From Cytophagales bacterium (GTDB taxonomy: Bacteria > Bacteroidota > Bacteroidia > Cytophagales > Bernardetiaceae): 64,000 nt of DNA. The translations under genes were made by a program, and so were the position numbers. The notes under the pieces were generated by a model that was not told the origin of the DNA, made no database searches, and saw only the letters and a program-made list of their open reading frames with translations. How positions within the stretch are numbered: the first letter of the stretch is position 1; the number at the start of each line of letters is the position of its first letter. Location: the NCBI GenBank assembly GCA_013299045.1, contig JAAFJX010000010.1:1-64000 (forward strand), given 5' to 3'. Of the stretch, positions 1-64,000 are shown in pieces.

Positions 1-295
1 GGCGGCGGGTTTAGTGCGTAGCACCGAAGCGAAGCGAAGCCCAAAGACGAACGACCGCGAAGCGGGAACGCCCAATAAATTGTAGAAAAACAATCATTAG
101 TCAAAAAGTTAGATGTAAGGAATTTGGCAAAAAGTTATTTGAAAACGCGAGAAAATGGCCTCTACAAGGGACAAAAGAGGGCAATTAGAACTTAAAAAAC
201 TCAAAAAGGGCTTTTTGACGACTCAAGAGAGGTTAATTTAAGAGCTTGCTTTCGTTCAAAAACCCCCGCAACTCTGCGGAAAGGACGGTTTTAAT
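1..295 (+). repeat. Left arm of a 295-bp inverted repeat
   Basis: Positions 1-295 align without gaps to the reverse complement of 48694-48988, with roughly ten mismatches by eye. The repeat has a GC-rich outer end built on GAAGCGAAGCGAAGC and a small CCGCA-ACTC-TGCGG hairpin near 267-280. It starts at the window edge, so its true left boundary is not visible. I find no open reading frame of note and no transposase in it. Confidence 0.9.
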
Positions 296-298
296 AAA

Positions 299-435
299 TG
301 ACTAGTAGATTTTAAAGATAAAAATATTGGTTAATTTGCTGATAATAAATAATTTATGTGCTTTTTAAGGAAAGACTAAATAGTCGTCGCTTAAAATACA
401 CCTTAGATATATTTTAAGGGACAACTATTTGGCCA
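299..435 (-). repeat. Dispersed intergenic repeat (TAGTCGTCCCTTAAAA family), copy 1
   Basis: Read on the minus strand this stretch resembles 48607-48692 and 29128-29215: a TAGTC..CCTTAAAA start, a central TATTATCAG.AAATTAA block and a TCTTTAAAAT end. It abuts the 295-bp inverted repeat exactly as the copy at 48.6 kb does, so the homology between the two loci is really about 400 bp, with a well conserved and a diverged part. Confidence 0.65.
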
Positions 436-526
436 AACGCTTAGTTTAGAGCCTATTTTGTTGAAAACCTCTGCCTGGAACCCATTTGATGTGGAAGCTT
501 TCATATTTTTTAGAGAGCACAACGTT

Positions 527-552
527 TTGATTCAAAGGAAGTCGTATCTTTG
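527..552 (+). promoter_or_regulatory. Bacteroidota-type promoter for the lipoprotein at 585
   Basis: A TATCTTTG box at 545-552 matches the TAnnTTTG -7 consensus, with a TTTTG at 525-529 upstream. The spacer is 15 bases, slightly short. The start codon lies 32 bases downstream. Confidence 0.5.
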
Positions 553-584
553 TGCCTATTGCCTACACGCCAACAGCCTGAACA

Positions 585-989
585 ATGCTTAGAACTTATC
601 TGAACATCTTTTTTTTATTCATTTTGGCCTTTGTGCTATGGAGCTGCCAAAAGAATCCGCTTGATGACATCGTGGATATCGTGTGGATGCACGCACACGA
701 AGACGACAAAGACGGCCTGAAAGCCTATAGACCAGAAACCTACAAATTCAAGCCGTCTCGGGGGCGTACAGGTTTCAAGTTGCTTCGTAATGATACCTTC
801 GTAGCCTACCAAATTGCGCCCAACGATACACGAATGGAAGTGAACGGCATTTGGCGAATAGCACCAGACGGCAAAGCTGTTATCATGGAGGCTGCCGGGG
901 GAGGACGTGGTGGCAACATTGCGCGCCGCGTGGAGTTTATTTCCTTGAAAGAAAATTTGCTGATGGTCAAAGAAATACAACTGAACTAG
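585..989 (+). CDS. Small lipoprotein of unknown function
   Basis: 134 aa. Residues 1-21 form a signal peptide ending in a plausible lipobox (LWSC, Cys21), so the product is probably a lipid-anchored envelope protein. The rest is a compact domain with alternating hydrophobic strands (FKLLRNDTFVAYQI, VNGIWRI, NLLMVKEIQL), the pattern of lipocalin-like proteins that report a 'no effect / additional mass' style beta sheet. I do not recognise a named family. It converges on rsmB with 78 bases between the stops and has its own promoter. It resembles the lipoprotein at 4680 in general plan, but I cannot show homology by eye. Confidence 0.8.
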   Translation: MLRTYLNIFFLFILAFVLWSCQKNPLDDIVDIVWMHAHEDDKDGLKAYRPETYKFKPSRGRTGFKLLRNDTFVAYQIAPNDTRMEVNGIWRIAPDGKAVIMEAAGGGRGGNIARRVEFISLKENLLMVKEIQLN

Positions 990-1067
990 GCGTATTCAAA
1001 ACTCAAAAAGCAAGACCAGTTCTACAGCTGACCTACATTTCTTAGATTTAACAGATAAATGCAACGC

Positions 1068-2318
1068 TTAGCTGGTCTTTTCCAACAAGGCCATATAAAA
1101 GCCATCACCACCTTGTGGACTGGTATAAATCGGTTCTTCTTTTAGCAAAGAAAATTGGGAGTTCTTCGCCAAAAACTGCTGGATTTGATGGCCATTTTCT
1201 GAACCTAAAATACTGCAAGTGGCATAAAGCAAATGCCCACCGCTGCGCAGCATTCGGGGGTAGCTACCCAAAATTTGTTGCTGAATTTGGGTTAGTTCCT
1301 GTAAGCGGGCCGAGGTCAAGCGCCACTTGGCATCTGGGTTGCGCCGCAAGACACCCATGCCAGTACAAGGAACATCTAAAAGCAACTTATCTGCGCTATT
1401 TTCAAGTCTTTTAATAGTTTTTGAACTTTCTATACCGCGGGCTTCTATATTGCTGGCACCAGCTCTGGCAGCTCGGCGTTTGAGTTCTATGAGGCGTTTT
1501 TCGTCTGCATCTAGTGCCAAAACCCTGCCACCATTTTGCATAAGGCTGGCCAAATGCAGGGCTTTGCCACCCGCACCTGCGCAGGCATCTATGAGGCGTT
1601 CGCCTGATTTGGGCGCAAGCAGAGCCGCTACGCGCTGCGAGGAAATATCTTGTACCTCAAAATGGCCGTTCAAAAAGGCTTCGGTGCGCATGATGTTGCG
1701 CCTTGTTAGAATGCGGAGCGCATCGGGATAGTCTGCGCCCAGACGTTCAGAAGGCAGTTCTAGCGCTTCAAAATAGCGTTCCAAACTTTCGGTGTCCGTT
1801 TTAAGACGATTGACTCTAACAAAGAAAGGCGCTTGTACGTCTTGTGCTTTCAATTCTTGTTCAAGCAAATCGTCTGAAAGTTCACTTTTTAGATGGGCAA
1901 AAAGCCAGTCAGGAATAGAATAACGCACTTCAAGTGGCATTTCAGCCAAGTTGTCGGTACTTGGTGGTATAAAATTAGCAGCACTGGCCGTTTCGCGGAA
2001 CTCACGAACATTGTGGCCTTCCCACTTGAGCAAAGTAGCCATAACAGCCCAAATTTCTTCCTCTTCAACGGAATTTTGTGTGTCTGAATACGGCAAACCA
2101 GCACAAAAACGCAACAAACGCCAATGCCGAACGCAACTATAAACGTGCTCGGCAATAAAAGCCCTGTCTTTAGTCCCTCGTCTCTTGTCGGCTTTCAGAA
2201 CGTACTCCAGAACACGGTCAGCTAACTGCCCTTCATTAAAAATATGGTCAAGGCACTGACCGATAGCAAGCAGATGCGAAAAATGCACTCTGGAACTATA
2301 CGCCGCAGGATTTATCAA
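1068..2318 (-). CDS. rsmB: RsmB/NOP-family RNA (cytosine-C5) methyltransferase
   Basis: 416 aa, length normal for the family. The N-terminal ~140 residues form a helical RNA-recognition region. The C-terminal Rossmann domain shows SAM motif I (DACAGAGGKALHLA, ~245), an acidic ribose-binding residue in ALDAD, the catalytic motif LLLDVPCTGMGVLRR with its PC cysteine, and the release cysteine in LLYATCSILGSEN. Both cysteines of the family mechanism are present. Family members methylate C967 of 16S rRNA or other cytosines, and the exact target here is inferred only. The start lies 36 bases after the gmd stop on the same strand, so the two are probably co-transcribed although functionally unrelated. 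Confidence 0.85.
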   Translation of the reverse strand: MINPAAYSSRVHFSHLLAIGQCLDHIFNEGQLADRVLEYVLKADKRRGTKDRAFIAEHVYSCVRHWRLLRFCAGLPYSDTQNSVEEEEIWAVMATLLKWEGHNVREFRETASAANFIPPSTDNLAEMPLEVRYSIPDWLFAHLKSELSDDLLEQELKAQDVQAPFFVRVNRLKTDTESLERYFEALELPSERLGADYPDALRILTRRNIMRTEAFLNGHFEVQDISSQRVAALLAPKSGERLIDACAGAGGKALHLASLMQNGGRVLALDADEKRLIELKRRAARAGASNIEARGIESSKTIKRLENSADKLLLDVPCTGMGVLRRNPDAKWRLTSARLQELTQIQQQILGSYPRMLRSGGHLLYATCSILGSENGHQIQQFLAKNSQFSLLKEEPIYTSPQGGDGFYMALLEKTS

Positions 2319-2354
2319 AATAAGTTTGGGTTAGTCTTTGAATATAAAATACGG

Positions 2355-3467
2355 TTATTCGTGATAATTAAAAATTTGATGGCCGCCTTGCTGCAAATAT
2401 TTGTCCTTTTTGAAGAGAGCAAGGTCAGAAGCCATCATGTCCTTGACCAAGTCTTGAACTGTATTTTTGGGCTGCCAGCCGAGTTTTTCGCGGGCTTTGC
2501 TCGGATTGCCAATCAAGAGTTCTACTTCGGTAGGGCGGAAATAGCGCTTGTCCACAGCCACCACCACGCGGCCTTTTTCTACCTGAAAATCAGGGTTTTG
2601 GCAGCTTTCAATTTTGCCTACTTCGTCTTCGCCCATGCCCTCAAAAGTAAGCGCAATGCCTACTTCTGCAAAGGCCATCTTGACGAAATCGCGCACACGG
2701 GTTTTTACGCCTGTGGCAATAACAAAGTCTTCAGGTAGGTCTTGTTGTAACATGAGCCACATTGCCTCCACATAGTCTTTGGCGTGCCCCCAATCGCGTT
2801 CGGCATCAAGGTTACCCAAAAAGAGTTTGTCTTGTAAGCCTAGTGCTATTCGTGAAACTGCCCTCGTAATTTTGCGCGTAACAAAAGTTTCGCCGCGTAT
2901 TGGGCTTTCGTGGTTAAACAAAATGCCATTAGCTGCAAACATTTTATAAGCCTCGCGGTAGTTTACCGTAATCCAAAAAGCATAGAGTTTGGCTACAGCA
3001 TAAGGTGAGCGCGGATAGAAAGGCGTGGTTTCGCTTTGTGGAATTTCTTGCACCAAGCCATATAGCTCGGAAGTAGAAGCCTGATAAATGCGTGTTTTTT
3101 CAATCATTTTGAGAACACGCAGGGCTTCCAGCAAACGCAAAGTACCGAGTGCGTCCACATTGGCAGCATATTCGGGCATTTCAAAACTCACCTTGACGTG
3201 GGACATAGCTCCCAGATTATAGATTTCGTCTGGTTCTATCTCAGAAATAAGGCGAATCAAATTGGTAGAGTCCGTCAGGTCGCCGAAGTGCAACTTAAAT
3301 CGGTAGTTAGCGCTGTGCGGGTCTTGATAGAGGTGGTCTATACGGTCCGTATTGAACAAAGAGCTTCTGCGCTTAATGCCATGCACCTCGTAGCCTTTAG
3401 AAAGCAGGAGTTCGGCCAAATAGGCCCCATCTTGACCTGTAATACCAGTTATCAGAGCTTTTTTCAT
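2355..3467 (-). CDS. gmd: GDP-mannose 4,6-dehydratase
   Basis: 370 aa from the ATG at 3467; a longer reading to 3524 adds 19 residues before MKKALITG and is unlikely. The enzyme converts GDP-mannose to GDP-4-keto-6-deoxymannose, the precursor of GDP-fucose, GDP-rhamnose and related sugars for surface glycans. Visible motifs are the NADP-binding [10 protein letters not shown] at the N-terminus, the catalytic STSELYG Ser/Thr region, the [10 protein letters not shown] Tyr-Lys pair and the [14 protein letters not shown] loop. The loop reads SPIRGE here instead of the usual SPRRGE. No fucose synthase (fcl) follows; rsmB does. A CAAATTTA box (TAAATTTG on the minus strand) at 3557-3564 could be its promoter. 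Confidence 0.93.
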
Positions 3468-3857
3468 GAAATAGTAGCGAGTCCAAAAAAAACACAACCA
3501 ATGCCTCAAAGCATGGCTGGTCATTTGTGTTACTTCAATTTTTTTAATTCAAGCTGCAAATTTAATAAAGAATTTTGTGTAACGGAAAGGTATTTTGTGA
3601 AGAAGGGTAATAAAAGCAGCAAGCACCATGATAGGGCTTGTTATGACTACTATCAAAGCGCTACTAACTAAACCTGAACCTTCGCGTTGATTATAAGCGA
3701 TTTTCATAGACTTTTGTAAGGTATCTAGTCGCCCCTGAAGAAGATACTAAGGCATTTATTGACAGTAAGTGTTTTAGATGTATTTAGGCAACCTTAGATT
3801 AAATATACAGAAAATATCCCCATAGATTGCAGACTGGTTAATATTGACAGCCTTACT
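3468..3857. other. Intergenic region with a fragment of the dispersed repeat
   Basis: No gene seen. At 3726-3770 the sequence TAGTCGCCCCTGAAG followed by a CATTTATTGACAGTAA block resembles the start of the dispersed intergenic repeat at 48607, at lower similarity. The right part is AT-rich and ends at the stop of the GIN-domain lipoprotein. Confidence 0.5.
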
Positions 3858-4580
3858 TTAGCGGCCTCCTTGCACTCGCCCCGAGCCTGTTACGCGTGAG
3901 CGCACAGTAGGCGTGCCGCGATAGAAAACATTGCCGCTACCTGCTACATTAGCTTCAAGTTGCTCTGAAACAGCAATTTCTATGTTTCCTGACCCTGCAA
4001 CTTCTGCCAACGCAACACGTGAAGCAAACTCATCAATCGCATAAATATTGCCAGAGCCGTTTACCTCAGCATTTATCTTATCTACTGTGCCTCTCAAACT
4101 GACGCTGCCAGAACCTGCTACCTTTATATTGGCGTTTTTAGCCTCTGTATAGGCACTGAGATTGCCCGAACCAGAAAGAGTTGCATCAAAAGTTTCGGTA
4201 GGTTTCATTTTTTGGATTGTTAAAATACCTGAACCTGAATTGCTTACAGATTTTATAGACCGCGCCCCTGCTGTAATTTTGGCTATGTAGTTGCCTTTAA
4301 AGCATTTGTTATTCTTTACTCGGATAATCAATTTACCCTCCACAACTTCCGTTACTAGGTAGTCAATGACATCGGAGGGTGCAGAAATAGTCAGAAAAGG
4401 GCTTTCTGAATAAACAATTTCAATTTCGGAAAAGCTATTGGCCTTAACGGCATCAAAAGCAGCAATAGGACGCTCTTGTGTGGTTTGCTCACCGTGAGGG
4501 CGTACACAAAGGCCGTTACAAGATGGGAAAGTAAAGACGGCAAAGACAATACAAATAAATAAAAATGCAGAACGCAACAT
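3858..4580 (-). CDS. GIN-domain (DUF2807) lipoprotein
   Basis: 240 aa. A signal peptide of about 20 residues ends in FPSC, a lipobox-like site, so it is probably anchored in the envelope. From residue ~35 the protein matches the 'head GIN' family: FDAVKANSFSEIEIVYSES, then a right-handed beta-helix with repeated SGSG turns (SNSGSG, LSGSGNL, VAGSGSV, VNGSGNI, VAGSGNI, VAGSGNV, VTGSGRV). These repeats give the regular rungs typical of DUF2807. The function of the family is unknown; a structural or adhesive role is a guess. It lies 99 bases downstream of another lipoprotein gene on the same strand. Confidence 0.85.
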   Translation of the reverse strand: MLRSAFLFICIVFAVFTFPSCNGLCVRPHGEQTTQERPIAAFDAVKANSFSEIEIVYSESPFLTISAPSDVIDYLVTEVVEGKLIIRVKNNKCFKGNYIAKITAGARSIKSVSNSGSGILTIQKMKPTETFDATLSGSGNLSAYTEAKNANIKVAGSGSVSLRGTVDKINAEVNGSGNIYAIDEFASRVALAEVAGSGNIEIAVSEQLEANVAGSGNVFYRGTPTVRSRVTGSGRVQGGR

Positions 4581-4679
4581 GGCTTGATGGTGTTTTGGTA
4601 AGTTTTGGAATGAAATTTTAAATTATACACCAAAGAACATCAACCAGACAAAAGGTTGCCTAAAAGCGCATCTAACGAA

Positions 4680-5162
4680 CTAAAATTTTTTATAAAACCA
4701 GCGCATAGTTTGGCCAGCAACTTTGCGTCTAAGAATCAGCTCGCTCTCATTCACCAGTTCTATATCAAAGTTGACAGATTCGGCCAGGGCTATCGTAACG
4801 CGTTTGTTGTCTTTACTGAGTTCCCACTGGCCTTTGTCGTCGTCCATGCCTCTAAAATTACCCTCAAAACGTCCGTCTGCCCTAAAGTAAGCATAACCCT
4901 TTTCTACAATTTTTTGGTTTTCGGAGTAATAACTTGCTTTGGCTTGTGGGTCTAGAGCATCTTCAAGGTCTGCATTTTCAAAACTTGTCATCTTCCAACG
5001 ACTCACAATGGGGCGGTTGGGGTCGCTATCTGGTGCGTTGGGTTCAGCGCTTGCTGCTGGCCCCATCATTTGGGGTCTGCTTTCTACCACTGTTTCTTTG
5101 TTTGTACCCCCACAAGCTGTTAGTAGCATCAAAAGACAAAAAAAATGGATAACGAATTTCAT
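4680..5162 (-). CDS. Lipoprotein of unknown function, lipocalin-like
   Basis: 160 aa from the ATG at 5162; an upstream ATG at 5210 would put 16 polar residues before the signal peptide and is less likely. The signal peptide MKFVIHFFCLLMLLTAC ends in a clear lipobox (LTAC). A low-complexity linker of about 35 residues rich in Pro, Asp and Asn follows. The remainder (SRWKMTSFENADLEDAL ... GQWELSKDNKRVTIAL ... ELVNESELILRRKV) looks like the lipocalin-type domain common in small Bacteroidota lipoproteins. No catalytic motif recognised. Confidence 0.75.
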   Translation of the reverse strand: MKFVIHFFCLLMLLTACGGTNKETVVESRPQMMGPAASAEPNAPDSDPNRPIVSRWKMTSFENADLEDALDPQAKASYYSENQKIVEKGYAYFRADGRFEGNFRGMDDDKGQWELSKDNKRVTIALAESVNFDIELVNESELILRRKVAGQTMRWFYKKF

Positions 5163-5590
5163 TTGAGTCATAAAAAGACGAAAGGAAAAGTAAGTTTGGT
5201 GCTGTTTCATACAAGTTATGTTAAAAGTTTGATGGCTTTTCAGTGGTTGATTGCCCCTTTCTAATAGTCAAAAAAATGACTATTGACTCATTGACAAACC
5301 CCGCCTTGCAAAGTTTAATATTTTCTTTTGTACTTGCAAGCCTCTGTCCAAAATCATGGAAAACGGCAAGTGGAAATTTTTACTATAAGGTATGGATAGA
5401 TGCTTTGTTTTGGGTGAACTAGGGCTTTGTCTTTCAATATACCTCACCTTTTTGACAAAAAAGCATAGTAGCCTTGTTTTTTTGAATAGAGCTACATAAA
5501 TTTGCAGCTACCAATAGTGCTCGGTGTTTTTTGTATTAGAATTTTTGTAGAACATTTGGGCTGTTGCATTCAAAAAAAGGGTTTTCTCGC
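5163..5590. other. Divergent intergenic region upstream of lpxD
   Basis: No gene seen. It contains a perfect 8-base inverted repeat AATAGTCA-N6-TGACTATT at 5263-5284 and the lpxD promoter at the right end. The palindrome has no T-run after it, so an operator or RNA hairpin is more likely than a terminator. Confidence 0.5.
5474..5504 (+). promoter_or_regulatory. Promoter of lpxD
   Basis: TTG at 5474-5476, a 20-base spacer and TAAATTTG at 5497-5504 match the Bacteroidota TTG-N17-23-TAnnTTTG pattern. Confidence 0.6.
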
Positions 5591-6631
5591 ATGGAATTTA
5601 GTGTTGGGCAAATAGCCGCCCTTTTGGGTGGTGAAGTGGTGGGTAATTCTACCCTTAAAATTAATACCGTGTCTAAAATTCAAGAGGGGGCAGTTGGTAG
5701 CATCAGTTTTATGGCTAATCCTAAGTATGAAAATTACTTGTACGATACACAAGCCTCTGCCGTGTTGGTCTCTAACACGTTCCAGCCTCAAAAGTCTTAT
5801 TCTACTACCCTTATTCTTGTTCCAGACCCTTATTTGGCCTTTACAAAACTCTTGGAGGAGTATCAAAAATTAATGCAAGGCGTAAAAGAAGGCATAGAAA
5901 CTCCCTCATTTCAGGATAGCAGCGCTACTTGGGGAGAGGGTGTTTACCTGGGTGCGTTTTCGTATCTGGGCAAAAATGTTGTTCTTGGCAATAATGTGAA
6001 GGTGTATCCGCACGTTTTTGTGGGTGATAATGTGCGCGTTGGCGATGACACGGTGCTTTTTTCTGGTGTAAAGCTCTATTCTAACACACAAGTAGGCAAG
6101 GCTTGCACCCTGCATTCAGGAGCTGTTATAGGTAGCGACGGTTTTGGTTTTGCACCACAGCCAGACGGCAGCTTTCGGGCCATTCCGCAGTTGGGCAATG
6201 TGGTGCTGCAAGATGCTGTGAGCATTGGTGCAAATACGACCATAGATTGCGCCACCATGGGCACTACCCTGATTGGGCAAGGCGTTAAGTTGGATAACCT
6301 CATTCAAATTGCGCACAACGTCAAAATTGGCAAAAACACCGTTATTGCCGCACAAACAGGTATTTCTGGTTCTTCAGAAATTGGTGAAAACTGTATGCTC
6401 GGCGGGCAGGTAGGCGTGGCGGGGCACATCAAAATTGGCAACCGCATTACAATTCTGGCACAGTCTGGTATTCCGAACGACCTCAAAGAAGAAGGCTCTT
6501 TTTGGCTAGGCTCGCCTGCTATACCAAGGCGTGAGGCTATACGTAACTATGTGGTTTCTAAAAATATTGTTCAAATGAACCAGCGTCTTGTAGAGCTTGA
6601 AAAAAGGATAAAAACATTTTCTGACTCATAA
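5591..6631 (+). CDS. lpxD: UDP-3-O-(3-hydroxyacyl)glucosamine N-acyltransferase
   Basis: 346 aa from the ATG at 5591 (MEFSVGQIAALLGG, the usual LpxD start); an upstream reading to 5564 is unlikely. The third step of lipid A synthesis: it adds an R-3-hydroxyacyl chain from acyl-ACP to the 2-amino group. The N-terminal uridine-binding domain (to ~100) includes GSISFMANPKY. A left-handed beta-helix of hexapeptide repeats (LGNNVKVYPHVFVGDNVRVG onward) follows, with the catalytic His region IQIAHNVKIGKNTVIAAQ and GQVGVAGHIKIG. A short C-terminal helix ends the protein. The lpxC/fabZ fusion starts 76 bases later, so the two form one lipid A cluster. Confidence 0.95.
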   Translation: MEFSVGQIAALLGGEVVGNSTLKINTVSKIQEGAVGSISFMANPKYENYLYDTQASAVLVSNTFQPQKSYSTTLILVPDPYLAFTKLLEEYQKLMQGVKEGIETPSFQDSSATWGEGVYLGAFSYLGKNVVLGNNVKVYPHVFVGDNVRVGDDTVLFSGVKLYSNTQVGKACTLHSGAVIGSDGFGFAPQPDGSFRAIPQLGNVVLQDAVSIGANTTIDCATMGTTLIGQGVKLDNLIQIAHNVKIGKNTVIAAQTGISGSSEIGENCMLGGQVGVAGHIKIGNRITILAQSGIPNDLKEEGSFWLGSPAIPRREAIRNYVVSKNIVQMNQRLVELEKRIKTFSDS

Positions 6632-6707
6632 AAATAAGCCCAAAGGCTTTAAAATTTTACTTTGTTATCAATAAAACAACTGTTTTTGAATAGAAATATT
6701 ATCTGAC

Positions 6708-8129
6708 ATGAAAGCTAAACAACATACCATCAAACAAGCCGTAACGGTATCCGGAGTGGGTTTGCATACCGGCGTTTTTGCCAACATGACCTTCCTGCCT
6801 GCAAAGCCCAACAGCGGCATCTGCTTTCAGCGTGTTGATTTGCCCGACCAACCTATTGTGGAAGTGGACGTGGACAATGTTGTTGATACATCACGCGGCA
6901 CTACCATAGCCAAAGGTGAAGCGCGTGTTAATACCGTAGAACATACGCTGGCTGCGCTTGTGGGCTTAGAGATTGACAATGCCATCATTCAAATTGACGG
7001 CCCCGAACCCCCTATTATGGACGGCAGTTCGCAAATGTTCGTAAAAGCGCTAACGGCTGCTGGCCTTGAAGACCAAAATGTTCCACGTAACTTTTTTGAT
7101 ATTACATCTGGTGTATTTTATTCGGACGCTTCCAACGGCATTGAACTGGCCGCTCTGCCTCTAAACGACTATCGTTTGACGGTTATGGTGGATTACAATT
7201 CTGCTGTACTTGGTAGCCAATATGCCACACTGAACGACCTAGAGCAGTTTGCTTCTGAAATATCTTCCTGCCGTACTTTCTGTTTTTTGCACGAGTTAGA
7301 AATGCTGCACAAAAATAACCTCATCAAGGGCGGCGACTTGAACAATGCCATCGTGATTGTGGACAGGGCCGTTAGCGAAGAGGAAATGGAACGCCTCGCC
7401 AAAATTTTTAATAAAGAAAAAATTGCCGTCAAGAAAGAGGGCATTCTCAATAACGTAGAATTGCGTTTTCCGAATGAACCTGCTCGCCATAAATTATTGG
7501 ACTTGATAGGCGACTTGGCGCTTGTAGGCCGCCCCATCAAAGGACAAATACTGGCCGCAAGACCAGGCCATGCTGCCAATGTGGCTTTTGCCAAAAAACT
7601 CAAAAAAGTGATGCTCAAAGCCAAGTCTGGCGCACCGCATTACGACCCTACCTTGCCACCATTAATGGATACGAACCAAATCGCAAATATTTTGCCTCAC
7701 CGTTACCCTTTCTTGTTGGTAGATAAAATATTGCATCTGGACGAAAACAACATCATTGGCCTCAAGAACGTAACGCTTAATGAGCCTTTCTTTATGGGGC
7801 ACTTCCCCAACAATCCTGTAATGCCAGGGGTGCTACAAGTAGAGGCTATGGCGCAAACAGGAGGTGTATTTTTGCTCAGCACAGTCAGCGACCCCGAAAA
7901 TTATTGGGTGTACTTTTTGGCGATTGAAGATTGTCGTTTCAAAAAAATGGTGCTGCCTGGCGACACCCTCCTCATACGTTGTGAACTGCAAGGTGGCGTA
8001 AAGCGCGGCATTGCCAAGATGAAAGGACAAGCTTTTGTGGGCGGAACTCTCGTCTGCGAGGCCACACTCACTGCAACCATGATGCGCAAAGATAGAATTG
8101 CAAAGCGCCCTGAGTCCGGACAGGCTTAA
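6708..8129 (+). CDS. lpxC/fabZ: Bifunctional LpxC deacetylase / FabZ dehydratase fusion
   Basis: 473 aa. Residues 1-~300 are LpxC, the zinc-dependent UDP-3-O-acyl-GlcNAc deacetylase that commits flux to lipid A: HTIKQAVTVSGVGLHTG, the zinc-ligand region VEHTLAAL, and FCFLHELEML. From ~325 the second half is FabZ, the 3-hydroxyacyl-ACP dehydratase: LPHRYPFLLVDKI with its catalytic His, then GHFPNNPVMPGVLQVEAMAQ with the catalytic acidic residue in the helix. The fusion is characteristic of Bacteroidota and some related phyla and couples lipid A with fatty-acid elongation. lpxA, often found next in Bacteroidota, is not here; an endonuclease V-like gene follows instead. Confidence 0.96.
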   Translation: MKAKQHTIKQAVTVSGVGLHTGVFANMTFLPAKPNSGICFQRVDLPDQPIVEVDVDNVVDTSRGTTIAKGEARVNTVEHTLAALVGLEIDNAIIQIDGPEPPIMDGSSQMFVKALTAAGLEDQNVPRNFFDITSGVFYSDASNGIELAALPLNDYRLTVMVDYNSAVLGSQYATLNDLEQFASEISSCRTFCFLHELEMLHKNNLIKGGDLNNAIVIVDRAVSEEEMERLAKIFNKEKIAVKKEGILNNVELRFPNEPARHKLLDLIGDLALVGRPIKGQILAARPGHAANVAFAKKLKKVMLKAKSGAPHYDPTLPPLMDTNQIANILPHRYPFLLVDKILHLDENNIIGLKNVTLNEPFFMGHFPNNPVMPGVLQVEAMAQTGGVFLLSTVSDPENYWVYFLAIEDCRFKKMVLPGDTLLIRCELQGGVKRGIAKMKGQAFVGGTLVCEATLTATMMRKDRIAKRPESGQA

Positions 8130-8144
8130 TGCAACACATTGCTC

Positions 8145-8198
8145 AAAAATAGGTTGCCTGTTAAGTTCATTAAAAGATAAAGTAAGTTGCCTATTTTT
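8145..8198 (+). terminator. Possible terminator after lpxC/fabZ
   Basis: AAAAATAGG at 8145-8153 pairs with CCTATTTTT at 8190-8198. The loop is long (about 36 bases), so the call is weak. Confidence 0.3.
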
Positions 8199-8218
8199 AG
8201 TTTTAAGTCTTTGTCAAT

Positions 8219-8731
8219 ATGATTCTTGCTTTTGATACCTATTATTTTGAGCAAAAAGCCAAAACAGTTTGTATTTCCTTTGAAAACTGGTCTTCAGCGA
8301 ATATTCTGGAAACATGGTCGGAAACACTCTATGAAGTAAGCAATTATGAGTCGGGTAACTTTTATAAACGAGAGTTGCCCTGCATCGTGAGCCTGTTCTC
8401 AAAAGTGCATTTCAGCAATATTGAAGCCATTGTGATAGATGGATTTGTGTTTCTGGACGACAACCGCAAACTGGGGCTAGGAGGGCATTTATTTGAACAC
8501 CTAAACAATAAAATTCCTATTATTGGAGTTGCTAAAACGAATTTTGCCGTCATTCACCACGATAAAAAAGCCTTGCTTAGAGGTCAGAGCATAAGGCCAC
8601 TTTACGTTACAGCCATTGGCATAAACCTTGACCAAGCAACAGAGCACATCCGAACCATGCACGGAAAAAACCGCCTCCCTACTTTGCTCAAGCAACTAGA
8701 CAGTTTGACAAAAAGCAGACTTTTACCTTAG
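8219..8731 (+). CDS. Endonuclease V-like protein, N-terminally shortened
   Basis: 170 aa; classical endonuclease V (Nfi) is about 220 aa and cuts DNA or RNA next to deoxyinosine/inosine. Family landmarks are visible: the first acidic residue in ILAFDTYYF (position ~6), the GLLAFRE-like YKRELPCIVSLF with its Glu (~59), the second catalytic Asp in AIVIDGFVFL (~79), LGLGGHLFEHL in place of the usual HPR..GLA.H, PIIGVAKTNF, and the C-terminal PLYVTAIGINLDQA. About 30 N-terminal residues of the usual protein and the HPR triplet are missing. The catalytic acids remain, so activity is possible but the specificity may differ. It sits behind the lipid A genes. Confidence 0.75.
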   Translation: MILAFDTYYFEQKAKTVCISFENWSSANILETWSETLYEVSNYESGNFYKRELPCIVSLFSKVHFSNIEAIVIDGFVFLDDNRKLGLGGHLFEHLNNKIPIIGVAKTNFAVIHHDKKALLRGQSIRPLYVTAIGINLDQATEHIRTMHGKNRLPTLLKQLDSLTKSRLLP

Positions 8732-8906
8732 TTTTATAAGAAAAATTGGTGTGTTTATCAACGAACTATTCGTATGATCAAGACGCAATCAAAGCCAATC
8801 AGTAAGTCTATAAGCCACTCGTCTATCGTTTATAATTCTAAGCAGAGCATTGCGCCCAAAATGAGTTGAGGTATGCCGATTCCGTAAAATTCCCGCATAG
8901 TTTTGT

Positions 8907-8937
8907 TGCAAAATTTACTGCAAAAAGGTAGCTTTGT
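8907..8937 (+). promoter_or_regulatory. Promoter of lpdA
   Basis: TTG at 8907-8909, a 20-base spacer and TAGCTTTG at 8930-8937 fit the Bacteroidota promoter pattern. Confidence 0.6.
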
Positions 8938-8993
8938 GCGCAATAGAATTGCCGAAAGTTCTATAACACAAAGACATTTATCAAAAACGCAAT

Positions 8994-10397
8994 ATGAAAT
9001 ACGACGTTGTTGTAATTGGTTCAGGCCCTGGCGGTTACATTGCGGCTGTGCGCTGTGCACAGCTCAATATGAAAGTGGCTATCATTGAAAAATACCCTAC
9101 ACTTGGTGGCACCTGCTTGAACGTAGGCTGTATTCCTTCAAAAGCCCTTCTGGACTCTTCAGAGCATTATCACAATGCTTCCAAGCATTTTAAGGCACAC
9201 GGCATACAGGTTGGCAAGCTCGGCATTGACTTTGAGCAAATGATTCAGCGCAAAAGAGATGTGGTGAATGTAACTTGCCAAGGCATTTCATTTTTGATGA
9301 AGAAAAACAAGATTGATGTTTATCAAGGTATGGGCAGTTTTGTATCGGCTAAGCAAATTGCCGTAACTGATGCCGAAGGCAAACAAACGCTGTTAGACAC
9401 CGACAAGACTATCATTGCAACTGGCTCAAAACCAACACAACTGCCTTTTATTCCAATGGACAAAAAGCGCATCATTACCTCTACCGAAGCGCTCGAGCTC
9501 AAAGAGATTCCTAAGCACCTCATTGTTATCGGCGGCGGCATTATTGGTATGGAAATAGGCTCTGTTTATGGGCGTTTAGGTTCAAAAGTAACGGTTATAG
9601 AGTATTTGGACGGCATTATTCCTTCTATGGACGGCAGCTTAGGTAAGGAGCTACAGCGTATTCTCAAAAAGCAACTCAACTTTCAGTTTAACCTCAAACA
9701 CAAGGTTACGGGCGCAAGTGTTTCGGGCGAGGTGGTAACTGTTAAAGCTGAAAATGCCAAAGGCGAAACCGTAGAATTTGAAGGCGATTATTGCCTTTTA
9801 GCCATAGGCAGAAGCCCCTACACGCAGGGCTTGGCGCTAGAAAAAGCAGGGCTAAGTGCCGACAGCCGCGGCAAAATTGTTACGGATAAACACCTCCAAA
9901 CGTCCGTAGAAGGTATTTATGCCATTGGCGACGTGGCCTATGGGGCTATGCTGGCGCACAAAGCCGAAGAGGAAGGTGTTTTTGTGGCTGAGCATATAGC
10001 GGGTCAGAAGCCGCACATCAACTACAATCTCATACCCAGCGTGGTTTATACTTGGCCAGAGGCAGCAGGAGTGGGCTACACTGAAGAGCAACTTCAAAAA
10101 GAAAACATCGCTTATAAGCGTGGTGAGTTCCCTTTCCGCGCATTAGGCCGCGCCAGAGCCAGCACGGACATAGACGGTTTTGTTAAAATATTGGCTGACG
10201 AGAAAACAGACGAGATTCTGGGCGCACACATCATAGGCGCAAGGGCGGCAGACCTTATTTCAGAGGCTGTAGTGGCGATGGAGTACCGCGCTTCTGCCGA
10301 AGACATCAGCCGTATGTCGCACGCCCACCCCACTTACTCTGAAGCCTTCAAGGAGGCTTGCTTGGCCGCTACAGCCAATCGCGCACTCAATATGTAG
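8994..10397 (+). CDS. lpdA: Dihydrolipoyl dehydrogenase (E3)
   Basis: 467 aa, normal length. A homodimeric flavoprotein that reoxidises the dihydrolipoyl groups of the pyruvate, 2-oxoglutarate or branched-chain dehydrogenase complexes or of the glycine cleavage system, reducing NAD+. Seen: the FAD-binding GSGPGGYIAA near the N-terminus, the redox disulfide in GGTCLNVGCIPSK, the NAD-binding GGGIIGMEIGSVYGRLG (~180), the second FAD motif YAIGDV, and the C-terminal His-Glu pair in SHAHPTYSEAFKEA. No E1 or E2 gene lies nearby, so it is probably shared by several complexes. Confidence 0.95.
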   Translation: MKYDVVVIGSGPGGYIAAVRCAQLNMKVAIIEKYPTLGGTCLNVGCIPSKALLDSSEHYHNASKHFKAHGIQVGKLGIDFEQMIQRKRDVVNVTCQGISFLMKKNKIDVYQGMGSFVSAKQIAVTDAEGKQTLLDTDKTIIATGSKPTQLPFIPMDKKRIITSTEALELKEIPKHLIVIGGGIIGMEIGSVYGRLGSKVTVIEYLDGIIPSMDGSLGKELQRILKKQLNFQFNLKHKVTGASVSGEVVTVKAENAKGETVEFEGDYCLLAIGRSPYTQGLALEKAGLSADSRGKIVTDKHLQTSVEGIYAIGDVAYGAMLAHKAEEEGVFVAEHIAGQKPHINYNLIPSVVYTWPEAAGVGYTEEQLQKENIAYKRGEFPFRALGRARASTDIDGFVKILADEKTDEILGAHIIGARAADLISEAVVAMEYRASAEDISRMSHAHPTYSEAFKEACLAATANRALNM

Positions 10398-10888
10398 TTT
10401 GACGTAAAAGAAAGTTTTGCATCAGACTCGTGGATTAGGCTTCGGGTCTGGTGCAGAATAGCTGAAATTCCAGTAAAGAAGCCTCTGCTGTCCAAACGAA
10501 AGCGATTGAGCTTTTACAAGATTGAAAACTTTAATTTAGATGCCATAACACCACAGACCATGCTAAAGAGTTTGTAAACTATAAACTAACTACTAAAATG
10601 CTCAATGTCAGTTGTTTGTTTGTAGTTCATGCCACAGTTGGCAGATGAGCACTAATGACAGTTTAAGCAGACTTATTTAGACAATATTTTTCTGCAACAC
10701 TAATTCTGAGACTGTATCCGAACAAGACACTCAGAATGGTCTAGATTTTTAAAAACCACCTCAAAAACCTTTTTGTTTGTAGATTTACGTAATTGTGTAT
10801 CTTTGTGCGTGTGTTAGATGCAAAAATGCACGCAACGCATGAGCGCTTTGATAAACACCCTCAGTTACTACGTATTTCTTAAAATAAT
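10398..10888. other. 491-bp gap with two hairpins and the epimerase promoter
   Basis: No open reading frame of note. Hairpin 1 pairs GCATCAGAC (10419-10427) with GTCTGGTGC (10446-10454). Hairpin 2 pairs ATTCTGAG (10703-10710) with CTCAGAAT (10730-10737) and is followed by GGTCTAGATTTTT. Either could be a weak terminator or part of a structured RNA; neither resembles a tRNA. Confidence 0.5.
10777..10805 (+). promoter_or_regulatory. Promoter of the epimerase gene
   Basis: TTG at 10777-10779, an 18-base spacer and TATCTTTG at 10798-10805 give a near-consensus Bacteroidota promoter. The leader to the ATG at 10889 is about 80 bases. Confidence 0.7.
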
Positions 10889-11950
10889 ATGAAGATTGCT
10901 CTCATTACTGGTTCTGGCGGCCTTATTGGCAGTGAAGCCGTTAATTTTTTTGCTGATAAGTTCGATTTAATCTTAGGCATTGACAACGACCAGCGCGCCT
11001 ACTTTTTTGGCAAAGATGCCTCCACCGCATGGAATATCAGCCGCTTAACGGAGGGTGTATCTAACTATAAGCACTATAACGTGGATATACGCGACTTTAG
11101 CAGAGTGCAAGAAGTTTTTAAACATTACAACAGCGACATTGCTCTGGTCGTTCATACAGCCGCTCAGCCCAGCCACGATTGGGCTGCCAAAGAACCATTT
11201 ACTGACTTCACTATCAATGCGAACGGCACACTCAATATGCTCGAGGCTGTTCGTTTGCACGCTCCAGAAGCCGTCTTTATCTTTACCTCTACCAACAAAG
11301 TATATGGCGACAATCCTAACTATTTGCCGCTAGAGGAGCTAGAAACACGCTGGGAGTTGAAGCCTTCACACCCTTACTACAAAGAAGGGATAGATGAGCA
11401 GCATAGTATAGACCACACCATGCACTCTCTTTTTGGAGCTTCAAAAGTAGCCGCTGATGTGTTGGTACAAGAATATGGGCGCTATTTCGGACTTTATACA
11501 GGTACTTTCAGAGGGGGCTGCCTTACTGGCCCGCATCATTCTGGGGCACAGCTGCATGGCTTTTTGGCCTACTTGATGAAATGCGCCATTACGGGCAACC
11601 ATTACACCGTATTCGGTTACAAAGGCAAGCAGGTGAGAGATAACATACATTCCTATGACCTCGTGAATATGTTTTGGCATTTTTATCAGAATCCACGGCA
11701 AGGCGAAGTGTACAATGCGGGCGGAAGCCGTTATGCCAACTGCTCTATGCAAGAGGCCATTGCGCTCTGCGAACAAATTGTAGGTAAAAAATTGAGCCAT
11801 AGCTACGCAGAACAAAATCGTATGGGAGACCACATCTGGTGGATTAGCGACGTGAGCAAATTTAAAACGCACTATCCACAGTGGGCATATCAGTACGACC
11901 TGCAAGACACCCTTGTAGAGATGTACCAAGAAATGGCCAAACGATTTTAA
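10889..11950 (+). CDS. CDP-paratose 2-epimerase-like NAD-dependent epimerase
   Basis: 353 aa, extended short-chain dehydrogenase. The N-terminal [11 protein letters not shown] binds NAD and the catalytic pair appears in the [11 protein letters not shown] region. The long segment [60 protein letters not shown] and [18 protein letters not shown] is the signature of the CDP-paratose (tyvelose) 2-epimerase branch, which inverts C2 of a nucleotide-linked dideoxyhexose. Without ddhABCD homologues nearby the substrate remains uncertain; a UDP- or CDP-sugar epimerase for surface glycan is the safe call. asnB follows after 170 bases with its own promoter. Confidence 0.82.
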
Positions 11951-12076
11951 AAGAAGATTGAATCAATACCGATACCGTTCTAAACGTTTTTAATGTTGTT
12001 AAAAAAATTAGCTTAGGGTTTATTTAATCGTCCCTTATTAAAATTTTTATGCTCAATCCCAAATAAAAAAAAAGAC

Positions 12077-12084
12077 TATATTTG
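12077..12084 (+). promoter_or_regulatory. -7 box for asnB
   Basis: TATATTTG at 12077-12084 matches TAnnTTTG, 36 bases upstream of the asnB ATG. The -33 element is not clear in the surrounding A-rich sequence. A TAATCGTCCCTTATT variant of the dispersed motif lies about 45 bases upstream. Confidence 0.55.
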
Positions 12085-12120
12085 TAGCCATATAGTAGAG
12101 TTTGATGAGAACGAATCTTT

Positions 12121-14049
12121 ATGTGTGGTATAACAGGGATATTTGCTTTTAATGAAATTGGGCGCTTCAATATGGTTCGCATGGCTGAAGCCACAGCTCA
12201 GCTAGAGCACCGAGGCCCCGATACTGGCCGTTTGTTTACAGATTATTTCGTTGGTATGGGGCATAGAAGACTCTCTATCATTGATTTAAGTAGTGAGGCC
12301 AACCAGCCCATGACAGACACAAGTGGACGCTACACCATTGTTTATAATGGCGAGATATTCAACTATGAAGCCTTGCGCAGTCAGCTTGTTCAGAAGGGCG
12401 TTAAGTTCCAAACCCAGTCTGACACCGAGGTTCTGCTACAGCTCTACATTCAAAAGAAAGAGGCTTGCTTAGACGATTTGGTAGGTTTTTTTGCTTTTGC
12501 TATTTATGATGCAGGCGAGCACTCTTTTTTTATTGCCCGCGACCGCTTCGGTATCAAGCCGCTGCTCTACTACATGGACAATGATAAATTTGTATTCTCC
12601 TCCGAGATGAAAAGCCTTGTGCAATACAATTTGCCGCTTACGCTCAACAAATCGGCTATTCTGACTTATTTTCAGCTGCATTATATACCTGCACCCAATA
12701 CCATCTATACACAGATAAAAAAGCTACCGCCCGCACACTACCTCTATGTACGCAAGCGAGACCTGGAATGTAAGCGTTACTACGAGCTGCCTAGCGAAGA
12801 AAGCAAGCCACCCAGCTACACAGACGCGCAGATGCAGTTGCGCTTGTTGATTAGACAGGCAGTAGAAATGCGCATGGTGTCAGACGTTCCACTTGGCGCA
12901 TTTTTGAGCGGCGGAATAGACTCTTCCGTCATTGTGGGCGTGGCTTCGGAGTTCAAAAAAGACCTGCATACCTTTTCTGTTGGTTATAAAGACGAGCCTC
13001 TCTTTGATGAAACCCATTATGCTGAACTTGTCGCCAAAAAATTTGGAACAAACCATCACGTCTTTAGCTTAAGTAACCACGATATTTTGAAAGCGGCTCA
13101 AGAAATGCTCAAGTTTCAAGGTGAGCCTTTTGCAGACTCGTCGGCCATTCCTTTTTTCTTGCTGTCGCAAAAAGCACGCCAGCACGTTACAGTAGCGCTT
13201 TCAGGAGATGGTGGCGACGAGACTTGGGCAGGTTACAACAAGTATGCAGGCGAGTATAAGTTGCGACAGAACGGCACGTCGGTTAGGTTCGCTAAGGCAG
13301 GGCTGGGTTTGCTCAAGGTGCTGCCCAAGTCCAGAAATTCTTTTCTGGGAAATAAGTTCAGGCAACTGCACAGACTGGGCGAGGCTGCACAATTTAGCCC
13401 ACAAGAGCGTTATTGGTATCTATCCTCTTTTGCGAAAGAAAACGAGGCTTTAGAACTTTTTAAGCCCGATTTTATGGACAGGGCCGTCATAGACGAATTT
13501 CAAAAACTCAAAAAGGAACTAGTGGCAAATATTGATGGCCTGGGCATCAACGACGTACTCCGCGCCGATGTACATTTGGTATTGCCTAACGATATGTTAC
13601 ATAAAGCAGACCAAATGTCTATGGCTTCGGGCCTTGAGGTACGTGTACCACTTTTAGACCACCGCGTTGTCAACTTCGCCTTTCAGATGCCAGCAAACTA
13701 TAAAATTGATGGCAACATGAAAAAAAAGATTTTACAAGACGCTTATAAAACTTTTTTGCCCCCAGAATTATATAACAGGCCCAAGCAAGGTTTTGATGTG
13801 CCGCTAATGAAAGGCTATAAAACGCTGCTGCGTTCTTGGATAGAAACAGAGCTTTTAAGTGATGATTTTCTGGAGGCACAGGGCTTTTGGGACATGAATA
13901 CCATGCGCGCCTGGCGACAACGCATATTGAACAGCACTGACTACGACCAAAACCGCGCCTGGGCTATTTTGGCCTTTCAGTATTGGTGGAAGCACCAAAA
14001 AGCTAAAACGATTACCGAAGAAGAGTATAAAAATTTGCAGGATGACTGA
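12121..14049 (+). CDS. asnB: Asparagine synthase (glutamine-hydrolysing)
   Basis: 642 aa. The N-terminal class II glutamine amidotransferase domain begins with the nucleophile Cys2 (MCGITGIFAF) and has the HRGPD motif and NGEIFNYEALR. The C-terminal synthase domain carries the ATP pyrophosphatase motif GAFLSGGIDSSVIVG (~250-262) and SGDGGDETWAGYNKY. It makes asparagine from aspartate, ATP and glutamine. Homologues of this length in glycan clusters can also amidate sugars or acids, and the preceding sugar epimerase makes that alternative worth keeping. Length and both catalytic centres are intact. Confidence 0.93.
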   Translation: MCGITGIFAFNEIGRFNMVRMAEATAQLEHRGPDTGRLFTDYFVGMGHRRLSIIDLSSEANQPMTDTSGRYTIVYNGEIFNYEALRSQLVQKGVKFQTQSDTEVLLQLYIQKKEACLDDLVGFFAFAIYDAGEHSFFIARDRFGIKPLLYYMDNDKFVFSSEMKSLVQYNLPLTLNKSAILTYFQLHYIPAPNTIYTQIKKLPPAHYLYVRKRDLECKRYYELPSEESKPPSYTDAQMQLRLLIRQAVEMRMVSDVPLGAFLSGGIDSSVIVGVASEFKKDLHTFSVGYKDEPLFDETHYAELVAKKFGTNHHVFSLSNHDILKAAQEMLKFQGEPFADSSAIPFFLLSQKARQHVTVALSGDGGDETWAGYNKYAGEYKLRQNGTSVRFAKAGLGLLKVLPKSRNSFLGNKFRQLHRLGEAAQFSPQERYWYLSSFAKENEALELFKPDFMDRAVIDEFQKLKKELVANIDGLGINDVLRADVHLVLPNDMLHKADQMSMASGLEVRVPLLDHRVVNFAFQMPANYKIDGNMKKKILQDAYKTFLPPELYNRPKQGFDVPLMKGYKTLLRSWIETELLSDDFLEAQGFWDMNTMRAWRQRILNSTDYDQNRAWAILAFQYWWKHQKAKTITEEEYKNLQDD

Positions 14050-14097
14050 TGCAACACTGAATCCGATGAATTTAATTTTCTTTTTGACTACAATTTT

Positions 14098-14129
14098 TTG
14101 CAAAGTTCATTGTAAAGAAGCTATATTTG
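14098..14129 (+). promoter_or_regulatory. Promoter upstream of the adenylate cyclase gene
   Basis: TTG at 14098-14100, a 21-base spacer and TATATTTG at 14122-14129. The leader to the ATG at 14267 would be about 130 bases. Confidence 0.6.
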
Positions 14130-14266
14130 GCAGAAAGAAAATATATTGCGCTTTAAGATGTGGAATTGTCTTTTGCAAGTACATTTTTACATACAAAGTT
14201 CAGGTATCCAAATATTTTAGTCATACGAAGCACCATCACTGGTCTATTAGCATAGCCTTATAAGCA

Positions 14267-15790
14267 ATGAAAATTTATAATTTTTTTCTCATAGTATTGC
14301 TGTTGTTAAGTCATTCCGCTTTGGCTCAGTCAGAGCGTGAACGAATGCTTCAGAATAATATTTCTAATGCAGTCAAGACCCGAAACTCTGACCAAATAGC
14401 CAGGGCTTATGAGCAGATGGGAGACTATAAGGCTGCGCAGGGTGCTTATGCAGTTGGTATTGATAATATGATTTATGCGCTTTCTAACTATGAAAAAGCG
14501 AATGATAAGCGCGGCAGAGAAACCGTTATATTCAAGATAAGCGATGTTTACGCTAAATCAGGTAAACTCAAAAATGCCATAGATTACTCTGAAAAAGCAC
14601 TCAAGTTAGCCAAACAAATTGATGACATAGAAGGACAGCGCCGTGCTTACAGACAGTTAAGCGACTATTGGAAACGCCTTGGCGACCAGAAAAAATCAGA
14701 TTTTTATGCCGAACTCTACAAAAAGACCTTTAAAAGCGCCACAGAAGTATCTCAAAAAGAAAACGAAATAGCACGCTTACGTCGTGAGCAAGACGAACTA
14801 CGCAACCAGATTGTGGACAATGCCGAAAAAGACGCTAAACTCAAAGACCTTGAGGCTCAAATCAACGCAACCGAAGGCGAACTATCAAAGAAAAAAGAGG
14901 CATTCCAGCGTATGGAAGACTCTTTAAGTATGGCCGTCGTTGAGCAACAAAGTAAACTTGAGCTAGCTAAGGAAAAAGAAAAACGTACCCAAACAACCAT
15001 AGCAGGAGGAGTAGCTCTGCTCATTGTTTTAATCATTTTGGCCGTGGTTATCTTTGTTGCTTTAAGGCGTTCACGCCAAAATGCTAAAATGCTGGCTCGG
15101 CAAAATATTGAAATTGAAAATCAAAAAGCACTTATTGAAATCGAAAAGGAAAAATCTGATGCGCTCTTGCTCAATATTCTGCCAAAGGCCACTGCCGAAG
15201 AACTTAAAGAAAAAGGATTTGCAACACCTCAAAGCTATGAAAAAGTAACCATTCTTTTTACTGATTTTAAGGGTTTTACCGGCATTGCCGAACATCTGAG
15301 CGCAGAAGATATTATCAAAGAGTTGAATTATTGTTTTCTTGAATTTGATAAAATTTGTGATAAGCATAACGTTGAAAAAATTAAAACTATAGGCGATGCT
15401 TACATGGCAGCTGGGGGAGTACCTATCCCTAATACATCTAATCCGATAGATGTTGTGCAAGCTGGCTTAGAGATGCAGCGTTTTATGCTTCGCTGGCGGC
15501 GTGAGCGCGAGGAGCAGGGATACACCGACTTCTTTGAGCTGCGCTTGGGTATTCACACTGGCTCTATTGTGGCGGGAGTGGTCGGCAAGAATAAATTCGC
15601 TTATGATATTTGGGGAGATGCCGTCAACCTCGCTGCACGTATGGAGTCTAGCGGGGAAGTGGGGCGTGTGAATATTTCTGGCCAAACGTATGAACTCATT
15701 AAAGACAACTTTGAGTGTACCTACCGAGGCAGAGTTACAGCCAAAAACAAAGGCGAAGTAGATATGTATTTTGTAGATATGGAAAAATAA
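14267..15790 (+). CDS. Membrane class III adenylate cyclase with periplasmic TPR-like and coiled-coil sensor
   Basis: 507 aa. Signal peptide (1-20, ending ALAQ); TPR-like helical repeats to ~165 (YALSNYEKANDKRGRETVIFKISDVYAKSG, ALKLAKQIDD); a charged coiled coil (~165-245); one membrane span (~246-268); a short second coiled coil; then a cytoplasmic class III cyclase domain (~310-505). The domain shows the metal-binding Asp in ILFTDFKGFTG, KIKTIGDAYMAAGG with the adenine-selecting Lys and second metal Asp, and FAYDIWGDAVNLAARM with the Asp that pairs with Lys for ATP. These residues predict cAMP rather than cGMP. An M23 peptidase gene follows after 50 bases. The envelope-facing TPR region is the likely input, by inference. 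Confidence 0.88.
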   Translation: MKIYNFFLIVLLLLSHSALAQSERERMLQNNISNAVKTRNSDQIARAYEQMGDYKAAQGAYAVGIDNMIYALSNYEKANDKRGRETVIFKISDVYAKSGKLKNAIDYSEKALKLAKQIDDIEGQRRAYRQLSDYWKRLGDQKKSDFYAELYKKTFKSATEVSQKENEIARLRREQDELRNQIVDNAEKDAKLKDLEAQINATEGELSKKKEAFQRMEDSLSMAVVEQQSKLELAKEKEKRTQTTIAGGVALLIVLIILAVVIFVALRRSRQNAKMLARQNIEIENQKALIEIEKEKSDALLLNILPKATAEELKEKGFATPQSYEKVTILFTDFKGFTGIAEHLSAEDIIKELNYCFLEFDKICDKHNVEKIKTIGDAYMAAGGVPIPNTSNPIDVVQAGLEMQRFMLRWRREREEQGYTDFFELRLGIHTGSIVAGVVGKNKFAYDIWGDAVNLAARMESSGEVGRVNISGQTYELIKDNFECTYRGRVTAKNKGEVDMYFVDMEK

Positions 15791-15840
15791 TCAAAGGCCC
15801 TTTTGCATCAATCAAATGCAAACCTTTGTAGAAAACAGTT

Positions 15841-16710
15841 GTGCAAAAAAACAAAAAAACATTCACTGAGTGGCTTCTCAAGCATTATCTGCTGGTTTTC
15901 CGCGACGAAGAGAACCTACAGGTAGAGTTCTCGTTTCGTGTAAACTATGCACGCTTATTTTTGGCTCTGTTTGTTCTCATGTTGTTGCTATCTCTACCAG
16001 TTTTTTTTATTACACGGGCCTATATGGTGTCTAATTCGCGCCTTAGCGACTTAGATAGCAAGGGGCAGTTGTTACAATTAGCCATACAAATTGATTCTCT
16101 TGACCTTATGCTGGCCGAGAACCAACAATATTACAACAATTTGTCTAACGTCATCAATGGCAAAGTACAATACGAACAAACTGAAGCCCCAAAAAACAAA
16201 GACGATAAAACAAACCCAAGCAGCACAGTAACCAGCCTTGATGAGCTAGACCCCGTGGACTCTCTGTTTAGAAAAGAGTACGAAGGAGAATTACAAGAAG
16301 ACCAAGGCAGCGCCCAGCTCTTCTCTGGCAGCCAGTTGCATCGTTTGTTGCTTTTTCCGCCCTTGCAAGGCATAGTCATAAAAAAACACAGTCTCAAAGA
16401 GCCTCACTATGGCGTAGATTTAGCCGCTCCCAAAAATACACCCATCAAGGCCATTGCAGACGGCACTGTCCTGAGTGCTACTTGGACGCAAGATGCAGGC
16501 TTTATGATAGGCATACAGCATAGCAACGACTTGGTATCCTTTTATAAGCATAACTCCGAGCTACTTAAAAAAATGGGTGATTTTGTAAAAGCGGGTGAAG
16601 TCATAGCCATCATCGGCAATACAGGAGAGCAAACCGATGGCCCCCATCTGCACTTAGAACTTTGGTTTCAGGGTAGCCCAGTTAATCCTGAATACTTTAT
16701 TTCATTTTAA
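15841..16710 (+). CDS. M23-family (LytM) metallopeptidase with N-terminal membrane anchor
   Basis: 289 aa from a GTG start. One membrane span near residues 33-57 anchors it in the inner membrane; a linker with a short coiled region follows to ~150. The C-terminal LytM domain has the zinc-site HYGVDLAAP, FYKHNS and GPHLHLELW, so all expected zinc and catalytic histidines are present and it should cut peptidoglycan peptide cross-links. The domain order resembles the M23 proteins that act in cell-wall remodelling or division. It is 21 bases upstream of the NTF2-like gene and 50 bases downstream of the cyclase gene, so the three may be one transcript. Confidence 0.88.
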   Translation: MQKNKKTFTEWLLKHYLLVFRDEENLQVEFSFRVNYARLFLALFVLMLLLSLPVFFITRAYMVSNSRLSDLDSKGQLLQLAIQIDSLDLMLAENQQYYNNLSNVINGKVQYEQTEAPKNKDDKTNPSSTVTSLDELDPVDSLFRKEYEGELQEDQGSAQLFSGSQLHRLLLFPPLQGIVIKKHSLKEPHYGVDLAAPKNTPIKAIADGTVLSATWTQDAGFMIGIQHSNDLVSFYKHNSELLKKMGDFVKAGEVIAIIGNTGEQTDGPHLHLELWFQGSPVNPEYFISF

Positions 16711-16731
16711 CTATAAAATTATCCGTTTGTT

Positions 16732-17187
16732 ATGCTAAAAGCATCTATTTTTTTTATCTTGTTGGCTGGAACAATGAACATGGCTTGGGCACAAAAAAAA
16801 GAAGAGGCTCAAATAAAGAATTGTATCAATGCCTTTTTTGAGGCCATGCACCATGCCGATACCAGCGCTGTTATGAGAGTATTAGACCCAGAGGCAAGTA
16901 TGCAGAGTATAAGTGTTCTAAAAAGTGGTACTGTCTTCAATGTCAGTAGTATTGCAGCCTTCAAAGAGGCGCTTTCAACCATGAAAGGTCTAGATTTTGA
17001 GGAACGTTTGAGCGGCTACGACATCAAGATAAATGGCTCAATAGCAGTAGCGCACACGCCCTACCGTTTTTTTATGAACAAAAAAGAGCTACATTGTGGA
17101 GTGAACGTCTTTACTCTCTGGAGAAGCGGAGCTGGCTGGCGCATTGCACACATCATAGACACACGCATACCCACAGAGCCTGAATAA
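16732..17187 (+). CDS. Secreted NTF2-like (SnoaL/DUF4440-type) protein
   Basis: 151 aa. A signal peptide (MLKASIFFILLAGTMNMAWAQ) precedes a single cone-shaped NTF2-like domain: IKNCINAFFEAMHHADTSAVMRVLDPEA, AFKEALSTMKGLDFEERL, then strands ending in FTLWRSGAGWRIAHIIDTR. The family covers enzymes and binding proteins, and nothing here fixes a substrate. It is the last gene of the probable cyclase-M23-NTF2 run. Confidence 0.82.
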   Translation: MLKASIFFILLAGTMNMAWAQKKEEAQIKNCINAFFEAMHHADTSAVMRVLDPEASMQSISVLKSGTVFNVSSIAAFKEALSTMKGLDFEERLSGYDIKINGSIAVAHTPYRFFMNKKELHCGVNVFTLWRSGAGWRIAHIIDTRIPTEPE

Positions 17188-17489
17188 TTTTTTGAAGGAG
17201 GAGCAGCGTTTAATTGCTATTCAACGTAAGATTTGTTAAGGTGCATTCTATGGTGTTCTTACTTGTAAAGTAGTAGAGGCACTAAAAATCAAAACCAGAA
17301 TATTCGTAAAAAACCGTTCAACACAAACTATTAAATTATTTTGCTATGTTTAAACAAAACAATTTAATGGTTTGTTATAAAAATTGCAGAATATCCTTTG
17401 TTATTTACAAAACAGTTGTTTGTTTTGTAGCACTACTACTACTGTAAAATCTTAATTCTGAGTTTTACCTTTTCGCTTAACTAAATCTT
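17188..17489. other. Gap with a long hairpin upstream of the large secreted protein
   Basis: No gene seen. A 21-base stem pairs 17323-17343 (ACAAACTATTAAATT..) with 17355-17375 (..AATTTAATGGTTTGT), broken by only one mismatch and one wobble, with an 11-base loop. No clean TAnnTTTG box was found before the ATG at 17490. Confidence 0.6.
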
Positions 17490-20400
17490 ATGAACAGAAA
17501 GTTATTACTTGCAGGCACCTTGGGAGCAGCCATGACCGCTGGCATAGCGGGTTGGTTTGTTTACTCGGGCGATGCTAGCGACGAAACAGCGCTGGGCTAC
17601 ACCCCCGAGGAAGTGAACGCTATGCGTATAGAACGCAAAAAGCAAAAAATGGATAATGGTTATATCCGCTACGAGAACCCAAAAGCACTCGCGGATTACT
17701 ATAAGGCCATTCGTACAAGACCTGGCCAAAGTGCGCCCGAATATGAAGCGGGCTATTTGCAAAAAGAGTATCAAAAAGCTGTTGCTCTTTCTGCTAACGC
17801 CAGAACAAATATTGATTTTAACTTCACAGAGCGCGGCCCAGGCAACGTGGGTGGGCGTACACGTCAAATTATTGTAGACACACAAGATGCTTCCCAAAAC
17901 ACTTGGTTGGCTAGTGCAGTGAGTGGCGGTATTTGGAAAACTACTGATGCTGGCAAAACTTGGAATCCTGTAGATGACAAAATGGGTAACATCGGCGTGG
18001 TTGCACTCGTGCAGGCCAAGTCTAACCCCAAAGTGATGTATGCAGGCACTGGTGAAGGCCCTTACAGTTTCTCACAATACCATGTGGGCGGTTCTGGTAT
18101 ATGGAAATCTACAGACGGCGGCCAAACATGGAAGGTGTTAGAATCTACGCTCAACAGCGACGATTTCTTTAATACAACCCGCATTATCGTAGACCCTAAG
18201 AATGACAACATTCTCTTAGCAACTACCTCAAATGGCATTTGGGACGGCGGCTTCCGTTCACGCATTATGCGCTCTGAAAATGGTGGTACTAGCTGGACTG
18301 CTGTTGCTCAGCCTAACTCTTTGGCTTTGCAAATTGCAGCAGACCCAACGGATTTCAATATCCAATACGCCTCTATCTACATCAATGGCGTAATGAAATC
18401 TACTGATGCTGGTAAAACGTGGAATGTAACATCGCTTGGCGATATTGCGAGTTCTTTGATGCCAGACCCAGACAACAACCGCGTTGGTCGTACAGAAATT
18501 GCTATCTCGCCTACCGACCCCAAAACAATCTATGCAAGCACTGAGTATACTAACGGTGGTTCAGACCTTTTTGTATCATTTGATGGTGCAGAAAACTGGT
18601 CGCCAGTAGAGCCTAACGGTTCGCGTATTACCACAGATTATTTAGGCGGACAAGGCTGGTATGATAATGCCATTGCTGTCAATCCTGATGATAAAAACAA
18701 CGTTTTCTTTGGTGGTGTTAATATGTTCCAAGCAACCGTTACGCCTGGTTCTACACGCCTTGGTCCACGTCAGTTCTTAGGAGTTACGCAAATCAACACT
18801 GAAAATTATATCAATTTCGTAAACTTCAATGCCGGTACACACTGGGGCAACCGCTTAGTAATTGAAAATGAAGCCTCTGCGGTTTCTATTGAAATTCGTA
18901 TGGGTGGCGGCAAAAAGCAAAAAGCTCACCGCTTCTTGGCTTGCGGCGGTAACTACGGTGCTGGTTGTGCAGACGACGGCTATCTCTACCAAGACTATGT
19001 AGAAGTTCCATTTGAAGTGTGGGATATTGACAACAACAAGCAACTGATGGTTTCTTTCCGTGACCAGCAGAACGACGGTAAGTTCAACTTGAACAAACAA
19101 GACCGTACGGCTGACCCAGACCTCCTGAAGTGCCGTGAGTATATGTACATTCACACGGTTGCTTATGATGCTGCCGCGCCTAGCTCTGCTATTGCAAAGA
19201 AAGCGGGTATTGCTACGCAACGTATGTACTTTATGTGGCCTTTTTTGGCTGATGCCGCTGCTGGCTTTGAACCAATTCCGAACGCAACGCTTCGCGTTAA
19301 TTTTGGCAAATTAACTTTCCAAAAAGCTAAAATTGAAGTTGTTTCTGATGCTTATCAGCAATTTGGTGGTGGTAACTCATTGAGCGAATTACACCCTGAC
19401 CATCACTATGCGCTCTTTATCAAATATGCAGACAAATTGCGTTTGATAACTGGCAATGACGGTGGTGTGGCTTACTCCGACAACCTCGGCAAGGCATGGA
19501 CGGAAACTGACGGTACATCAGATTATAACACAACTCAGTTCTACGGTATTGCACGTCACCCAGAAAGAAACCTCTACTTAGGTGGCACGCAAGACAACAA
19601 CACGCTCCTCTCTGGCTCAGCTGACCAAAACAAATCTGGGGAGTTCTTGCCAGTAATTGGTGGTGACGGTTTTGAATGTCTGTGGAATGCTGAAGACCCT
19701 AACCAGTTGATTGGTAGTGTTTATAATAACCTTATAAACCGTTCAGTTGATGGTGGCAAGCGTTGGATACGTGCGACTAGTGGTTTGCGCGACCAAGGCG
19801 AAAATGCTCCTTTCTACACGCGCTTGGCTAACTCACCTGCTAAGCCTTCTACTATCTATGCAGTTGGTAGAACTGGTGTATGGAAATCATCAGACTTTGG
19901 TGGAACATGGCGCGGAACAGCTATTGGCGACGACCGCTGGTCATACAGCGGCACTGTAAACGTAGAAGTTTCTAGGGTTAATGCAAGTATTGTTTGGGCT
20001 GGTTCTGCTATGGCAGATGGTGCTTCTATCTTTGTTTCGGAAGACGAAGGTAAAACATTTAAGCCTACAACAAACTACATTGACAAAGAGATGGGTAGCA
20101 TAACAGGTATTGTAACGCACCCTACTGACCCTAGAACCGCTTATGTACTCTTCTCGCAAGCCAAAGGCCCTAAAATTCTTGAAACAAAGGACTTAGGTAA
20201 AACTTGGAATGACATTACTGGTTTTGGTAGCAACCCAACCAGCAGCAATGGCTTCCCAGACGTAGCAACACACTCTTTGCACGTACTGCCTGAAGGCGAA
20301 ATGATTGTTGGTACTGAAATCGGTCTCTTTATCCGCGAAAAAGGCGCAACTAGCTGGAATATGGTGAAGTCTAACTTACCAAACGTGTCTGTTACGCATC

Positions 20401-20801
20401 TCCTCATCACGCCTAAAGACGGACAGTTAGTGGTAGGTACTTTTGGCCGTGGTATCTGGACGTTCGATGGTAAATTCCTTTTCAAAGGTGCAGACCCTAC
20501 AACAGACCCAACCACAGACCCTACAACAGACCCTACAACAACTACTGGTCTCTTCAACAATTCTTCTACGATTAAGTTGAACGTGTTCCCGAATCCAACT
20601 GCAGACAAAGTAAACTTTGATTTGCCAGAAGGTGCTAGTTATCAGGTTTCTGTATTCAACCAGGCTGGTCAGGTAGTACAAAAAACTACTCAGAAAGGTG
20701 GTAAAGTTGTGCTTACTTTGGGCAACCTGACTACTGGTACTTACGTGATTCGCGCAACAGATGGCAAAAAAGTATTTAGCCAGAAAGTAAGCGTTCAGTA
20801 A
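17490..20801 (+). CDS. Large secreted Asp-box (BNR/VPS10-like) protein with T9SS type A sorting domain
   Basis: 1103 aa. A signal peptide is followed by a charged ~80-residue region and then a beta-propeller built from about ten Asp-box repeats of the S.D.G..W type (WKTTDAGKTW, WKSTDGGQTW, MKSTDAGKTW, NRSVDGGKRW, WKSSDFGGTW, LETKDLGKTW and others), interrupted by a ~200-residue insertion from ~430. A repetitive linker PTTDPTTDPTTDPTTTT (~1010) leads to a C-terminal sorting domain starting LNVFPNPTADKV and ending KVFSQKVSVQ, which directs export by the T9SS and surface attachment or release. Asp-box propellers occur in sialidases and in many Bacteroidota exoproteins of unknown role. No sialidase Arg triad is evident, so no enzyme function is assigned. 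Confidence 0.85.
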   Translation: MNRKLLLAGTLGAAMTAGIAGWFVYSGDASDETALGYTPEEVNAMRIERKKQKMDNGYIRYENPKALADYYKAIRTRPGQSAPEYEAGYLQKEYQKAVALSANARTNIDFNFTERGPGNVGGRTRQIIVDTQDASQNTWLASAVSGGIWKTTDAGKTWNPVDDKMGNIGVVALVQAKSNPKVMYAGTGEGPYSFSQYHVGGSGIWKSTDGGQTWKVLESTLNSDDFFNTTRIIVDPKNDNILLATTSNGIWDGGFRSRIMRSENGGTSWTAVAQPNSLALQIAADPTDFNIQYASIYINGVMKSTDAGKTWNVTSLGDIASSLMPDPDNNRVGRTEIAISPTDPKTIYASTEYTNGGSDLFVSFDGAENWSPVEPNGSRITTDYLGGQGWYDNAIAVNPDDKNNVFFGGVNMFQATVTPGSTRLGPRQFLGVTQINTENYINFVNFNAGTHWGNRLVIENEASAVSIEIRMGGGKKQKAHRFLACGGNYGAGCADDGYLYQDYVEVPFEVWDIDNNKQLMVSFRDQQNDGKFNLNKQDRTADPDLLKCREYMYIHTVAYDAAAPSSAIAKKAGIATQRMYFMWPFLADAAAGFEPIPNATLRVNFGKLTFQKAKIEVVSDAYQQFGGGNSLSELHPDHHYALFIKYADKLRLITGNDGGVAYSDNLGKAWTETDGTSDYNTTQFYGIARHPERNLYLGGTQDNNTLLSGSADQNKSGEFLPVIGGDGFECLWNAEDPNQLIGSVYNNLINRSVDGGKRWIRATSGLRDQGENAPFYTRLANSPAKPSTIYAVGRTGVWKSSDFGGTWRGTAIGDDRWSYSGTVNVEVSRVNASIVWAGSAMADGASIFVSEDEGKTFKPTTNYIDKEMGSITGIVTHPTDPRTAYVLFSQAKGPKILETKDLGKTWNDITGFGSNPTSSNGFPDVATHSLHVLPEGEMIVGTEIGLFIREKGATSWNMVKSNLPNVSVTHLLITPKDGQLVVGTFGRGIWTFDGKFLFKGADPTTDPTTDPTTDPTTTTGLFNNSSTIKLNVFPNPTADKVNFDLPEGASYQVSVFNQAGQVVQKTTQKGGKVVLTLGNLTTGTYVIRATDGKKVFSQKVSVQ
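20503..20541 (+). repeat. 12-base tandem repeat coding the PTTD linker
   Basis: Near-perfect 12-base units of the CCTACAACAGAC type encode the PTTD repeats between propeller and sorting domain. Unit changes keep the frame, so linker length can vary without breaking the gene. Confidence 0.8.
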
Positions 20802-20835
20802 AACATCTTCTGACTACCGAATTGTAATTTTTGAA

Positions 20836-20876
20836 AAGAATGCTGTCAGAATTGTTTTTGGCAGCATTCTTTTTTA
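20836..20876 (+). terminator. Rho-independent terminator
   Basis: AGAATGCTGTC (20837-20847) pairs with GGCAGCATTCT (20860-20870, one wobble) and is followed by TTTTT. It ends the Asp-box protein transcript. Confidence 0.85.
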
Positions 20877-20914
20877 CTTTAGTTTTACTTCTTATCTAAT
20901 AATTATTTTGTATC

Positions 20915-21877
20915 ATGCAGTTACTCAAAGCTCTATGTAGCGTCTATGCACCCGCTGGCAACGAAAGTTTGCTCAAACAGTTTATCATTGCGTATGTCCA
21001 AAAAGAGCAGCACAAATGGCGCGTAAAACCACAAATATTTGCTGACGAAGCTTTGTTTCAAGATTGTATCATTCTAGCATTTGGTAAACCACGTACTGCC
21101 ATATTTGCGCACCTAGATTCTATCGGATTCACCGTTCGGTACGGCAACGAGCTAGTAAAGCTTGGGGGCGTTCGGCCAAAGCACGGGACTAAGCTGAAAG
21201 GAATTGATAGCAACGGCCCAGTAAAAGCAACTTTGGAAGTTCGTGAAGAAAAAGCTGAGAACAAGGCGGGTTTGCACGGCGCTGATGGGCAGGCAGTCAA
21301 AAAATTATTTTATAAAGCCAAGCGCGTGCTGGAGCGTGGGACTGAACTCGTTTACGATAGTGCTTTTAGACTAAACGACACCACCGTACAAACTTGTTAC
21401 TTAGATAACCGTTTAGGCTGCTGGACTGCTCTTAAAGTTGCTGAAACGTTAGAGAATGGACTTTTAATATTTTCTTGCTGGGAGGAGGTCTTAGGAGGTT
21501 CAGTTCCTTATCTCATACGTTTTGCCTACGAGCAGTATGGTGTGCGGCAGGCACTGGTATCAGACATTACTTGGCGTACAGCAGGTGTAGTGCAAGGTGG
21601 CGGAACGGCTATTTCTATGCGCGATAGAGGTATTCCTCGTCGCTCTTTCATAAAAAAGGTAGTCGGTCTAGCGGCTAATTCAGGGGCAAGATATCAACTA
21701 GAAGTAGAAGATGAGGGTTCTTCTGATGCCAAAGAATTGCAAAGCTCACCGTATCCTATCGATTGGTGCTTTATAGGAGTGCCGATAGACAACGTGCATA
21801 CTCCAGATGAGATAGCCAATTTGGCTGACCTAAGTGATAATGTAAAATTGTATAGCTACCTCATGGCTCATTTATAG
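20915..21877 (+). CDS. M42-like zinc aminopeptidase (M20/M28 clan)
   Basis: 320 aa, slightly shorter than typical M42 enzymes (~340-360). Metal ligands and catalytic residues can be placed: AHLDSIGF (first metal His-Asp), CYLDNRLGCW (bridging Asp), SCWEEVLGGS (catalytic Glu pair), LVSDIT (metal Asp) and NVHTPDEIANLADL (last metal His). M42 enzymes remove N-terminal residues from cytosolic peptides as large tetrahedral assemblies. There is no signal peptide. It converges with the Ig-like lipoprotein gene, with only 6 bases between the stops. Confidence 0.82.
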   Translation: MQLLKALCSVYAPAGNESLLKQFIIAYVQKEQHKWRVKPQIFADEALFQDCIILAFGKPRTAIFAHLDSIGFTVRYGNELVKLGGVRPKHGTKLKGIDSNGPVKATLEVREEKAENKAGLHGADGQAVKKLFYKAKRVLERGTELVYDSAFRLNDTTVQTCYLDNRLGCWTALKVAETLENGLLIFSCWEEVLGGSVPYLIRFAYEQYGVRQALVSDITWRTAGVVQGGGTAISMRDRGIPRRSFIKKVVGLAANSGARYQLEVEDEGSSDAKELQSSPYPIDWCFIGVPIDNVHTPDEIANLADLSDNVKLYSYLMAHL

Positions 21878-21883
21878 TAGAGT

Positions 21884-23560
21884 TTATTGAGAGTCAGCAG
21901 CATCGGTATCAATAGGCTCTATGCCCAGCTCCCAGTTGGCTTTAAGAGGAATGATTTGCGTATCTACAATTACTCTCTCTGGCACAATCCTCTCCTTGAA
22001 GGAGCCTTTGTCCCAAATCTTATTGTCATTAGAGTCTACAAAAACACGCACACGTTTGTTTCCGGGAATCAAGCGCTGAAAATTAAATGGGCCTTTGGTT
22101 TGCTGCTCCTGCTCCACTACATTTAATTCATTGATAATCTGAACAATGTAGTTGCTTGAGCTCCCTTTGACAGTGCCTGTAACAGTTCCAAAGTCTTCTA
22201 TGGGCGCAACAGGGTAAGCGAGTACCTTAATAGGCACGGAATCAGCCTCTACCGTAATAAAAGCACCTTGTTTGGCTGAAAAATCCACTTTTTCTAGCGG
22301 CTTAAACTCATACTCTATCTTTAGTTCGGTTCGGTTATGATTCCACACAAAAGCTGCTTCGGTGAATGCAGACCAAACAGTATCTTTATCCATCTTGAAG
22401 CGAATACTATCCAGATTGACCTTCAGAATAGGCTTTGAAAACTTAAAAGTAAGTGGCAATCCTTGGTCTTTGAGAATTTTTGTACCATTGGCAGGATATT
22501 CCTGCACAATAGGCACATTGAGCTTAGCAGGACGACCTTCATTGAACTTTACTTTAATCGTATCTTTGATTTGATTGCCCACAGAATCTGTAACCTCTAG
22601 CAAAGCAAGCAGGGTATCGGTAGCGCTATTACTTTTGTGATAAAACGTAAGCAACTCGTTAGTAAGTTGATGGTATACAAGCGTATCTAGTGTTTTATCA
22701 AAAAACGAGAGCTTGTAGTCTGCCACTTTTTTATTGAATTTTAGCTCAAAATACTGTTTGCGGCTACGCGACGAGGCTATTTGCAAAGGCTTGAGGTCAT
22801 AGTAAAGTGTGCGGAGATTCACCCCCGCTAAATTTTTACTCAGCGGCAAGGTGTATTTCATAAAACCAATAACTTCGTCCTTGCCCTTATATATCAAATC
22901 AGGTTTGGCTTCAGAAATAGCATACACTTTATAGTCCCCCATTTTCAAGTTTTTAAACTGATAAACACCGCTTGTGTCGCTTCGAGTAACATATAGCGGT
23001 TTGTCTTCGTTAATGTCGAGAGTGTCCTGGCTATTGTAAAGAGAAACAGCACAGGCTTTCATTGGACGGCCAGTGAGCATATCATAAACGCGACCCCGCA
23101 GCGTAAGAGAGTCTATAACGGGGCCAGTGCTGAAAGCTAAACCCAAGTTTTGCACTTTGTTGGCCTCCGTAATATCTTGTATAGAAGTGCCAAAATTGAT
23201 TGTGTAAGTGGTATTGGGTTTAAAATCCTCTTCAAATATAATTTCTAGTCGGTTCTTACGCGCATTGGTTTTGAACTTGGCTTCGGTGTAGGGGCTGATA
23301 GTCAGTTCATTTTGAAGGTTTCCGGTTTTTATAAACTCATCAAATTCAAGTGTGATGGTGCGTGTGTTTACATTGACGCTTTGGTCTCTTGGTATCATAA
23401 CGCGCAAATTAGGCGGTGTTTCGTCCTTTAGCCCCCCCGTAGGTACACCCTGACTCGCGCAACCCCAGTACAACAACACAAGCAAGAGCAAGCCAATAGG
23501 CCCATTCAACAAGGAAAACAATAAGCCTTTGGGTAATTTTAGAAAACACGCGAATCTCAT
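21884..23560 (-). CDS. Ig-like domain lipoprotein (Big_5 type)
   Basis: 558 aa. The N-terminal hydrophobic stretch ends in a lipobox (LLYWGC). Directly after it comes GVPTGGLKDETPPNLRVMIPRDQSVNVNTRTITLEF, the start of the bacterial Ig-like domain seen in a conserved Bacteroidota lipoprotein family, followed by a carboxypeptidase-regulatory-like segment (LTLRGRVYDMLTGRPMKACAVSLY). The remaining ~300 residues are beta-rich without catalytic motifs. The family is widespread in Bacteroidota and of unknown function, probably at the outer membrane. CAAAAGTA at 23580-23587 (TACTTTTG on the minus strand) is a possible -7 box. Confidence 0.85.
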   Translation of the reverse strand: MRFACFLKLPKGLLFSLLNGPIGLLLLVLLYWGCASQGVPTGGLKDETPPNLRVMIPRDQSVNVNTRTITLEFDEFIKTGNLQNELTISPYTEAKFKTNARKNRLEIIFEEDFKPNTTYTINFGTSIQDITEANKVQNLGLAFSTGPVIDSLTLRGRVYDMLTGRPMKACAVSLYNSQDTLDINEDKPLYVTRSDTSGVYQFKNLKMGDYKVYAISEAKPDLIYKGKDEVIGFMKYTLPLSKNLAGVNLRTLYYDLKPLQIASSRSRKQYFELKFNKKVADYKLSFFDKTLDTLVYHQLTNELLTFYHKSNSATDTLLALLEVTDSVGNQIKDTIKVKFNEGRPAKLNVPIVQEYPANGTKILKDQGLPLTFKFSKPILKVNLDSIRFKMDKDTVWSAFTEAAFVWNHNRTELKIEYEFKPLEKVDFSAKQGAFITVEADSVPIKVLAYPVAPIEDFGTVTGTVKGSSSNYIVQIINELNVVEQEQQTKGPFNFQRLIPGNKRVRVFVDSNDNKIWDKGSFKERIVPERVIVDTQIIPLKANWELGIEPIDTDAADSQ

Positions 23561-23758
23561 AGAGCATCATTTTAAGCTACAAAAGTAAGAAATTAATTGG
23601 CTAAGGCGGCTGATTTAACACTTTTTATACTTGCTGGCTCTTTGTTCGGTATGTGGCCTTCCTAAAAAACAACGTCCTAAAACGAGCTTTGCAAACAGAC
23701 CGTTTGATTGTTTTTTACAAAAAAGGGAACTGCCTAATCTTTTTTGTGTAAAGTACTG

Positions 23759-23766
23759 TATATTTG
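23759..23766 (+). promoter_or_regulatory. -7 box upstream of the TonB-dependent receptor
   Basis: TATATTTG at 23759-23766 matches TAnnTTTG, about 46 bases before the ATG. The nearest TTG is only 12 bases upstream, so the -33 element is uncertain. Confidence 0.5.
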
Positions 23767-23812
23767 CGAAGCTTCTTTTATAGTCGTTGAATTTTCCTGA
23801 ACCTATCCTCAA

Positions 23813-26029
23813 ATGTACGCGCTGCGCATAATTTTCTCGTCCTTTTTCTTGATTCTAATGGCTTTACCACGCGCCTATTCACAGGTAGATGCCACAGAAG
23901 ATTTGTATGAATTGGTTTTAGATGAATATCTGGATATACAAGTGGCTTCAGCGAGCCGTTCGGAGCGCAGCGTCAAGGATTTGCCCATAACCGTACACGT
24001 TATTACACGCGAAGAAATAGAAAAAAACCACTATACTTCTTTGGTTGAAGCCCTCAAAGATGTAGCTGGTTTGCGTGTTGGTCAGCCCGGTAATGGAGTT
24101 GATGGTGAGCTATTTATGATGCGTGGGCAGGTAGGTAACTCTTACGCTAAAATATTATTAGATGGCCAACCCATAGCCCCCTCTGTGGCCAGTGGTATGC
24201 CTCTCGGTGAGCAGATTAATATGGCGAGCGTGGAGCGTATAGAAATTATTTTTGGCCCTGCTGCTGCCCTCTATGGCGCTGATGCTTTGGCGGGAGTTAT
24301 CAATATTATCAGCAAGGAAGTACCGAACGACAAAAAACGAATGTTTGCCTCAAGAGTAACAGGCGGCGAATTGGGCTATATCAATACATCATTGTCCTAT
24401 GGCATTAATAAACCCGACAAAAAATTTAAATTTATTGCTGATGCGGTCTTTTCTAGGCGTGCTGATATGAACATCAAGCGTGGCTACAATGACGTTTATA
24501 ATAACGAAGACCCAGGTGCTTTTGCTAAACTACCCAGCCAAAGCATAGGAGCGGGCTTTAAAATCAATTATCGGAACTTCGTCCTACAATACAGTTTAAT
24601 GCAACGCAAAGACCATAGCGCTATAGGCCAAAGCAATCTGGATTACGATTATAACACCTCTGCCTCTTTTTGGGGCGAGACCGTCCAGCGTTATGCGTTG
24701 CGGCATCAAGTTCAAAAAGGCAAGTTTAACTTTGTTACCAATCTCTCTTATCTCCGTTATAGATTGAATACACAGTCGTATTTTAAGTTTACTTTTTTAG
24801 ACAATAATAGTTATAAATTTGCGGCTTCGGACGACATCATGTTTGAGGAAATAGTCATATACAACATGAATGAAGATACTGAGCTTATGGGGGGCGCTGT
24901 TTTTCAGGCATTTTCAAGTATGCCCAAGACCAATGACTTAGAAGAGCCTTTTAAAAAAACAGGTTATAGAGCTTTTGCAAATATAACACCTGCTGCAGAC
25001 GATGTCTTTGGCGACTTTGGCTTCAATCCACGTTTAGAAAGCAATATGGCCACCTTCGTACAACTCACCAATACTGGCCGTAAGCATACTCTCATGGCCA
25101 GTGCGCGCTTAGACTACCACTCGCGTTACGGTGTCTCTTTTAATCCACGTATCTCATTTTTAGTAAACATGACTAAAAAAACGGCTTTTCGTTCTTCTTT
25201 TGGCCGTGCTTTCCGTGCGCCTTCTGGCTATTATACTTACAACTCTGTAGCCTTTTTTGAAGATACCACCAGACAACTGATTACTTTTTTGGTAGTGCCT
25301 AACGAAGCACTACGTCCTGAACAGCTCACTACTTTTGAAATGGGCATACGGCAGTTAGTAGGCAAAAAATGGTCTTTAGAGGCTATTTTCTTGCAAAATG
25401 AAATCCGCGACCTTATTTTTGTAGGGCAAACTCGCTTGGATAAAAACCAAAAGCCTTATTATGCGCTTTCAGACAGCGACTCCACCTTAGCAAGTAGTAA
25501 CGGCGGTATTTCGGTGTTTTCTTCGCTTGAACTTGTGGCTAGCGGTAGAAATTTGTCCGAAAAACTAGCACTCACCATCAATGGCTCATTGGGCATAGCC
25601 AAAGGCTACGAGTATTTGCCGAATGGCGACACACTGAAGAACTTCAGGCAGTTACCACTTTATTTTGGAAAACTGAGCCTCATCATGGCCCCTTTCCGAA
25701 GTACAAAAGTGCGGTTTTTGAAAGACTTTTATTTGCGTATAGACAACACCACCTCTTCGGGCTGGTACATTGCGCGTATTGATACTCGTGCAGCATACGA
25801 ATTACCCGAAAATAAAGTGGGTGGTAAATCCATGTTCAGTTTGGCTTATTCAGCGATAGATGTCAATGCCCGTTTTGGAGTGGCTAAAGGCGCTTTTGTA
25901 TATCTGAAATGCACCAATCTCTTTGATGCAAAGTTTGCTGGCGTGGACCCTTACAATGCCTCTGTATCTTTGAACTATGGCCCACAGTACAGAAGAACTT
26001 TTTATATGGGCGCATCTTTCTCGTTTTGA
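23813..26029 (+). CDS. TonB-dependent outer-membrane receptor
   Basis: 738 aa. Signal peptide (1-24, ending AYSQ), a short acidic stretch that may act as TonB box, then the plug domain (~45-165): ASRSERSVKDLPITVHVITREEIEKN, LKDVAGLRVGQPGNGVDGELFMMRGQ, LLDGQPI, VERIEIIFGPAAALYGADALAGVINI. The rest is a 22-strand-type barrel with alternating aromatic strands and a terminal Phe (RRTFYMGASFSF), the usual outer-membrane insertion signal. It lacks the N-terminal CarboxypepD_reg domain of SusC proteins and has no SusD partner, so it is more likely a siderophore, vitamin or metal receptor than a glycan transporter. The substrate cannot be told. Confidence 0.92.
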   Translation: MYALRIIFSSFFLILMALPRAYSQVDATEDLYELVLDEYLDIQVASASRSERSVKDLPITVHVITREEIEKNHYTSLVEALKDVAGLRVGQPGNGVDGELFMMRGQVGNSYAKILLDGQPIAPSVASGMPLGEQINMASVERIEIIFGPAAALYGADALAGVINIISKEVPNDKKRMFASRVTGGELGYINTSLSYGINKPDKKFKFIADAVFSRRADMNIKRGYNDVYNNEDPGAFAKLPSQSIGAGFKINYRNFVLQYSLMQRKDHSAIGQSNLDYDYNTSASFWGETVQRYALRHQVQKGKFNFVTNLSYLRYRLNTQSYFKFTFLDNNSYKFAASDDIMFEEIVIYNMNEDTELMGGAVFQAFSSMPKTNDLEEPFKKTGYRAFANITPAADDVFGDFGFNPRLESNMATFVQLTNTGRKHTLMASARLDYHSRYGVSFNPRISFLVNMTKKTAFRSSFGRAFRAPSGYYTYNSVAFFEDTTRQLITFLVVPNEALRPEQLTTFEMGIRQLVGKKWSLEAIFLQNEIRDLIFVGQTRLDKNQKPYYALSDSDSTLASSNGGISVFSSLELVASGRNLSEKLALTINGSLGIAKGYEYLPNGDTLKNFRQLPLYFGKLSLIMAPFRSTKVRFLKDFYLRIDNTTSSGWYIARIDTRAAYELPENKVGGKSMFSLAYSAIDVNARFGVAKGAFVYLKCTNLFDAKFAGVDPYNASVSLNYGPQYRRTFYMGASFSF

Positions 26030-26278
26030 GGAGAATGTGTTTATGCAAATCTCTTAAAATGAGGATACTAGACCTAACGCAGCTTTCGTATCTGCTTGGC
26101 AGAAAATGTATGACTTGACTTTTATTTGAATGAACTCAGAAGGAGTACAATCTTTGTAAAAAACAGTGTTTTTCGGAGCGCAAAAACCCCTTGAGGTGGT
26201 ATAAAATTCTAGAAACGGTTAATCTCAAAAAAATATCCATTACTCAAACCACAACACTTTTTCAAACAAAAAACTACC

Positions 26279-27046
26279 ATGCTGCAATTCGGAAAAGTAC
26301 ATTGCGAAGTAGAAGGACAAAATTACAGCCTAGACCTCCACAAGCCTTTAGATATTTCCTTACCCTTGAGCACAAAACCAGAGCAAGTAAACTGTTATTA
26401 TGCTGAACCTGTGCTTATAGAGCCTATCAGAGTGGGTAGTTTTGTAGGAGATGTTCGGCAGGGTGGCTCATGTAACTATGTCCGTGTGAGCATGACACCA
26501 CATGGCAACGGCACCCATACTGAATGCTACGGACATATTTCTGCCGATGCTTACACTTTGCCACAAGCGCTTCAGCAATTTTGGTTTTTGGCACAACTTA
26601 TTACAGTAGAGCCTTTTACGCATAGCAACGGCGACCGTTTTGTCCCTTTGGCAACGCTAGAACAACAGCTAGCGACTCTTCCACGCACAGAAGCCCTTAT
26701 TATCAGAACTTTACCTAACGAAAAGCAGAAGCAGTACGCGCAGTATTCGGGCACTAATCCAGTATTTTTAGAGCCTGGCTCTGGCGATTTTCTGCGCGAA
26801 CGCGGAATTTTGCATTTGTTGATAGACACACCTTCTGTGGACAAGGAGTGGGACGAGGGCAAATTAAATGTCCATAAAGGTTTTTGGAACTATCCAACTG
26901 CGCCTAGAAAAAATGCTACCATCACGGAGCTTGTTTTTGTACCAAATCACGTTGCAGATGGCCTCTACGCCTTGAATTTACAGATAATTTCACTTGAGGC
27001 CGATGCCGTGCCAAGCAAGCCAGTGCTTTATATCTTGCAAAGTTAG
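26279..27046 (+). CDS. Cyclase-family hydrolase (kynurenine formamidase-like)
   Basis: 255 aa with no signal peptide. The family's metal site appears as HGNGTHTECYGH (~81-92) in place of the usual HxGTHxDxPxH; Glu replaces Asp, which can still bind metal. Other family features are PLDISLPLS near the N-terminus, LIDTPSVDKEWDEGKLNVHKGFW and the C-terminal AVPSKPVLYIL. Members hydrolyse N-formylkynurenine, related amides or cyclic esters, and the actual substrate is open. It converges with uppP. Confidence 0.8.
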   Translation: MLQFGKVHCEVEGQNYSLDLHKPLDISLPLSTKPEQVNCYYAEPVLIEPIRVGSFVGDVRQGGSCNYVRVSMTPHGNGTHTECYGHISADAYTLPQALQQFWFLAQLITVEPFTHSNGDRFVPLATLEQQLATLPRTEALIIRTLPNEKQKQYAQYSGTNPVFLEPGSGDFLRERGILHLLIDTPSVDKEWDEGKLNVHKGFWNYPTAPRKNATITELVFVPNHVADGLYALNLQIISLEADAVPSKPVLYILQS

Positions 27047-27088
27047 TATGATGATTTGGCATTCGCCAAAAAGGTGCTTGCAAAGGTT

Positions 27089-27907
27089 CTAACGACTCCA
27101 GCCCCACCAAATAGCCGCTGCCCCCAGCGCTATGCAATAGTAGGCAAAGCCGTAGAGTTTACCGTTCTGAACAATGCGTACCATAGCACTACACGCCAAG
27201 AGCCCCACCACAAAAGCCACTATTGCGCCTAGAGCCATGTCATTAAAGCTCATTTTACTAGCTACTGCCGCACCACTTTCGGCAGCTGCCCAGTATTTAT
27301 ACAGCTTAATAGGCACGCCGCCTATGATAGGTGGTAAAACAATCAGAAAAGAAAAAGCAGTGGCTTCACGTTTGCCCACACCCAAGGCCAAAGAAGTGGC
27401 TATTGTACAGCCTGAACGCGACAAACCCGGTAGCAGAGCTATGGTTTGGGCGCAACCAATCAGCAATGCCTGCCAGTAGTTGACTTCCTTATACTCGGTA
27501 GTAACAGGCTTTAGCTGCTCGGCGGTTATCAAAAAAGCCGCCGTAAGCCATAACATAAAGCCTGTCAGCAGGATTTTTCCGCCAAAAAGCGCTTCTAAGT
27601 AATCATCAAATAAAAAGCCTACTATACCAATAGGCACAATGGCAATGATGATTTTAAGAGCGTATCGCCACTCGGCATTCCATTTAAGAACGACCAGTCC
27701 TTTAATAATTTTCCAAATATTGCCACGAAAAACGACGATGGTGCTGAGCGCCGTGGCAAAATGCAAAATCATGTTATAGAGAAAGTTGTCTTCGGTGCCC
27801 ATGCCAAAAACAGCGCGACCTAGCTCTAAATGGCCATCGCTACTGACAGGCAAAAACTCGGTGAGTCCCTGTATAAGTCCAAGAATAATGGCATCTAGTG
27901 TGGTCAT
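27089..27907 (-). CDS. uppP: Undecaprenyl-diphosphatase
   Basis: 272 aa, a polytopic membrane protein with about eight spans. It dephosphorylates undecaprenyl pyrophosphate to recycle the lipid carrier for peptidoglycan and glycans, and gives bacitracin resistance. Family motifs are LIQGLTEFLPVSSDGHLEL near the N-terminus (usually VSSTGH; Asp here) and LLPGLSRSGCTIATSL (~160), containing the catalytic region. fabD lies 51 bases upstream on the same strand, but a TAACTTTG box (CAAAGTTA at 27943-27950) suggests separate transcription as well. Confidence 0.93.
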   Translation of the reverse strand: MTTLDAIILGLIQGLTEFLPVSSDGHLELGRAVFGMGTEDNFLYNMILHFATALSTIVVFRGNIWKIIKGLVVLKWNAEWRYALKIIIAIVPIGIVGFLFDDYLEALFGGKILLTGFMLWLTAAFLITAEQLKPVTTEYKEVNYWQALLIGCAQTIALLPGLSRSGCTIATSLALGVGKREATAFSFLIVLPPIIGGVPIKLYKYWAAAESGAAVASKMSFNDMALGAIVAFVVGLLACSAMVRIVQNGKLYGFAYYCIALGAAAIWWGWSR

Positions 27908-27942
27908 GCCCTGTATTTAAAATAGATTTGCTTTTATCAAAA

Positions 27943-27969
27943 CAAAGTTAAACCATGTTTAGAGACCAA
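27943..27969 (-). promoter_or_regulatory. Possible uppP promoter
   Basis: On the minus strand TAACTTTG (27943-27950) is preceded by a TTG (27967-27969) with a 16-base spacer. It overlaps the last codons of fabD. Confidence 0.5.
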
Positions 27970-28837
27970 CCGCTTCGGCATTGCGGTCTATTTTTTTTAT
28001 TAAACCTTGCAAAACATTACCAGGGCCGCATTCCACAAACTTAGTAGCGCCGTCTGCTACCATCTGTGCTACGGATTGCGTCCAGCGAACTGGAGCCGTA
28101 AGTTGCGCAATGAGGTTTTGTTTGATGTCTGAAGGATTGGTATAGGCTTTAGCCGAAACGTTTTGATAAACAGGGCAGTTTGGTTCTTTTACCGTGGTTT
28201 GCTCGATGGCCGCGGCTAGTTCGGTGCGTGCAGGTTCCATAAAAGGTGAATGAAAAGCGCCACTGACCACCAAGGGCATAGCCCGCTTAGCGCCTGCTGC
28301 TTTAAGGGCTTCGCAAGCAAACTGAATGCCCTCTACAGAGCCAGAAATAACTACCTGACCAGGACAGTTAAAGTTAGCTGCCACCACAACGGCCTTTTGC
28401 GCCACCTCCGCACAAACCGACTCTACGATGGAGTCTTCAAGGCCAAGAATAGCTGCCATCGTACTTGGCGCAAGCTCGCAAGCTTTTTGCATAGCCTCGG
28501 CGCGTGTTGCTACCAAGCGCAAACCGTCCTCAAAACCGAGTGCACCATTGGCAACCAGAGCCGAAAATTCGCCCAGAGAATGTCCCGCCACCATGTCTGG
28601 CTTCAAGTTCGGGAGCGTAAGAGCAGCTATAACTGAGTGCAAAAAAATAGCTGGCTGCGTTACGCGGGTCTGCTTCAGTTCGTCTGCTGTACCGGAAAAC
28701 ATAAGGTCTGTTATACGAAAGCCCAAAATGCTGTTTGCGGCTTCAAAAAGTTCTTTGGCATGGGCAGAACTGTCGTATAGAGACTGCCCCATGCCTACGA
28801 ACTGGGCACCCTGGCCGGGAAATACATAAGCAAGCAT
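27959..28837 (-). CDS. fabD: Malonyl-CoA:ACP transacylase
   Basis: 292 aa, usual length. It loads malonyl groups onto acyl carrier protein for fatty-acid synthesis. Visible: YVFPGQGAQFVGMG at the N-terminus, the nucleophile motif VAGHSLGEFSALVA (Ser ~90), the QKACE region, the catalytic His in SGAFHSPFM (~197) and the C-terminal ECGPGNVLQGLIKKI. No acpP, fabF or fabH neighbour is present. It lies upstream of uppP. Confidence 0.95.
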   Translation of the reverse strand: MLAYVFPGQGAQFVGMGQSLYDSSAHAKELFEAANSILGFRITDLMFSGTADELKQTRVTQPAIFLHSVIAALTLPNLKPDMVAGHSLGEFSALVANGALGFEDGLRLVATRAEAMQKACELAPSTMAAILGLEDSIVESVCAEVAQKAVVVAANFNCPGQVVISGSVEGIQFACEALKAAGAKRAMPLVVSGAFHSPFMEPARTELAAAIEQTTVKEPNCPVYQNVSAKAYTNPSDIKQNLIAQLTAPVRWTQSVAQMVADGATKFVECGPGNVLQGLIKKIDRNAEAVGL

Positions 28838-29127
28838 CTGAAAAACAAAGAGTTTGATGAGTAATAAACCTTTTGAGGCTGCAAGTTCGTTCTTTTTTTT
28901 GGATATTTTTAAGAGAATGCAAGGAATTTAAAGATACCCACATCAAAAAGGCTTACTGGCGGCTTTAGGACAGGAATAATTGTACTTTTTTGAGATAACA
29001 CCTTTGTTTTTAGCGTATGGCCAACTACGGCTATGCTATGGTTAAAGAAAATAGGATAAAAGCATTGTAAGCTATCAGGCCAAAAACGAAATAAACAACA
29101 CTCAAAAACATAACAACAGCAAACTAT

Positions 29128-29215
29128 TTTGTCGTCTCTTAAAATATATCTAAAATATTTATTATCAGTAAATTAAATAGGAATTTCATCTTTAAAATAG
29201 CTTAGTTTTTAGCCT
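29128..29215 (+). repeat. Dispersed intergenic repeat (TAGTCGTCCCTTAAAA family), copy 2
   Basis: GTCGTCTCTTAAAA, then TTATTATCAGTAAATTAAA and CTTTAAAAT..CTTAGTT match 48607-48692 block by block over about 88 bases with few gaps. Confidence 0.75.
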
Positions 29216-29229
29216 ATTCTGTCAAATAA

Positions 29230-29285
29230 CTGGCAAAATCTCAAGGGCTTCTTGAGGTCTGCCTCGCATCAAACAAAAGCGAATG
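29230..29285 (+). repeat. Dispersed repeat TGGCAAAA/CTCAAG, copy 1
   Basis: About 55 bases resembling 51772-51830: TGGCAAAATCTCAAGGGC, then GGTCTGCCTCGC and GCATCAAACAAAAGC. The CTCAAG...CTTGAG part can form a small hairpin. Confidence 0.7.
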
Positions 29286-29327
29286 TCTCAAATGTCAGAG
29301 GGTGAGATTTTCTGTGCAACTATGAAA

Positions 29328-29366
29328 TAAAAAAAGAGGCCATCTAAAAAAAGAGCCTCTTTTTTA
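29328..29366. terminator. Terminator of fumC (works in either direction)
   Basis: AAAAAAAGAGGC pairs with GCCTCTTTTTT across a 14-base loop. Read on the minus strand it lies about 20 bases after the fumC stop and ends in a T-run. Confidence 0.8.
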
Positions 29367-29386
29367 CTTTATCCTAAAACTAGTTT

Positions 29387-30778
29387 CTACAGGCCGCTTA
29401 CCATGTTTTTAGCTATCACCCACTGGTCAAACTGCTCAGAAGTTAGTAAATTCAACTCGAGGGCAGCTTCTTTGAGGGTTTTGTTTTCGGCGTGTGCCTT
29501 TTTAGCAATCTTGGCGGCGTTGTCGTAGCCAATATGCCTGTTAAGTGCCGTAACAAGCATCAACGAGTTGTTGAGGTGCATATTAATGCGCTCAATATTG
29601 GGTTCTATGCCTACTGCACAATGGTCGTTGAAAGACTCGCAGGCTTCGCCCAAAAGGGAGGCGGCTTCCAAAAAGTTGTTAATCATCATGGGCTTGAATA
29701 CATTGAGTTCAAAGTGCCCATTCATACCACCAATAGCAATGGCAGCGTCTAAGCCAATAACGTGTGCGCAAACCATTGTGAGTGCTTCAGACTGCGTGGG
29801 GTTTACTTTGCCTGGCATAATAGAAGAACCAGGCTCGTTTTCGGGAATAGAGATTTCGCCCAAGCCACAACGTGGGCCAGAAGCCAGAAAGCGAATGTCA
29901 TTGGCTATTTTCATTAAACTAACCGCCAATTGACGCAGCGCCCCCGAACTTTCTACGATGCCATCATGCGAGGCCAAAGACTCGAACTTGTTTTCGGCGG
30001 TGCGGAATGGCAAATCGGTTAGCTCTGCAATTTTTTTAGCCACCAATACGTCGTAGCCTTTTGGAGTATTTAGGCCAGTTCCTACGGCAGTGCCACCCAA
30101 ACCAAGTTCTGCAAGGTGGTCTAGCGTATTGCGTAAGGCTTTTAGGCCATGATTGATTTGGGACACATAGCCCGAAATTTCCATACCCAGCGTCAGAGGT
30201 GTAGCGTCCATGAGGTGAGTGCGGCCAATCTTAACAATATCCTTGAATGCAATGGCCTTGGCGTGGAGGGTATCACGGAGCTTTTCAATCTTAGGAACGG
30301 TCTCACCCACTATTTTTTTATAGGCCGAAATGTGCATGGCCGTAGGGAAGGTGTCGTTTGAAGACTGCGACTTGTTCACGTCATCGTTCGGGTGAATCCG
30401 TTTTTTGGGGTCGTTGAGGTCTCCACCAAGTATAACGTGTGCACGGTAGGCTATGACCTCATTCACGTTCATATTGCTTTGGGTGCCAGAACCAGTTTGG
30501 TAAACAACGAGCGGAAACTCGGAGTCGTGCTTACCAGCCAGAATTTCGTCGCAGACTTGTGCAATAATATCAGCTTTGTCTTTGGCTAACTCGTTTAGTT
30601 CGCAGTTGGCTAGGGCAGCCGCTTTTTTGAGAATCGCAAAAGCCTCAATAATTTCCTTCGGCATTTTATCTTTGCCTATGTTGAAGTTCTGGAGCGAACG
30701 CTGGGTTTGTGCGCCCCAGTATTTGTCGGCGGGCACTAAAACCTCGCCCATGGTGTCGCGTTCTTTGCGGAAAGACAT
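29387..30778 (-). CDS. fumC: Class II fumarate hydratase
   Basis: 463 aa, normal length for the iron-independent, oxygen-stable tetrameric fumarase of the TCA cycle (fumarate to L-malate). Seen: the substrate-site [12 protein letters not shown] (~98), [21 protein letters not shown] (~128-148), the catalytic [15 protein letters not shown] His (~187) and the family signature [15 protein letters not shown] (~317) with the catalytic Ser. The upstream rhodanese gene is 62 bases away on the same strand. mdh, the next TCA step, is in this window at 47.6 kb but not linked. Confidence 0.96.
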
Positions 30779-30840
30779 AATCAGTGATGAATTGAATGAT
30801 AAAGAATCAATAATTTAAAAACAAAAATTTAGATTTTAAC

Positions 30841-31308
30841 TTAAATAGCCATTTCTAAATTCAAATTGGCTTTTCGCCAAGCCTCTATGCCTCCTTCCAA
30901 CATGAAGATTTTAGTGAAACCAGCGGCTACCAGTTTATCAACAGCCGTTTGGCTTCGCACCCCACTTTGGCAGTAAACAAAAGTAGGGGTGGCTTTATTC
31001 AAACCAGCAATTTTTTGGTCAAAATCAGCGCCTTCAATATTGATATTAACAGATGCTGGTATCTTTGAGGCATTGTATTCGCCCGCCGTTCGCACATCAA
31101 TAATCTGCTTTTTGGTAGCAAAGAGCATGGTCTGAGAGAAATCTTTGGGCGCAAGGCTCTTGGAAACAGCCGTTACCTCAGTAGGTTCTGCACTGCTTGT
31201 AATGTTAGATTCTGCATTACTTTCTGTTGTTTCCTTTGTTTCGGCTTTATTGCCTCCACAAGCCCAAAATGTGCCAGCTAAGGCGAGTATAAGAATGTGC
31301 TTTTTCAT
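30841..31308 (-). CDS. Rhodanese-domain lipoprotein
   Basis: 155 aa. The signal peptide ends in a lipobox (TFWACGG), followed by a ~40-residue low-complexity Glu/Ser/Thr linker and one rhodanese domain (~55-150). The active-site loop is FVYCQSGVRSQTA, with the catalytic cysteine and a six-residue loop suited to sulfur transfer; IIDVRTAGEYNASKIPASVNINI and IFMLEGGIEAWR are also present. It is probably an envelope sulfurtransferase or persulfide-binding protein whose acceptor is unknown. Confidence 0.87.
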   Translation of the reverse strand: MKKHILILALAGTFWACGGNKAETKETTESNAESNITSSAEPTEVTAVSKSLAPKDFSQTMLFATKKQIIDVRTAGEYNASKIPASVNINIEGADFDQKIAGLNKATPTFVYCQSGVRSQTAVDKLVAAGFTKIFMLEGGIEAWRKANLNLEMAI

Positions 31309-31509
31309 ACGATTTGAGTTGTTTTAGCGCTCGTGAGCGGCTTTTGAACAGATTTAATTTGCAAAACGAGTATGCTCCCCTTGCTTGTGTTTTCAAAAAC
31401 GTGTAAATATAGCGCAATAAAGGGCAGCTTTGCGTCTTACAAAATAAAAACTACTAATTATACCAAAAAGTTTTATCTAAAGCGGCCGTCTCAGCTCAAT
31501 CATATTTAT

Positions 31510-32508
31510 TTATTGCATAGTCTTATTTAAGAAAGCCTGATACAACTCCATGGCTGCTTTTTGTGGGGATTTGAGCGCCCGAATAACATCTTGCTCTGCT
31601 AGGTGGAGCAACTGCTCTAAACCTTCGTTCTCAAAAAAACCCTTTTTGAGTAAAAAAACAAGCTGTTCATGTAGCCAATGCCTGGCTTGTTCGGCGCGTT
31701 GCTGCTGCCAAAAGCCATTTTGCTGTGTGGTTTGTACAAAAGCCTGTACGCACTGCCAAATCTCCTCCAAGCCTGTTTTTTGATAAGAAGAGGCCAACAA
31801 TATCTTTGGAAAAAAGCCTGAGGCAGGCGGTGGAAACAAATGCAGAGCTTGTTTGTATTGATTTTGTGCTTTTTGGGCTGCATTGACGTTTTCACCGTCA
31901 GCTTTATGAATAACTAGGCTATCCGCCATTTCCATAATGCCCCGTTTGATGCCTTGTAGGTCGTCGCCCGCGCCAGCCAGCATCAGCAGCAAAAAGAAGT
32001 CCGTCATTTGTCTAACAACGGTTTCGGACTGGCCTACGCCCACTGTTTCAACAAAGATAACATCATAACCAGCGGCCTCGCACAACAAAAGTGCCTCACG
32101 TGTACGCGCTGCCACGCCTCCTAGCGTTCTGCCAGCAGGGCTGGGGCGTATGTATGCGCGCGCGTCCTGTGCAAGTAGCTCCATGCGCGTTTTGTCGCCC
32201 AATATGCTTCCTTTTGTGCTTTGGCTGCTTGGGTCTATGGCCAATACGGCCAACTTATGTCCTTTTTCAAGCAGTCTGAGGCCAAAGTTTTCTATAAAAG
32301 TGCTTTTGCCTACACCAGGTACACCTGTTATACCTACACGTATACTACGACCAGTATGCGGCATGAGCGCTTCTATGACCTCTGTGGCTAAATCATTGTC
32401 AGAAGCTAACTGGCTTTCTATCAAAGTAATGGCTCGGCTCAGCAAGTAACGATTCCCTTCCAAGATGCCTTCAGTGTAAGCCTGTGCGGGTAAGCGCGGT
32501 CGTGCCAT
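31510..32508 (-). CDS. meaB: MeaB-type GTPase, chaperone of methylmalonyl-CoA mutase
   Basis: 332 aa. A G3E-family P-loop GTPase that protects and reloads B12-dependent methylmalonyl-CoA mutase. Seen: Walker A GITGVPGVGKSTFIE (~58-72), switch/Mg residues in VLAIDPSSQSTKGSILGDKTRM, the FVETVGVGQSE Walker B region, and the base-recognition VIHKADGEN (~205). A C-terminal dimerisation arm completes the usual length. The mutase genes are not in the window. The start codon overlaps the stop of the upstream lipoprotein gene by one base, so the two are translationally linked. Confidence 0.92.
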   Translation of the reverse strand: MARPRLPAQAYTEGILEGNRYLLSRAITLIESQLASDNDLATEVIEALMPHTGRSIRVGITGVPGVGKSTFIENFGLRLLEKGHKLAVLAIDPSSQSTKGSILGDKTRMELLAQDARAYIRPSPAGRTLGGVAARTREALLLCEAAGYDVIFVETVGVGQSETVVRQMTDFFLLLMLAGAGDDLQGIKRGIMEMADSLVIHKADGENVNAAQKAQNQYKQALHLFPPPASGFFPKILLASSYQKTGLEEIWQCVQAFVQTTQQNGFWQQQRAEQARHWLHEQLVFLLKKGFFENEGLEQLLHLAEQDVIRALKSPQKAAMELYQAFLNKTMQ

Positions 32509-33248
32509 TAGCGCGTGTATTCAAAGACACTCAACTCCGACACCACGCTGCCCGATATGATTTCCTTGGAGCCAATACAAGGGTCGCGGTCGCAGTAGCG
32601 CAAATACTCATGCTTTTTGTAAATAAGCCCAATGCTATCGGCAAAAACCTCATAACCCACTTCTTTGAAAAGCAAATTAGAATCTGCCTGATGCAAGACC
32701 ATGGCAGAATTTGGAAAGTTAGTGCCATTCACTACAAAAGGTTTGTTTAGCGTAAGCAAACGATAAGGGCGAGATTGTCGGTCATTATAAGCGTTGCCGT
32801 TCCAAGATTTGCCCTCTTTCAGCGGGAAGCTGAGTTTCATGTACGGTACGTTGTGTTCGGTTTTAACCACATAGCTGTCTGTTTTTTTGACCGTCCACAT
32901 AGAGTCTAACTGCCAGTTATCAAGACCACTAGGGCGCATATAACGGGCAACTCTGAACAAATCTTCGCCATTTTCACCTTTACTTTTGTCCAGCACCTCT
33001 TCGCGGAGTTGGTAAGTAACAATGCGGGGAATGCTAGGGTTAGGATTAGAGGCTTCATAGAGCTCCTGCCGGACGCTGTAAGAAATCCTCGCGCCTACAC
33101 GCAGCGGGTAATAGCTTTCGCCAAAGTTTTTGGGAATGCTCTCTGCATTTTTTTCGCGGCAGCCCACAGCAGCTAGCACAAGACCAAACAAGAATAAAAA
33201 GATGCGGACGGTATGTAAACAATATTGGGTAGAATTAGACAGCTTCAT
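32508..33248 (-). CDS. Lipoprotein of unknown function
   Basis: 246 aa from the ATG at 33248; a longer reading to 33317 adds an implausible Cys-rich leader. A signal peptide (~6-30) ends in a lipobox-like AAVGC. The mature part resembles Bacteroidota lipoproteins that begin with SYYPLRVGARISYSVRQELYEASN, i.e. a 'formatted as Y.P...G..W.Y' beta domain, with later strands SFPLKEGKSWNGNAYND and SIGLIYKKHEYL. No catalytic motif and no named function recognised. Its stop overlaps the meaB start (TAATG), an arrangement that usually reflects co-expression rather than shared function. Confidence 0.75.
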   Translation of the reverse strand: MKLSNSTQYCLHTVRIFLFLFGLVLAAVGCREKNAESIPKNFGESYYPLRVGARISYSVRQELYEASNPNPSIPRIVTYQLREEVLDKSKGENGEDLFRVARYMRPSGLDNWQLDSMWTVKKTDSYVVKTEHNVPYMKLSFPLKEGKSWNGNAYNDRQSRPYRLLTLNKPFVVNGTNFPNSAMVLHQADSNLLFKEVGYEVFADSIGLIYKKHEYLRYCDRDPCIGSKEIISGSVVSELSVFEYTR

Positions 33249-33701
33249 AGTGAGGCAGGTGAGTGGCGAAACACGTTTTGTGCAAACAATTTTAGGAAAA
33301 GAATTGCAAGCACACAAATTTTTTTCACAAAAACATAGATTTATCCTTCAAAAAAAATAGGTACTTGCGTTACTACAAAGAAAGAATAGTGCGTAAGGCC
33401 ATAAAAAAATAATAAAAATCTGTGAACTTTTTTTGAACCGACTGTACAATTTTTTGGAATAAAACCCACACAAACCCAAGAATGTTTTAATCTTTTTACT
33501 AAATTGCGCCGCTAAATATTGTCATACAGGCTTGTTACTAAAATAACTGACAAAATGACTTATTTAACTCCCTCAAAATCTGTTTTGTATAGGTTTTGTA
33601 TAAGTAAATAGGCTTGTGTCTGGGCGCTCATGCTCTTCATTCACATAACATTTGCCATTTCGTTCGTCATCACTTTACTCGCAATAAAATTAAAGGCTGC
33701 C
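33249..33701. other. Divergent gap upstream of secA
   Basis: 453 AT-rich bases between a minus-strand lipoprotein operon and secA. I see no gene, no clear TAnnTTTG box and no strong hairpin. Confidence 0.5.
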
Positions 33702-36700
33702 ATGCTAGGTTTCGTAACCAAGTCCCTCACCAAACTCTTTGGTACAAAGTCCGATAAAGACCTCAAAATACTCAAACCGTATTTGGAGCTGATTCACAAA
33801 GAATCTGCCAAACTGACCACTATTTCGGACGATGAGCTGCGCCAGCGAACCTTGCAAATAAAGGAGTACATTGCTAATGATATGCAAGGAATTGATGAGC
33901 AAATAAAAGCACTTAAAGGCAGACTTGAAAGCAACCCAAAACTCTCTCTGCAAGAGAAAGATGTTATCTTTGCTGATATAGACAAACTCAACAAGCAACG
34001 CGATGAAGCTCTTGAAGATACCCTTATGAAGGTATTGCCTATGGCTTTTGCGGTCATTAAAGAAACAGCATATAGGTTAAAAACCAATGAGAAGTTGGTG
34101 GTTGCCGCAACGGAACATGACCATCAAATAGCGGCTGAGCGCAGTGGTGTAACTATTGAAAATGGTCAGGCTATCTGGCTTAATACCTGGCAGGCTGCTG
34201 GCAATACCGTCAGGTGGGATATGGTACATTATGACGTTCAGCTTATTGGTGGTATTGTGTTGCATCAGGGCAAGATTGCGGAAATGGCTACTGGTGAAGG
34301 TAAAACTCTTGTGGCTACGCTGCCAGCCTACCTGCGCGCACTTGCTGGTAACGGCGTACATATAGTAACAGTAAACGACTACCTTGCCAAACGCGACAGC
34401 GAATGGATGGGGCCTATTTTTGAGTTCCACCTTATGCGTGTGGACTGCATTGACAAGCACCCCTCCAACTCTGAACGCCGCCGCCGTGCTTATGCCGCCG
34501 ATATTACCTACGGCACAAACAACGAATTTGGCTTTGATTACCTCCGCGATAACATGGTACATGAGCCAGAAGAAATGGTGCAAAGAAGGCACTACTTCTC
34601 TATGGTGGACGAGGTGGACTCTGTTTTGATTGATGATGCCAGAACTCCACTTATTATCTCTGGCCCTATTCAGGACGGTGATATCCAAGAGTATGAAGCC
34701 TTTAAGCCGCGTATTGAAAAGCTCTACGCCGAACAACTCAAAATTGCACAAGAGTTTTTGAACGATGCCAAACGCAAAATTGACGCTGGAAACAACGATG
34801 AGGGTGGTCTTTCTTTGTTCAGAGCACACAAAGCCCTGCCCAAGTACAAGCCGCTGATTAAGTTTTTGGGCCAAACTGGCATGAAGCAACTCATGCAAAA
34901 AACCGAAAATATTTATTTGGCAGACAGCTCGCGCAGAATGCCAGAAGCCACAGAGCCGCTTTTGTTCACCATTGAAGAGAAAAACAACAGTGTTTATTTG
35001 ACAGACAAAGGCATTAATGCCATTACGACCAGTTCGGACGACCCCGGTTTTTTTGTACTGCCAGACTTGGCCACAGAACTTACCAAAATTGACAAGTACT
35101 ACGAAGCACTTAAAGAAACTACCCGTAGCAACAACGAACTAGCCGCAGAGGTCAAAGATGAGTCCTTGACTCAAATACAAACAGCCTATCAAGATGCGCG
35201 CCTGAAAAAAACACAAGACTACACCACCAAGGCAGGCCGTATTCATACCATCACTCAGCTCTTGAAAGCCTACACGCTTTTTGAAAAAGATGTAGAGTAT
35301 GTGGTTATGGACAGTAAAGTGAAAATTGTGGACGAAGGTACAGGCCGTATTCTGGACGGCAGGCGCTTTTCGGACGGCCTACATCAAGCTCTTGAGGCCA
35401 AAGAAAACGTACACATTGAAGACGCTACTCAGACTTACGCCACCATCACCCTCCAAAACTACTTTAGAATGTACCATAAACTAGCGGGCATGACAGGTAC
35501 TGCCGAAACCGAAGCTGGTGAATTTTGGGACATTTACAAACTGGACGTGGTGGTCATTCCTACAAACAAGGATATAGCCCGCCGCGACGAAGAGGATAAG
35601 GTTTACAAGACTGTCCGCGAAAAATTTAATGCCGTAGCTCTTGAAATTCAGGAACTTGTGAAGCAAGGCCGTCCAGTGCTCGTCGGCACTACGTCCGTTG
35701 AAAATTCCGAACTCTTGAGCCGTATGCTGCAGCGTCAGGGCATCGTTCACCAAGTATTGAACGCTAAGCAACACGCTCGAGAGGCAGATATTGTAGCCAA
35801 CGCTGGTGTAGAAGGGGCTGTTACGATTGCTACCAACATGGCTGGCCGCGGTACGGACATCAAGCTAAGCCCCAAAGCCAAAGCGGCTGGTGGTTTGGCC
35901 ATTATTGGTACAGAGCGCCACGAGTCGCGCCGTGTGGACAGGCAGCTGCGCGGTCGTTCTGGCCGTCAAGGCGACCCTGGCTCTTCGCAGTTTTTTGTCA
36001 GTTTGGAGGATAGTCTCATGCGCTTGTTCGGCTCTGACACTATTTCTAAGGTCATGGACTCGCTGGGGCTCAAAGAAGGTGAGGTGATTCAGCATTCTAT
36101 GATTACGAAATCTATTGAGCGCGCTCAAAAGAAAGTAGAAGAAAACAACTTTGGCCAGCGCAAGCGCCTTTTAGATTACGATAATGTGATGAACGCTCAG
36201 CGTTTGGCCGTTTATAAGCGCCGCCGCAATGCTCTTTTTGGTGAACGCCTCAACAATGACCTTGTGAATATGTTTGGTGAATGTGCCGAACATATTGAAA
36301 TGACCACTAGCAAGGATTTAGAGCAGCGCGAGTTTTTGGCACAAACCACACTTGGTGTATCTTTGCGCGACGAGGCTAACAGCGGCATTACGCTATTTCA
36401 GACAGCTTTTTCTAATTACAACAAGCGCCGTAATGGACTCCGCGAAGCCATTAGTAGCTTCCTGAAAGCTGTCATTCAGAATGATGAAATGCGCGCACGC
36501 GGAGGCGAAGCCTTCGTGAATATAGAAATTGACCCGAACCGTCGCGTCTCTTTTGTGGTAAACTTTGAGGCCAATCGCCTGATGATGCCTTTTACGAATG
36601 GCAAATACAACTTTTTCATAGAAACGCCGCTTGACGCTGCCGTTGCGTCCGAAGGCGCACTCATTATGCAGAAGTTAGAACAAGCTGCCGTTCTGAACCT

Positions 36701-37196
36701 TATTGACAACGAATGGAAGGAACATTTGCGCAGCATGGACGACCTCCGTACCCAAGTGCAGATGGCGGGTATAGAGCAAAAAGACCCCCTCGTTATCTAT
36801 AAAGTACAGGCTATGGAACTTTTCAAAGTTTTCTTAGCTTCGGTGAACGAGTCGGTGGTATCCTTACTGTCTTTCATTGATTTGGCGCAACTCCAACCAA
36901 ACGAAGGCAACCCGATTCAGAGAAGTCGTCGTCGTCGTCAAGCACCACCTACCTTGCGTCAAAGCTCTTCGGAAACGGAGCAGCAAGATAGCGACCAAAC
37001 TGGTGGGCAACAACAAGCACCTGTTAAGAAAGGCCCAGATATGATTAAGCCCACTGCACCACGCACTTCCGAGCGTACCTTTGGCCGCAACGACCGCGTG
37101 AATGTGCGTTATGCTGATAACAGCGTGCGCCGAAACGTGAAGTTTAAAGACGTGGAGCAAGACCTACAAAGTGGTAAGTGTATCCTAGTGCCTTAG
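33702..37196 (+). CDS. secA: Preprotein translocase ATPase SecA
   Basis: 1164 aa from the ATG at 33702 ([20 protein letters not shown]); a reading from 33630 adds a hydrophobic 24-residue leader that does not fit a cytosolic protein. SecA drives unfolded precursors through SecYEG using ATP. Seen: Walker A [16 protein letters not shown], the Q-motif region, Walker B [21 protein letters not shown], the preprotein cross-linking domain, motif [16 protein letters not shown], and [23 protein letters not shown]. The C-terminus is a Gln-rich linker and a conserved Bacteroidota tail ([11 protein letters not shown]...KFKDVEQDL) without the SecB-binding zinc site. ruvA follows after 51 bases. Confidence 0.97.
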   Translation: [1164 protein letters not shown]

Positions 37197-37247
37197 CCAA
37201 TCTACCTTTCTGACATTGCCAAAAGCAAACTAAACAGCTAAAATATT

Positions 37248-37838
37248 ATGTATTCATATTTGCAAGGCCACTTTGTACGCAAAGAAGCCACTTTTGTCGT
37301 GTTAGATATTCAAGGCGTAGGTTACGAAATTAGAATCCCGCTAAGTACTTATAGCCAAATAAAAGCCTTAGAAAAAGGAAGGCTCTATGTGTATATGCAA
37401 GTTAAAGAAGATTCGCATACCCTGTTTGGCTTTTTTACCGAGGCAGAAAAGAACTTTTTTATGGATATGCTCTCGGTTAGTGGCATAGGCCCTTCTACGG
37501 CTTTAATCATGCTCTCCTCGGCCAGCGCCAATGAATTAAAGCAAAACATCGTTAAGCAGGACATTATGGCGCTGCAAAGCATTAAAGGCATAGGTAAAAA
37601 AACTGCCGAAAGAATCGTTTTGGAACTCAAAGAAAAAATGAGTAAGCAAGTAACGCTAGAAGAGTTTGCGCCACTCACACAACTGGATACGCAAACAAAA
37701 GATGAGGCCATTATGGCACTTGTAACTTTAGGTTACACACGCTCGGTGGCCGAAAAACAAATAGGCATGATTATTAAGAAACAAGGCGCTAATATTAGCT
37801 TAGAAGACCTCATTGTCCAGGTACTGCGCGAAGGTTAA
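37248..37838 (+). CDS. ruvA: Holliday junction helicase subunit RuvA
   Basis: 196 aa, usual length. RuvA binds four-way junctions as a tetramer and loads the RuvB motor for branch migration. The three domains are visible: an OB fold (1-~62, FVVLDIQGVGYEIRIP), tandem helix-hairpin-helix motifs (LSVSGIGPSTALIML and LQSIKGIGKKTAERIVLELK), and the flexible C-terminal RuvB-binding domain (DEAIMALVTLGYTRSVAE). It probably shares a transcript with secA, although the two are functionally unrelated. Confidence 0.95.
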   Translation: MYSYLQGHFVRKEATFVVLDIQGVGYEIRIPLSTYSQIKALEKGRLYVYMQVKEDSHTLFGFFTEAEKNFFMDMLSVSGIGPSTALIMLSSASANELKQNIVKQDIMALQSIKGIGKKTAERIVLELKEKMSKQVTLEEFAPLTQLDTQTKDEAIMALVTLGYTRSVAEKQIGMIIKKQGANISLEDLIVQVLREG

Positions 37839-37845
37839 AGAAGCT

Positions 37846-37882
37846 CTGCTTTTGCTTGATTCTTGTTCAGCAGTTTTTTTTT
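37846..37882 (+). terminator. Weak terminator after ruvA
   Basis: CTGCT (37846-37850) pairs with AGCAG (37869-37873), followed by nine T residues. The stem is short but the T-run is strong. Confidence 0.5.
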
Positions 37883-38040
37883 ACTTCTCTTTATGAACTG
37901 TCTGTCCGTCTATCCTCAGATGGTGTTTCGTCGTCCCTGAATGAAAAAATCTTGGCAAGGCATCTCTGATAAATTGATTCGTATAATCTGCTTGTTTTAG
38001 AGGCACCATTGGCTTCTACAACCTGCAACATTTTTACTGC

Positions 38041-40896
38041 TTAATCCAAAAACTTTTTGAGAAAGCCTGCCGTAAAGGAATCATTGGGTTGCCGGATAAA
38101 GTCTTCTGGCGAGCCTTCAAACGTTAGGTAACCGCCTTTGTTGCCACCTTCTGGGCCCAAATCAATAATCCAATCTGCTGTTTTGATAACCTCCATATTG
38201 TGCTCAATGATAATTGCGGTGTGGCCAATATCCACGAGCGCGTTGATGGCCTTGAGGAGTTTGTGTACATCTTGGAAGTGCAAGCCAGTGGTAGGCTCAT
38301 CAAAAATAAAAAGAATATGCTCATCGTCACGCTTGCCTTTGCTCAAAAATGATGCTAGTTTCACACGCTGCGCTTCGCCTCCACTGAGCGTATCAGAAGA
38401 CTGCCCCAAACCTACATAACCTAGGCCTACATCATGCAAAGGCTGCAATTTTTCTTTGATGCGTTGTTCCTTGTCAAAGAAAATGAGCGCCTCGTCTACG
38501 GACATACTGAGGATATCATGTATATTCTTGCCTTTATGTGTAACTTCTAAGACTTCTTCTTTGAAGCGCTTTCCCTTACATTCTTCACAGAGCAATTTTA
38601 TATCTGCCATAAACTGCATTTCTACCACAGTATGGCCTTCTCCTTGACAAGCGTCGCAGCGTCCACCGTCCACGTTGAAGGAAAAGTGGCCTGGTTTGAG
38701 TTCTTTTCGCAGCTTGGTGGCCTCTTCTGCCATCAATGCACGAATATGGTCGTAGCCTTTGATGTATGTGATGGGATTTGAGCGCGATGATTTCCCAATA
38801 GGACTTTGATTAATCATTTCTATTTGCGAAATGGCTTTCAGGTTGCCTAGAATGCGGTCGTGTGCGCCTACGTCTGCCCCGTTTTGGTTCAAAAATTTTT
38901 CAATAGCAGGACTTAAAATGCGCTGCACCAGGGTAGATTTGCCCGAACCAGACACACCCGTAACCACAGAGAGAATGTTGAGCGGAAATTTGACGTTGAT
39001 ATTTTTAAGATTGTTCTCCCTTGCCCCCACTACCTGAATAAAGTCCACTGGGCGACGACGCACCTTTGGAACGGCTATATTGATGCGCCTACTCAAATAA
39101 TCTGCAGTGTGCGTAGTACCGCTTTTAATCAATTCTTTGGGAGTACCCTGAAAGAGCAAGTTGCCGCCATGTTGGCCAGCATCTGGGCCTATATCCAGCA
39201 CCATATCAGCAGCCATCATCACCTCCTCTTCATGTTCTACCACAATAACGGTATTGCCTAATTCTTTGAGCCTAAGCAATACGCGAATTAAATTCTGAGT
39301 ATCTCGGGGGTGTAAGCCTATGCTAGGTTCGTCCAAAATATACATAGAACCAACCAGAGCGCTGCCCAAGGAAGTAGCCAATTTAATGCGCTGAAACTCC
39401 CCGCCCGACAGCGTGGCTGTTAGGCGATTGAGAGTCAGGTAGCCTAAGCCAACGTCAAGAAGATAGCTGAGACGGTTTTCTATTTCTACAAGCAAACGAC
39501 GCGCTACTTTTTGGTCGTAGTCGCTGATTTTTAGTTTTTTGAAGAAAGCGTGTAAGTCAATAATTGGCAAAAGAACAAGGTCTATGATGGAGTGCCCCCC
39601 AATTTTGACATAACCCGCATCTTTGCGCAAGCGAGAGCCACGGCAGTCAGGGCATACTTTTTTGCCGCGATAGCGCGAAAGCATCACGCGGTACTGAATC
39701 TTGTGGAGTTGTTGCTCTACATACTCAAAAAAATCATGAATGCCCTTGAAGTATTCATTGCCATTGAGGAGCAGTTCCCGTTCTTCTTCATTCAAGTCCA
39801 TGTAGGCGCGGTGGATAGGGAAACCGAACTCTATGCCTTTGCGCAAAAGGGGCTTTAGCCACTCCTCGCGCATTTTGTCGCTGTTCCAAGGTGCAATAGC
39901 TCCTTCAAAAACAGATAAGGATTGGTCTGGGATAACGAGCTTCATGTCTATACCCAGCACGCTGCCAAAACCTTCGCAAGTACGGCAAGCACCGTAAGGA
40001 TTGTTGAATGAAAACAAATTAATGGTGGGTTCTTCAAAAGTAAGGCCATCTGCCTCAAAGCGGTCTGAGAAGCGGTGTGTTTCAGCATCTTGCTCTGGTT
40101 TGTAAAGAATTACAACGCAGTCTCCACGGCTCTCATCAAAGGCAGTTTGTACAGAATCCGATAACCTAAAGCGTTGTTCTTCAGAGCCATACTGTATGCT
40201 ACTTCGGTCTATGAGCAACTCCATCGTGCCTAATTTAGGCTTTACTTTGCCGCCGGCGAGGAGTTCTTCTATAAAATAAACCTGGTCGTGGTCTAAGCGT
40301 ACTCTTGTAAAACCCTTTTGTAAGGCTATCTTGAGTTCATCTTGGGCAGAGCGGCCTTCCTGCAAACGCAATGGGCAGAGTATCATGTAGCGGCTGCCGT
40401 CAGGCTGGGCTTCCATAAAATCCACCACTTCGGCTATGGTATCCTTACGGACAGTTTTTCCGCTGACTGGCGAAATCGTTTGCCCAATACGCGCATAAAG
40501 TAGTTTAAGGTAATCATAAATTTCGGTAGTAGTGCCCACGGTTGAGCGCGTGTTGCGCGTACTGACCTTTTGCTCTACGGCAATGGCTGGCGAAACTCCC
40601 TTAATATAATCTACATCGGGCTTTTCCATACGGCCCAAAAACTGCCTTGCGTAAGAATTGAGGCTTTCTACATACATTCTTTGCCCTTCAGCAAACAGTG
40701 TATCAAAGGCCAAAGAAGACTTTCCTGAGCCCGAAACCCCAGTAATAACCACAAATTTATTGCGTGGAATAGCAACACTCAAATTTTTAAGGTTATTGAC
40801 TCTTGCTCCCTTTATGATGATATGGTGGCGCGGGTCTATGCGCTCAAAATCGGTTTCAAGAGTTTCTTGGTGGCTTAAATTCAAGGCTTTTGGCAT
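38041..40896 (-). CDS. uvrA: Excinuclease ABC subunit A
   Basis: 951 aa, full length. UvrA dimers scan DNA for bulky lesions and hand them to UvrB in nucleotide excision repair. Seen: the first Walker [21 protein letters not shown], zinc-finger cysteines ([27 protein letters not shown]), the second Walker [16 protein letters not shown], two ABC signatures ([26 protein letters not shown]) and the Walker B motifs [13 protein letters not shown] and [13 protein letters not shown]. It diverges from the FKBP gene, and a minus-strand TAATTTTG box lies at 41088-41095. Confidence 0.97.
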
Positions 40897-41099
40897 GGCT
40901 TCGTTTTTTTTGAGGCGCTAAGTTAAGCATTTTTTTTCTCACACCCAAGCCCAACTCTTTTAAGGTACAAGCCCTGTTTTTGAAAAGCCTCACCGATAAA
41001 ATTAAAAATTTCATTTTCAATGAGTTAAAAAAGCAAGTAGCAGAGCAGTTGTAGTCTAAAATTAATTGGATTGTTTCGTTCAAAAATCAAAATTAAACG

Positions 41100-41107
41100 T
41101 AACTTTG
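41100..41107 (+). promoter_or_regulatory. -7 box for the FKBP lipoprotein gene
   Basis: TAACTTTG at 41100-41107 matches TAnnTTTG, about 50 bases before the ATG at 41159. It nearly abuts the minus-strand box for uvrA, so the two divergent promoters share sequence. Confidence 0.5.
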
Positions 41108-41158
41108 CGCCGCAAAAGTTATATTTGTTCTTTTTGTATCTTTTCAATCCATAAAAAA

Positions 41159-42166
41159 ATGTTTAAATTTGTAGAAAAATTGTGTGGCTTAGGCTTCCCA
41201 AAAATTAGAATTGGGGCTTTAGCCGCACTTATTGTTGGTTCAGGCTTATTCGCGAGCTGCGACTTTATCAAAGGGCTTTCAGGAGGTTATACCGCATATA
41301 CTGAAGACATTGAATACCTTATCCATGAAAAAGGAACAGGCGACCTTCCTAAGGAAGATATGATGGTGAAACTCCACTTCAAAATGTATAAGCAAAGCGA
41401 AGGCAAAGAAGACTCCCTGCTTTCTCAAAGCTATACGAACCCACAAAACCCTAAGGGACTGCCACTTGGTGTACCTGTTAAAGGTGCTCCTGGTATAGAC
41501 GATGTACTCAAAAACTTCCGAGTAGGAGACAGCGTTACGGTTCGTGTACCATTTTCTAAATTTACGCCTCCTGGCCAGCCTCTGCCACCAGGCGTTGTTG
41601 CCAGCGATAAAGTTAAACTCACCTTTAAAATTGTTGCGTTTGCCACCCAAGAAGAATACAAGCGCGAAATGCAGTCTCTACAAGAAGAAGCTCAGAAAGA
41701 GATGATGGCGAAGATACAAGCCTCGAAGCTCAAAGACGAGGAGGTTATTAAGGCTTACTTAGAGAAAAATCAACTGAAAGCAGAGCGCAGCCCAGACGGC
41801 CTTTATTACATCATAGAAAAACAAGGTACAGGCGCTCAACCTGTTTCTGGTGAGCAAGTTACGGTGCATTATGAAGGCCGTTTGCTGGCAGACGGCAGCA
41901 AGTTTGATGCTTCTTATGACCGCGGCGAGCCTTTCAAGACCATCATCGGACAGGGTATGGTGATAGAAGGCTGGGACAAAGGCATTCCGCTCTTGAAAGT
42001 TGGCGGCAAAGGCACTCTTATTATTCCTTCTAGCATGGCTTATGGTGAAATGGAACGTCCTGGTATCCCTGCTAATTCTATCCTGACTTTCAAAGTGGAA
42101 CTTCTGAAAACCGAAAAAGCTCCTGAAGTAGCTACAAGCGGCGCTGGCGGGGTAAATGGTCAGTAA
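41159..42166 (+). CDS. FKBP-type peptidyl-prolyl isomerase lipoprotein with two FKBP-like domains
   Basis: 335 aa from the ATG at 41159; the 31 extra residues of the longest reading precede the signal peptide and are not plausible. The signal sequence ends in a lipobox (GLFASC). Domain 1 (~45-165) is a divergent FKBP fold with the VKGAPGIDDVLKNFRVGDSV core. A charged helical linker follows, then a canonical FKBP domain (~220-325): GEQVTVHYEGRLLADGSKFDASYDRG, IEGWDKGIPLL and IPSSMAYGE. It probably helps fold proteins in the periplasm or at the outer-membrane inner face. Active-site aromatic residues (Tyr, Phe, Trp) are present in domain 2 only. Confidence 0.9.
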   Translation: MFKFVEKLCGLGFPKIRIGALAALIVGSGLFASCDFIKGLSGGYTAYTEDIEYLIHEKGTGDLPKEDMMVKLHFKMYKQSEGKEDSLLSQSYTNPQNPKGLPLGVPVKGAPGIDDVLKNFRVGDSVTVRVPFSKFTPPGQPLPPGVVASDKVKLTFKIVAFATQEEYKREMQSLQEEAQKEMMAKIQASKLKDEEVIKAYLEKNQLKAERSPDGLYYIIEKQGTGAQPVSGEQVTVHYEGRLLADGSKFDASYDRGEPFKTIIGQGMVIEGWDKGIPLLKVGGKGTLIIPSSMAYGEMERPGIPANSILTFKVELLKTEKAPEVATSGAGGVNGQ

Positions 42167-42192
42167 AAGCAGACTTTGATTGCATTTTTTTT

Positions 42193-42238
42193 ACAAAAAA
42201 AGGTGAATGGCTCCCTGGTGCAGTTTGCCTTTTTTTGT
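42193..42238 (+). terminator. Terminator after the FKBP gene
   Basis: ACAAAAAAAGG (42193-42203) pairs perfectly with CCTTTTTTTGT (42228-42238), about 26 bases after the stop. Confidence 0.8.
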
Positions 42239-42450
42239 GCGGTTTAGAAAACATTAGCTTCAAGTATATCAGCACTGGCTCTACTGGTTAGATGCAGATG
42301 TTGCCCTACTTATTCTTTATTTTTTGCATACAGAATACATAATTTGTTATAAATTCAAAGTGAAAGTAGCATATATAAATCAGATTCTGGGCAGTGTTTA
42401 AACCTCTTTCTATCTATTCTTGAGCCAAACAGCGGTAACCGTTGCACAAC

Positions 42451-42685
42451 TACGACAAAAATTCAAAAACCAAGAATTTTAAAAAATTTCGAGGGCTTAA
42501 TATTGCGCTATTGAGGGCATTAAATTGTTGTTTTGCTGAAAAAACAAATACAACAGGGTCAATAGATTCCTGACCTTCTGTTCCGTATAATGAGCAGTTT
42601 CTCTATAAATAAACTGTAAATCAGGTACTTGTGCTAATTTGCGATAAAAATTATCTTTGGCAACCAAGTCATTAAGACAAACTTG
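42451..42685 (-). pseudogene. Remnant of an IS1182-like transposase N-terminus
   Basis: On the minus strand, 42685 leftwards reads QVCLNDLVAKDNFYRKLAQ then LQFIYRETAHY. After a one-base frame change near 42585 it continues YGTEGQESIDPVVF. This is the N-terminal pattern of IS1182-type (IS4/IS5 superfamily) transposases: '..LVPKDHFYRKL....DFSFIY' followed by '...GRPSIDPVVFFK'. The rest of the DDE domain is absent. The reading runs on to a stop at 42451 with sequence that may be the element's C-terminal end, which would indicate an internal deletion. The IS1-family pseudogene lies immediately to the right. Confidence 0.7.
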
Positions 42686-42748
42686 GTAAAAAAATTTTTG
42701 ACTAATGTTTTTTCGGAATTGCTAGCATTTGTATATTTGATAATAGAT

Positions 42749-43451
42749 TGTAAATTATGGAAACGTGCAAAAAAATGTTCTTCAAAGGATACCCACCAAT
42801 TCGGATTTGCTCGCGGTAAACAACGTTATAAATGCAGAAGTTGTGGTATCAGTTTTACGCTTGGTGATAGGCGAAATCTTCGTGCTAAACCTCTGCATAT
42901 CAAGAATACTGCCATTTAGCTTTATCAATTAGGTTTAGGTTTTCGTGCCATTGGAAAGTTCCTGAACGTGAGCAATGTTTCCGTTTTGTACTGGGTAAGA
43001 ATAGCGGCTGAACAGATACCACCAATAGAAAATCCGCTTTCCATTCGTGTCATGGGAATAGATGAAATGTGGCATTATTGTCAAAAAAAAAGCATGGCTC
43101 TGGTTGTCAATTTGTCATGATAACAAACGAATTCTTGCCTTTGAACTGTGATGCAGAGGTCTGAAAACAGCAAAAAAATTATGGGAAAAAATTAAAGATA
43201 TTCCATGTAAACACTACTGCACAGACCACGGGGAGGTGTATCAAAAGTTTATCCCAGCCGATAAGCACAGGCGCTCAAAATCGCAAACATACACCATAGA
43301 GTCTTACAATACCCTTTTTAGGCATTATCTGGTACGTTTCCATAGAAAAACCAAATGTTATTCTAAAAAAATTAAAATGATTGAGCTAAGCGTTCGTTTG
43401 CTTATTGATATGTTGAACAATAGGAATAAAATAAAACTATCTTTTGATTAG
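42749..43451 (+). pseudogene. Decayed IS1-family transposase
   Basis: The reading frame starts with a zinc-ribbon-like region (KQRYKCRSCGISFTLGDRR) typical of the InsA part of IS1 transposases, then an in-frame TAG at 42917, a HTH-like region (GLGFRAIGKFLNVSNVSVLYWV) and the first catalytic Asp in GIDEMW. The frame shifts at an A9 run (43083-43091), continues WLWLSICHDNKRILAF, meets a TGA at 43149 where GGA is expected, and ends with the second Asp (CTDHGEVY) and the Glu/His motif TIESYNTLFRHYLVRFHRKT. Three lesions make it inactive. The A9 slip lies inside the catalytic domain, unlike the programmed IS1 frameshift between insA and insB. No terminal inverted repeats or target duplication were found. 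Confidence 0.85.
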
Positions 43452-43499
43452 CAATCCTATATTTTCTATAGCCCATCGATTCTATTTGGTTATTTTTCG

Positions 43500-43507
43500 T
43501 ATCTTTG
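43500..43507 (+). promoter_or_regulatory. -7 box for the Rpn-family gene
   Basis: TATCTTTG at 43500-43507, 30 bases before the ATG at 43538. The closest TTG is too near to be a good -33 element. Confidence 0.45.
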
Positions 43508-43537
43508 CACGAATAGCTCACAAGAGAGACAAAAAAT

Positions 43538-44386
43538 ATGCTGCTGGCCGACGTAAAAAATGATGCTGCTTTCCGTAAAATTTTTGGCAATAGCCAAAAA
43601 ACAGAAATCCTCATTTCTTTTCTGAACGCTATTTTGAAGCTGGAAGGCACGCGCAGAATCTCTCAGATAAGCATCTTAACGCCCCACCAAATGCCCTTTG
43701 TGATGGGGGCAAAATCCAGCATTCTGGACGTAAAAGCCAAGGACGAGTCTGGACACGAGTACATTGTTGAAATGCAGCTCACGGATAAAATAGGCTTTTC
43801 TAAGCGCGTTACTTATTACAGCGCAAAAAGTTATACCTCACAGCTCGGCAGTGGCGAGGGCTATCCTGAACTCAAACCCATCATTTTTATCGGCATCTTG
43901 GACTTTATTTTTCTGGAGAGCCCCAGTTATTTGTCAAAGCACCTGATTTTGAATACCGAAACAGGCGAACACAAGCTCAAGGATTTGGACTTTAACTTTA
44001 TTGAATTACCGAAATTCAGCAAAACGGAATCCGAGTTGGCTAATTTGACAGAAAAGTGGATTTATTTCATCAAAAATGCCAACAAGCTACAGGCTGTACC
44101 TTCAGGCTTGGACGATGCAGGTTTGCAAGCAGCCTATAGGGAGGCCAACAGGCATGGGTGGACTAAAAAAGAGCTAGAAGAGTATGATTATGCGCTTCTG
44201 CGCGAAACAGACACCGAAAATGAAAAGAAATTGGTGGAACTGCGCGGTGAGCAAAGAGGCTTGCAGCAGGGCGATATGAAGGCGAGAAAAGAAGTCGCTC
44301 AAAACTTAATTCTCTTGGGCTTGACCAACGAGCAGATTATTCAGGCAACTGGCCTGAGTCTAGAGCAAATAAAACAGTTGCGCTAA
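43538..44386 (+). CDS. Rpn-family recombination-promoting nuclease (PD-(D/E)XK, putative transposase)
   Basis: 282 aa. The N-terminal half matches Rpn/YhgA-like proteins: DAAFRKIFGNSQKTEILISFLNAIL, then the nuclease core SSILDVKAKDESGHEYIVEMQL with Asp and the ExQ motif, and a helix with SKRVTYYSAKSYTSQL. The second half has the family's charged EANRHGWTKKELEEYDYALLRE region and ends with ALTxEQI-like repeats (LGLTNEQIIQATGLSLEQIKQL) resembling a small HTH. Rpn proteins promote RecA-independent recombination and are often multicopy near mobile DNA. It follows an IS1 pseudogene, consistent with that. The gene is intact. Confidence 0.88.
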   Translation: MLLADVKNDAAFRKIFGNSQKTEILISFLNAILKLEGTRRISQISILTPHQMPFVMGAKSSILDVKAKDESGHEYIVEMQLTDKIGFSKRVTYYSAKSYTSQLGSGEGYPELKPIIFIGILDFIFLESPSYLSKHLILNTETGEHKLKDLDFNFIELPKFSKTESELANLTEKWIYFIKNANKLQAVPSGLDDAGLQAAYREANRHGWTKKELEEYDYALLRETDTENEKKLVELRGEQRGLQQGDMKARKEVAQNLILLGLTNEQIIQATGLSLEQIKQLR

Positions 44387-44399
44387 AAAACATCAACTC

Positions 44400-46313
44400 T
44401 TATTTATCTTTGAGTGCTTCTCTTTGTGTGGCGTATAGTTTGGCATTGATATTGGCAAAATGACTACCTATATGCCGTCTGAAGAACGCATTGGTGGAGT
44501 AGCGCGTGCTGGTGAGGTAATAATTCTCTATGTTGTACTTTACCATTTCAAAGAAAAGGGGTTCAGCATCATGCCCCAAATAAAAGTTATCATAGTTCAC
44601 CACCACATGGCACTTGCGCTGCAAAGCCAAAAATTGTTTGTCCAGCATTTCTCGCAAAGCCCATACGTCAGGCTCTTGGTAGAGGCTAATGCCTTCCAAA
44701 TTGATATAAAGCGTGTTGCTGTCAGCCTCATAGTGCATACGTTCGCCCGGACTGAGGGCTTCGTCCTTGCGGATTTTCATGAGTTGTGGTGCAAAAATTC
44801 TTGCATCCATTAGTGCCAAGTCTTTGGAAATAAGTGGTTTGAACTCCATTTTTTGTAGAATATCGCGCTCTAAATCTATACCTGGTGCTATCTCAATGAG
44901 TTCCAAACCTTCGGGCAGCAGCCTAAAAACAGCGCGCTCTGTAATGTAAAAAACAGTTTGGCCTTTTTGAGCGGAAAACTGCCCGTTAAAAGTAATTTGA
45001 GATACTTTTTGTTTGAATTTAAGTTCTTGAGAATCTTGTTTGATACGGATTTCGCCATTTTCTATCTGCATATCACACTTGGCCGTAAAAGTTCCCATAA
45101 AATACACTGCTTTAGCATTTTGGCTAATATTGATGAAGCCCCCCGCCCCCGCGATTCGGTTCGCAAATTTGCTCACATTCACATTACCCGAAGCATCGGC
45201 TTCGGCCATACCCAAAAAGGCTTGGTCAAGACCACCTCCATCATAGAAGTCAAACTGCGCTGGCTGGCTTACAATGGCGTGTGCATTCGCTACAGCCCCA
45301 AAACTCAAACCACTGGCCGGAATGCCCCCAATGCCCCCTGGTTCTACTGTAAGTGTGATATAATCCAACACGTTTTCCTCGTTCGCGACAGAAGCCACGC
45401 CTTCGGGCATACCAATTCCTAAATTAACAACTGAGTTGATTTTCAGAAACATAGAGGCTCTCCGCGCAATGATTTTGCGGGCACTTAGCGGCAAAGGTTT
45501 CACCATAGACTTTGGGACGGAAATCTCGCCTGTATAAGCGGGGTTGTACTGCTCGGCAAACGTTTGAGCATGGTTTTCGGGGCTTGCCACCACCACACAG
45601 TCTACCAAAATACCAGGTATAACCACCATTTGCGGATTGATGCGGTGGTAGTTCGTAACGCGCTCTACCTGCACAATCACGATGCCGCCCGAATTTTTGA
45701 CGGCTTGCGCCATAGCGAGGGCCTCCAACACAAGCGCCTCTTTTTCCATAGAAATATTGCCTTCGGAGTCTGCTGTAGTACCGCGAAGCAGCGCCACATT
45801 CAAAGGAAAGGCTTTGTAAAAAAGATATTCTTTGTTTTCTATTTCAAGAATTTTAACCAAATCTTCCTTGGTTTGGGCGTTCATTTTGCCTCCTTCGTAG
45901 CGCGGGTCTACGAATGTATGCAACCCAACTTCGGTAATAGTTCCCGGTTTTTTGGCTGCTATATCTCTAAAAAGATGAGAAATGACTCCCTGCGGGAAAT
46001 TATAGGCTTCAATTTTACCCTCAAGGGCAAGTTTGCCTAGCGAAGGTACTAAGCCCCAGTGCCCGCCAATGATGCGCCTGACCATACCCTCATGTGCAAA
46101 GTGGTTCAAGCCGCGAGTTTTGCCGTCGCCTTGCCCAGCCGCATAAAAAAGCGTCAAATTTTTGGGGCTTTGGGTTCTTAAAAAGCGCTTTTCTATGGCC
46201 AAAGCCAATTCTTCGGCAAAGCCAATGCCTACAAAACCCTCCGTGGCTATTACATCTCCATCATTAATTAGTTCAGCAGCTTCTTCAGCACTCACTATTT
46301 TGTTACGGTTCAT
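44400..46313 (-). CDS. Acyl-CoA:acetate CoA-transferase (YdiF/propionate CoA-transferase family), C-terminally extended
   Basis: 637 aa against about 520-530 for typical single-chain family I CoA-transferases. The N-terminal half carries AEEAAELINDGDVIATEGFVGIG, GQGDGKTRGLNHFAHEGMVRRIIGGHWGL and FVDPRYEGGKMN. The C-terminal catalytic half has LGIGMPEGVASVANEE and the catalytic Glu in TVEPGGIGGIPASG. These enzymes move CoA between acyl-CoA and acetate, propionate or acetoacetate. Residues beyond ~525 (SPGERMHYEADSNTLYINLEG, then CHVVVNYDNFYLG) form an additional domain of unknown role. It lies alone between mobile debris and a methyltransferase. Confidence 0.85.
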   Translation of the reverse strand: MNRNKIVSAEEAAELINDGDVIATEGFVGIGFAEELALAIEKRFLRTQSPKNLTLFYAAGQGDGKTRGLNHFAHEGMVRRIIGGHWGLVPSLGKLALEGKIEAYNFPQGVISHLFRDIAAKKPGTITEVGLHTFVDPRYEGGKMNAQTKEDLVKILEIENKEYLFYKAFPLNVALLRGTTADSEGNISMEKEALVLEALAMAQAVKNSGGIVIVQVERVTNYHRINPQMVVIPGILVDCVVVASPENHAQTFAEQYNPAYTGEISVPKSMVKPLPLSARKIIARRASMFLKINSVVNLGIGMPEGVASVANEENVLDYITLTVEPGGIGGIPASGLSFGAVANAHAIVSQPAQFDFYDGGGLDQAFLGMAEADASGNVNVSKFANRIAGAGGFINISQNAKAVYFMGTFTAKCDMQIENGEIRIKQDSQELKFKQKVSQITFNGQFSAQKGQTVFYITERAVFRLLPEGLELIEIAPGIDLERDILQKMEFKPLISKDLALMDARIFAPQLMKIRKDEALSPGERMHYEADSNTLYINLEGISLYQEPDVWALREMLDKQFLALQRKCHVVVNYDNFYLGHDAEPLFFEMVKYNIENYYLTSTRYSTNAFFRRHIGSHFANINAKLYATQREALKDK

Positions 46314-46397
46314 AGAAAATATCGTTTTGAGGGTTAGATATGGATTCCAAAGCTAAACAAGAGTCTTTGAAAATAAAAGAAAAGCGGCTCAAAGATT

Positions 46398-46580
46398 GGT
46401 TTCCGCATCAAAAATACTTGTATATTTGGCCTTAACTTTTACCTATGCCTATAAGTTCATATTTTAGTGTCGTCCAAGATTTTCGTGAAAAAATAAGTAT
46501 AAAAAGAAAACAAAAAAAAGCCCACCAAGACAACCTCTATCTCTTGAAATTATTATCCTAAATTTTGATGCGGAAAACCT
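46398..46580 (+). mobile_element. MITE-like element or internally deleted IS
   Basis: TTTCCGCATCAAAA at 46400-46413 is repeated inverted as TTTTGATGCGGAAA at 46563-46576, with partly matching flanks (GATTGG / AATCAGG). Between the repeats are a TATATTTG promoter box (46421-46428) and an ORF starting at 46445 (MPISSYFSVVQDFREKISIK, 39 codons) that looks like a truncated transposase start. No target-site duplication was identified. A transposase family cannot be assigned. Confidence 0.55.
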
Positions 46581-46585
46581 GATTT

Positions 46586-46616
46586 TTGTTTGATTAAGTC
46601 AAAAGCCTTAACTTTG
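46586..46616 (+). promoter_or_regulatory. Promoter of the methyltransferase gene
   Basis: TTG at 46586-46588, a 20-base spacer and TAACTTTG at 46609-46616, 34 bases before the ATG. The -33 element lies just outside the inverted repeat of the small element. Confidence 0.55.
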
Positions 46617-46650
46617 CGTTTTTAAAGCCTATTTTCAAAAAAACTTTGGC

Positions 46651-47424
46651 ATGATGTTCAAAACCACAGAAATAACCGCCTACGACATTCCTAGCGACAA
46701 TGTTATTCACCAACGCTTGTTTTTCGCTTATGAGCAGAGTGTGCAACACATCAAAGGCCGAATGCTTGAAGTAGGCTGTGGTGTAGGCAAGGGCTTGGAG
46801 CTTTTTAAAGATGCTTGTACGCATTACACGGCCATTGACAAAAATACGGCGCTCATCAAGTACTTGGCAGCCAAATACCCTGATTATCGCTTCATTGATG
46901 CCTTTATTCCGCCCTTCAAAGGTTTAGAAGACAACAGTTTTGACTCTCTCGTAACGCAACAGGTCATAGAGCATATTGACGATGACCACCAGTTTCTGCG
47001 CGAAATTCACCGCGTACTCAAGCCTGGCGGCTGCGCTATCATCACAACTCCCAATATCAAAATGTCTCTGACACGAAACCCTTGGCACGTCCGCGAATAC
47101 AACACAACAGAGTTTAAGGCGCTTTTGAGCAAATATTTTTCGAAAGTTGACCTCAAAGGAGTTACTGGTAGCCAAGCTGTTATGGATTATTACGAAGAAA
47201 ATAAGCGTTCTGTGCAACGCATTACCCGTTTCGATTTACTCAATTTGCAATATCGACTGCCTCGCACGCTCCTGCAAATTCCTTATGATTTTTTGAACCG
47301 CAGAAACCGCAAAAAACTGCAACAGCAAGCCCAAACCCTGGTAGGCAAAGTAAGCACAGCCGACTACTGGCTCACAGACCAAACAGAAACCGCTTTTGAT
47401 TTCTTTGCGATTGTTGAAAAATAG
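46651..47424 (+). CDS. Class I SAM-dependent methyltransferase
   Basis: 257 aa. A Methyltransf_11-type Rossmann domain with motif I LEVGCGVGKGLELF (~36-49), the acidic ribose ligand in YTAIDKNTALI, the motif IV region SFDSLVTQQVIEHIDDD and the post-motif VLKPGGCAIITTPN. The C-terminal ~90 residues are basic (NRRNRKKLQQQAQ) and may contact the substrate. No feature fixes the substrate; small molecules and lipids are both possible. The start could be the first or second Met. Confidence 0.82.
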   Translation: MMFKTTEITAYDIPSDNVIHQRLFFAYEQSVQHIKGRMLEVGCGVGKGLELFKDACTHYTAIDKNTALIKYLAAKYPDYRFIDAFIPPFKGLEDNSFDSLVTQQVIEHIDDDHQFLREIHRVLKPGGCAIITTPNIKMSLTRNPWHVREYNTTEFKALLSKYFSKVDLKGVTGSQAVMDYYEENKRSVQRITRFDLLNLQYRLPRTLLQIPYDFLNRRNRKKLQQQAQTLVGKVSTADYWLTDQTETAFDFFAIVEK

Positions 47425-47493
47425 GCCAGTAAAGCCCTTTCTAATATCTAAACCATTGATTTATAGTATCTAAAAAGTTTTTGAAAAAGAATT

Positions 47494-47524
47494 TTGCACG
47501 GCGCAATATTTAGCACTAATTTTG
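47494..47524 (+). promoter_or_regulatory. Promoter of mdh
   Basis: TTG at 47494-47496, a 20-base spacer and TAATTTTG at 47517-47524. Confidence 0.5.
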
Positions 47525-47569
47525 AGCCTAGTTAGTTCAGTATAATTCTTAAAAAAATCAAAGTTTACC

Positions 47570-48511
47570 ATGAAAGTAACCGTTGTAGGTGCAGGAAATG
47601 TAGGCGCTACTTGCGCAGACGTATTGGCATATAAAGAAATTGCCAATGAAATTGTACTTTTGGACATCAAAGAGGGCTGGGCAGAAGGCAAGGCGCTAGA
47701 CATCTGGCAGAAAGCCCCCATTGACTTGTATGACTCCCGTACCGTAGGCGTAACCAACGATTATAGCCGCACGGCTAACTCGGACATCGTCGTTATTACC
47801 TCAGGCTTGCCGCGCAAACCTGGCATGACACGCGACGACCTCATTGCCACAAACGCCAAAATTGTTAATGGAGTTACCGAAAGTGTGGTCAAGTACTCGC
47901 CAAACGCCATCATCATTGTGGTTTCTAACCCCTTGGACGTAATGACCTACGCCGCTCATATTACCTCTAAGCTCCCCCGTACTCGCGTGATTGGCATGGC
48001 TGGTATTCTGGATACTGCCCGCTACCGTGCTTTTTTGGCAGAAGCCCTCAACGTTTCGCCAAAGGATATTTCGGCTATGATTCTGGGCGGACACGGCGAC
48101 ACCATGGTGCCTCTGCCTCGTTATACCACCGTGAGCGGTATTCCTGTAACAGAACTCATTGATGCTGATAAACTAGAGGCCATCGTGAAACGAACCATCA
48201 ACGGAGGCGGAGAACTCGTCAAGCTCATGGGCACTTCGGCTTGGTATGCGCCAGGCTCGGCTGCTGCCCAAATGGTGGAAGCCATTAGCCGCGACCAGAA
48301 GCGCGTGCTGCCTGTTTGCATACAGCTAGACGGAGAGTATGGCATTAAGAATTGCTACCTAGGCGTACCGGCTATTTTGGGCAAAAACGGCGTAGAAAAA
48401 GTACTAGAACTCCAGCTCAACGCAGCCGAAAAAGAGCTTCTAATGACCTCACGCAAGCACGTAAACGACGTGATGGAAGCCTATGACAAAATTATGACTA
48501 CAGCCAACTAA
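47570..48511 (+). CDS. mdh: Malate dehydrogenase (LDH-like type)
   Basis: 313 aa. An NAD-dependent TCA-cycle enzyme, malate to oxaloacetate. Seen: MKVTVVGAGNVGATCADVLA (Rossmann Gly motif), the NAD-selecting Asp in IVLLDIKEGWAEGKA, the substrate-binding GLPRKPGMTRDDLI arginines (~81-93), NPLDVMTYAA, and the catalytic His in ILGGHGDTMVPLPRY (~175). The mobile loop GLPRKPGMTR reads as malate- rather than lactate-specific. The protein belongs to the tetrameric LDH-like branch common in Bacteroidota. A terminator follows. Confidence 0.95.
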   Translation: MKVTVVGAGNVGATCADVLAYKEIANEIVLLDIKEGWAEGKALDIWQKAPIDLYDSRTVGVTNDYSRTANSDIVVITSGLPRKPGMTRDDLIATNAKIVNGVTESVVKYSPNAIIIVVSNPLDVMTYAAHITSKLPRTRVIGMAGILDTARYRAFLAEALNVSPKDISAMILGGHGDTMVPLPRYTTVSGIPVTELIDADKLEAIVKRTINGGGELVKLMGTSAWYAPGSAAAQMVEAISRDQKRVLPVCIQLDGEYGIKNCYLGVPAILGKNGVEKVLELQLNAAEKELLMTSRKHVNDVMEAYDKIMTTAN

Positions 48512-48532
48512 ATTGTATTGTAAAGCCGTTGG

Positions 48533-48577
48533 CAAGCCTATGAGGTTTTTTAGGAAGCCTTGTAGGCTTTTTTTATA
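48533..48577 (+). terminator. Terminator after mdh
   Basis: AAGCCTA at 48534-48540 pairs with TAGGCTT at 48563-48569, or AAGCC-TTGTA-GGCTT forms a shorter local stem. TTTTTT follows. Confidence 0.65.
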
Positions 48578-48606
48578 GTAAATGATTGAGTTTTTGAAGG
48601 GTAGGC

Positions 48607-48692
48607 TACTTAGTCGTCCCTTAAAATACATCTAAGACATTTACTATCAGTAAATTAAACAAGTATTTCTACTTTAAAATATCTTAGTTGTT
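48607..48692 (+). repeat. Dispersed intergenic repeat (TAGTCGTCCCTTAAAA family), copy 3
   Basis: The best-preserved copy: TAGTCGTCCCTTAAAATACA, then ACTATCAGTAAATTAAAC and CTTTAAAATATCTTAGTTG. It matches 29128-29215 on the same strand and 299-435 on the opposite strand. Confidence 0.8.
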
Positions 48693-48693
48693 A

Positions 48694-48988
48694 ATTAAAA
48701 CCGTCCTTTCCGCAGAGTTGCGGGGGTTTTTGAACGAAAGCAGCCTCTTAAATTAACCTCTCTTGAGTCGTCAAAAAGCCCTTTTTGAGTTTCTTAAGTT
48801 CTAATTGCCCTCTTTTCACTTTTGTAGAGGCCATTTTCTTGCGTTTTCAAATAACTTTTTGTCAAATTCCTTATATCTAACTTTTTGACTAATGATTGTT
48901 TTTCTACAATTTATTGGGCGTTCCCGCTTCGCGGTCGTTCGTCTTTGGGCTTCGCTTCGCTTCGGTGCTACGCACTAAACCCGCCGCC
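48694..48988 (-). repeat. Right arm of the 295-bp inverted repeat
   Basis: Its reverse complement matches positions 1-295 without gaps and with about ten substitutions. The GC-rich GAAGCGAAGCGAAGC end faces right here and left at position 1, so the two arms point outwards. Confidence 0.9.
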
Positions 48989-49102
48989 TCTCTAACGCCA
49001 ATACAGGCCAATAGACGTACTCAATAACAAAAAAAAGAGATAAAGCGGCAAACCCGCTTGATGCCTAAAAATTGCTTTTGTCCTATTTTGCCTTAGCTAT
49101 AG

Positions 49103-49156
49103 GATAGCCGTATGATAGCCGTATGATAGCCGTATCATAGCCGTAGTTGGCCGTAC
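49103..49156 (+). repeat. Tandem repeat of GATAGCCGTAT
   Basis: Three 11-base units GATAGCCGTAT, then a CATAGCCGTAG variant and a half unit TTGGCCGTAC. The last ~23 bases match the reverse complement of 29015-29042 with about two differences. Confidence 0.85.
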
Positions 49157-49388
49157 TTTAAAAGTAAAGCCTCTATCTTAGAAAAGTACAATTATTCGCT
49201 TCCCAAAACGTACATCTCTCAGAGAGGTTAATTAAGAGCTTGTTTTTAGAGGTCGCCATAAAAGTAAGGATTATTATCAAGTAACAATATTTTTGTAGTA
49301 CAACTTCTCAGAATCATTTTTTTAGCGTACTTTTGACGTGTACTCTATTTTGTTATTTACGTAGTGAGCATCTTGAAATTTTGTTACA

Positions 49389-50702
49389 ATGAACGAACAT
49401 TTAAAAACGTGGGCACGGCATTTGGGCGGTGTGGTTGCTGTATTTGCATTTATTGCGCTTTTAGGCTCAGTAGCGCTGAATATTGATTTCTTAAACCCGT
49501 TTGAGCAAACCCTGAAGGACTTTAGGCTAACCGACCTTTATTTCTCCAAGCTCAGAAATGACTCAGAAATAGAACGAGATACCAATATTGTTCTTGTGAA
49601 TATAGGTACACTGCCTCGTGATGAGATTGCAAAGCAAATCAATATTTTGAGCGACTATAAACCCAAAGTGATTGGCCTTGATGCCATGTTTGACGGCCCA
49701 CGCGACGAACCCATTGATAGTGCGCTGACGGCAGCATTTATAAAAGCTGGCAACGTGGTTTTGGCCTGCTCGCTTTCGCATGATACACTCATCAAGAAGG
49801 AGCTTATCTATACGGAGATGTGGCGGCCAATAGAGCGCTTTTCTAAAAACGTAGAACTTGCTTATGCCAACATGGTTACGGAAGAAAAAGGCGCGACGAT
49901 GGACGATTTTGCTACAAGCCGCGTGTTTAGCCCTTACGAAACGCTTGTGGAAGGCAAAGCCAAACCTAAGCAAGAGCTCTTTTTTTCAACTGCCATTAGC
50001 AAACGTTTTGCTCCCAAGCGCGTAGAAGAGTTCATGGCTAGAACCAGCCAAGACCACCTTGAATTTATTAATTACCGAGGAAACTGGAACAAGTTTACTG
50101 TTCTGGACGTTCAGGACGTACTTGACACAAATTTTGTAGGCGACATCATCAAAGACAAAATTGTTCTTATGGGCTATATGGGCGAAGACTACCGCGCACT
50201 CACCTGGGACGGCGACCGCTTTTACACACCGCTTAATCCCAATCTTGTAGGCAGAACCCTCCCCGATATGTATGGGGTAGTTGTGCACGCCAACATCGTT
50301 TCTATGATAACAAGCGGGCAGTATATCAATAAACTTCCCTCTTGGCTGAATTACTTAGCAGCGGTTTTTATCGTCCTTTTTAATGTAGTCATCTTTTCTT
50401 TTATATATTATAGCGAAAAATTAGGACTTTGGTATGATGTTTGCACAAAAGTTATTCAGTTCGTTCAAGTAATATTCTTAGCATTTGCAGCTCTGTATAT
50501 CTTAGATGAATTTGGAACGATTATTGAAACAGGTTTAACCATGCTTTGCATTGCTCTAGTGGGAGACTTACTTGAGGTTTATTTGGCGATATCTTCTAAC
50601 ATAGCGAATACTATACGCCAATGGAAAATCAAGAGGCAAGCCAAAGACGCAGAGCAAGCAGACTTGAACCCAAACAATACAAATACAATTACAAACCAAT
50701 AA
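49389..50702 (+). CDS. CHASE2-domain membrane sensor without an output domain
   Basis: 437 aa. One N-terminal membrane span (~12-32), a periplasmic CHASE2 domain (~35-310) with family features (NPFEQTLKDFRLTDLYFSKL, NIVLVNIG, LSDYKPKVIGLDAMFDG, INYRGNWNKFTVLDVQDVL, IKDKIVLMGYMGEDY, MYGVVVHANIVSMI), then three spans (~318-400) and a short basic cytoplasmic tail. CHASE2 usually senses an unknown periplasmic signal for a kinase or cyclase. Here no catalytic domain follows, so signalling must go through a partner. The FecR-like gene starts 26 bases downstream and is surely co-transcribed. Confidence 0.9.
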   Translation: MNEHLKTWARHLGGVVAVFAFIALLGSVALNIDFLNPFEQTLKDFRLTDLYFSKLRNDSEIERDTNIVLVNIGTLPRDEIAKQINILSDYKPKVIGLDAMFDGPRDEPIDSALTAAFIKAGNVVLACSLSHDTLIKKELIYTEMWRPIERFSKNVELAYANMVTEEKGATMDDFATSRVFSPYETLVEGKAKPKQELFFSTAISKRFAPKRVEEFMARTSQDHLEFINYRGNWNKFTVLDVQDVLDTNFVGDIIKDKIVLMGYMGEDYRALTWDGDRFYTPLNPNLVGRTLPDMYGVVVHANIVSMITSGQYINKLPSWLNYLAAVFIVLFNVVIFSFIYYSEKLGLWYDVCTKVIQFVQVIFLAFAALYILDEFGTIIETGLTMLCIALVGDLLEVYLAISSNIANTIRQWKIKRQAKDAEQADLNPNNTNTITNQ

Positions 50703-50728
50703 TTTAACAAACAAAATCCTGAAAAGTC

Positions 50729-51682
50729 ATGAAAACCTTTATTTTATCTACTTTCGCTGCTTTGTTGCTGCTTGTTCATGGAGTATCTGCTCAGTCCGAC
50801 TTTGCTTTTAGCGTTATCGCTTCTAAAGGAAACAGCACGGTAGGTAATACACCTCTCAAGAATGGTTCTAAAGTTACCTCAGACCAAACCATCAATGTGC
50901 CTGCTGGCGCTTATTTGGGTCTTTCGCACAAAAACGGCAAAACCATTGAAATCAAAGCTGCTGGCGCACACCGCGTAAGCGAGCTCGAAAAACAAGTTAA
51001 AGCAACAGGCGCTAGCAGCCTCACCTCTAAGTATGCTACCTACGTGGCTTCTGAAATTACAGCAAGCAGTGGGAGTGGCGACAGCCGTCTTGGCAAAATG
51101 GTTAAAACGGGTTCAGTAAAACGCGGTATGCCTAAAGGCATTTTGGCCTTTACACACGCCAGCGAAAAAATGGCTAAACTCTTAGGTAATGAACTCGTTA
51201 TCACTTGGGCTTTTGATGAAGCAACTGCTGGTGGTGTGAAAGAAGGCGATGTCCCTGCCTATGATTTGGTTATTGAAGACCTCTTTGGCAAAGAAATTTT
51301 CCGTACAGAAGTGGCTGGCAATAGCTACATCTTCAACTGGGACGAAAAAGCCAAAAATATGCAACAAATTACTTACTCTATCAAGGCAAAAAACCATTCT
51401 GAAGTCGCTACTGCCGAAAAAATTGCTGTACAACGCATTTCTGGCAACAGCGCTCAAGAGTATAACAAAGATTTGGCTGCTTTTGGCGACGACAACAGTG
51501 CCTTGATTCACATCATTCGCGCTAACTACTTTGAAGAAAAAGGCTTGATTCTGGACGCTAAGGCATCTTACGAAAATGCTCTCGAAATTGCTCCAGAAGT
51601 TGATGACTTCAAATCACTCTACAAAGAGTTCTTGGGTCGCCACAAAATGACCAAAGATACTTTTGACAAAAAGTTTGACTAG
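50729..51682 (+). CDS. Secreted FecR-like protein paired with the CHASE2 sensor
   Basis: 317 aa. Signal peptide (1-21, ending VSAQ). The segment FSVIASKGNSTVGNTPLKNGSKVTSDQTINVPAGAYLGLSHKNG resembles the FecR domain (a beta sandwich with a 'G.v..dq.i....'-type core). The middle (ELVITWAFDEAT ... YDLVIEDLFGKEIFRTEV ... YSIKAKNH) looks like a fibronectin-type fold, and the C-terminal ~70 residues (LIHIIRANYFEEKGLILDAKASYENALEIAPE) form a TPR-like hairpin. FecR-like and CHASE2 proteins are neighbours in other bacteria, supporting a shared envelope-sensing role. A terminator follows. Confidence 0.75.
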   Translation: MKTFILSTFAALLLLVHGVSAQSDFAFSVIASKGNSTVGNTPLKNGSKVTSDQTINVPAGAYLGLSHKNGKTIEIKAAGAHRVSELEKQVKATGASSLTSKYATYVASEITASSGSGDSRLGKMVKTGSVKRGMPKGILAFTHASEKMAKLLGNELVITWAFDEATAGGVKEGDVPAYDLVIEDLFGKEIFRTEVAGNSYIFNWDEKAKNMQQITYSIKAKNHSEVATAEKIAVQRISGNSAQEYNKDLAAFGDDNSALIHIIRANYFEEKGLILDAKASYENALEIAPEVDDFKSLYKEFLGRHKMTKDTFDKKFD

Positions 51683-51712
51683 TCCTTTCGGATTAAATCA
51701 TCTTTAAAATGA

Positions 51713-51749
51713 ATGCAAAGAGGCTGCCGCAAAGGTGGCCTCTTTTTGC
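51713..51749 (+). terminator. Terminator of the CHASE2/FecR-like operon
   Basis: GCAAAGAGGC (51715-51724) pairs with GGCCTCTTTTTGC; the T-run lies within the 3' arm. Confidence 0.75.
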
Positions 51750-51771
51750 GTAAATGCCGTATATTGTAATT

Positions 51772-51830
51772 GGCAAAACCTCAAGCGCTTCTCGCGGCCT
51801 GCCACGCCCAGCATCAAACAAAAGCCAATA
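51772..51830 (+). repeat. Dispersed repeat TGGCAAAA/CTCAAG, copy 2
   Basis: TTGGCAAAACCTCAAGCGC, then GGCCTGCCACGC and GCATCAAACAAAAGC align with 29230-29285, with a three-base insertion before GCATCAAAC. Confidence 0.7.
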
Positions 51831-52151
51831 GCTAAAACAACAGAGAGTGAAATCTTATGAGCAGCTATATTTTGCAAAAGAGTTCATCAAAACTGGCCTT
51901 TGGCGAGGCTTGATTTTTTTTGCTATGCCCTACGGTCGGAACTTTCAGCTCGCGCTTTAGTTCTGCATTAAGGCAAAAAGTGGAGAAGAGAAGTCTATCA
52001 AAGGCCGTCAAGGTGTTCCTAAAGCAGATAAATCAATTGATGTGCTTGTTCTTATGCAGTCTTTTTAAGGGGCGACTAAACTATTAAAAAAAAATTTACT
52101 TTTTCTATTTCTTTTACCATACTTTTTGGGTCTATGTATTAGGCAAGGTTT

Positions 52152-52194
52152 TGTCTTTGCGGACTGAAACGCTCTTGTTTCGGCTTTTTCTTTT
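52152..52194 (+). promoter_or_regulatory. Array copy 1: promoter remnant and 5' leader hairpin
   Basis: TGTCTTTG (52152-52159) stands where the other copies have TAnnTTTG, so the -7 box has lost its key A. The hairpin CTGAAAC-GCTCTT-GTTTCGG (52164-52183), followed by CTTTTTCTTTT, is intact. Confidence 0.6.
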
Positions 52195-52223
52195 AAATTT
52201 TAACCCAAAAACAAACAAAACTC

Positions 52224-52814
52224 ATGTTAAAAACCATGAAACTTTTGCTGGCGGCGGCCTTTCTGCTCGCTGGCCTCAGCTTGGCTGGCTGCAAAAACTG
52301 CAAGGAGGATAATAATAGCGGAACTGGTAGCGTTACGCCACCAAGCAAAATTGATAAGGTCTTCCATTTATGCCTTGTGGATAAAAAAACAGGGAAATCT
52401 TTAGTAGGCGAGGGCGCAGACCAGATTCCATTGTCAAACATTGACATCGTGGGGGCAAACTACAGAGACGTTGTCCAATATTACGATTTACTTGTAAAGG
52501 ACATGAAAACCAGCATAGACCCACGTACAGGGCACATTGTTATGGGGCCAATCAAATGGGGACATGATGTACAACAATCTTTTTTTGTTCGTGTTCTGGA
52601 TAGCCCCAAGCGTGTACTAGGTGAGATTCCTCCTGGCTATAAACTTTTGTGGATAGTTATGAGCAAGGAGGCCGAAATACTTGATGAGTGCAACAGCAAA
52701 ATTTGGGTGGATTATTCGCATTACAAAAAAGGTGTTTCAACCCAGGGTGTGTTGGTATCCAAATACAAAGGTAATGGCCTCACCGACACCCTCCGCTTAG
52801 AAGTAGAACGCTAA
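52224..52814 (+). CDS. Tandem-array lipoprotein, copy 1
   Basis: 196 aa. The signal peptide begins MLKTMK and ends in lipobox LAGC (Cys23), followed by the array-wide KNCKE. A Gly/Ser/Pro spacer leads to LVDKKTGKSLVGEGADQIPL, the family core (DKKTG..L.G...DQIP). A variable centre follows, then DECNSKIWVDYSHYKKG and the conserved C-terminus GLTDTLRLEVER. It differs from the others in ending LRLEVER rather than LRIEVER. Closest to copy 5 at both ends (TGSVTPPSKIDKVF; DYSHYKKGVSTQ). No named family recognised; the domain looks like a small beta sandwich. A terminator-like stem follows at 52888. Confidence 0.85.
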   Translation: MLKTMKLLLAAAFLLAGLSLAGCKNCKEDNNSGTGSVTPPSKIDKVFHLCLVDKKTGKSLVGEGADQIPLSNIDIVGANYRDVVQYYDLLVKDMKTSIDPRTGHIVMGPIKWGHDVQQSFFVRVLDSPKRVLGEIPPGYKLLWIVMSKEAEILDECNSKIWVDYSHYKKGVSTQGVLVSKYKGNGLTDTLRLEVER

Positions 52815-52887
52815 AATTATTCCGTAAAAATTGCACTCATCAAAGAATTTTTAACTCAAAAAATGGTTTTAGGTTCTTTAAACTAAG

Positions 52888-52918
52888 CCTTGGTATAACT
52901 ATTTCAAGGATTTTTTAT
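52888..52918 (+). terminator. Terminator between array copies 1 and 2
   Basis: CCTTG (52888-52892) pairs with CAAGG (52905-52909), then ATTTTTTATTTTT. The same stem recurs after copy 3 but not after copies 2 and 4. Confidence 0.55.
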
Positions 52919-52970
52919 TTTTCTGTTTCTTTTGTCATGTTTTTTTTGTCTACACATATAAGTACGGTCT

Positions 52971-53013
52971 TAACTTTGCAAACCGAAACGCTCTTGTTTC
53001 GGCTTTTTCTTTT
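52971..53013 (+). promoter_or_regulatory. Array copy 2: promoter and 5' leader hairpin
   Basis: TAACTTTG (52971-52978), then four bases, then CCGAAAC-GCTCTT-GTTTCGG (52983-53002) and a T-rich tract. The hairpin starts about where transcription should begin. Confidence 0.65.
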
Positions 53014-53042
53014 AAATTTTAACCCAAAAACAAACAAAACTC

Positions 53043-53594
53043 ATGTTAAAAACCATGAAACTTTCGCTGGCGGCTGCCTTTCTGCTCGCTGGCCTCAGCT
53101 TGGCTGGCTGCAAAAACTGCAAGGAAGAATCTTCAATGTCTTCGCCCAATGCCATGACACCTGTAATCTCTGACCTTTCTTCTTACTATGTGTATTTTGT
53201 AGATAAGAAAACAGGGAGACCACTTATTGGCGATGGTGAGGGGCAAATTCCTCTTGGGGCAGTCAAAATAAAAAGCCAAACAGTGAAAGTCCAACCCATG
53301 ACGGACATTCCTGACCAGACCCTCTTCGGCCCGTTTAAGTGGTTTTTTACGGAAGGTCATGTAAAGCATGGTATTTCTTTTACCGAAGGCAGCAGCAGTG
53401 ATGTCGTGATTTATCATATGACTATACATGGCGAGCCAAGAACAGAGATTATAGATGAGTGCAATAGCATAACTTGGGTAGATTACGGGCATTATTACTT
53501 TGAAAAACCTGGAGTAACTAAAGCTGGTGTTTTGCAGCAAACTTTCAGAGGCGATGGAATGACCGACACCCTCCGCATAGAAGTAGAACGCTAA
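53043..53594 (+). CDS. Tandem-array lipoprotein, copy 2
   Basis: 183 aa. Same signal peptide with one change (KLSLAAAF for KLLLAAAF). The spacer after KNCKE is SSMSSPNAMTP, shared with copy 3 only. Core: YFVDKKTGRPLIGDGEGQIPLGAV. The variable centre is shorter than in copy 1 (VKVQPMTDIPDQTLFGPFKWFFTEG). The end, DECNSITWVDYGHYYFEKPG then TFRGDGMTDTLRIEVER, again pairs with copy 3. Probably anchored at the outer membrane. Own promoter and leader hairpin; the downstream spacer is the type without the CCTTG stem. Confidence 0.85.
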   Translation: MLKTMKLSLAAAFLLAGLSLAGCKNCKEESSMSSPNAMTPVISDLSSYYVYFVDKKTGRPLIGDGEGQIPLGAVKIKSQTVKVQPMTDIPDQTLFGPFKWFFTEGHVKHGISFTEGSSSDVVIYHMTIHGEPRTEIIDECNSITWVDYGHYYFEKPGVTKAGVLQQTFRGDGMTDTLRIEVER

Positions 53595-53749
53595 AATTAT
53601 TCCTTGAAAATTTGCACTCATCAAAAAATTTTTAACTCAAAAAATGGTTTTAGATGCTCTAAATAAAAATATCATGTAGTTATTAAAAAAAAAATTCATT
53701 TTTATACTTTTTTTTACTTTATTTTTTGGCAATTTGTTAGGCAAGGGCT

Positions 53750-53792
53750 TAACTTTGCAAACTGAACCACTCTTGTTTCGGCTTTTTCTTTT
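53750..53792 (+). promoter_or_regulatory. Array copy 3: promoter and weakened leader hairpin
   Basis: TAACTTTG (53750-53757). The stem's 5' arm reads CTGAACC (53762-53768) against GTTTCGG (53775-53781), so one A-T pair is lost relative to the other copies. Confidence 0.6.
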
Positions 53793-53821
53793 AAATTTTA
53801 ACCCAAAAACAAACAAAACTC

Positions 53822-54364
53822 ATGTTAAAAACCATGAAACTTTTGCTGGCGGCGGCCTTTCTGCTCGCTGGCCTCAGCTTGGCTGGCTGCAAAAACTGCA
53901 AGGAAGAATCTTCAATGTCTTCGCCCAATGCCATGACACCCTCTTCGGATGTGTATTCACATTATGTTTATTTTGTGAATCAAAAAACAGGGAGACCTCT
54001 CATAGGCGATGGCAAAGACCAGATTCCTTTAGGAGCAGTAGAAATGGATGTACCTAATCAAAAGGCAGTTCTGGATTCCTTGACAGGGAATCTTATCTTT
54101 GGGCTTTGTCAATGGCCTTCCAATCGCGGGTGCTATCAAAATATATTCTTTCAGGACAAGCCAGGCAGTTCGCGTACTATCCACGTTGTACAAATTGATG
54201 GAGTGAAAAAATCAGAAATTCTTGATGAGTGCAATAGCAGAACTTGGGTAGAGTACAGCTATTACGACTTTCCTAATCCCGGCTCAGGTGAGCGCGGCAC
54301 TCTGAAGACCATCTTCAGAGGCGATGGAATGACCGACACCCTCCGCATAGAAGTAGAACGCTAA
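53822..54364 (+). CDS. Tandem-array lipoprotein, copy 3
   Basis: 180 aa, the shortest copy. The 5' ~120 bases are essentially identical to copy 2 through SSMSSPNAMTP, after which the sequences diverge. Core: YFVNQKTGRPLIGDGKDQIPLGAV, with Asn-Gln replacing Asp-Lys. Variable centre: LDSLTGNLIFGLCQWPSNRG, containing two extra cysteines (LCQW and GCYQ). End: DECNSRTWVEYSYYDF then IFRGDGMTDTLRIEVER. A CCTTG...CAAGG stem with T-run follows at 54439. Confidence 0.85.
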   Translation: MLKTMKLLLAAAFLLAGLSLAGCKNCKEESSMSSPNAMTPSSDVYSHYVYFVNQKTGRPLIGDGKDQIPLGAVEMDVPNQKAVLDSLTGNLIFGLCQWPSNRGCYQNIFFQDKPGSSRTIHVVQIDGVKKSEILDECNSRTWVEYSYYDFPNPGSGERGTLKTIFRGDGMTDTLRIEVER

Positions 54365-54438
54365 AATTATTCCTTGAAAATTTGCACTCATCAAAGAATT
54401 TTTAACTCAAAAAATAGTTTTGGATTCTTTAAACTAAG

Positions 54439-54470
54439 CCTTGATGTAACTATTTCAAGGACTTTTTATT
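54439..54470 (+). terminator. Terminator between array copies 3 and 4
   Basis: CCTTG (54439-54443) pairs with CAAGG (54456-54460), then ACTTTTTATTTTT. Confidence 0.55.
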
Positions 54471-54520
54471 TTTCTATTTCTTTTACCATACTTTTTGGGT
54501 CTATGTATTAAGCAAGGTCT

Positions 54521-54563
54521 TAACTTTGCAAACTGAAACGCTCTTGTTTCGGCTTTTTCTTTT
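54521..54563 (+). promoter_or_regulatory. Array copy 4: promoter and 5' leader hairpin
   Basis: TTG at 54495-54497, a 23-base spacer, TAACTTTG (54521-54528) and the CTGAAAC-GCTCTT-GTTTCGG hairpin (54533-54552). Confidence 0.65.
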
Positions 54564-54592
54564 AAATTTTAACCCAAAAACAAACAAAATTC

Positions 54593-55180
54593 ATGTTAAA
54601 AACCATGAAACTTTTGCTGGCGGCGGCCTTTCTGCTCGCTGGCCTCAGCTTGGCTGGCTGCAAAAACTGCAAGGAGGAGAATAACTCTTCGGCGAATAGC
54701 GATAGCCCACCGAACGAAAAATCAAAAAAATTCTGTGTTTATTTTGTGGATAAAAAAACAGGAAAGTCTCTTATTGGCAATGACAAAGATCAAATTCCAT
54801 TCGAGAATCTTGATATCACACTTGATGGCTATCACAAAACGCCCAGAGATTATTATGGTGCAGTGCGAAATCCTGCTTCTAGTATGGATACTCGAACGGG
54901 TCGTCTTATCATCGGCCCCATAGAATGGGGCTGGGAAGCCAAGGAGGAGTTTGGTATTCGTTTTCTAGTATCTCCAAAGCGACTTCTTGATGAAATCCCT
55001 CCATGTACAGACAGCCTACTGTTTGAGGCATTGAAGCGTGCTGAAATCATTGATGATTGCAACAGCAATATTTGGGTGGAATACGCGCACTTCAAAATAG
55101 GCGCTAAACCAATGGCCTTGCAGCAAAAATACAAAGGTAATGGCCTCACCGACACCCTCCGCATAGAAGTAGAACGCTAA
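54593..55180 (+). CDS. Tandem-array lipoprotein, copy 4
   Basis: 195 aa. Standard array signal peptide, but a spacer of its own (NNSSANSDSPPNEKSKKF). Core: YFVDKKTGKSLIGNDKDQIPFENLDIT. The variable centre (YHKTPRDYYGAVRNPASSMD then IIGPIEWGWEAKEEFGIRFL) follows the layout of copies 1 and 5, including an FLVSPKRLLDEIPP segment that parallels VLDSPKRVLGEIPP of copy 1. End: DDCNSNIWVEYAHFKIG then KYKGNGLTDTLRIEVER. It shares the C-terminal YKGNGLTDTLR block with copies 1 and 5 rather than FRGDGMTDTLR of copies 2 and 3. Confidence 0.85.
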   Translation: MLKTMKLLLAAAFLLAGLSLAGCKNCKEENNSSANSDSPPNEKSKKFCVYFVDKKTGKSLIGNDKDQIPFENLDITLDGYHKTPRDYYGAVRNPASSMDTRTGRLIIGPIEWGWEAKEEFGIRFLVSPKRLLDEIPPCTDSLLFEALKRAEIIDDCNSNIWVEYAHFKIGAKPMALQQKYKGNGLTDTLRIEVER

Positions 55181-55334
55181 AATTATTCCTTAAAAACTGC
55201 ACTCATCAAAGAATTTTTAACTCAAAAAATAGCTTGAGGCTCTCTAAATAAAGACTTCATGTAACTATTAAAAAAAATTTACTTTTTCTATTTCTTTTAC
55301 CATACTTTTTGGGTCTGTATATTAAGCAAGGTCT

Positions 55335-55377
55335 TATCTTTGCAAACCGAAACGCTCTTGTTTCGGCTTTTTCTTTT
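55335..55377 (+). promoter_or_regulatory. Array copy 5: promoter and 5' leader hairpin
   Basis: TATCTTTG (55335-55342) and CCGAAAC-GCTCTT-GTTTCGG (55347-55366). This promoter probably also drives the metalloprotease gene. Confidence 0.65.
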
Positions 55378-55406
55378 AAATTTTAACCCAAAAACAAACA
55401 AAACTC

Positions 55407-55994
55407 ATGTTAAAAACCATGAAACTTTTGCTGGCGGCGGCCTTTCTGCTCGCTGGCCTCAGCTTGGCTGGCTGCAAAAACTGCAAGGAGGATAATAATG
55501 GCGGAACTGGTAGCGTTACGCCACCAAGCAAAATTGATAAGGTTTTTTATCTCTACCTTGTAGATAAAAAAACAAGCAAACCTCTGATAGGTGAGAACCC
55601 AGACCAAATTTCCCCTAAAAGACTAGATTTTATTCGCAATGGCTATGGTATAGGTGAATATCATGAGTATTTGGTCAAGGATTTAGAAAAAAACATCGAT
55701 TTGCGCACAGGCCACACCATTTTTGGGCCTTTTACGTGGGGAGCTGTACAGGAGATTATATATATCCGTGTATTAGATGAACCTATTGAGCGCAAAGCAG
55801 GACAAATTCCCTACGGTTACACGCTTTTATGGGTTGCTGCTCGCAAGGAGGCCGAAATCATTGATGAGTGCAACAGCAAAATTTGGGTAGATTATTCGCA
55901 TTACAAAAAAGGTGTTTCAACTCAAAGTGTGTTGGTATCCAAATACAAAGGTAATGGCCTCACCGACACCCTCCGCATTGAAGTAGAACGCTAA
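55407..55994 (+). CDS. Tandem-array lipoprotein, copy 5
   Basis: 195 aa. Spacer GGTGSVTPPSKIDKVF is nearly identical to copy 1. Core: YLVDKKTSKPLIGENPDQISPKRL; the TG of the core is TS and IPL is ISP. Variable centre: GIGEYHEYLVKDLEKNIDLRTGHTIFGPFTWG. The end, DECNSKIWVDYSHYKKGVSTQ then GLTDTLRIEVER, is again close to copy 1. Only 15 bases separate its stop from the ATG of the metalloprotease gene, with no leader hairpin between, so the two should be co-transcribed. Confidence 0.85.
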   Translation: MLKTMKLLLAAAFLLAGLSLAGCKNCKEDNNGGTGSVTPPSKIDKVFYLYLVDKKTSKPLIGENPDQISPKRLDFIRNGYGIGEYHEYLVKDLEKNIDLRTGHTIFGPFTWGAVQEIIYIRVLDEPIERKAGQIPYGYTLLWVAARKEAEIIDECNSKIWVDYSHYKKGVSTQSVLVSKYKGNGLTDTLRIEVER

Positions 55995-56009
55995 AACAAG
56001 GAAAAAGTC

Positions 56010-58485
56010 ATGAAAAATATATCAAAAATAGCATTCTCTTTACTGCTCCTTTTTGTGGGCAGCTTTGCTTATGCGCAACAAAATCCTGTTAAACGCTGTG
56101 GTGTTGGCAGTAATTACTCGGATACTGTTATTCTCAAGCAACTGCCTTGGTTCGGCAACAATGCCTGGCTCAAATCCTACACGGACAGCATCGTTAGGGC
56201 ACGGTCTTTGCTCTATCTACCCCCCCCCCCACGAGCGTGGAGCGAGTGGTAGCAGCGCCAGCGCGCTAAGGCTAGCCACGGTTGGGGGCAAGGTGAATAC
56301 CCTCTATCAAATACCAGTCATGGCCACGATTTATCACAGAGATGATGGTACAGGTGGTATTTCTGATGCAATGGCTGAATATCATATAAATGGTGCGAAT
56401 GAGTATTTCAAAAAAAATGGTGTCAGTATTTTTTTATACCTCATTTGCAGCCCTATTCACTACAATTGGACAGCTAGAAGCGAGCCTAGTTACGCTAATA
56501 CCGATGATATTATGGAAGATGCTGTGGAGGCATATCCCAATGTTATGAATATTAGTTTTGTAACTGCTTCAACAGATTTTGGTGGAGTAGCAGAGCTTCC
56601 ACATGGTTGGGGGGGATATAAAAGGAGATATTCTGCAATCGTTTGCACAAATGGAGGCGTTGCTTATACGGATCTTACCATCACACATGAAATAGGCCAT
56701 GCTTTGGGCTTGTTCCACACGCATAATTCTACTTGGCCAGACGAAGAGGTGAATGCGACGGTTAATATCTGTAAGCAAGAACCTGTCAGCCGGACAGCCC
56801 ATACGCCCTGGTATTGTGGCTCAAGCTATTTTGGCAAAGCTTGTGAACGCAATGGCGACTTGCTCTGCGACACCCACGCTGACCCTGGTATGGAAGATAC
56901 TGGGATATCAGACCCACTGGATTCCGTCAATGTCCCGCGAGACTGTATCTACAATTACACTGGCACCAATGTAGATAGAATACGAGATAAACTGCACGGT
57001 ACTAGATGGGACTCGCCTGATGGCTATAACGCCTACTACAACATCATGTCCTATGCTGAGGCTATCTGCAGACGGCAGTTTACACCTGACCAAACAGCGG
57101 TGATGTACTACTTCACGGAGCGTTACAAAAAAACGATTTTAGGCATACCTGTCCTGAATCCTGTAACCTTCTATGAGAACAAGGGCTTGGACGTTTACGA
57201 AAATGACAACTATTTTCAGAATGCAAAATTCTATGATATTCTGCACCCACGCAGGCAGCATAGAACCTTTCACAGCGTCATCAATCCTGTAAGCAATCAG
57301 CCACAGTTTTGCGATACAGACTGGGTTCGTTTTAAGATTGAGAGTTCTCGCAGAGTCATTATACGCACCTCGGAAGTACCAGGTAAGCCCAAGCCTAATA
57401 CGATTTTGAGCCTTTTCGGCACAGCAGACATAAGTGTTGTACCTGCTGTTATATCAGTGGTCATACACACAGACGACAACCCCAGCTCTAACTTCTCTAA
57501 GCTAGATGTCATTTTGCCCGCAGGCGATTATCTGGTGCGTGTGCAAAACACAGAAACCCTTGCGGATATGAATTATTTTCTGACACTTAGTCTGGACAGA
57601 GAGTTTGACGACTTCGGTATAGGTTTTTCGGGGTTGGGTGGCGTGGACTTACTAGAAGAAGAAACAGATAATGTTGTGGCTTGCGTAGGCGACCAGTTTA
57701 CGGCCAGTGGTGTGCCAGAAGGCTGTGAGGCGGTGTGGAGCTCAGAAACGCCAGGGCTGTATATCAGCAGTTCTGGCCTTGTGCTGCCTGCTACAAGCAC
57801 CTACATCAATACCATCAATGGCGGAAATGGTTTTGAGGCACAAATTAGGCTAGAAGTTTTTTGCGACGGCCAAACATTGCCTTCCACGACCATCAGTTTT
57901 AGCTTGTGGGTAGGCCCACTCGTGAAGCCTACCATAGAGATAGTCCACCCAGTAACTTCTACCACCGGACATCTCTGCCTCAATTCTGGTAACTACCTCC
58001 AAGCAACAACATCTGGTGTTTATCCCGATGAATACGAATGGAATGTTGTTGGTATGGGTGGGGGCAGCAGCGGCACTTACTTTACCGACAATACGCTCAC
58101 GCTTCCAGAGTTTAGTGCCTCAACCGCTTGGTATCACATCAAGGTACGTGCTCGCAACCGCTGCGGTTGGTCGCCATGGTCTTCTCTCATGCAAGTTTCG
58201 GTTACTATGTGCAGCGAAGAATTCCTGCCTGGCGGTGGCCGCATGGCTTCCCTCGCGCCCAACCCTGCCCAAAACCAAGTAACAGTAACGGTCAGGAATG
58301 AAATACCAATAGCGCAAGGTGGCCTGGATATTCGCATCAAGGATATGTATGGCCTAGAAAAAATAGCCGTGCAGAGCCAAACCCGCGAAACGAGCTTGGA
58401 TATCAGCACTTTGTCCGTCGGTATTTACATCGTTTATGTGCAGAACGGCTCAAAAATAGAGTATTTGCGCTTGAACGTGGAATAA
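56010..58485 (+). pseudogene. M43-like (pappalysin/cytophagalysin type) T9SS metalloprotease, frameshifted at a poly-C tract
   Basis: The signal peptide (ISKIAFSLLLLFVGSFAYAQ) and the first ~70 residues are in one frame from 56010, which stops at 56252. The rest is in the +1 frame to 58485. The frames meet at C11 (56220-56230); ten C residues would join them into a protein of about 825 aa. The downstream frame has the zinc motif HEIGHALGLFHTH, conserved cysteines, the Met-turn NIMSYA, a PPC-like beta domain, a Cys-containing Ig-like region and a T9SS type A sorting domain (SLAPNPAQNQVTVTV to the end KIEYLRLNVE). All catalytic parts are intact, so this is either a phase-OFF allele or a homopolymer error rather than old decay. 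Confidence 0.85.
56220..56230 (+). repeat. C11 homopolymer inside the metalloprotease gene
   Basis: Eleven consecutive C residues directly at the junction of the two reading frames. It is by far the longest C or G run noticed in the window. Confidence 0.9.
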
Positions 58486-58500
58486 AAAGTTGATTGCTTC

Positions 58501-58553
58501 TTCTCAAAAACCCTTTACAACGCTTCAAAACTTTGTAAAGGGTTTTTTGAGAA
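58501..58553. terminator. Strong terminator after the metalloprotease gene
   Basis: TTCTCAAAAACCCTTTACAA pairs with TTGTAAAGGGTTTTTTGAGAA across a ~12-base loop (one bulge). The symmetry lets it serve both this gene and the convergent DUF5686 gene. Confidence 0.88.
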
Positions 58554-58593
58554 TTAAACTAAAAGAACAAAATAGGTAGCTTCGGAGACTGTT

Positions 58594-61290
58594 TTAAAAA
58601 CCAAAACTCACGCGAAAATGGTTGGTAGGCACTTTTGAGTTAGGCAAGTAGGCCAGCACATAGTCCACACGGCCAAACTTAAAAATATGCTCTATACCAA
58701 GCGTAACTTCGCCGTACCAGAACAAATCCGTATCTACGCGCTGACGAAATGGGTTTTCAGAAGGTGTACTCAGCAAATGCGCCCCAACCACTGGCTGCCA
58801 TTTTAATTTACGCAAAACAGGCATGGTATTCAGAAGAAAGCCGTTGAAATGGTGCTCTATGTGCCCTTCCAAATAAGTAGCTGTGGTGCTATAATTGTAG
58901 TAGGGCAAGGCAAAGAAACTTTCAAAATCGCTTGGCGCAAAAAGGGTTTGAGTCGTACTAAAATGCTTGTAATCGGCAAAATAGGAGGTCTTGTTTCTCA
59001 AAAAGCCCCCTGCCGTAAACGACCAGTCCATGCTGCCTACCAAGCCTAAGTTCAGAGCGTCTTCTAAACGAATAATCCACTTATCATAGTCTGCATCTCC
59101 CTTTTGCAAAGGTATTGCTTTGGTATAGCCGAGCACAAGGGTAGGATAGGGCGAGCCAGAGTAGTAGCGCGCATTGGGGTAGGTGGTATAAGTTTGCTTG
59201 AAACGAATACGGGTTGTTGCATTGATAGTCAGTGCGTTGCTACTTGTTGTAAGCGGGCTGTCTGTGCCAGCATAGGTGAGGGTGGGGTTGTTATCTACAA
59301 ATGTGCGCTCTTTCCAGTTTAGATAGGGCTTAGGAAAAGGAGCAACATTTTGAAGCGGTTCGCGCTTGGCGTAAGCCACTTGGCCGTTCAGAATAAAGCC
59401 ATTAAGAACTTCTGCTCCTGTGTAGAGTTGTGCATAAGTATTTTGATAGAGCCTCATAAAGTTCTGCTCCATGAGAAGGGTATAAATGCTATTTGCGAGG
59501 GGCGAAATAGGGTCTCGGCGGTTGTACTGCTGCACAAACTGCCCGCCTTCCAAGTTGATAAAAGCGCGATTGATGGCATTGAATCGGTGCGAAATACCCG
59601 CTTTGAGGTATGGCTTTTGGCTTGCAAAGCCATAACGACCATGTAAAAAGTAGCTGGTATTATACTTGGGCTTGTAGTCATCTTCGGGGTCAGTATATTT
59701 TGCAAAAGTGAGGCGTGCATTCAAAACAGCACCTTCTACGGTATTAAACTGCAAGCCTTCAAGCAAAGGGGAGGTGCTAAAACTGTAAAATTTGTAGCTG
59801 TTTCGGTAAGAGTAGCCCGTTACAACATCAAAGAAACCAAACTTATTGTTGCGCTTATCCACAGAGTCGCGGTAGGGACGGCTCTGCCTGATGGTTTCTA
59901 CGCTGTCTTTTTTCTGGTAGTCTGCTTGCTCTTCGGCTGTAAGCGGTGTTGGTCTATACTTTGCCCAAAAAGTGGTATCGTTCTCAATAGACTCTGCTTG
60001 TATGACCTTCACTTCGTTTTTAAAGAAATTTGGCTGATTGTCAATAGGAATACTGTCTTTGGCTATCACTTCTTCTTTTTTCTTTTGGGTAAATTTTTCG
60101 CGTTTAGGCGCAATGGGTTTGCCGAGTTTTTTAGGGTTTTCTGCTATTTCGTTGGCCTTTTGCAGGGCTTTTTCAGGGTTCTGCCAGGCAATTGGCGTGT
60201 AGGCTTGCACGTTGTAATTGGTAAACGAACCAGTAAAAGAACCTCCGCCCTTCACACGCACATTCAAAAAACCAGCATCAAACTTAAAATCAATCACGCT
60301 AGTACCACACATCCACAAATCCTGCTTGATAGGCATATAGGTCTGTTTGAGCCTAATGTATTCCACAAATTCAATCCCAGCTTCCTTCGGAATAGTCAGG
60401 TCAAGGCTATGCACACGCCACGTATCCTCTTGAATAAAGATAAAACCCTTATAGAGCGGCGCACCCTTTTGGCGCGGAATGACCTCAATTTTATTCACAC
60501 GAACGCCCTGCTCTGTAAACTCACCAAGGTATTTGTACTTGTAATAAAGCATTGCGTTGGAGGCTATCGGCGACACGATACCGCGCTCAGAAACACCTTC
60601 TACGGCATTGTCATAAACCGAAAACGAGTTAAAAGCAGCGGCGCTGTTCCAAGTAGCGGATTTGCTGCTGCCGCTCACTTTTGATTTCAGGATAATCTCT
60701 TTTTCTTTTTTGGGTGCTTCAAAGTAGTAGTCCGAAAGGCTCTCAGAGAGGTAAAAAATGCCAGTTTTGGTATCCATGCCCTCAAAAATATCTATCTTCT
60801 TGCCCATGATTTTATCTGGCTTTTCGGTAATACGCTGCACTCCTTTGATGTAAGCCCTAAAGCTGTACTTTTGTGCTTGGTTTTTATAAAACTTGCGGTA
60901 GGCTTGCGCATTTTTGATAATTTGGTAAGCGGGGTCAAGGGCGTTTTGGCTCACTTCCACGTTGCCGAGGTTATAAACCTCTTCTTGCATTTGTACATTC
61001 AGTTCCTTATTTGCGCCCTCTATTTTAAGCTCTCTAGTTTGTGTTTTATACCCAACAAAGCGGTAAACGATGGTCTGAGTGCCATTTTCAACAGATAAGC
61101 TATAAAGGCCATCATCATTAGAGGTTGTGCCTTTGGTAGTGCCTTGAATATGCACTGTTACGTAGGGCATGGCCTGCCCCTCGTTGTCAGTAATTTTACC
61201 ACTCAGCCTGTAGCCTTGGGCATAAAGATTGGTGCTGAACAAATAAGAACAGAGGAGCGTGGCGCAAAGGAGAAAAACCGATTTATACAT
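58594..61290 (-). CDS. DUF5686 outer-membrane protein with N-terminal CarboxypepD_reg domain
   Basis: 898 aa from the ATG at 61290; an ATG at 61314 would add eight residues. A signal peptide (ending NLYAQG) precedes a carboxypeptidase-regulatory-like domain (~20-105: YRLSGKITDNEGQAMPYVTVHIQGTTKGT), followed by the DUF5686 region (YQIIKNAQAYRKFYKNQAQKYSFRAYIKGVQRI) and a long C-terminal beta-barrel ending in alternating hydrophobic residues and Phe (NHFRVSFGF). It is a conserved Bacteroidota outer-membrane family of unknown function, related in plan to TonB-independent barrels. A Lys-rich middle stretch (~400-450) may be a periplasmic linker. Confidence 0.87.
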   Translation of the reverse strand: MYKSVFLLCATLLCSYLFSTNLYAQGYRLSGKITDNEGQAMPYVTVHIQGTTKGTTSNDDGLYSLSVENGTQTIVYRFVGYKTQTRELKIEGANKELNVQMQEEVYNLGNVEVSQNALDPAYQIIKNAQAYRKFYKNQAQKYSFRAYIKGVQRITEKPDKIMGKKIDIFEGMDTKTGIFYLSESLSDYYFEAPKKEKEIILKSKVSGSSKSATWNSAAAFNSFSVYDNAVEGVSERGIVSPIASNAMLYYKYKYLGEFTEQGVRVNKIEVIPRQKGAPLYKGFIFIQEDTWRVHSLDLTIPKEAGIEFVEYIRLKQTYMPIKQDLWMCGTSVIDFKFDAGFLNVRVKGGGSFTGSFTNYNVQAYTPIAWQNPEKALQKANEIAENPKKLGKPIAPKREKFTQKKKEEVIAKDSIPIDNQPNFFKNEVKVIQAESIENDTTFWAKYRPTPLTAEEQADYQKKDSVETIRQSRPYRDSVDKRNNKFGFFDVVTGYSYRNSYKFYSFSTSPLLEGLQFNTVEGAVLNARLTFAKYTDPEDDYKPKYNTSYFLHGRYGFASQKPYLKAGISHRFNAINRAFINLEGGQFVQQYNRRDPISPLANSIYTLLMEQNFMRLYQNTYAQLYTGAEVLNGFILNGQVAYAKREPLQNVAPFPKPYLNWKERTFVDNNPTLTYAGTDSPLTTSSNALTINATTRIRFKQTYTTYPNARYYSGSPYPTLVLGYTKAIPLQKGDADYDKWIIRLEDALNLGLVGSMDWSFTAGGFLRNKTSYFADYKHFSTTQTLFAPSDFESFFALPYYNYSTTATYLEGHIEHHFNGFLLNTMPVLRKLKWQPVVGAHLLSTPSENPFRQRVDTDLFWYGEVTLGIEHIFKFGRVDYVLAYLPNSKVPTNHFRVSFGF

Positions 61291-61507
61291 AGTTAATTTA
61301 TTTGTTTTGAGCATTTTGATAATTTTTGTTTCATATTTTTATGCTAGAAATTCTACTATCAGATAGCAAAAGGATATAAAAGGTTGCGCACAAAAACAGG
61401 CTATCTTTTGTATTCTCTTTATTCCAAAAACAATCTAAGAAGCTACTTGTTATAATCCGAAATGATATAGATATTTGCGGTTCAGCACTACCAACTCGCA
61501 ACTTACT

Positions 61508-62296
61508 ATGTTTTATACAAAAATACGCTTCTTCCGCTTTGTTTTGGCAATTTTTTGTCTTGGTTTTCTTCTGTCCGCCTCTTGTAAAGAAACTACCGTG
61601 AAGCTCCCTCCTGAGCTAGCTGGCAAATTGAAACTAGAAAGTTTTGTATTTAAATACCTATCGGCTAGAACAAAAATGAATCTTGATATGGGCAATAACG
61701 TGCGAACTGCAGCCGAGATTCGCATCAAAAAAGACAGTGTGATATGGCTCTCTTTACGCCCAGCGCTCAATATTGAAGCTTTGCGTGTTTCTATTACTAA
61801 GGATTCTATTTGCTACATGGACAAGCTCCAGAAAGAATACGATACGAAGAGTTATGCAGAAATTAGCCAGCTAATTGGTTTGGAAGCAAACTACCAACTT
61901 TTGGAAGACTTTTTTGTGGGCAATTTGATTGAAACTGGGCAAACGTATTCGGCTCCCGAAAAACTAGAAACCGATTTTTTGCTCAAGCAAGACCATGTCA
62001 AATTCAGTATGGAAGCCTTAGTAGGCCGTCAGAATGCCAAAGTAAGCCAATATAAAGTGCTGCAAAAGGGTATTGATAACAATATGCGGGTAGATTATTC
62101 CGACTTTAAGCCTATCAATAAACTGCTTTTTGCACACCGCTCCAAGATACTCACCAATTATCGTGATGAGAACAACGAAGCCCAAAAAATTGAGATAGAC
62201 ATTGAGCATGAAAAAGTAGAAATGCTTGCACAAGCGCCTGCCTTTAACTTCAAGATTCCGTCTAATTACAAGAAGCGCGCACCTCAAAAAAAATAG
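61508..62296 (+). CDS. DUF4292 lipoprotein
   Basis: 262 aa from the ATG at 61508; the longer reading begins with TTG and precedes the signal peptide. The signal peptide ends in a lipobox (LLSASC). The mature protein follows the DUF4292 plan, a LolA/LolB-like half-barrel: SFVFKYLSARTKMNLDMG, AEIRIKKDSVIWLSLRPALNIEALRVSITKDSI, then ISQLIGLEANYQLLEDFFVGNLI. Resemblance to LolA-type folds suggests lipoprotein or lipid handling in the periplasm, but this is inference. It diverges from the DUF5686 gene. Confidence 0.85.
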   Translation: MFYTKIRFFRFVLAIFCLGFLLSASCKETTVKLPPELAGKLKLESFVFKYLSARTKMNLDMGNNVRTAAEIRIKKDSVIWLSLRPALNIEALRVSITKDSICYMDKLQKEYDTKSYAEISQLIGLEANYQLLEDFFVGNLIETGQTYSAPEKLETDFLLKQDHVKFSMEALVGRQNAKVSQYKVLQKGIDNNMRVDYSDFKPINKLLFAHRSKILTNYRDENNEAQKIEIDIEHEKVEMLAQAPAFNFKIPSNYKKRAPQKK

Positions 62297-62387
62297 GCTT
62301 TGTGTTTTTGCCACACACGATTAAATGCGTATTATTGCGCTCAGAACGCTCGCTTTTTTTGCGAACCCACTCAAATAAACTGCTTAC

Positions 62388-63416
62388 ATGGTTCTTGATG
62401 CTGTCATTCAATCTGAAAATCAGGTTTTTAAACGAACTGATGCCAACGGCGTGGAGCGCTCTGCTGCTCTTGAGCGCATTGTAAGTGCTATTTGCAAGGT
62501 ACTGGACTCCGAATTTGTGTCTGAATATGACCTCAAAACAATAAAAAACTTAGAGCAAAACGTAGCACTGAACCCCAACGAGTATTTGCGCGTACGGGTG
62601 AGCGCCGTCAAGTTTTTGATTGAAAAGATTACGGAAGACGATGTTATCACGGAGTATGAAATGCAGCTTTTTAATGAGCTAACTGACAATTTATCTTTGG
62701 ACTCGGAAAGCAGCGCACAGATAAAAAACGATATTGAGCGTATTCAGAATATGTATCTTATTGGCCGAAGCGACAACGCCACCGCCGATGCCTCTGAGCC
62801 ACAGCACGTGCAGTGGTGGAAATCCTTGGACAAAAGCTGGAAGCAGCTTTTCCATCGTTATTTAGGCATTGAGGGCATTCCTACAGCCAACAACATTGAA
62901 AATATTTTTTATTTGGCACAGTTGGACTGTTCCTTCAACAAGATTACCACACTCGCACCGATACAAAGCTTGCCAAACTTGAGCATACTCAAACTTTCGG
63001 GCTGCGACCAACTTACAGACTGGGAGATACTCGGTAACTTTACAGACCTCAAAAACTTGTCGGTAAAATATAATGAGACACTGCGCGAAGCCCACTGGTT
63101 CAAAAATATGCGCCGTTTGTTTGCATTAGACCTCAGCGAAACCTCTATCAGCAGCCTTCAAGATGTGGCAGAACTGCATAACTTAGAGCAGATTTCCTTC
63201 GGACAAACACCCATTACAGACCTAAGCCCGCTGCAAAACTTGAACAAACTGCATTCAATTTTTTGTAGCCACACTCTCATCAAGTCGCTAGAACCACTTA
63301 AAAACCTAACAGGGCTGAAGCACCTGCATATTTTGGGCTGTAAGGAACTCAGCGAGGCCGCCATTATAGACTTTCAGAAAGCACAGCCAAACTGTTTGAT
63401 TCGCAACGCATTCTGA
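62388..63416 (+). CDS. Leucine-rich-repeat protein, cytoplasmic
   Basis: 342 aa with no signal peptide. Residues ~1-125 are helical and charged (ALERIVSAICKVLDSEFVSEYDLKTIKNLEQN). From ~175 there are about seven leucine-rich repeats of 22-23 residues of the internalin-like type (LAQLDCSFNKITTLAPIQSL, LSILKLSGCDQLTDWEIL, LKNLSVKYNETL, LFALDLSETSISSLQDVA, LEQISFGQTPITDLSPLQ, LHSIFCSHTLIKSLEPLK, LKHLHILGCKELSEAAI). LRR surfaces bind proteins; the partner is unknown. It lies 12 bases before the metal ABC ATPase gene, so they may be co-transcribed. Confidence 0.82.
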   Translation: MVLDAVIQSENQVFKRTDANGVERSAALERIVSAICKVLDSEFVSEYDLKTIKNLEQNVALNPNEYLRVRVSAVKFLIEKITEDDVITEYEMQLFNELTDNLSLDSESSAQIKNDIERIQNMYLIGRSDNATADASEPQHVQWWKSLDKSWKQLFHRYLGIEGIPTANNIENIFYLAQLDCSFNKITTLAPIQSLPNLSILKLSGCDQLTDWEILGNFTDLKNLSVKYNETLREAHWFKNMRRLFALDLSETSISSLQDVAELHNLEQISFGQTPITDLSPLQNLNKLHSIFCSHTLIKSLEPLKNLTGLKHLHILGCKELSEAAIIDFQKAQPNCLIRNAF

Positions 63417-63427
63417 CACCCTGTCTC

Positions 63428-64000
63428 ATGCAAAACCATGCAATTTCGGTGAACGGTTTGTACGCCAGTTATGAGAATAACCGCGTTTTGACAAACATCA
63501 GTTTTATTTTAGAAAAAGGAAGCCTGGCTGGTATCATGGGGCCAAATGGCGCTGGCAAATCCACACTCCTTAAAGCCATTTTAGGGCTTTTGAGTACGGA
63601 CGAGGGCGAAATTTTATTGCTCAATAAAAAACTAGAGGCTGTTCGTAAACAAATCAGTTATGTACCGCAACGCTCATCAGTGGACTGGGACTTTCCTATT
63701 TCTGTTTTTGAAGTAGTTTTGATGGGGCGTTATGTGCATTTGGGCTGGCTCAAACGAAGCTCAAAAACAGATAAAGAGTTGGCTATGAAAGCCCTCGAGC
63801 AAGTGGGTATGACGGCTTTCAAAGACCGCCAAATTGCAGAGCTATCAGGTGGGCAGCAGCAGCGTGTATTTTTGGCCAGAGCGCTAGCGCAGGAAGCAGA
63901 GTTATACTTTCTGGACGAGCCATTTGTGGGCGTAGATGCAGCCACCGAGCAAGACTTTGTAGCCATTCTCAAAGACCTTCAAAACCAGAATAAAACCGTT
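63428..64000 (+). CDS. Metal ABC transporter ATP-binding protein (zinc/manganese type), cut by the window end
   Basis: 191 codons visible from the ATG at 63428 with no stop before 64000; a typical protein is ~250 aa. ABC ATPase motifs: Walker A GIMGPNGAGKSTLLKAI, Q-loop YVPQRSSVDWDFPISVFEVVLMGRY, signature ELSGGQQQRVFLARAL, Walker B AELYFLDEPFVGVDA. The QRSSVDWDFPISV..VV.MGRY stretch is characteristic of the MntB/ZnuC group that imports Mn2+ or Zn2+ with a membrane permease and a binding protein, probably encoded beyond the window. Confidence 0.92.
   Translation, partial: MQNHAISVNGLYASYENNRVLTNISFILEKGSLAGIMGPNGAGKSTLLKAILGLLSTDEGEILLLNKKLEAVRKQISYVPQRSSVDWDFPISVFEVVLMGRYVHLGWLKRSSKTDKELAMKALEQVGMTAFKDRQIAELSGGQQQRVFLARALAQEAELYFLDEPFVGVDAATEQDFVAILKDLQNQNKTV

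What the first reader, a model, noticed from the sequence alone, without database searches (positions are those of the whole stretch)
52142..56000. Five-gene tandem array of lipoproteins with constant ends and variable centres
Copies at 52224, 53043, 53822, 54593 and 55407 share an almost identical signal peptide and lipobox, a DKKTG..LIG...DQIP core, a DECNS..WV.Y motif and a TDTLRIEVER end, while about 70 central residues differ strongly. The outer blocks also have subfamilies that do not agree with position: the N-terminal spacer and C-terminal block group copy 1 with 5 and 2 with 3. This is the pattern of surface or decoy proteins that diversify by recombination between conserved flanks. 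I recognise no named family. It could be a repertoire of surface antigens, binding proteins, or inhibitors matched to different partners.
Basis: partly seen in the sequence, partly recalled or inferred. Interest (0 to 1): 0.8.

Follow-up and report, generated by a model that had tools for sequence, protein, structure and literature searches.

The report
Inhibitor-like lipoprotein array beside switchable protease
Five related surface lipoproteins sit next to a secreted protein-cutting enzyme whose gene carries a slippery run of C's likely to switch it on and off; the lipoproteins are probably inhibitors that protect the cell from such enzymes, in a genus-wide family of protease-plus-partner gene sets not described before in this form.

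Summary
The five-copy array is real. It is not a free-standing antigen repertoire: it is the front of an operon-like unit whose last gene, 16 nt after copy 5, encodes a T9SS-exported metzincin metalloprotease. The same layout (shared promoter/leader, lipoprotein, then sorting-tail protease or its remnant) recurs at about ten loci in this Cytophagales genome and at least nine more in a congener, with two unrelated lipoprotein families paired with two protease families. One of those protease families is homologous to mirolysin of Tannerella forsythia. That enzyme belongs to the KLIKK set, whose upstream lipoproteins (potempins) are their specific inhibitors. I therefore judge the array to be potempin-like inhibitor or immunity lipoproteins (not proven). 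Fourteen of the protease genes carry a poly-C or poly-G tract (8-15 nt) in the signal or pro-peptide; 12 are out of frame, including the window's (11 C), which looks like phase variation of the protease with the lipoprotein constitutive. The 'constant ends' are homogenised by recombination: dS is about 0 over the signal peptide and saturated in the centre. The centre shows purifying, not diversifying, selection in the one pair close enough to test. Lipoproteins mostly stay intact where proteases are deleted or broken.

The parts
51883..52080 (.). dispersed repeat (about 150-200 bp) that borders the array upstream; its 3' part is also fused to the leaders of loci C48a and C59
   Evidence: blastn: 82-100% identical copies in L033, L032, L095, L115, L097, L038, L030, L094
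52079..52223 (+). 5' module of copy 1: promoter (-7-like TGTCTTTG at 52152), leader hairpin 52164-52183, untranslated leader
52224..52814 (+). lipoprotein copy 1 (196 aa)
52834..53042 (+). 5' module of copy 2 (TAACTTTG at 52971, hairpin 52983-53002)
53043..53594 (+). lipoprotein copy 2 (183 aa)
53615..53821 (+). 5' module of copy 3
53822..54364 (+). lipoprotein copy 3 (180 aa)
54385..54592 (+). 5' module of copy 4
54593..55180 (+). lipoprotein copy 4 (195 aa); AF2 model all-beta, pLDDT about 76-93 per 10-residue block from residue 41 on
55200..55406 (+). 5' module of copy 5
55407..55994 (+). lipoprotein copy 5 (195 aa)
56010..58485 (+). secreted metzincin metalloprotease: signal peptide and pro-segment with Cys-Gly (56010-56219), then catalytic and sorting domains read in the +1 frame (ORF 56053-58485)
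56220..56230 (+). poly-C tract of 11, putting the signal/pro-segment out of frame with the catalytic domain in this assembly
56686..56718 (+). zinc-binding motif HEIGHALGLFH (HExxHxxGxxH)
   Evidence: translation
58240..58550 (+). 3' shared module: T9SS type A sorting domain (Por_Secre_tail, TIGR04183) plus 3' flank, found at 12 places in the genome

Best explanation
The array is a set of outer-membrane-type lipoproteins that work as specific inhibitors (immunity proteins) of secreted metalloproteases, in the manner of the potempins of Tannerella forsythia. SHOWN: the lipoprotein genes lie directly upstream of a T9SS-sorted metzincin; this layout recurs genome-wide with two sequence-unrelated lipoprotein families, each tied to its own protease family; many of the proteases carry long poly-C or poly-G tracts at a conserved spot and most are out of frame; the lipoproteins are mostly intact even where the protease is broken or gone; promoter+leader+signal peptide and sorting tail are homogenised between loci. 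INFERRED: (1) the lipoprotein binds and blocks the active protease at the cell surface or periplasm; (2) tract slippage switches the protease on and off in subpopulations while each lipoprotein stays on from its own promoter, so protection precedes attack; (3) extra lipoproteins in the array are orphan or spare inhibitors against other protease variants, built by tandem duplication of the [leader + lipoprotein] unit; (4) the divergent central part is the protease-facing, specificity-bearing part.
For: Adjacency: window copy 5 is 16 nt from the protease; same order at C72, C16, C48a, C48b, C59, C39, C53, C70 and congener loci. Family pairing: type A lipoproteins with the 'PWFGNNAWL' reprolysin-like metzincins, type B with M43 pappalysin-like ones; the two lipoprotein profiles align only over the signal peptide. 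Homology to a protease with a known upstream lipoprotein: the type B protease's best solved relative is mirolysin, E 9e-29; every KLIKK protease is preceded by a small lipoprotein ORF with no mutual similarity (PMC4404884), these are inhibitors of the downstream protease (PMC7296668), and a C-terminal 14-mer of mirolysin's upstream lipoprotein was found in its active-site cleft (PMC6949598). T9SS: SprA present, sorting domain above cut-off. Tracts: 14 protease genes with 8-15 nt C/G tracts at homologous positions, 12 out of frame; about 1.5 C/G runs of 10 or more expected in the genome by base composition, 9 found, 6 in these loci. Lipoproteins kept, proteases lost: G001 C36 keeps the lipoprotein and only the last protease codons; G001 C1 has the catalytic domain deleted; C16, C70 and G001 C25a keep lipoproteins before protease stubs. 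Purifying selection on the lipoprotein: dN/dS about 0.22 for the C36/C1 pair.
Against: No inhibition was or could be tested here. No sequence or fold match to a solved protease inhibitor: the type A model has no confident PDB match and type B is only weakly lipocalin-like. At G001 C47 the protease is intact and in frame while its lipoprotein ORF is split, the reverse of what protection predicts (it may be a MAG error). The proteases have a Cys-Gly pro-segment that could already give latency, so an inhibitor is not strictly needed. Adjacency alone would also fit a chaperone or export partner. The C36/C1 divergence may predate the protease losses, so the dN/dS need not reflect retention without a protease. 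Homopolymer lengths in draft assemblies can be wrong; no reads were available.
Confidence: 0.6

Rival explanations
1. The lipoproteins are export or maturation partners (chaperones, surface anchors or activation cofactors) of the downstream T9SS protease rather than inhibitors.
For: Strict adjacency and family-specific pairing fit any dedicated partner; outer-membrane-type lipoproteins assist other export systems (general knowledge).
Against: A partner needed only for export should decay with its protease, but lipoproteins stay open where the protease is a stub or gone; five different ones precede a single protease; the closest experimentally studied layout (T. forsythia pot-KLIKK) is inhibitory.
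Confidence: 0.17
2. A diversifying repertoire of surface antigens, decoys or receptors that happens to lie upstream of a protease.
For: Constant ends and divergent centres, with silent-site proof of recombination or conversion at the ends; multiple copies.
Against: No excess of replacement changes (dN/dS about 0.22 in the one testable pair); the centre groups the copies the same way as the ends; nearly every related lipoprotein locus with sequence held downstream is tied to a protease or its remnant; each array copy has its own promoter, so there is no single expression site.
Confidence: 0.12
3. A decaying multigene family: the poly-C/G tracts are neutral or assembly artefacts and the whole set consists of degenerating proteases with leftover lipoproteins.
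For: Only 2 of 14 tract genes are in frame; several proteases have further frameshifts or deletions; the draft assembly breaks inside these repeats.
Against: Runs of 10 or more C/G are rare in this genome and 6 of 9 sit in these genes at two conserved positions; independent presence in a second species' genome with lengths 8-15 in intact contexts; the window and C48b proteases have long undisturbed reading frames downstream; one protease is fully on (G001 C47).
Confidence: 0.11

Closest known systems
Potempin (pot) - KLIKK protease operons of Tannerella forsythia (PMC4404884, PMC7296668)
   Same: Small lipoprotein gene directly upstream of each secreted protease; proteases share a nearly identical C-terminal sorting domain while the rest differs; upstream lipoproteins mutually dissimilar; one KLIKK member (mirolysin) is homologous to the type B proteases here
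   Different: Sorting tail ends in LRLNVE/LRLVVE, not KLIKK; different bacterial order; up to five lipoproteins before one protease; the proteases carry poly-C/G tracts; shared promoter+leader+signal-peptide module moves between loci; no lipoprotein similarity to a solved structure found
Pappalysin (M43) metallopeptidases: mirolysin, ulilysin, cytophagalysin
   Same: Type B proteases match Peptidase_M43 well above cut-off and mirolysin/ulilysin over the catalytic domain; Cys-Gly pro-segment in most
   Different: The window's own protease is a different metzincin (Reprolysin_5 just above cut-off, no solved relative by sequence)
Polymorphic toxin-immunity systems with orphan immunity arrays (contact-dependent and T6SS effectors)
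   Same: Works like: constant delivery parts, variable cargo, linked immunity, extra orphan immunity genes, retention of immunity after loss of the effector
   Different: T9SS-sorted metalloproteases instead of injected toxins; no evidence that the target is another bacterium
Phase-variable contingency genes with poly-G/poly-C tracts (Neisseria, Helicobacter, Campylobacter)
   Same: Long homopolymer G/C tract in the 5' coding part, lengths differing between paralogues and mostly out of frame
   Different: Here the tract sits in secreted protease genes of Cytophagales, with the partner lipoprotein outside its control

Membership tests
Potempin / KLIKK protease pairs | Lipoprotein gene directly upstream of a secreted protease | tested here: met
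Potempin / KLIKK protease pairs | Proteases share a near-identical C-terminal T9SS sorting domain | tested here: met
   CTD at 76-100% DNA identity between most loci (67% at C39); sorting domain above cut-off
Potempin / KLIKK protease pairs | Sorting domain ends in Lys-Leu-Ile-Lys-Lys | tested here: not met
   ends in EYLRLNVE (window) or LRLVVE (congener)
Potempin / KLIKK protease pairs | Protease homologous to a KLIKK protease | tested here: inconclusive
   met for the type B proteases (mirolysin E 9e-29); the window's type A protease has no solved relative by sequence
Potempin / KLIKK protease pairs | Lipoprotein inhibits the protease encoded next to it | not testable with these tools
   needs biochemistry
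Potempin / KLIKK protease pairs | Lipoprotein fold resembles a solved potempin | tested here: inconclusive
   no confident PDB fold match for either family; potempin sequences or coordinates were not compared directly
Phase-variable contingency gene | Long homopolymer tract in the 5' coding region that sets the reading frame | tested here: met
   14 genes, tract 8-15 nt
Phase-variable contingency gene | Tract length varies within a population | not testable with these tools
   no reads or sister isolates; lengths differ between paralogues only
Polymorphic toxin-immunity system | Constant delivery module joined to divergent cargo with linked immunity | tested here: inconclusive
   constant 5' and 3' modules and linked lipoproteins shown; antibacterial action not shown
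Diversifying antigen array | Elevated replacement rate in the variable part | tested here: not met
   congener pair dN/dS 0.22; centre silent sites saturated in window pairs

The most novel reading that the evidence does not exclude
A phase-variable, recombining protease-inhibitor system exported by T9SS that behaves like a polymorphic toxin-immunity system: subpopulations switch single proteases on by poly-C/G slippage, all cells keep a stock of cognate and orphan inhibitor lipoproteins, and cargo is exchanged between genomic loci through identical 5' (promoter-leader-signal peptide) and 3' (sorting tail) modules, for competition with close relatives lacking the matching inhibitor.
Probability: 0.25. 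Interest if true: 0.85.

Novelty: new variant of a known kind. Interest (0 to 1): 0.62.

Why it matters
Protease-inhibitor lipoprotein pairs of this kind are described in the papers read here only for one oral pathogen. Finding an independent, much larger, phase-variable and recombining set in Cytophagales suggests that potempin-like protection is a general solution to the hazard of T9SS-exported proteases, and that such pairs can evolve like toxin-immunity repertoires with orphan protectors. It offers new candidate metalloprotease inhibitor scaffolds (one all-beta, one lipocalin-like) and a directly testable question: which array member blocks which protease.

Tried and rejected
Family libraries (Pfam, NCBIfam) and PDB sequence searches with single lipoproteins and with the A and B profiles: no meaningful match. 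Fold search of the type A model: only chance immunoglobulin matches, E at least 0.03 and TM about 0.2. Rfam scan of the region: one sub-threshold snoRNA match taken as chance. Shuffling of ends against centres: not seen, ends and centres group the copies alike. A dispersed repeat inside the protease at the C tract: rejected, that 60-mer occurs only in the two type A proteases. Wider search: the type A profile found nothing beyond two weak N-terminal hits in 394 other Bacteroidota genomes, and the type B protease found nothing at E 1e-40. Papers on poly-G phase variation in Bacteroidetes proteases: none found. The main potempin structure paper was not in the library, so potempin folds could not be compared.
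Full report
Observation. Five ORFs at the stated coordinates share constant ends and divergent centres. About 200 nt upstream of each ATG is also near-identical and holds a Bacteroidota-type promoter (TAnnTTTG with its T at -72 from the ATG and a TTG about 26 nt further upstream; copy 1 has the weaker TGTCTTTG), a short hairpin at the start of the transcript, and an untranslated leader. Each copy therefore looks separately transcribed. A sixth member is on contig C72 and its relatives occur in one congener.

Constant ends come from recombination, not only from constraint. Among codons that encode the same residue, copies 1 and 5 are silently identical in 81 of 86 end codons but 13 of 33 centre codons (Fisher p 6e-10). 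dS is 0 over residues 1-28 and saturated in the centre. The same leader plus signal peptide precedes unrelated lipoproteins: at C16 it is 96% identical in DNA and encodes almost the same signal peptide. The C-terminal TDTLRIEVER is both homogenised within the genome and constrained between species, since the congener has TDTLRIE with different codons. The centre is not hypervariable in the sense of positive selection: the only pair close enough to measure has dN/dS of about 0.22.

The partner gene. 16 nt after copy 5 starts a secreted metzincin (HEIGHALGLFH) with a T9SS type A sorting domain; the T9SS translocon protein SprA is encoded in the genome. The C72 copy is likewise followed by a paralogous protease. 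Tracing the shared leader (12 places), the shared sorting tail (12 places) and a second lipoprotein family uncovered a genome-wide set: C51 (window), C72, C16, C48a, C48b, C59, C39, C53 and C70, plus C65 at a contig end. In the congener (a Cytophagales MAG, RDZD01) it uncovered C36, C1, C33, C43, C28, C25 (two in tandem), C47 and C42, plus a doubtful one at C2. Type A lipoproteins go with type A proteases and type B lipoproteins with M43 pappalysin-like proteases. The A and B profiles align only in the signal peptide, and models suggest different folds: all-beta for A, weakly lipocalin-like for B.

Switching. In the window protease the signal/pro-segment and the catalytic domain are in different frames, separated by 11 C's; the C72 paralogue has 15 C's at the same spot, also out of frame. 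Type B proteases have a G tract inside the signal peptide instead. Over both genomes 14 protease genes (some of them remnants) carry tracts of 8-15 nt, and 12 are out of frame. Runs of 10 or more C/G number 9 in this genome, against about 1.5 expected from composition, and 6 of the 9 are in these loci. This is the signature of slippage-based phase variation. Population variation was not observed directly, and assembly error in individual tract lengths cannot be excluded.

Who is kept and who is lost. At G001 C36 the lipoprotein is intact and only the last codons of the protease remain; at G001 C1 the catalytic domain is deleted; at C16, C70 and G001 C25a only stubs of the protease follow intact lipoproteins. 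At G001 C25 two lipoproteins flank a protease stub, one route to arrays. The window array itself looks like duplication of [leader + lipoprotein] units, with no protease remains between copies. One locus (G001 C47) shows the opposite, an intact in-frame protease with a split lipoprotein ORF, and counts against the model.

Explanation. The layout matches the pot-KLIKK operons of T. [quoted passage not shown] The type B proteases are homologous to the KLIKK protease mirolysin (E 9e-29), and a C-terminal fragment of mirolysin's own upstream lipoprotein was found in its active-site cleft (PMC6949598). I infer that the array encodes potempin-like inhibitors: made constitutively from their own promoters, they protect the cell when a slippage event turns a protease on, and the extra copies are orphan or spare protectors. 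Inhibition is inferred, not shown. Strict membership fails on the KLIKK ending and is open on inhibition and fold, so I call it a system that works like pot-KLIKK rather than a member.

Novelty and limits. Known elements (lipoprotein inhibitor plus T9SS protease, poly-G phase variation, cassette homogenisation) are combined in a way I did not find described. The system is genus-restricted in the genomes searched.

Noticed in passing
window 52164-52183, 52983-53002, 53762-53781, 54533-54552, 55347-55366: Hairpin CYGAAAC-GCTCTT-GTTTCGG followed by a U-rich run at the predicted transcript start of each copy (weakened in copy 3); at C53 the sequence changes to CCAAAAC...GTTTTGG and still pairs, and some congener leaders have different GC-rich hairpins at the same place. 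Possibly a 5' stabiliser or attenuator.
   Followed up: partly
window 51883-52080; L095 2517-2660; L115 2202-2349; L097 791-888 and 4670-4805; L038 3079-3284: Dispersed repeat of about 150-200 bp scattered through the genome and bordering several of these loci; could be a MITE-like element.
   Followed up: partly
contig ends: C71 13538-13633 (L034), C36 1-95 (L035), C72 1-126 (L023): Three contigs break in the same sequence (CGCGCACAGAGTGGCC... plus the first part of the leader module), so the assembly may hide further copies or rearrangements.
   Followed up: partly
L120 2757-3243 (G001 C47): Split lipoprotein ORF before an intact in-frame protease, the only such case; assembly error or real exception.
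   Followed up: no
G000 C4:61625 (11 G/C), C7:14180 (10 C), C51:130271 (10 C): The other long C/G tracts of the genome; the C4 tract lies inside an ORF (L095 3214-4014, minus strand) that might also be phase variable.
   Followed up: no
L036 7456-7640 (C53): Leader plus signal peptide of a lost lipoprotein, truncated by a stop, upstream of a different lipoprotein (7708-8265) and an intact protease without a C/G tract.
   Followed up: partly
L141 (G000 C69:79619-79717): Relic of the C-terminal end of a type A lipoprotein on another contig, detected by the type A profile.
   Followed up: no

What the first reader, a model, noticed from the sequence alone, without database searches (positions are those of the whole stretch)
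56205..56260. Poly-C tract (C11) splits the secreted metalloprotease gene: possible phase-variation switch
The signal-peptide frame ends 22 bases after an 11-base C run, and the catalytic and sorting domains continue in the +1 frame. C10 (or C13) would give one continuous protein of about 825 aa, with zinc motif, Met-turn and T9SS signal all intact. A long homopolymer just after the signal peptide is the classical position for slipped-strand ON/OFF control of surface proteins. The alternative is a homopolymer miscall.
Basis: partly seen in the sequence, partly recalled or inferred. Interest (0 to 1): 0.75.

Follow-up and report, generated by a model that had tools for sequence, protein, structure and literature searches.

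The report
Slippery C-run switch in secreted protease
A run of 11 C's puts a secreted zinc protease gene of a Cytophagales bacterium out of frame, and most relatives of the gene in this genome and in a second species of the genus carry such runs at the same spots with different lengths, so this looks like a genuine random on/off (phase-variation) switch, a mechanism well known from Neisseria but hardly described for this phylum.

Summary
In detail: C11 at 56220-56230 splits a T9SS-secreted, pappalysin/metzincin-like zinc protease. The ATG frame stops at 56250-56252; lengths n=1 mod 3 (10, 13) give one 824-aa protein. Phase variation by slipped-strand mispairing is well supported by comparison, though no read or strain data were available. 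(i) A paralogue (contig C72) has C15 at the same site. The flanking 125 bp are identical although the proteins share only ~52%, so the tract changed length where the flanks did not change at all. (ii) The same-genus MAG has C10 and C8 at the site. (iii) A sister subfamily (Peptidase_M43) carries poly-G tracts (G8-G15) inside the signal peptide in both genomes. (iv) C/G runs of 11 or more are about 18-fold over expectation in the genome (5 vs 0.27). (v) The out-of-frame bodies stay open for hundreds of codons with pN/pS <1. One full-length G-tract gene is in frame; nearly all others are OFF. A miscall is unlikely: A8 and G7 in this same ORF keep frame. Corrections: the tract lies about 48 residues after the predicted signal peptide, between a Cys-Gly pro-segment and the catalytic domain, and belongs to a multi-locus set. 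Closest analogues: NalP (poly-C, ON at 7/10/13) and pilC.

The parts
56010..56075 (+). predicted signal peptide MKNISKIAFSLLLLFVGSFAYA (|QQ)
   Evidence: translation; cleavage site placed by eye, no SignalP available
56097..56102 (+). Cys-Gly of the putative cysteine-switch pro-segment (KRCG)
   Evidence: translation; Cys-Gly also in C72 and G001-C33; the cysteine-switch role is inferred from mirolysin (PMC6949598)
56148..56273 (+). tract module: ~125 bp identical to the paralogue on contig C72 apart from tract length (C11 vs C15)
   Evidence: (identical stretches 56148-56218 and 56220-56273)
56220..56230 (+). poly-C tract, C11 (OFF register; ON when n = 1 mod 3)
56250..56252 (+). premature TAG that ends the ATG frame at C11
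56278..58482 (+). protease body in the shifted frame: catalytic domain, Ig-like region and sorting domain
   Evidence: open frame; Pfam Reprolysin_5 28 bits vs 27 cut-off and Por_Secre_tail; profile match to pappalysin-1 E 8e-11
56686..56718 (+). zinc-binding motif HEIGHALGLFH
57040..57054 (+). Met-turn NIMSY
   Evidence: invariant N265, M267, S268 and Y269
58258..58455 (+). T9SS type A C-terminal sorting domain
55407..55994 (+). lipoprotein directly upstream of the protease (putative potempin-like partner)
   Evidence: inhibitor role is inference only
52224..55180 (+). four further tandem paralogues of that lipoprotein (52224-52814, 53043-53594, 53822-54364, 54593-55180)

Best explanation
The C11 run is the switch of a phase-variable (contingency) gene. 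Polymerase slippage adds or removes C's. When the number is 1 mod 3 (10, 13), the signal peptide plus Cys-Gly pro-segment is read continuously into the metzincin catalytic domain and the T9SS sorting domain, and an 824-aa secreted or surface protease is made (ON). Any other length, including the assembled C11, stops translation about ten codons after the tract (OFF). The gene is one of a set: a C-tract subfamily with the tract between pro-segment and catalytic domain, and an M43 subfamily with a G-tract inside the signal peptide. Switching at several loci would therefore give a combinatorial repertoire of secreted proteases. Shown here: the sequence anatomy, the length differences between homologous tracts, the conservation of tract and position across two species, and selection on the silent bodies. 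Inferred: that length changes happen at high rate within a clone, that the 824-aa form is made and secreted, and that the protease is active.
For: Homologous tracts of different length at the same site: C11 (window), C15 (C72), C10 (G001 C33) and C8 (G001 C1, body deleted). The window and C72 tract modules are identical over ~125 bp except for tract length, while the genes around them are ~52% identical in protein. A second tract type is a G-run in the signal peptide of M43 proteases: G11, G10, G11, G8 plus a remnant with G10 in this genome; G8, G9, G10, G11 plus a truncated copy with G15 in G001. The full-length G001 gene with G11 is in frame (639 aa), so the ON form exists in nature. Silent bodies are open for 607-745 codons (no stop in the stretches compared) and pN/pS is 0.33-0.61. 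Expected C/G runs >=11 in the genome 0.27, observed 5, of which 4 lie in these protease genes. A tract-less paralogue (L057, 776 aa) and outgroup homologues (L027, L028) are continuous and lack the tract, so the tract was gained within a working gene family. The shift needed differs between loci, which fits random length drift better than a programmed frameshift.
Against: No reads, no strain comparison and no proteome were available. Of 12 tract-bearing genes or remnants of either subfamily with an intact start and without the truncated G15 copy, only one is ON (P of 1 or fewer at 1/3 each about 0.05), and several G-tract genes in this genome are damaged elsewhere: L053 has a second frameshift, L055 an insertion, L060 an HE to HQ change in the zinc motif, and L056 is a remnant. 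The G001 orthologue lacks a signal peptide. Part of the set is therefore decaying, and some loci may be locked OFF.
Confidence: 0.8

Rival explanations
1. Assembly or sequencing miscall: the real run is a fixed C10 and the gene is an ordinary continuous protease gene.
For: Homopolymers are the usual place for indel errors. The ON length is one base away. The contig is part of a 79-contig draft.
Against: The window is otherwise gene-dense with long open frames (43 non-overlapping ORFs >=150 aa, 83% coverage), and other homopolymers inside ORFs keep frame, including A8 and G7 in this same ORF. G9 to G11 runs are in frame in unrelated genes (L066, L067, L069; L078 G11). Paralogue and orthologue also have long unbroken runs, and a miscall would not explain C15, C10, C8 and the G-tract family.
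Confidence: 0.06
2. Pseudogene: the gene was killed by a tract indel and is permanently off; tract-bearing genes are degenerating copies.
For: Nearly all copies are OFF; L053, L055, L056, L060, L062, L073 and L077 carry further damage.
Against: The window, C72 and G001 C33 bodies are intact with zinc motif and Met-turn, differ at about half their residues with no stop, and have pN/pS 0.44-0.51. Long-dead genes would not look like this. One sister gene (L076) is intact and ON.
Confidence: 0.08
3. Expression despite the frameshift, by transcriptional slippage or ribosomal frameshifting on the tract, giving a constant low level of protease.
For: Long homopolymers can cause RNA polymerase slippage (general knowledge; PMC2831843 mentions it for poly-A in Buchnera).
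Against: The register to be corrected differs between loci, so no fixed-direction programmed frameshift fits. No unusual structure stands out around the tract (single-strand DNA folding z -0.8 to -1.5; RNA folding not run). It could coexist with phase variation.
Confidence: 0.06

Closest known systems
NalP (AspA) autotransporter protease of Neisseria meningitidis
   Same: Secreted surface protease with a poly-C tract in its coding sequence; ON at 7, 10 or 13 C, the same register as here (PMC3723659)
   Different: Different fold and secretion route (type V autotransporter; a serine protease by general knowledge) and a different phylum; the switching of NalP has been shown with strains and immunoblots, ours has not
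pilC of Neisseria gonorrhoeae
   Same: Homo-G tract within the signal-peptide region causing ON/OFF frameshifts (PMC5354566), the placement seen in the G-tract sister proteases
   Different: Pilus tip protein, not a protease; in the window gene itself the tract lies after the signal peptide
KLIKK proteases and potempins of Tannerella forsythia (for example mirolysin)
   Same: T9SS-type proteases that share a near-identical C-terminal domain, each preceded by a small lipoprotein gene; mirolysin is a pappalysin-family zymogen with a Cys-Gly switch (PMC4404884, PMC7296668, PMC6949598)
   Different: No homopolymer switch is mentioned in the passages read; sequence similarity is confined to the metzincin core; the inhibitor role of our lipoproteins is untested
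Invertase-driven phase variation of Bacteroides
   Same: Phase variation of surface features in Bacteroidota (PMC11868660)
   Different: DNA inversion, not tract slippage

Membership tests
Simple-sequence-repeat (slipped-strand) phase-variable gene | Repeat tract in the coding sequence whose length sets the reading frame | tested here: met
   824 aa only at n = 1 mod 3
Simple-sequence-repeat (slipped-strand) phase-variable gene | Tract length differs among homologous copies or strains while flanks stay conserved | tested here: met
   Between paralogues and species: C11/C15/C10/C8, with 125 bp identical flanks for C11 vs C15; same-species strains not available
Simple-sequence-repeat (slipped-strand) phase-variable gene | Reversible high-rate length change in a clonal population, correlated with expression | not testable with these tools
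   needs reads, single colonies and protein assay
Pappalysin-type (M43) / metzincin protease | HEXXHXXGXXH zinc motif and Met-turn | tested here: met
   HEIGHALGLFH and NIMSY
Pappalysin-type (M43) / metzincin protease | Profile match to Peptidase_M43 | tested here: inconclusive
   Window protein hits Reprolysin_5 (28 vs 27 bits) but not M43; profile of the C-tract group matches pappalysin-1 at E 8e-11; G-tract sisters hit Peptidase_M43 at 1e-17 and 1e-19
T9SS type A cargo | C-terminal sorting domain above curated cut-off | tested here: met
   PF18962 38.8 vs 27 bits, TIGR04183 35.5 vs 23 bits
T9SS type A cargo | Sec signal peptide at the N-terminus | tested here: inconclusive
   Clear n-h-c pattern by eye, joined to the body only in the ON register
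Potempin-like inhibitor (upstream lipoproteins) | Lipoprotein gene directly upstream of a secreted protease | tested here: met
   same order at other loci
Potempin-like inhibitor (upstream lipoproteins) | Inhibitor fold or inhibition of the neighbouring protease | tested here: inconclusive
   AlphaFold model pLDDT 65, all-beta, no significant PDB match; inhibition not testable

The most novel reading that the evidence does not exclude
A combinatorial, multi-locus phase-variation system of T9SS-secreted proteases in Cytophagales. A small 'switch module' (tract plus about 60 bp on either side) and the T9SS tail are copied between paralogues by gene conversion while the catalytic bodies diversify, and a tandem bank of lipoproteins, possibly cognate inhibitors, sits upstream of the phase-variable protease.
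Probability: 0.4. Interest if true: 0.7.

Novelty: new member of a known kind. Interest (0 to 1): 0.55.

Why it matters
Tract-slippage phase variation is textbook for Neisseria, Campylobacter and Helicobacter, while the Bacteroidota cases met here are DNA inversions. Full-text searches for T9SS together with homopolymer or slipped-strand phase variation found nothing relevant. A set of tract-controlled secreted proteases in a Cytophagales genus would extend the mechanism to T9SS cargo and to a lineage not known as a pathogen, and it shows the same solution (homopolymer early in a secreted-protein gene) at two different positions within one protease superfamily. It also warns annotators that such genes will be called pseudogenes.

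Tried and rejected
Looked for a dispersed repeat or mobile element around the tract: only one other copy in the genome, the paralogue on C72. Looked for a hairpin that would promote slippage: single-strand DNA folding no better than z -1.5 against shuffles. Tried to place the protease by predicted structure: the two-sequence model was too poor to use (pLDDT 37). Tried to identify the lipoproteins by fold: no significant match. The first scan of genome contigs found nothing; the second gave the G001 locus (MAG Cytophagales bacterium PH2015_06S_41_96) and one weak relative. The ON-length list showed only the single longest length per gene (it even labels L076 OFF) and is superseded.

Full report
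Observation. The window holds C11 at 56220-56230. The ATG at 56010 starts a protein with a typical signal peptide (MKNISKIAFSLLLLFVGSFAYA|QQ) and a KRCG segment; its frame stops at 56250-56252 after 80 codons. The frame that carries the catalytic and sorting domains is open from 56032 to 58482. Translating the same start with the run set to each length class gives 85 aa (n=0 mod 3), 824 aa (n=1) and 80 aa (n=2). The tract begins at codon 71, so it lies about 48 residues beyond the signal peptide, between a pro-segment-like region and the catalytic domain.

Not chance, and probably not a miscall. C11 is expected 0.01 times in the window by shuffling. In the 4.06-Mb genome the numbers of C/G runs are 36 (>=8), 19 (>=9), 9 (>=10) and 5 (>=11), against Markov expectations of 28, 6.0, 1.3 and 0.27. 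The excess is thus greatest for the long runs. Four of the five runs >=11, and five of the nine >=10, lie at the start of genes of one secreted-protease group; a sixth lies in a remnant. Elsewhere in the window 43 long ORFs tile 83% of the sequence, and A8, T8, C7 and G7 runs inside them keep frame, including A8 and G7 in this very ORF. G9 runs in three other genes, and a G11 in a G001 gene, are in frame.

What the gene is. The shifted frame encodes a zinc protease: HEIGHALGLFH, Met-turn NIMSY, profile match to pappalysin-1 (E 8e-11), Pfam Reprolysin_5 just above cut-off, and a T9SS type A sorting domain. Sisters with G-tracts match Peptidase_M43 clearly. Mirolysin, a T9SS pappalysin, is held latent by a Cys-Gly in its pro-segment (PMC6949598); the KRCG here may serve the same purpose (inference).

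Comparison. In this genome the paralogue on contig C72 has C15 at the same place. Over 56148-56273 the two are identical except for the number of C's, while the rest of the genes is about 55% identical in DNA and 52% in protein, except for a near-identical 3' end. The tract thus changed by four units while 125 flanking bases did not change. This is the closest thing to a mutation-rate test that the data allow, and it also points to gene conversion of the tract module. The same-genus MAG (Cytophagales bacterium PH2015_06S_41_96) has C10 in its orthologue (50-51% identity) and C8 in a body-deleted copy. A tract-less paralogue in this genome (L057) and homologues in another genus of the family (L027, L028) are continuous and lack the tract.

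A second tract type. M43 sisters in both genomes carry poly-G inside the signal peptide, e.g. MKTNKIIFSLIVFFGTIFN-Gn-ILAQ: G11, G10, G11, G8 and a remnant with G10 here; G8, G9, G10, G11 and a truncated G15 copy in G001. Full-length G001 gene L076 (G11) is in the ON register, 639 aa. Two different tract positions in one protease superfamily argue for selection of the arrangement.

Selection on silent bodies. The compared bodies have no internal stop over 607-776 codons and pN/pS of 0.33-0.61 at protein identities of 34-62%. Synonymous sites are near saturation, so dN/dS itself is not reliable. Genes that were permanently off since their common ancestor would not be so intact. However, several G-tract genes of this genome are damaged in other ways, and nearly all copies are OFF (1 ON of 12 outside the truncated G15 copy; chance at 1/3 each about 0.05). 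The set is partly decaying, or OFF is favoured under the conditions sampled.

Mechanism. Slippage at the tract, random and reversible, with ON at n=1 mod 3. A programmed frameshift is disfavoured because the correction needed differs between loci. Slippage during transcription cannot be excluded.

Known relatives. NalP of N. meningitidis is a secreted protease with a poly-C tract, ON at 7, 10 or 13 C (PMC3723659). pilC carries a homo-G tract in its signal-peptide region (PMC5354566). The gene order lipoprotein then T9SS protease with near-identical tails resembles potempin/KLIKK operons of Tannerella (PMC4404884, PMC7296668). The window has five tandem lipoproteins before one protease; an inhibitor or immunity role is a hypothesis only.

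Verdict. Observation confirmed and interpretation supported, short of the read-level proof. It is a new member of a known kind, in an unusual lineage and secretion system, and part of a multi-locus set.

Noticed in passing
window 52224-55994: Five tandem paralogous lipoprotein genes with conserved ends (MLKTMK..AGC and DTLRxEVER) and variable middles, all upstream of the single protease gene; the same kind of gene precedes the other proteases. Possibly a bank of inhibitor or immunity proteins.
   Followed up: partly
window 56148-56273 and 58240-58381 vs L011: Mosaic similarity between the window protease and its C72 paralogue: near-identical tract module and T9SS tail, ~55% elsewhere; suggests gene conversion or body swapping.
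   Followed up: partly
L062:2451-3107: Body-deleted copy in G001: signal peptide, C8 tract, a short stub and a T9SS tail only.
   Followed up: partly
L084:1501 and L089:796 (reverse strand): In other genera of the family, G12 and G11 runs lie just after signal-peptide-like sequences of unrelated genes; SSR phase variation may be wider in this family.
   Followed up: no
L059 (C4:61625-61635) and L078 (G001 C14:14594-14604): C11 and G11 runs that are in frame inside a 266-aa gene and a phosphatase-like (SpoIIE-type by eye) gene; further candidate contingency loci.
   Followed up: no
L055: The G-tract protease is interrupted by about 0.5 kb of extra sequence near the zinc motif region.
   Followed up: no
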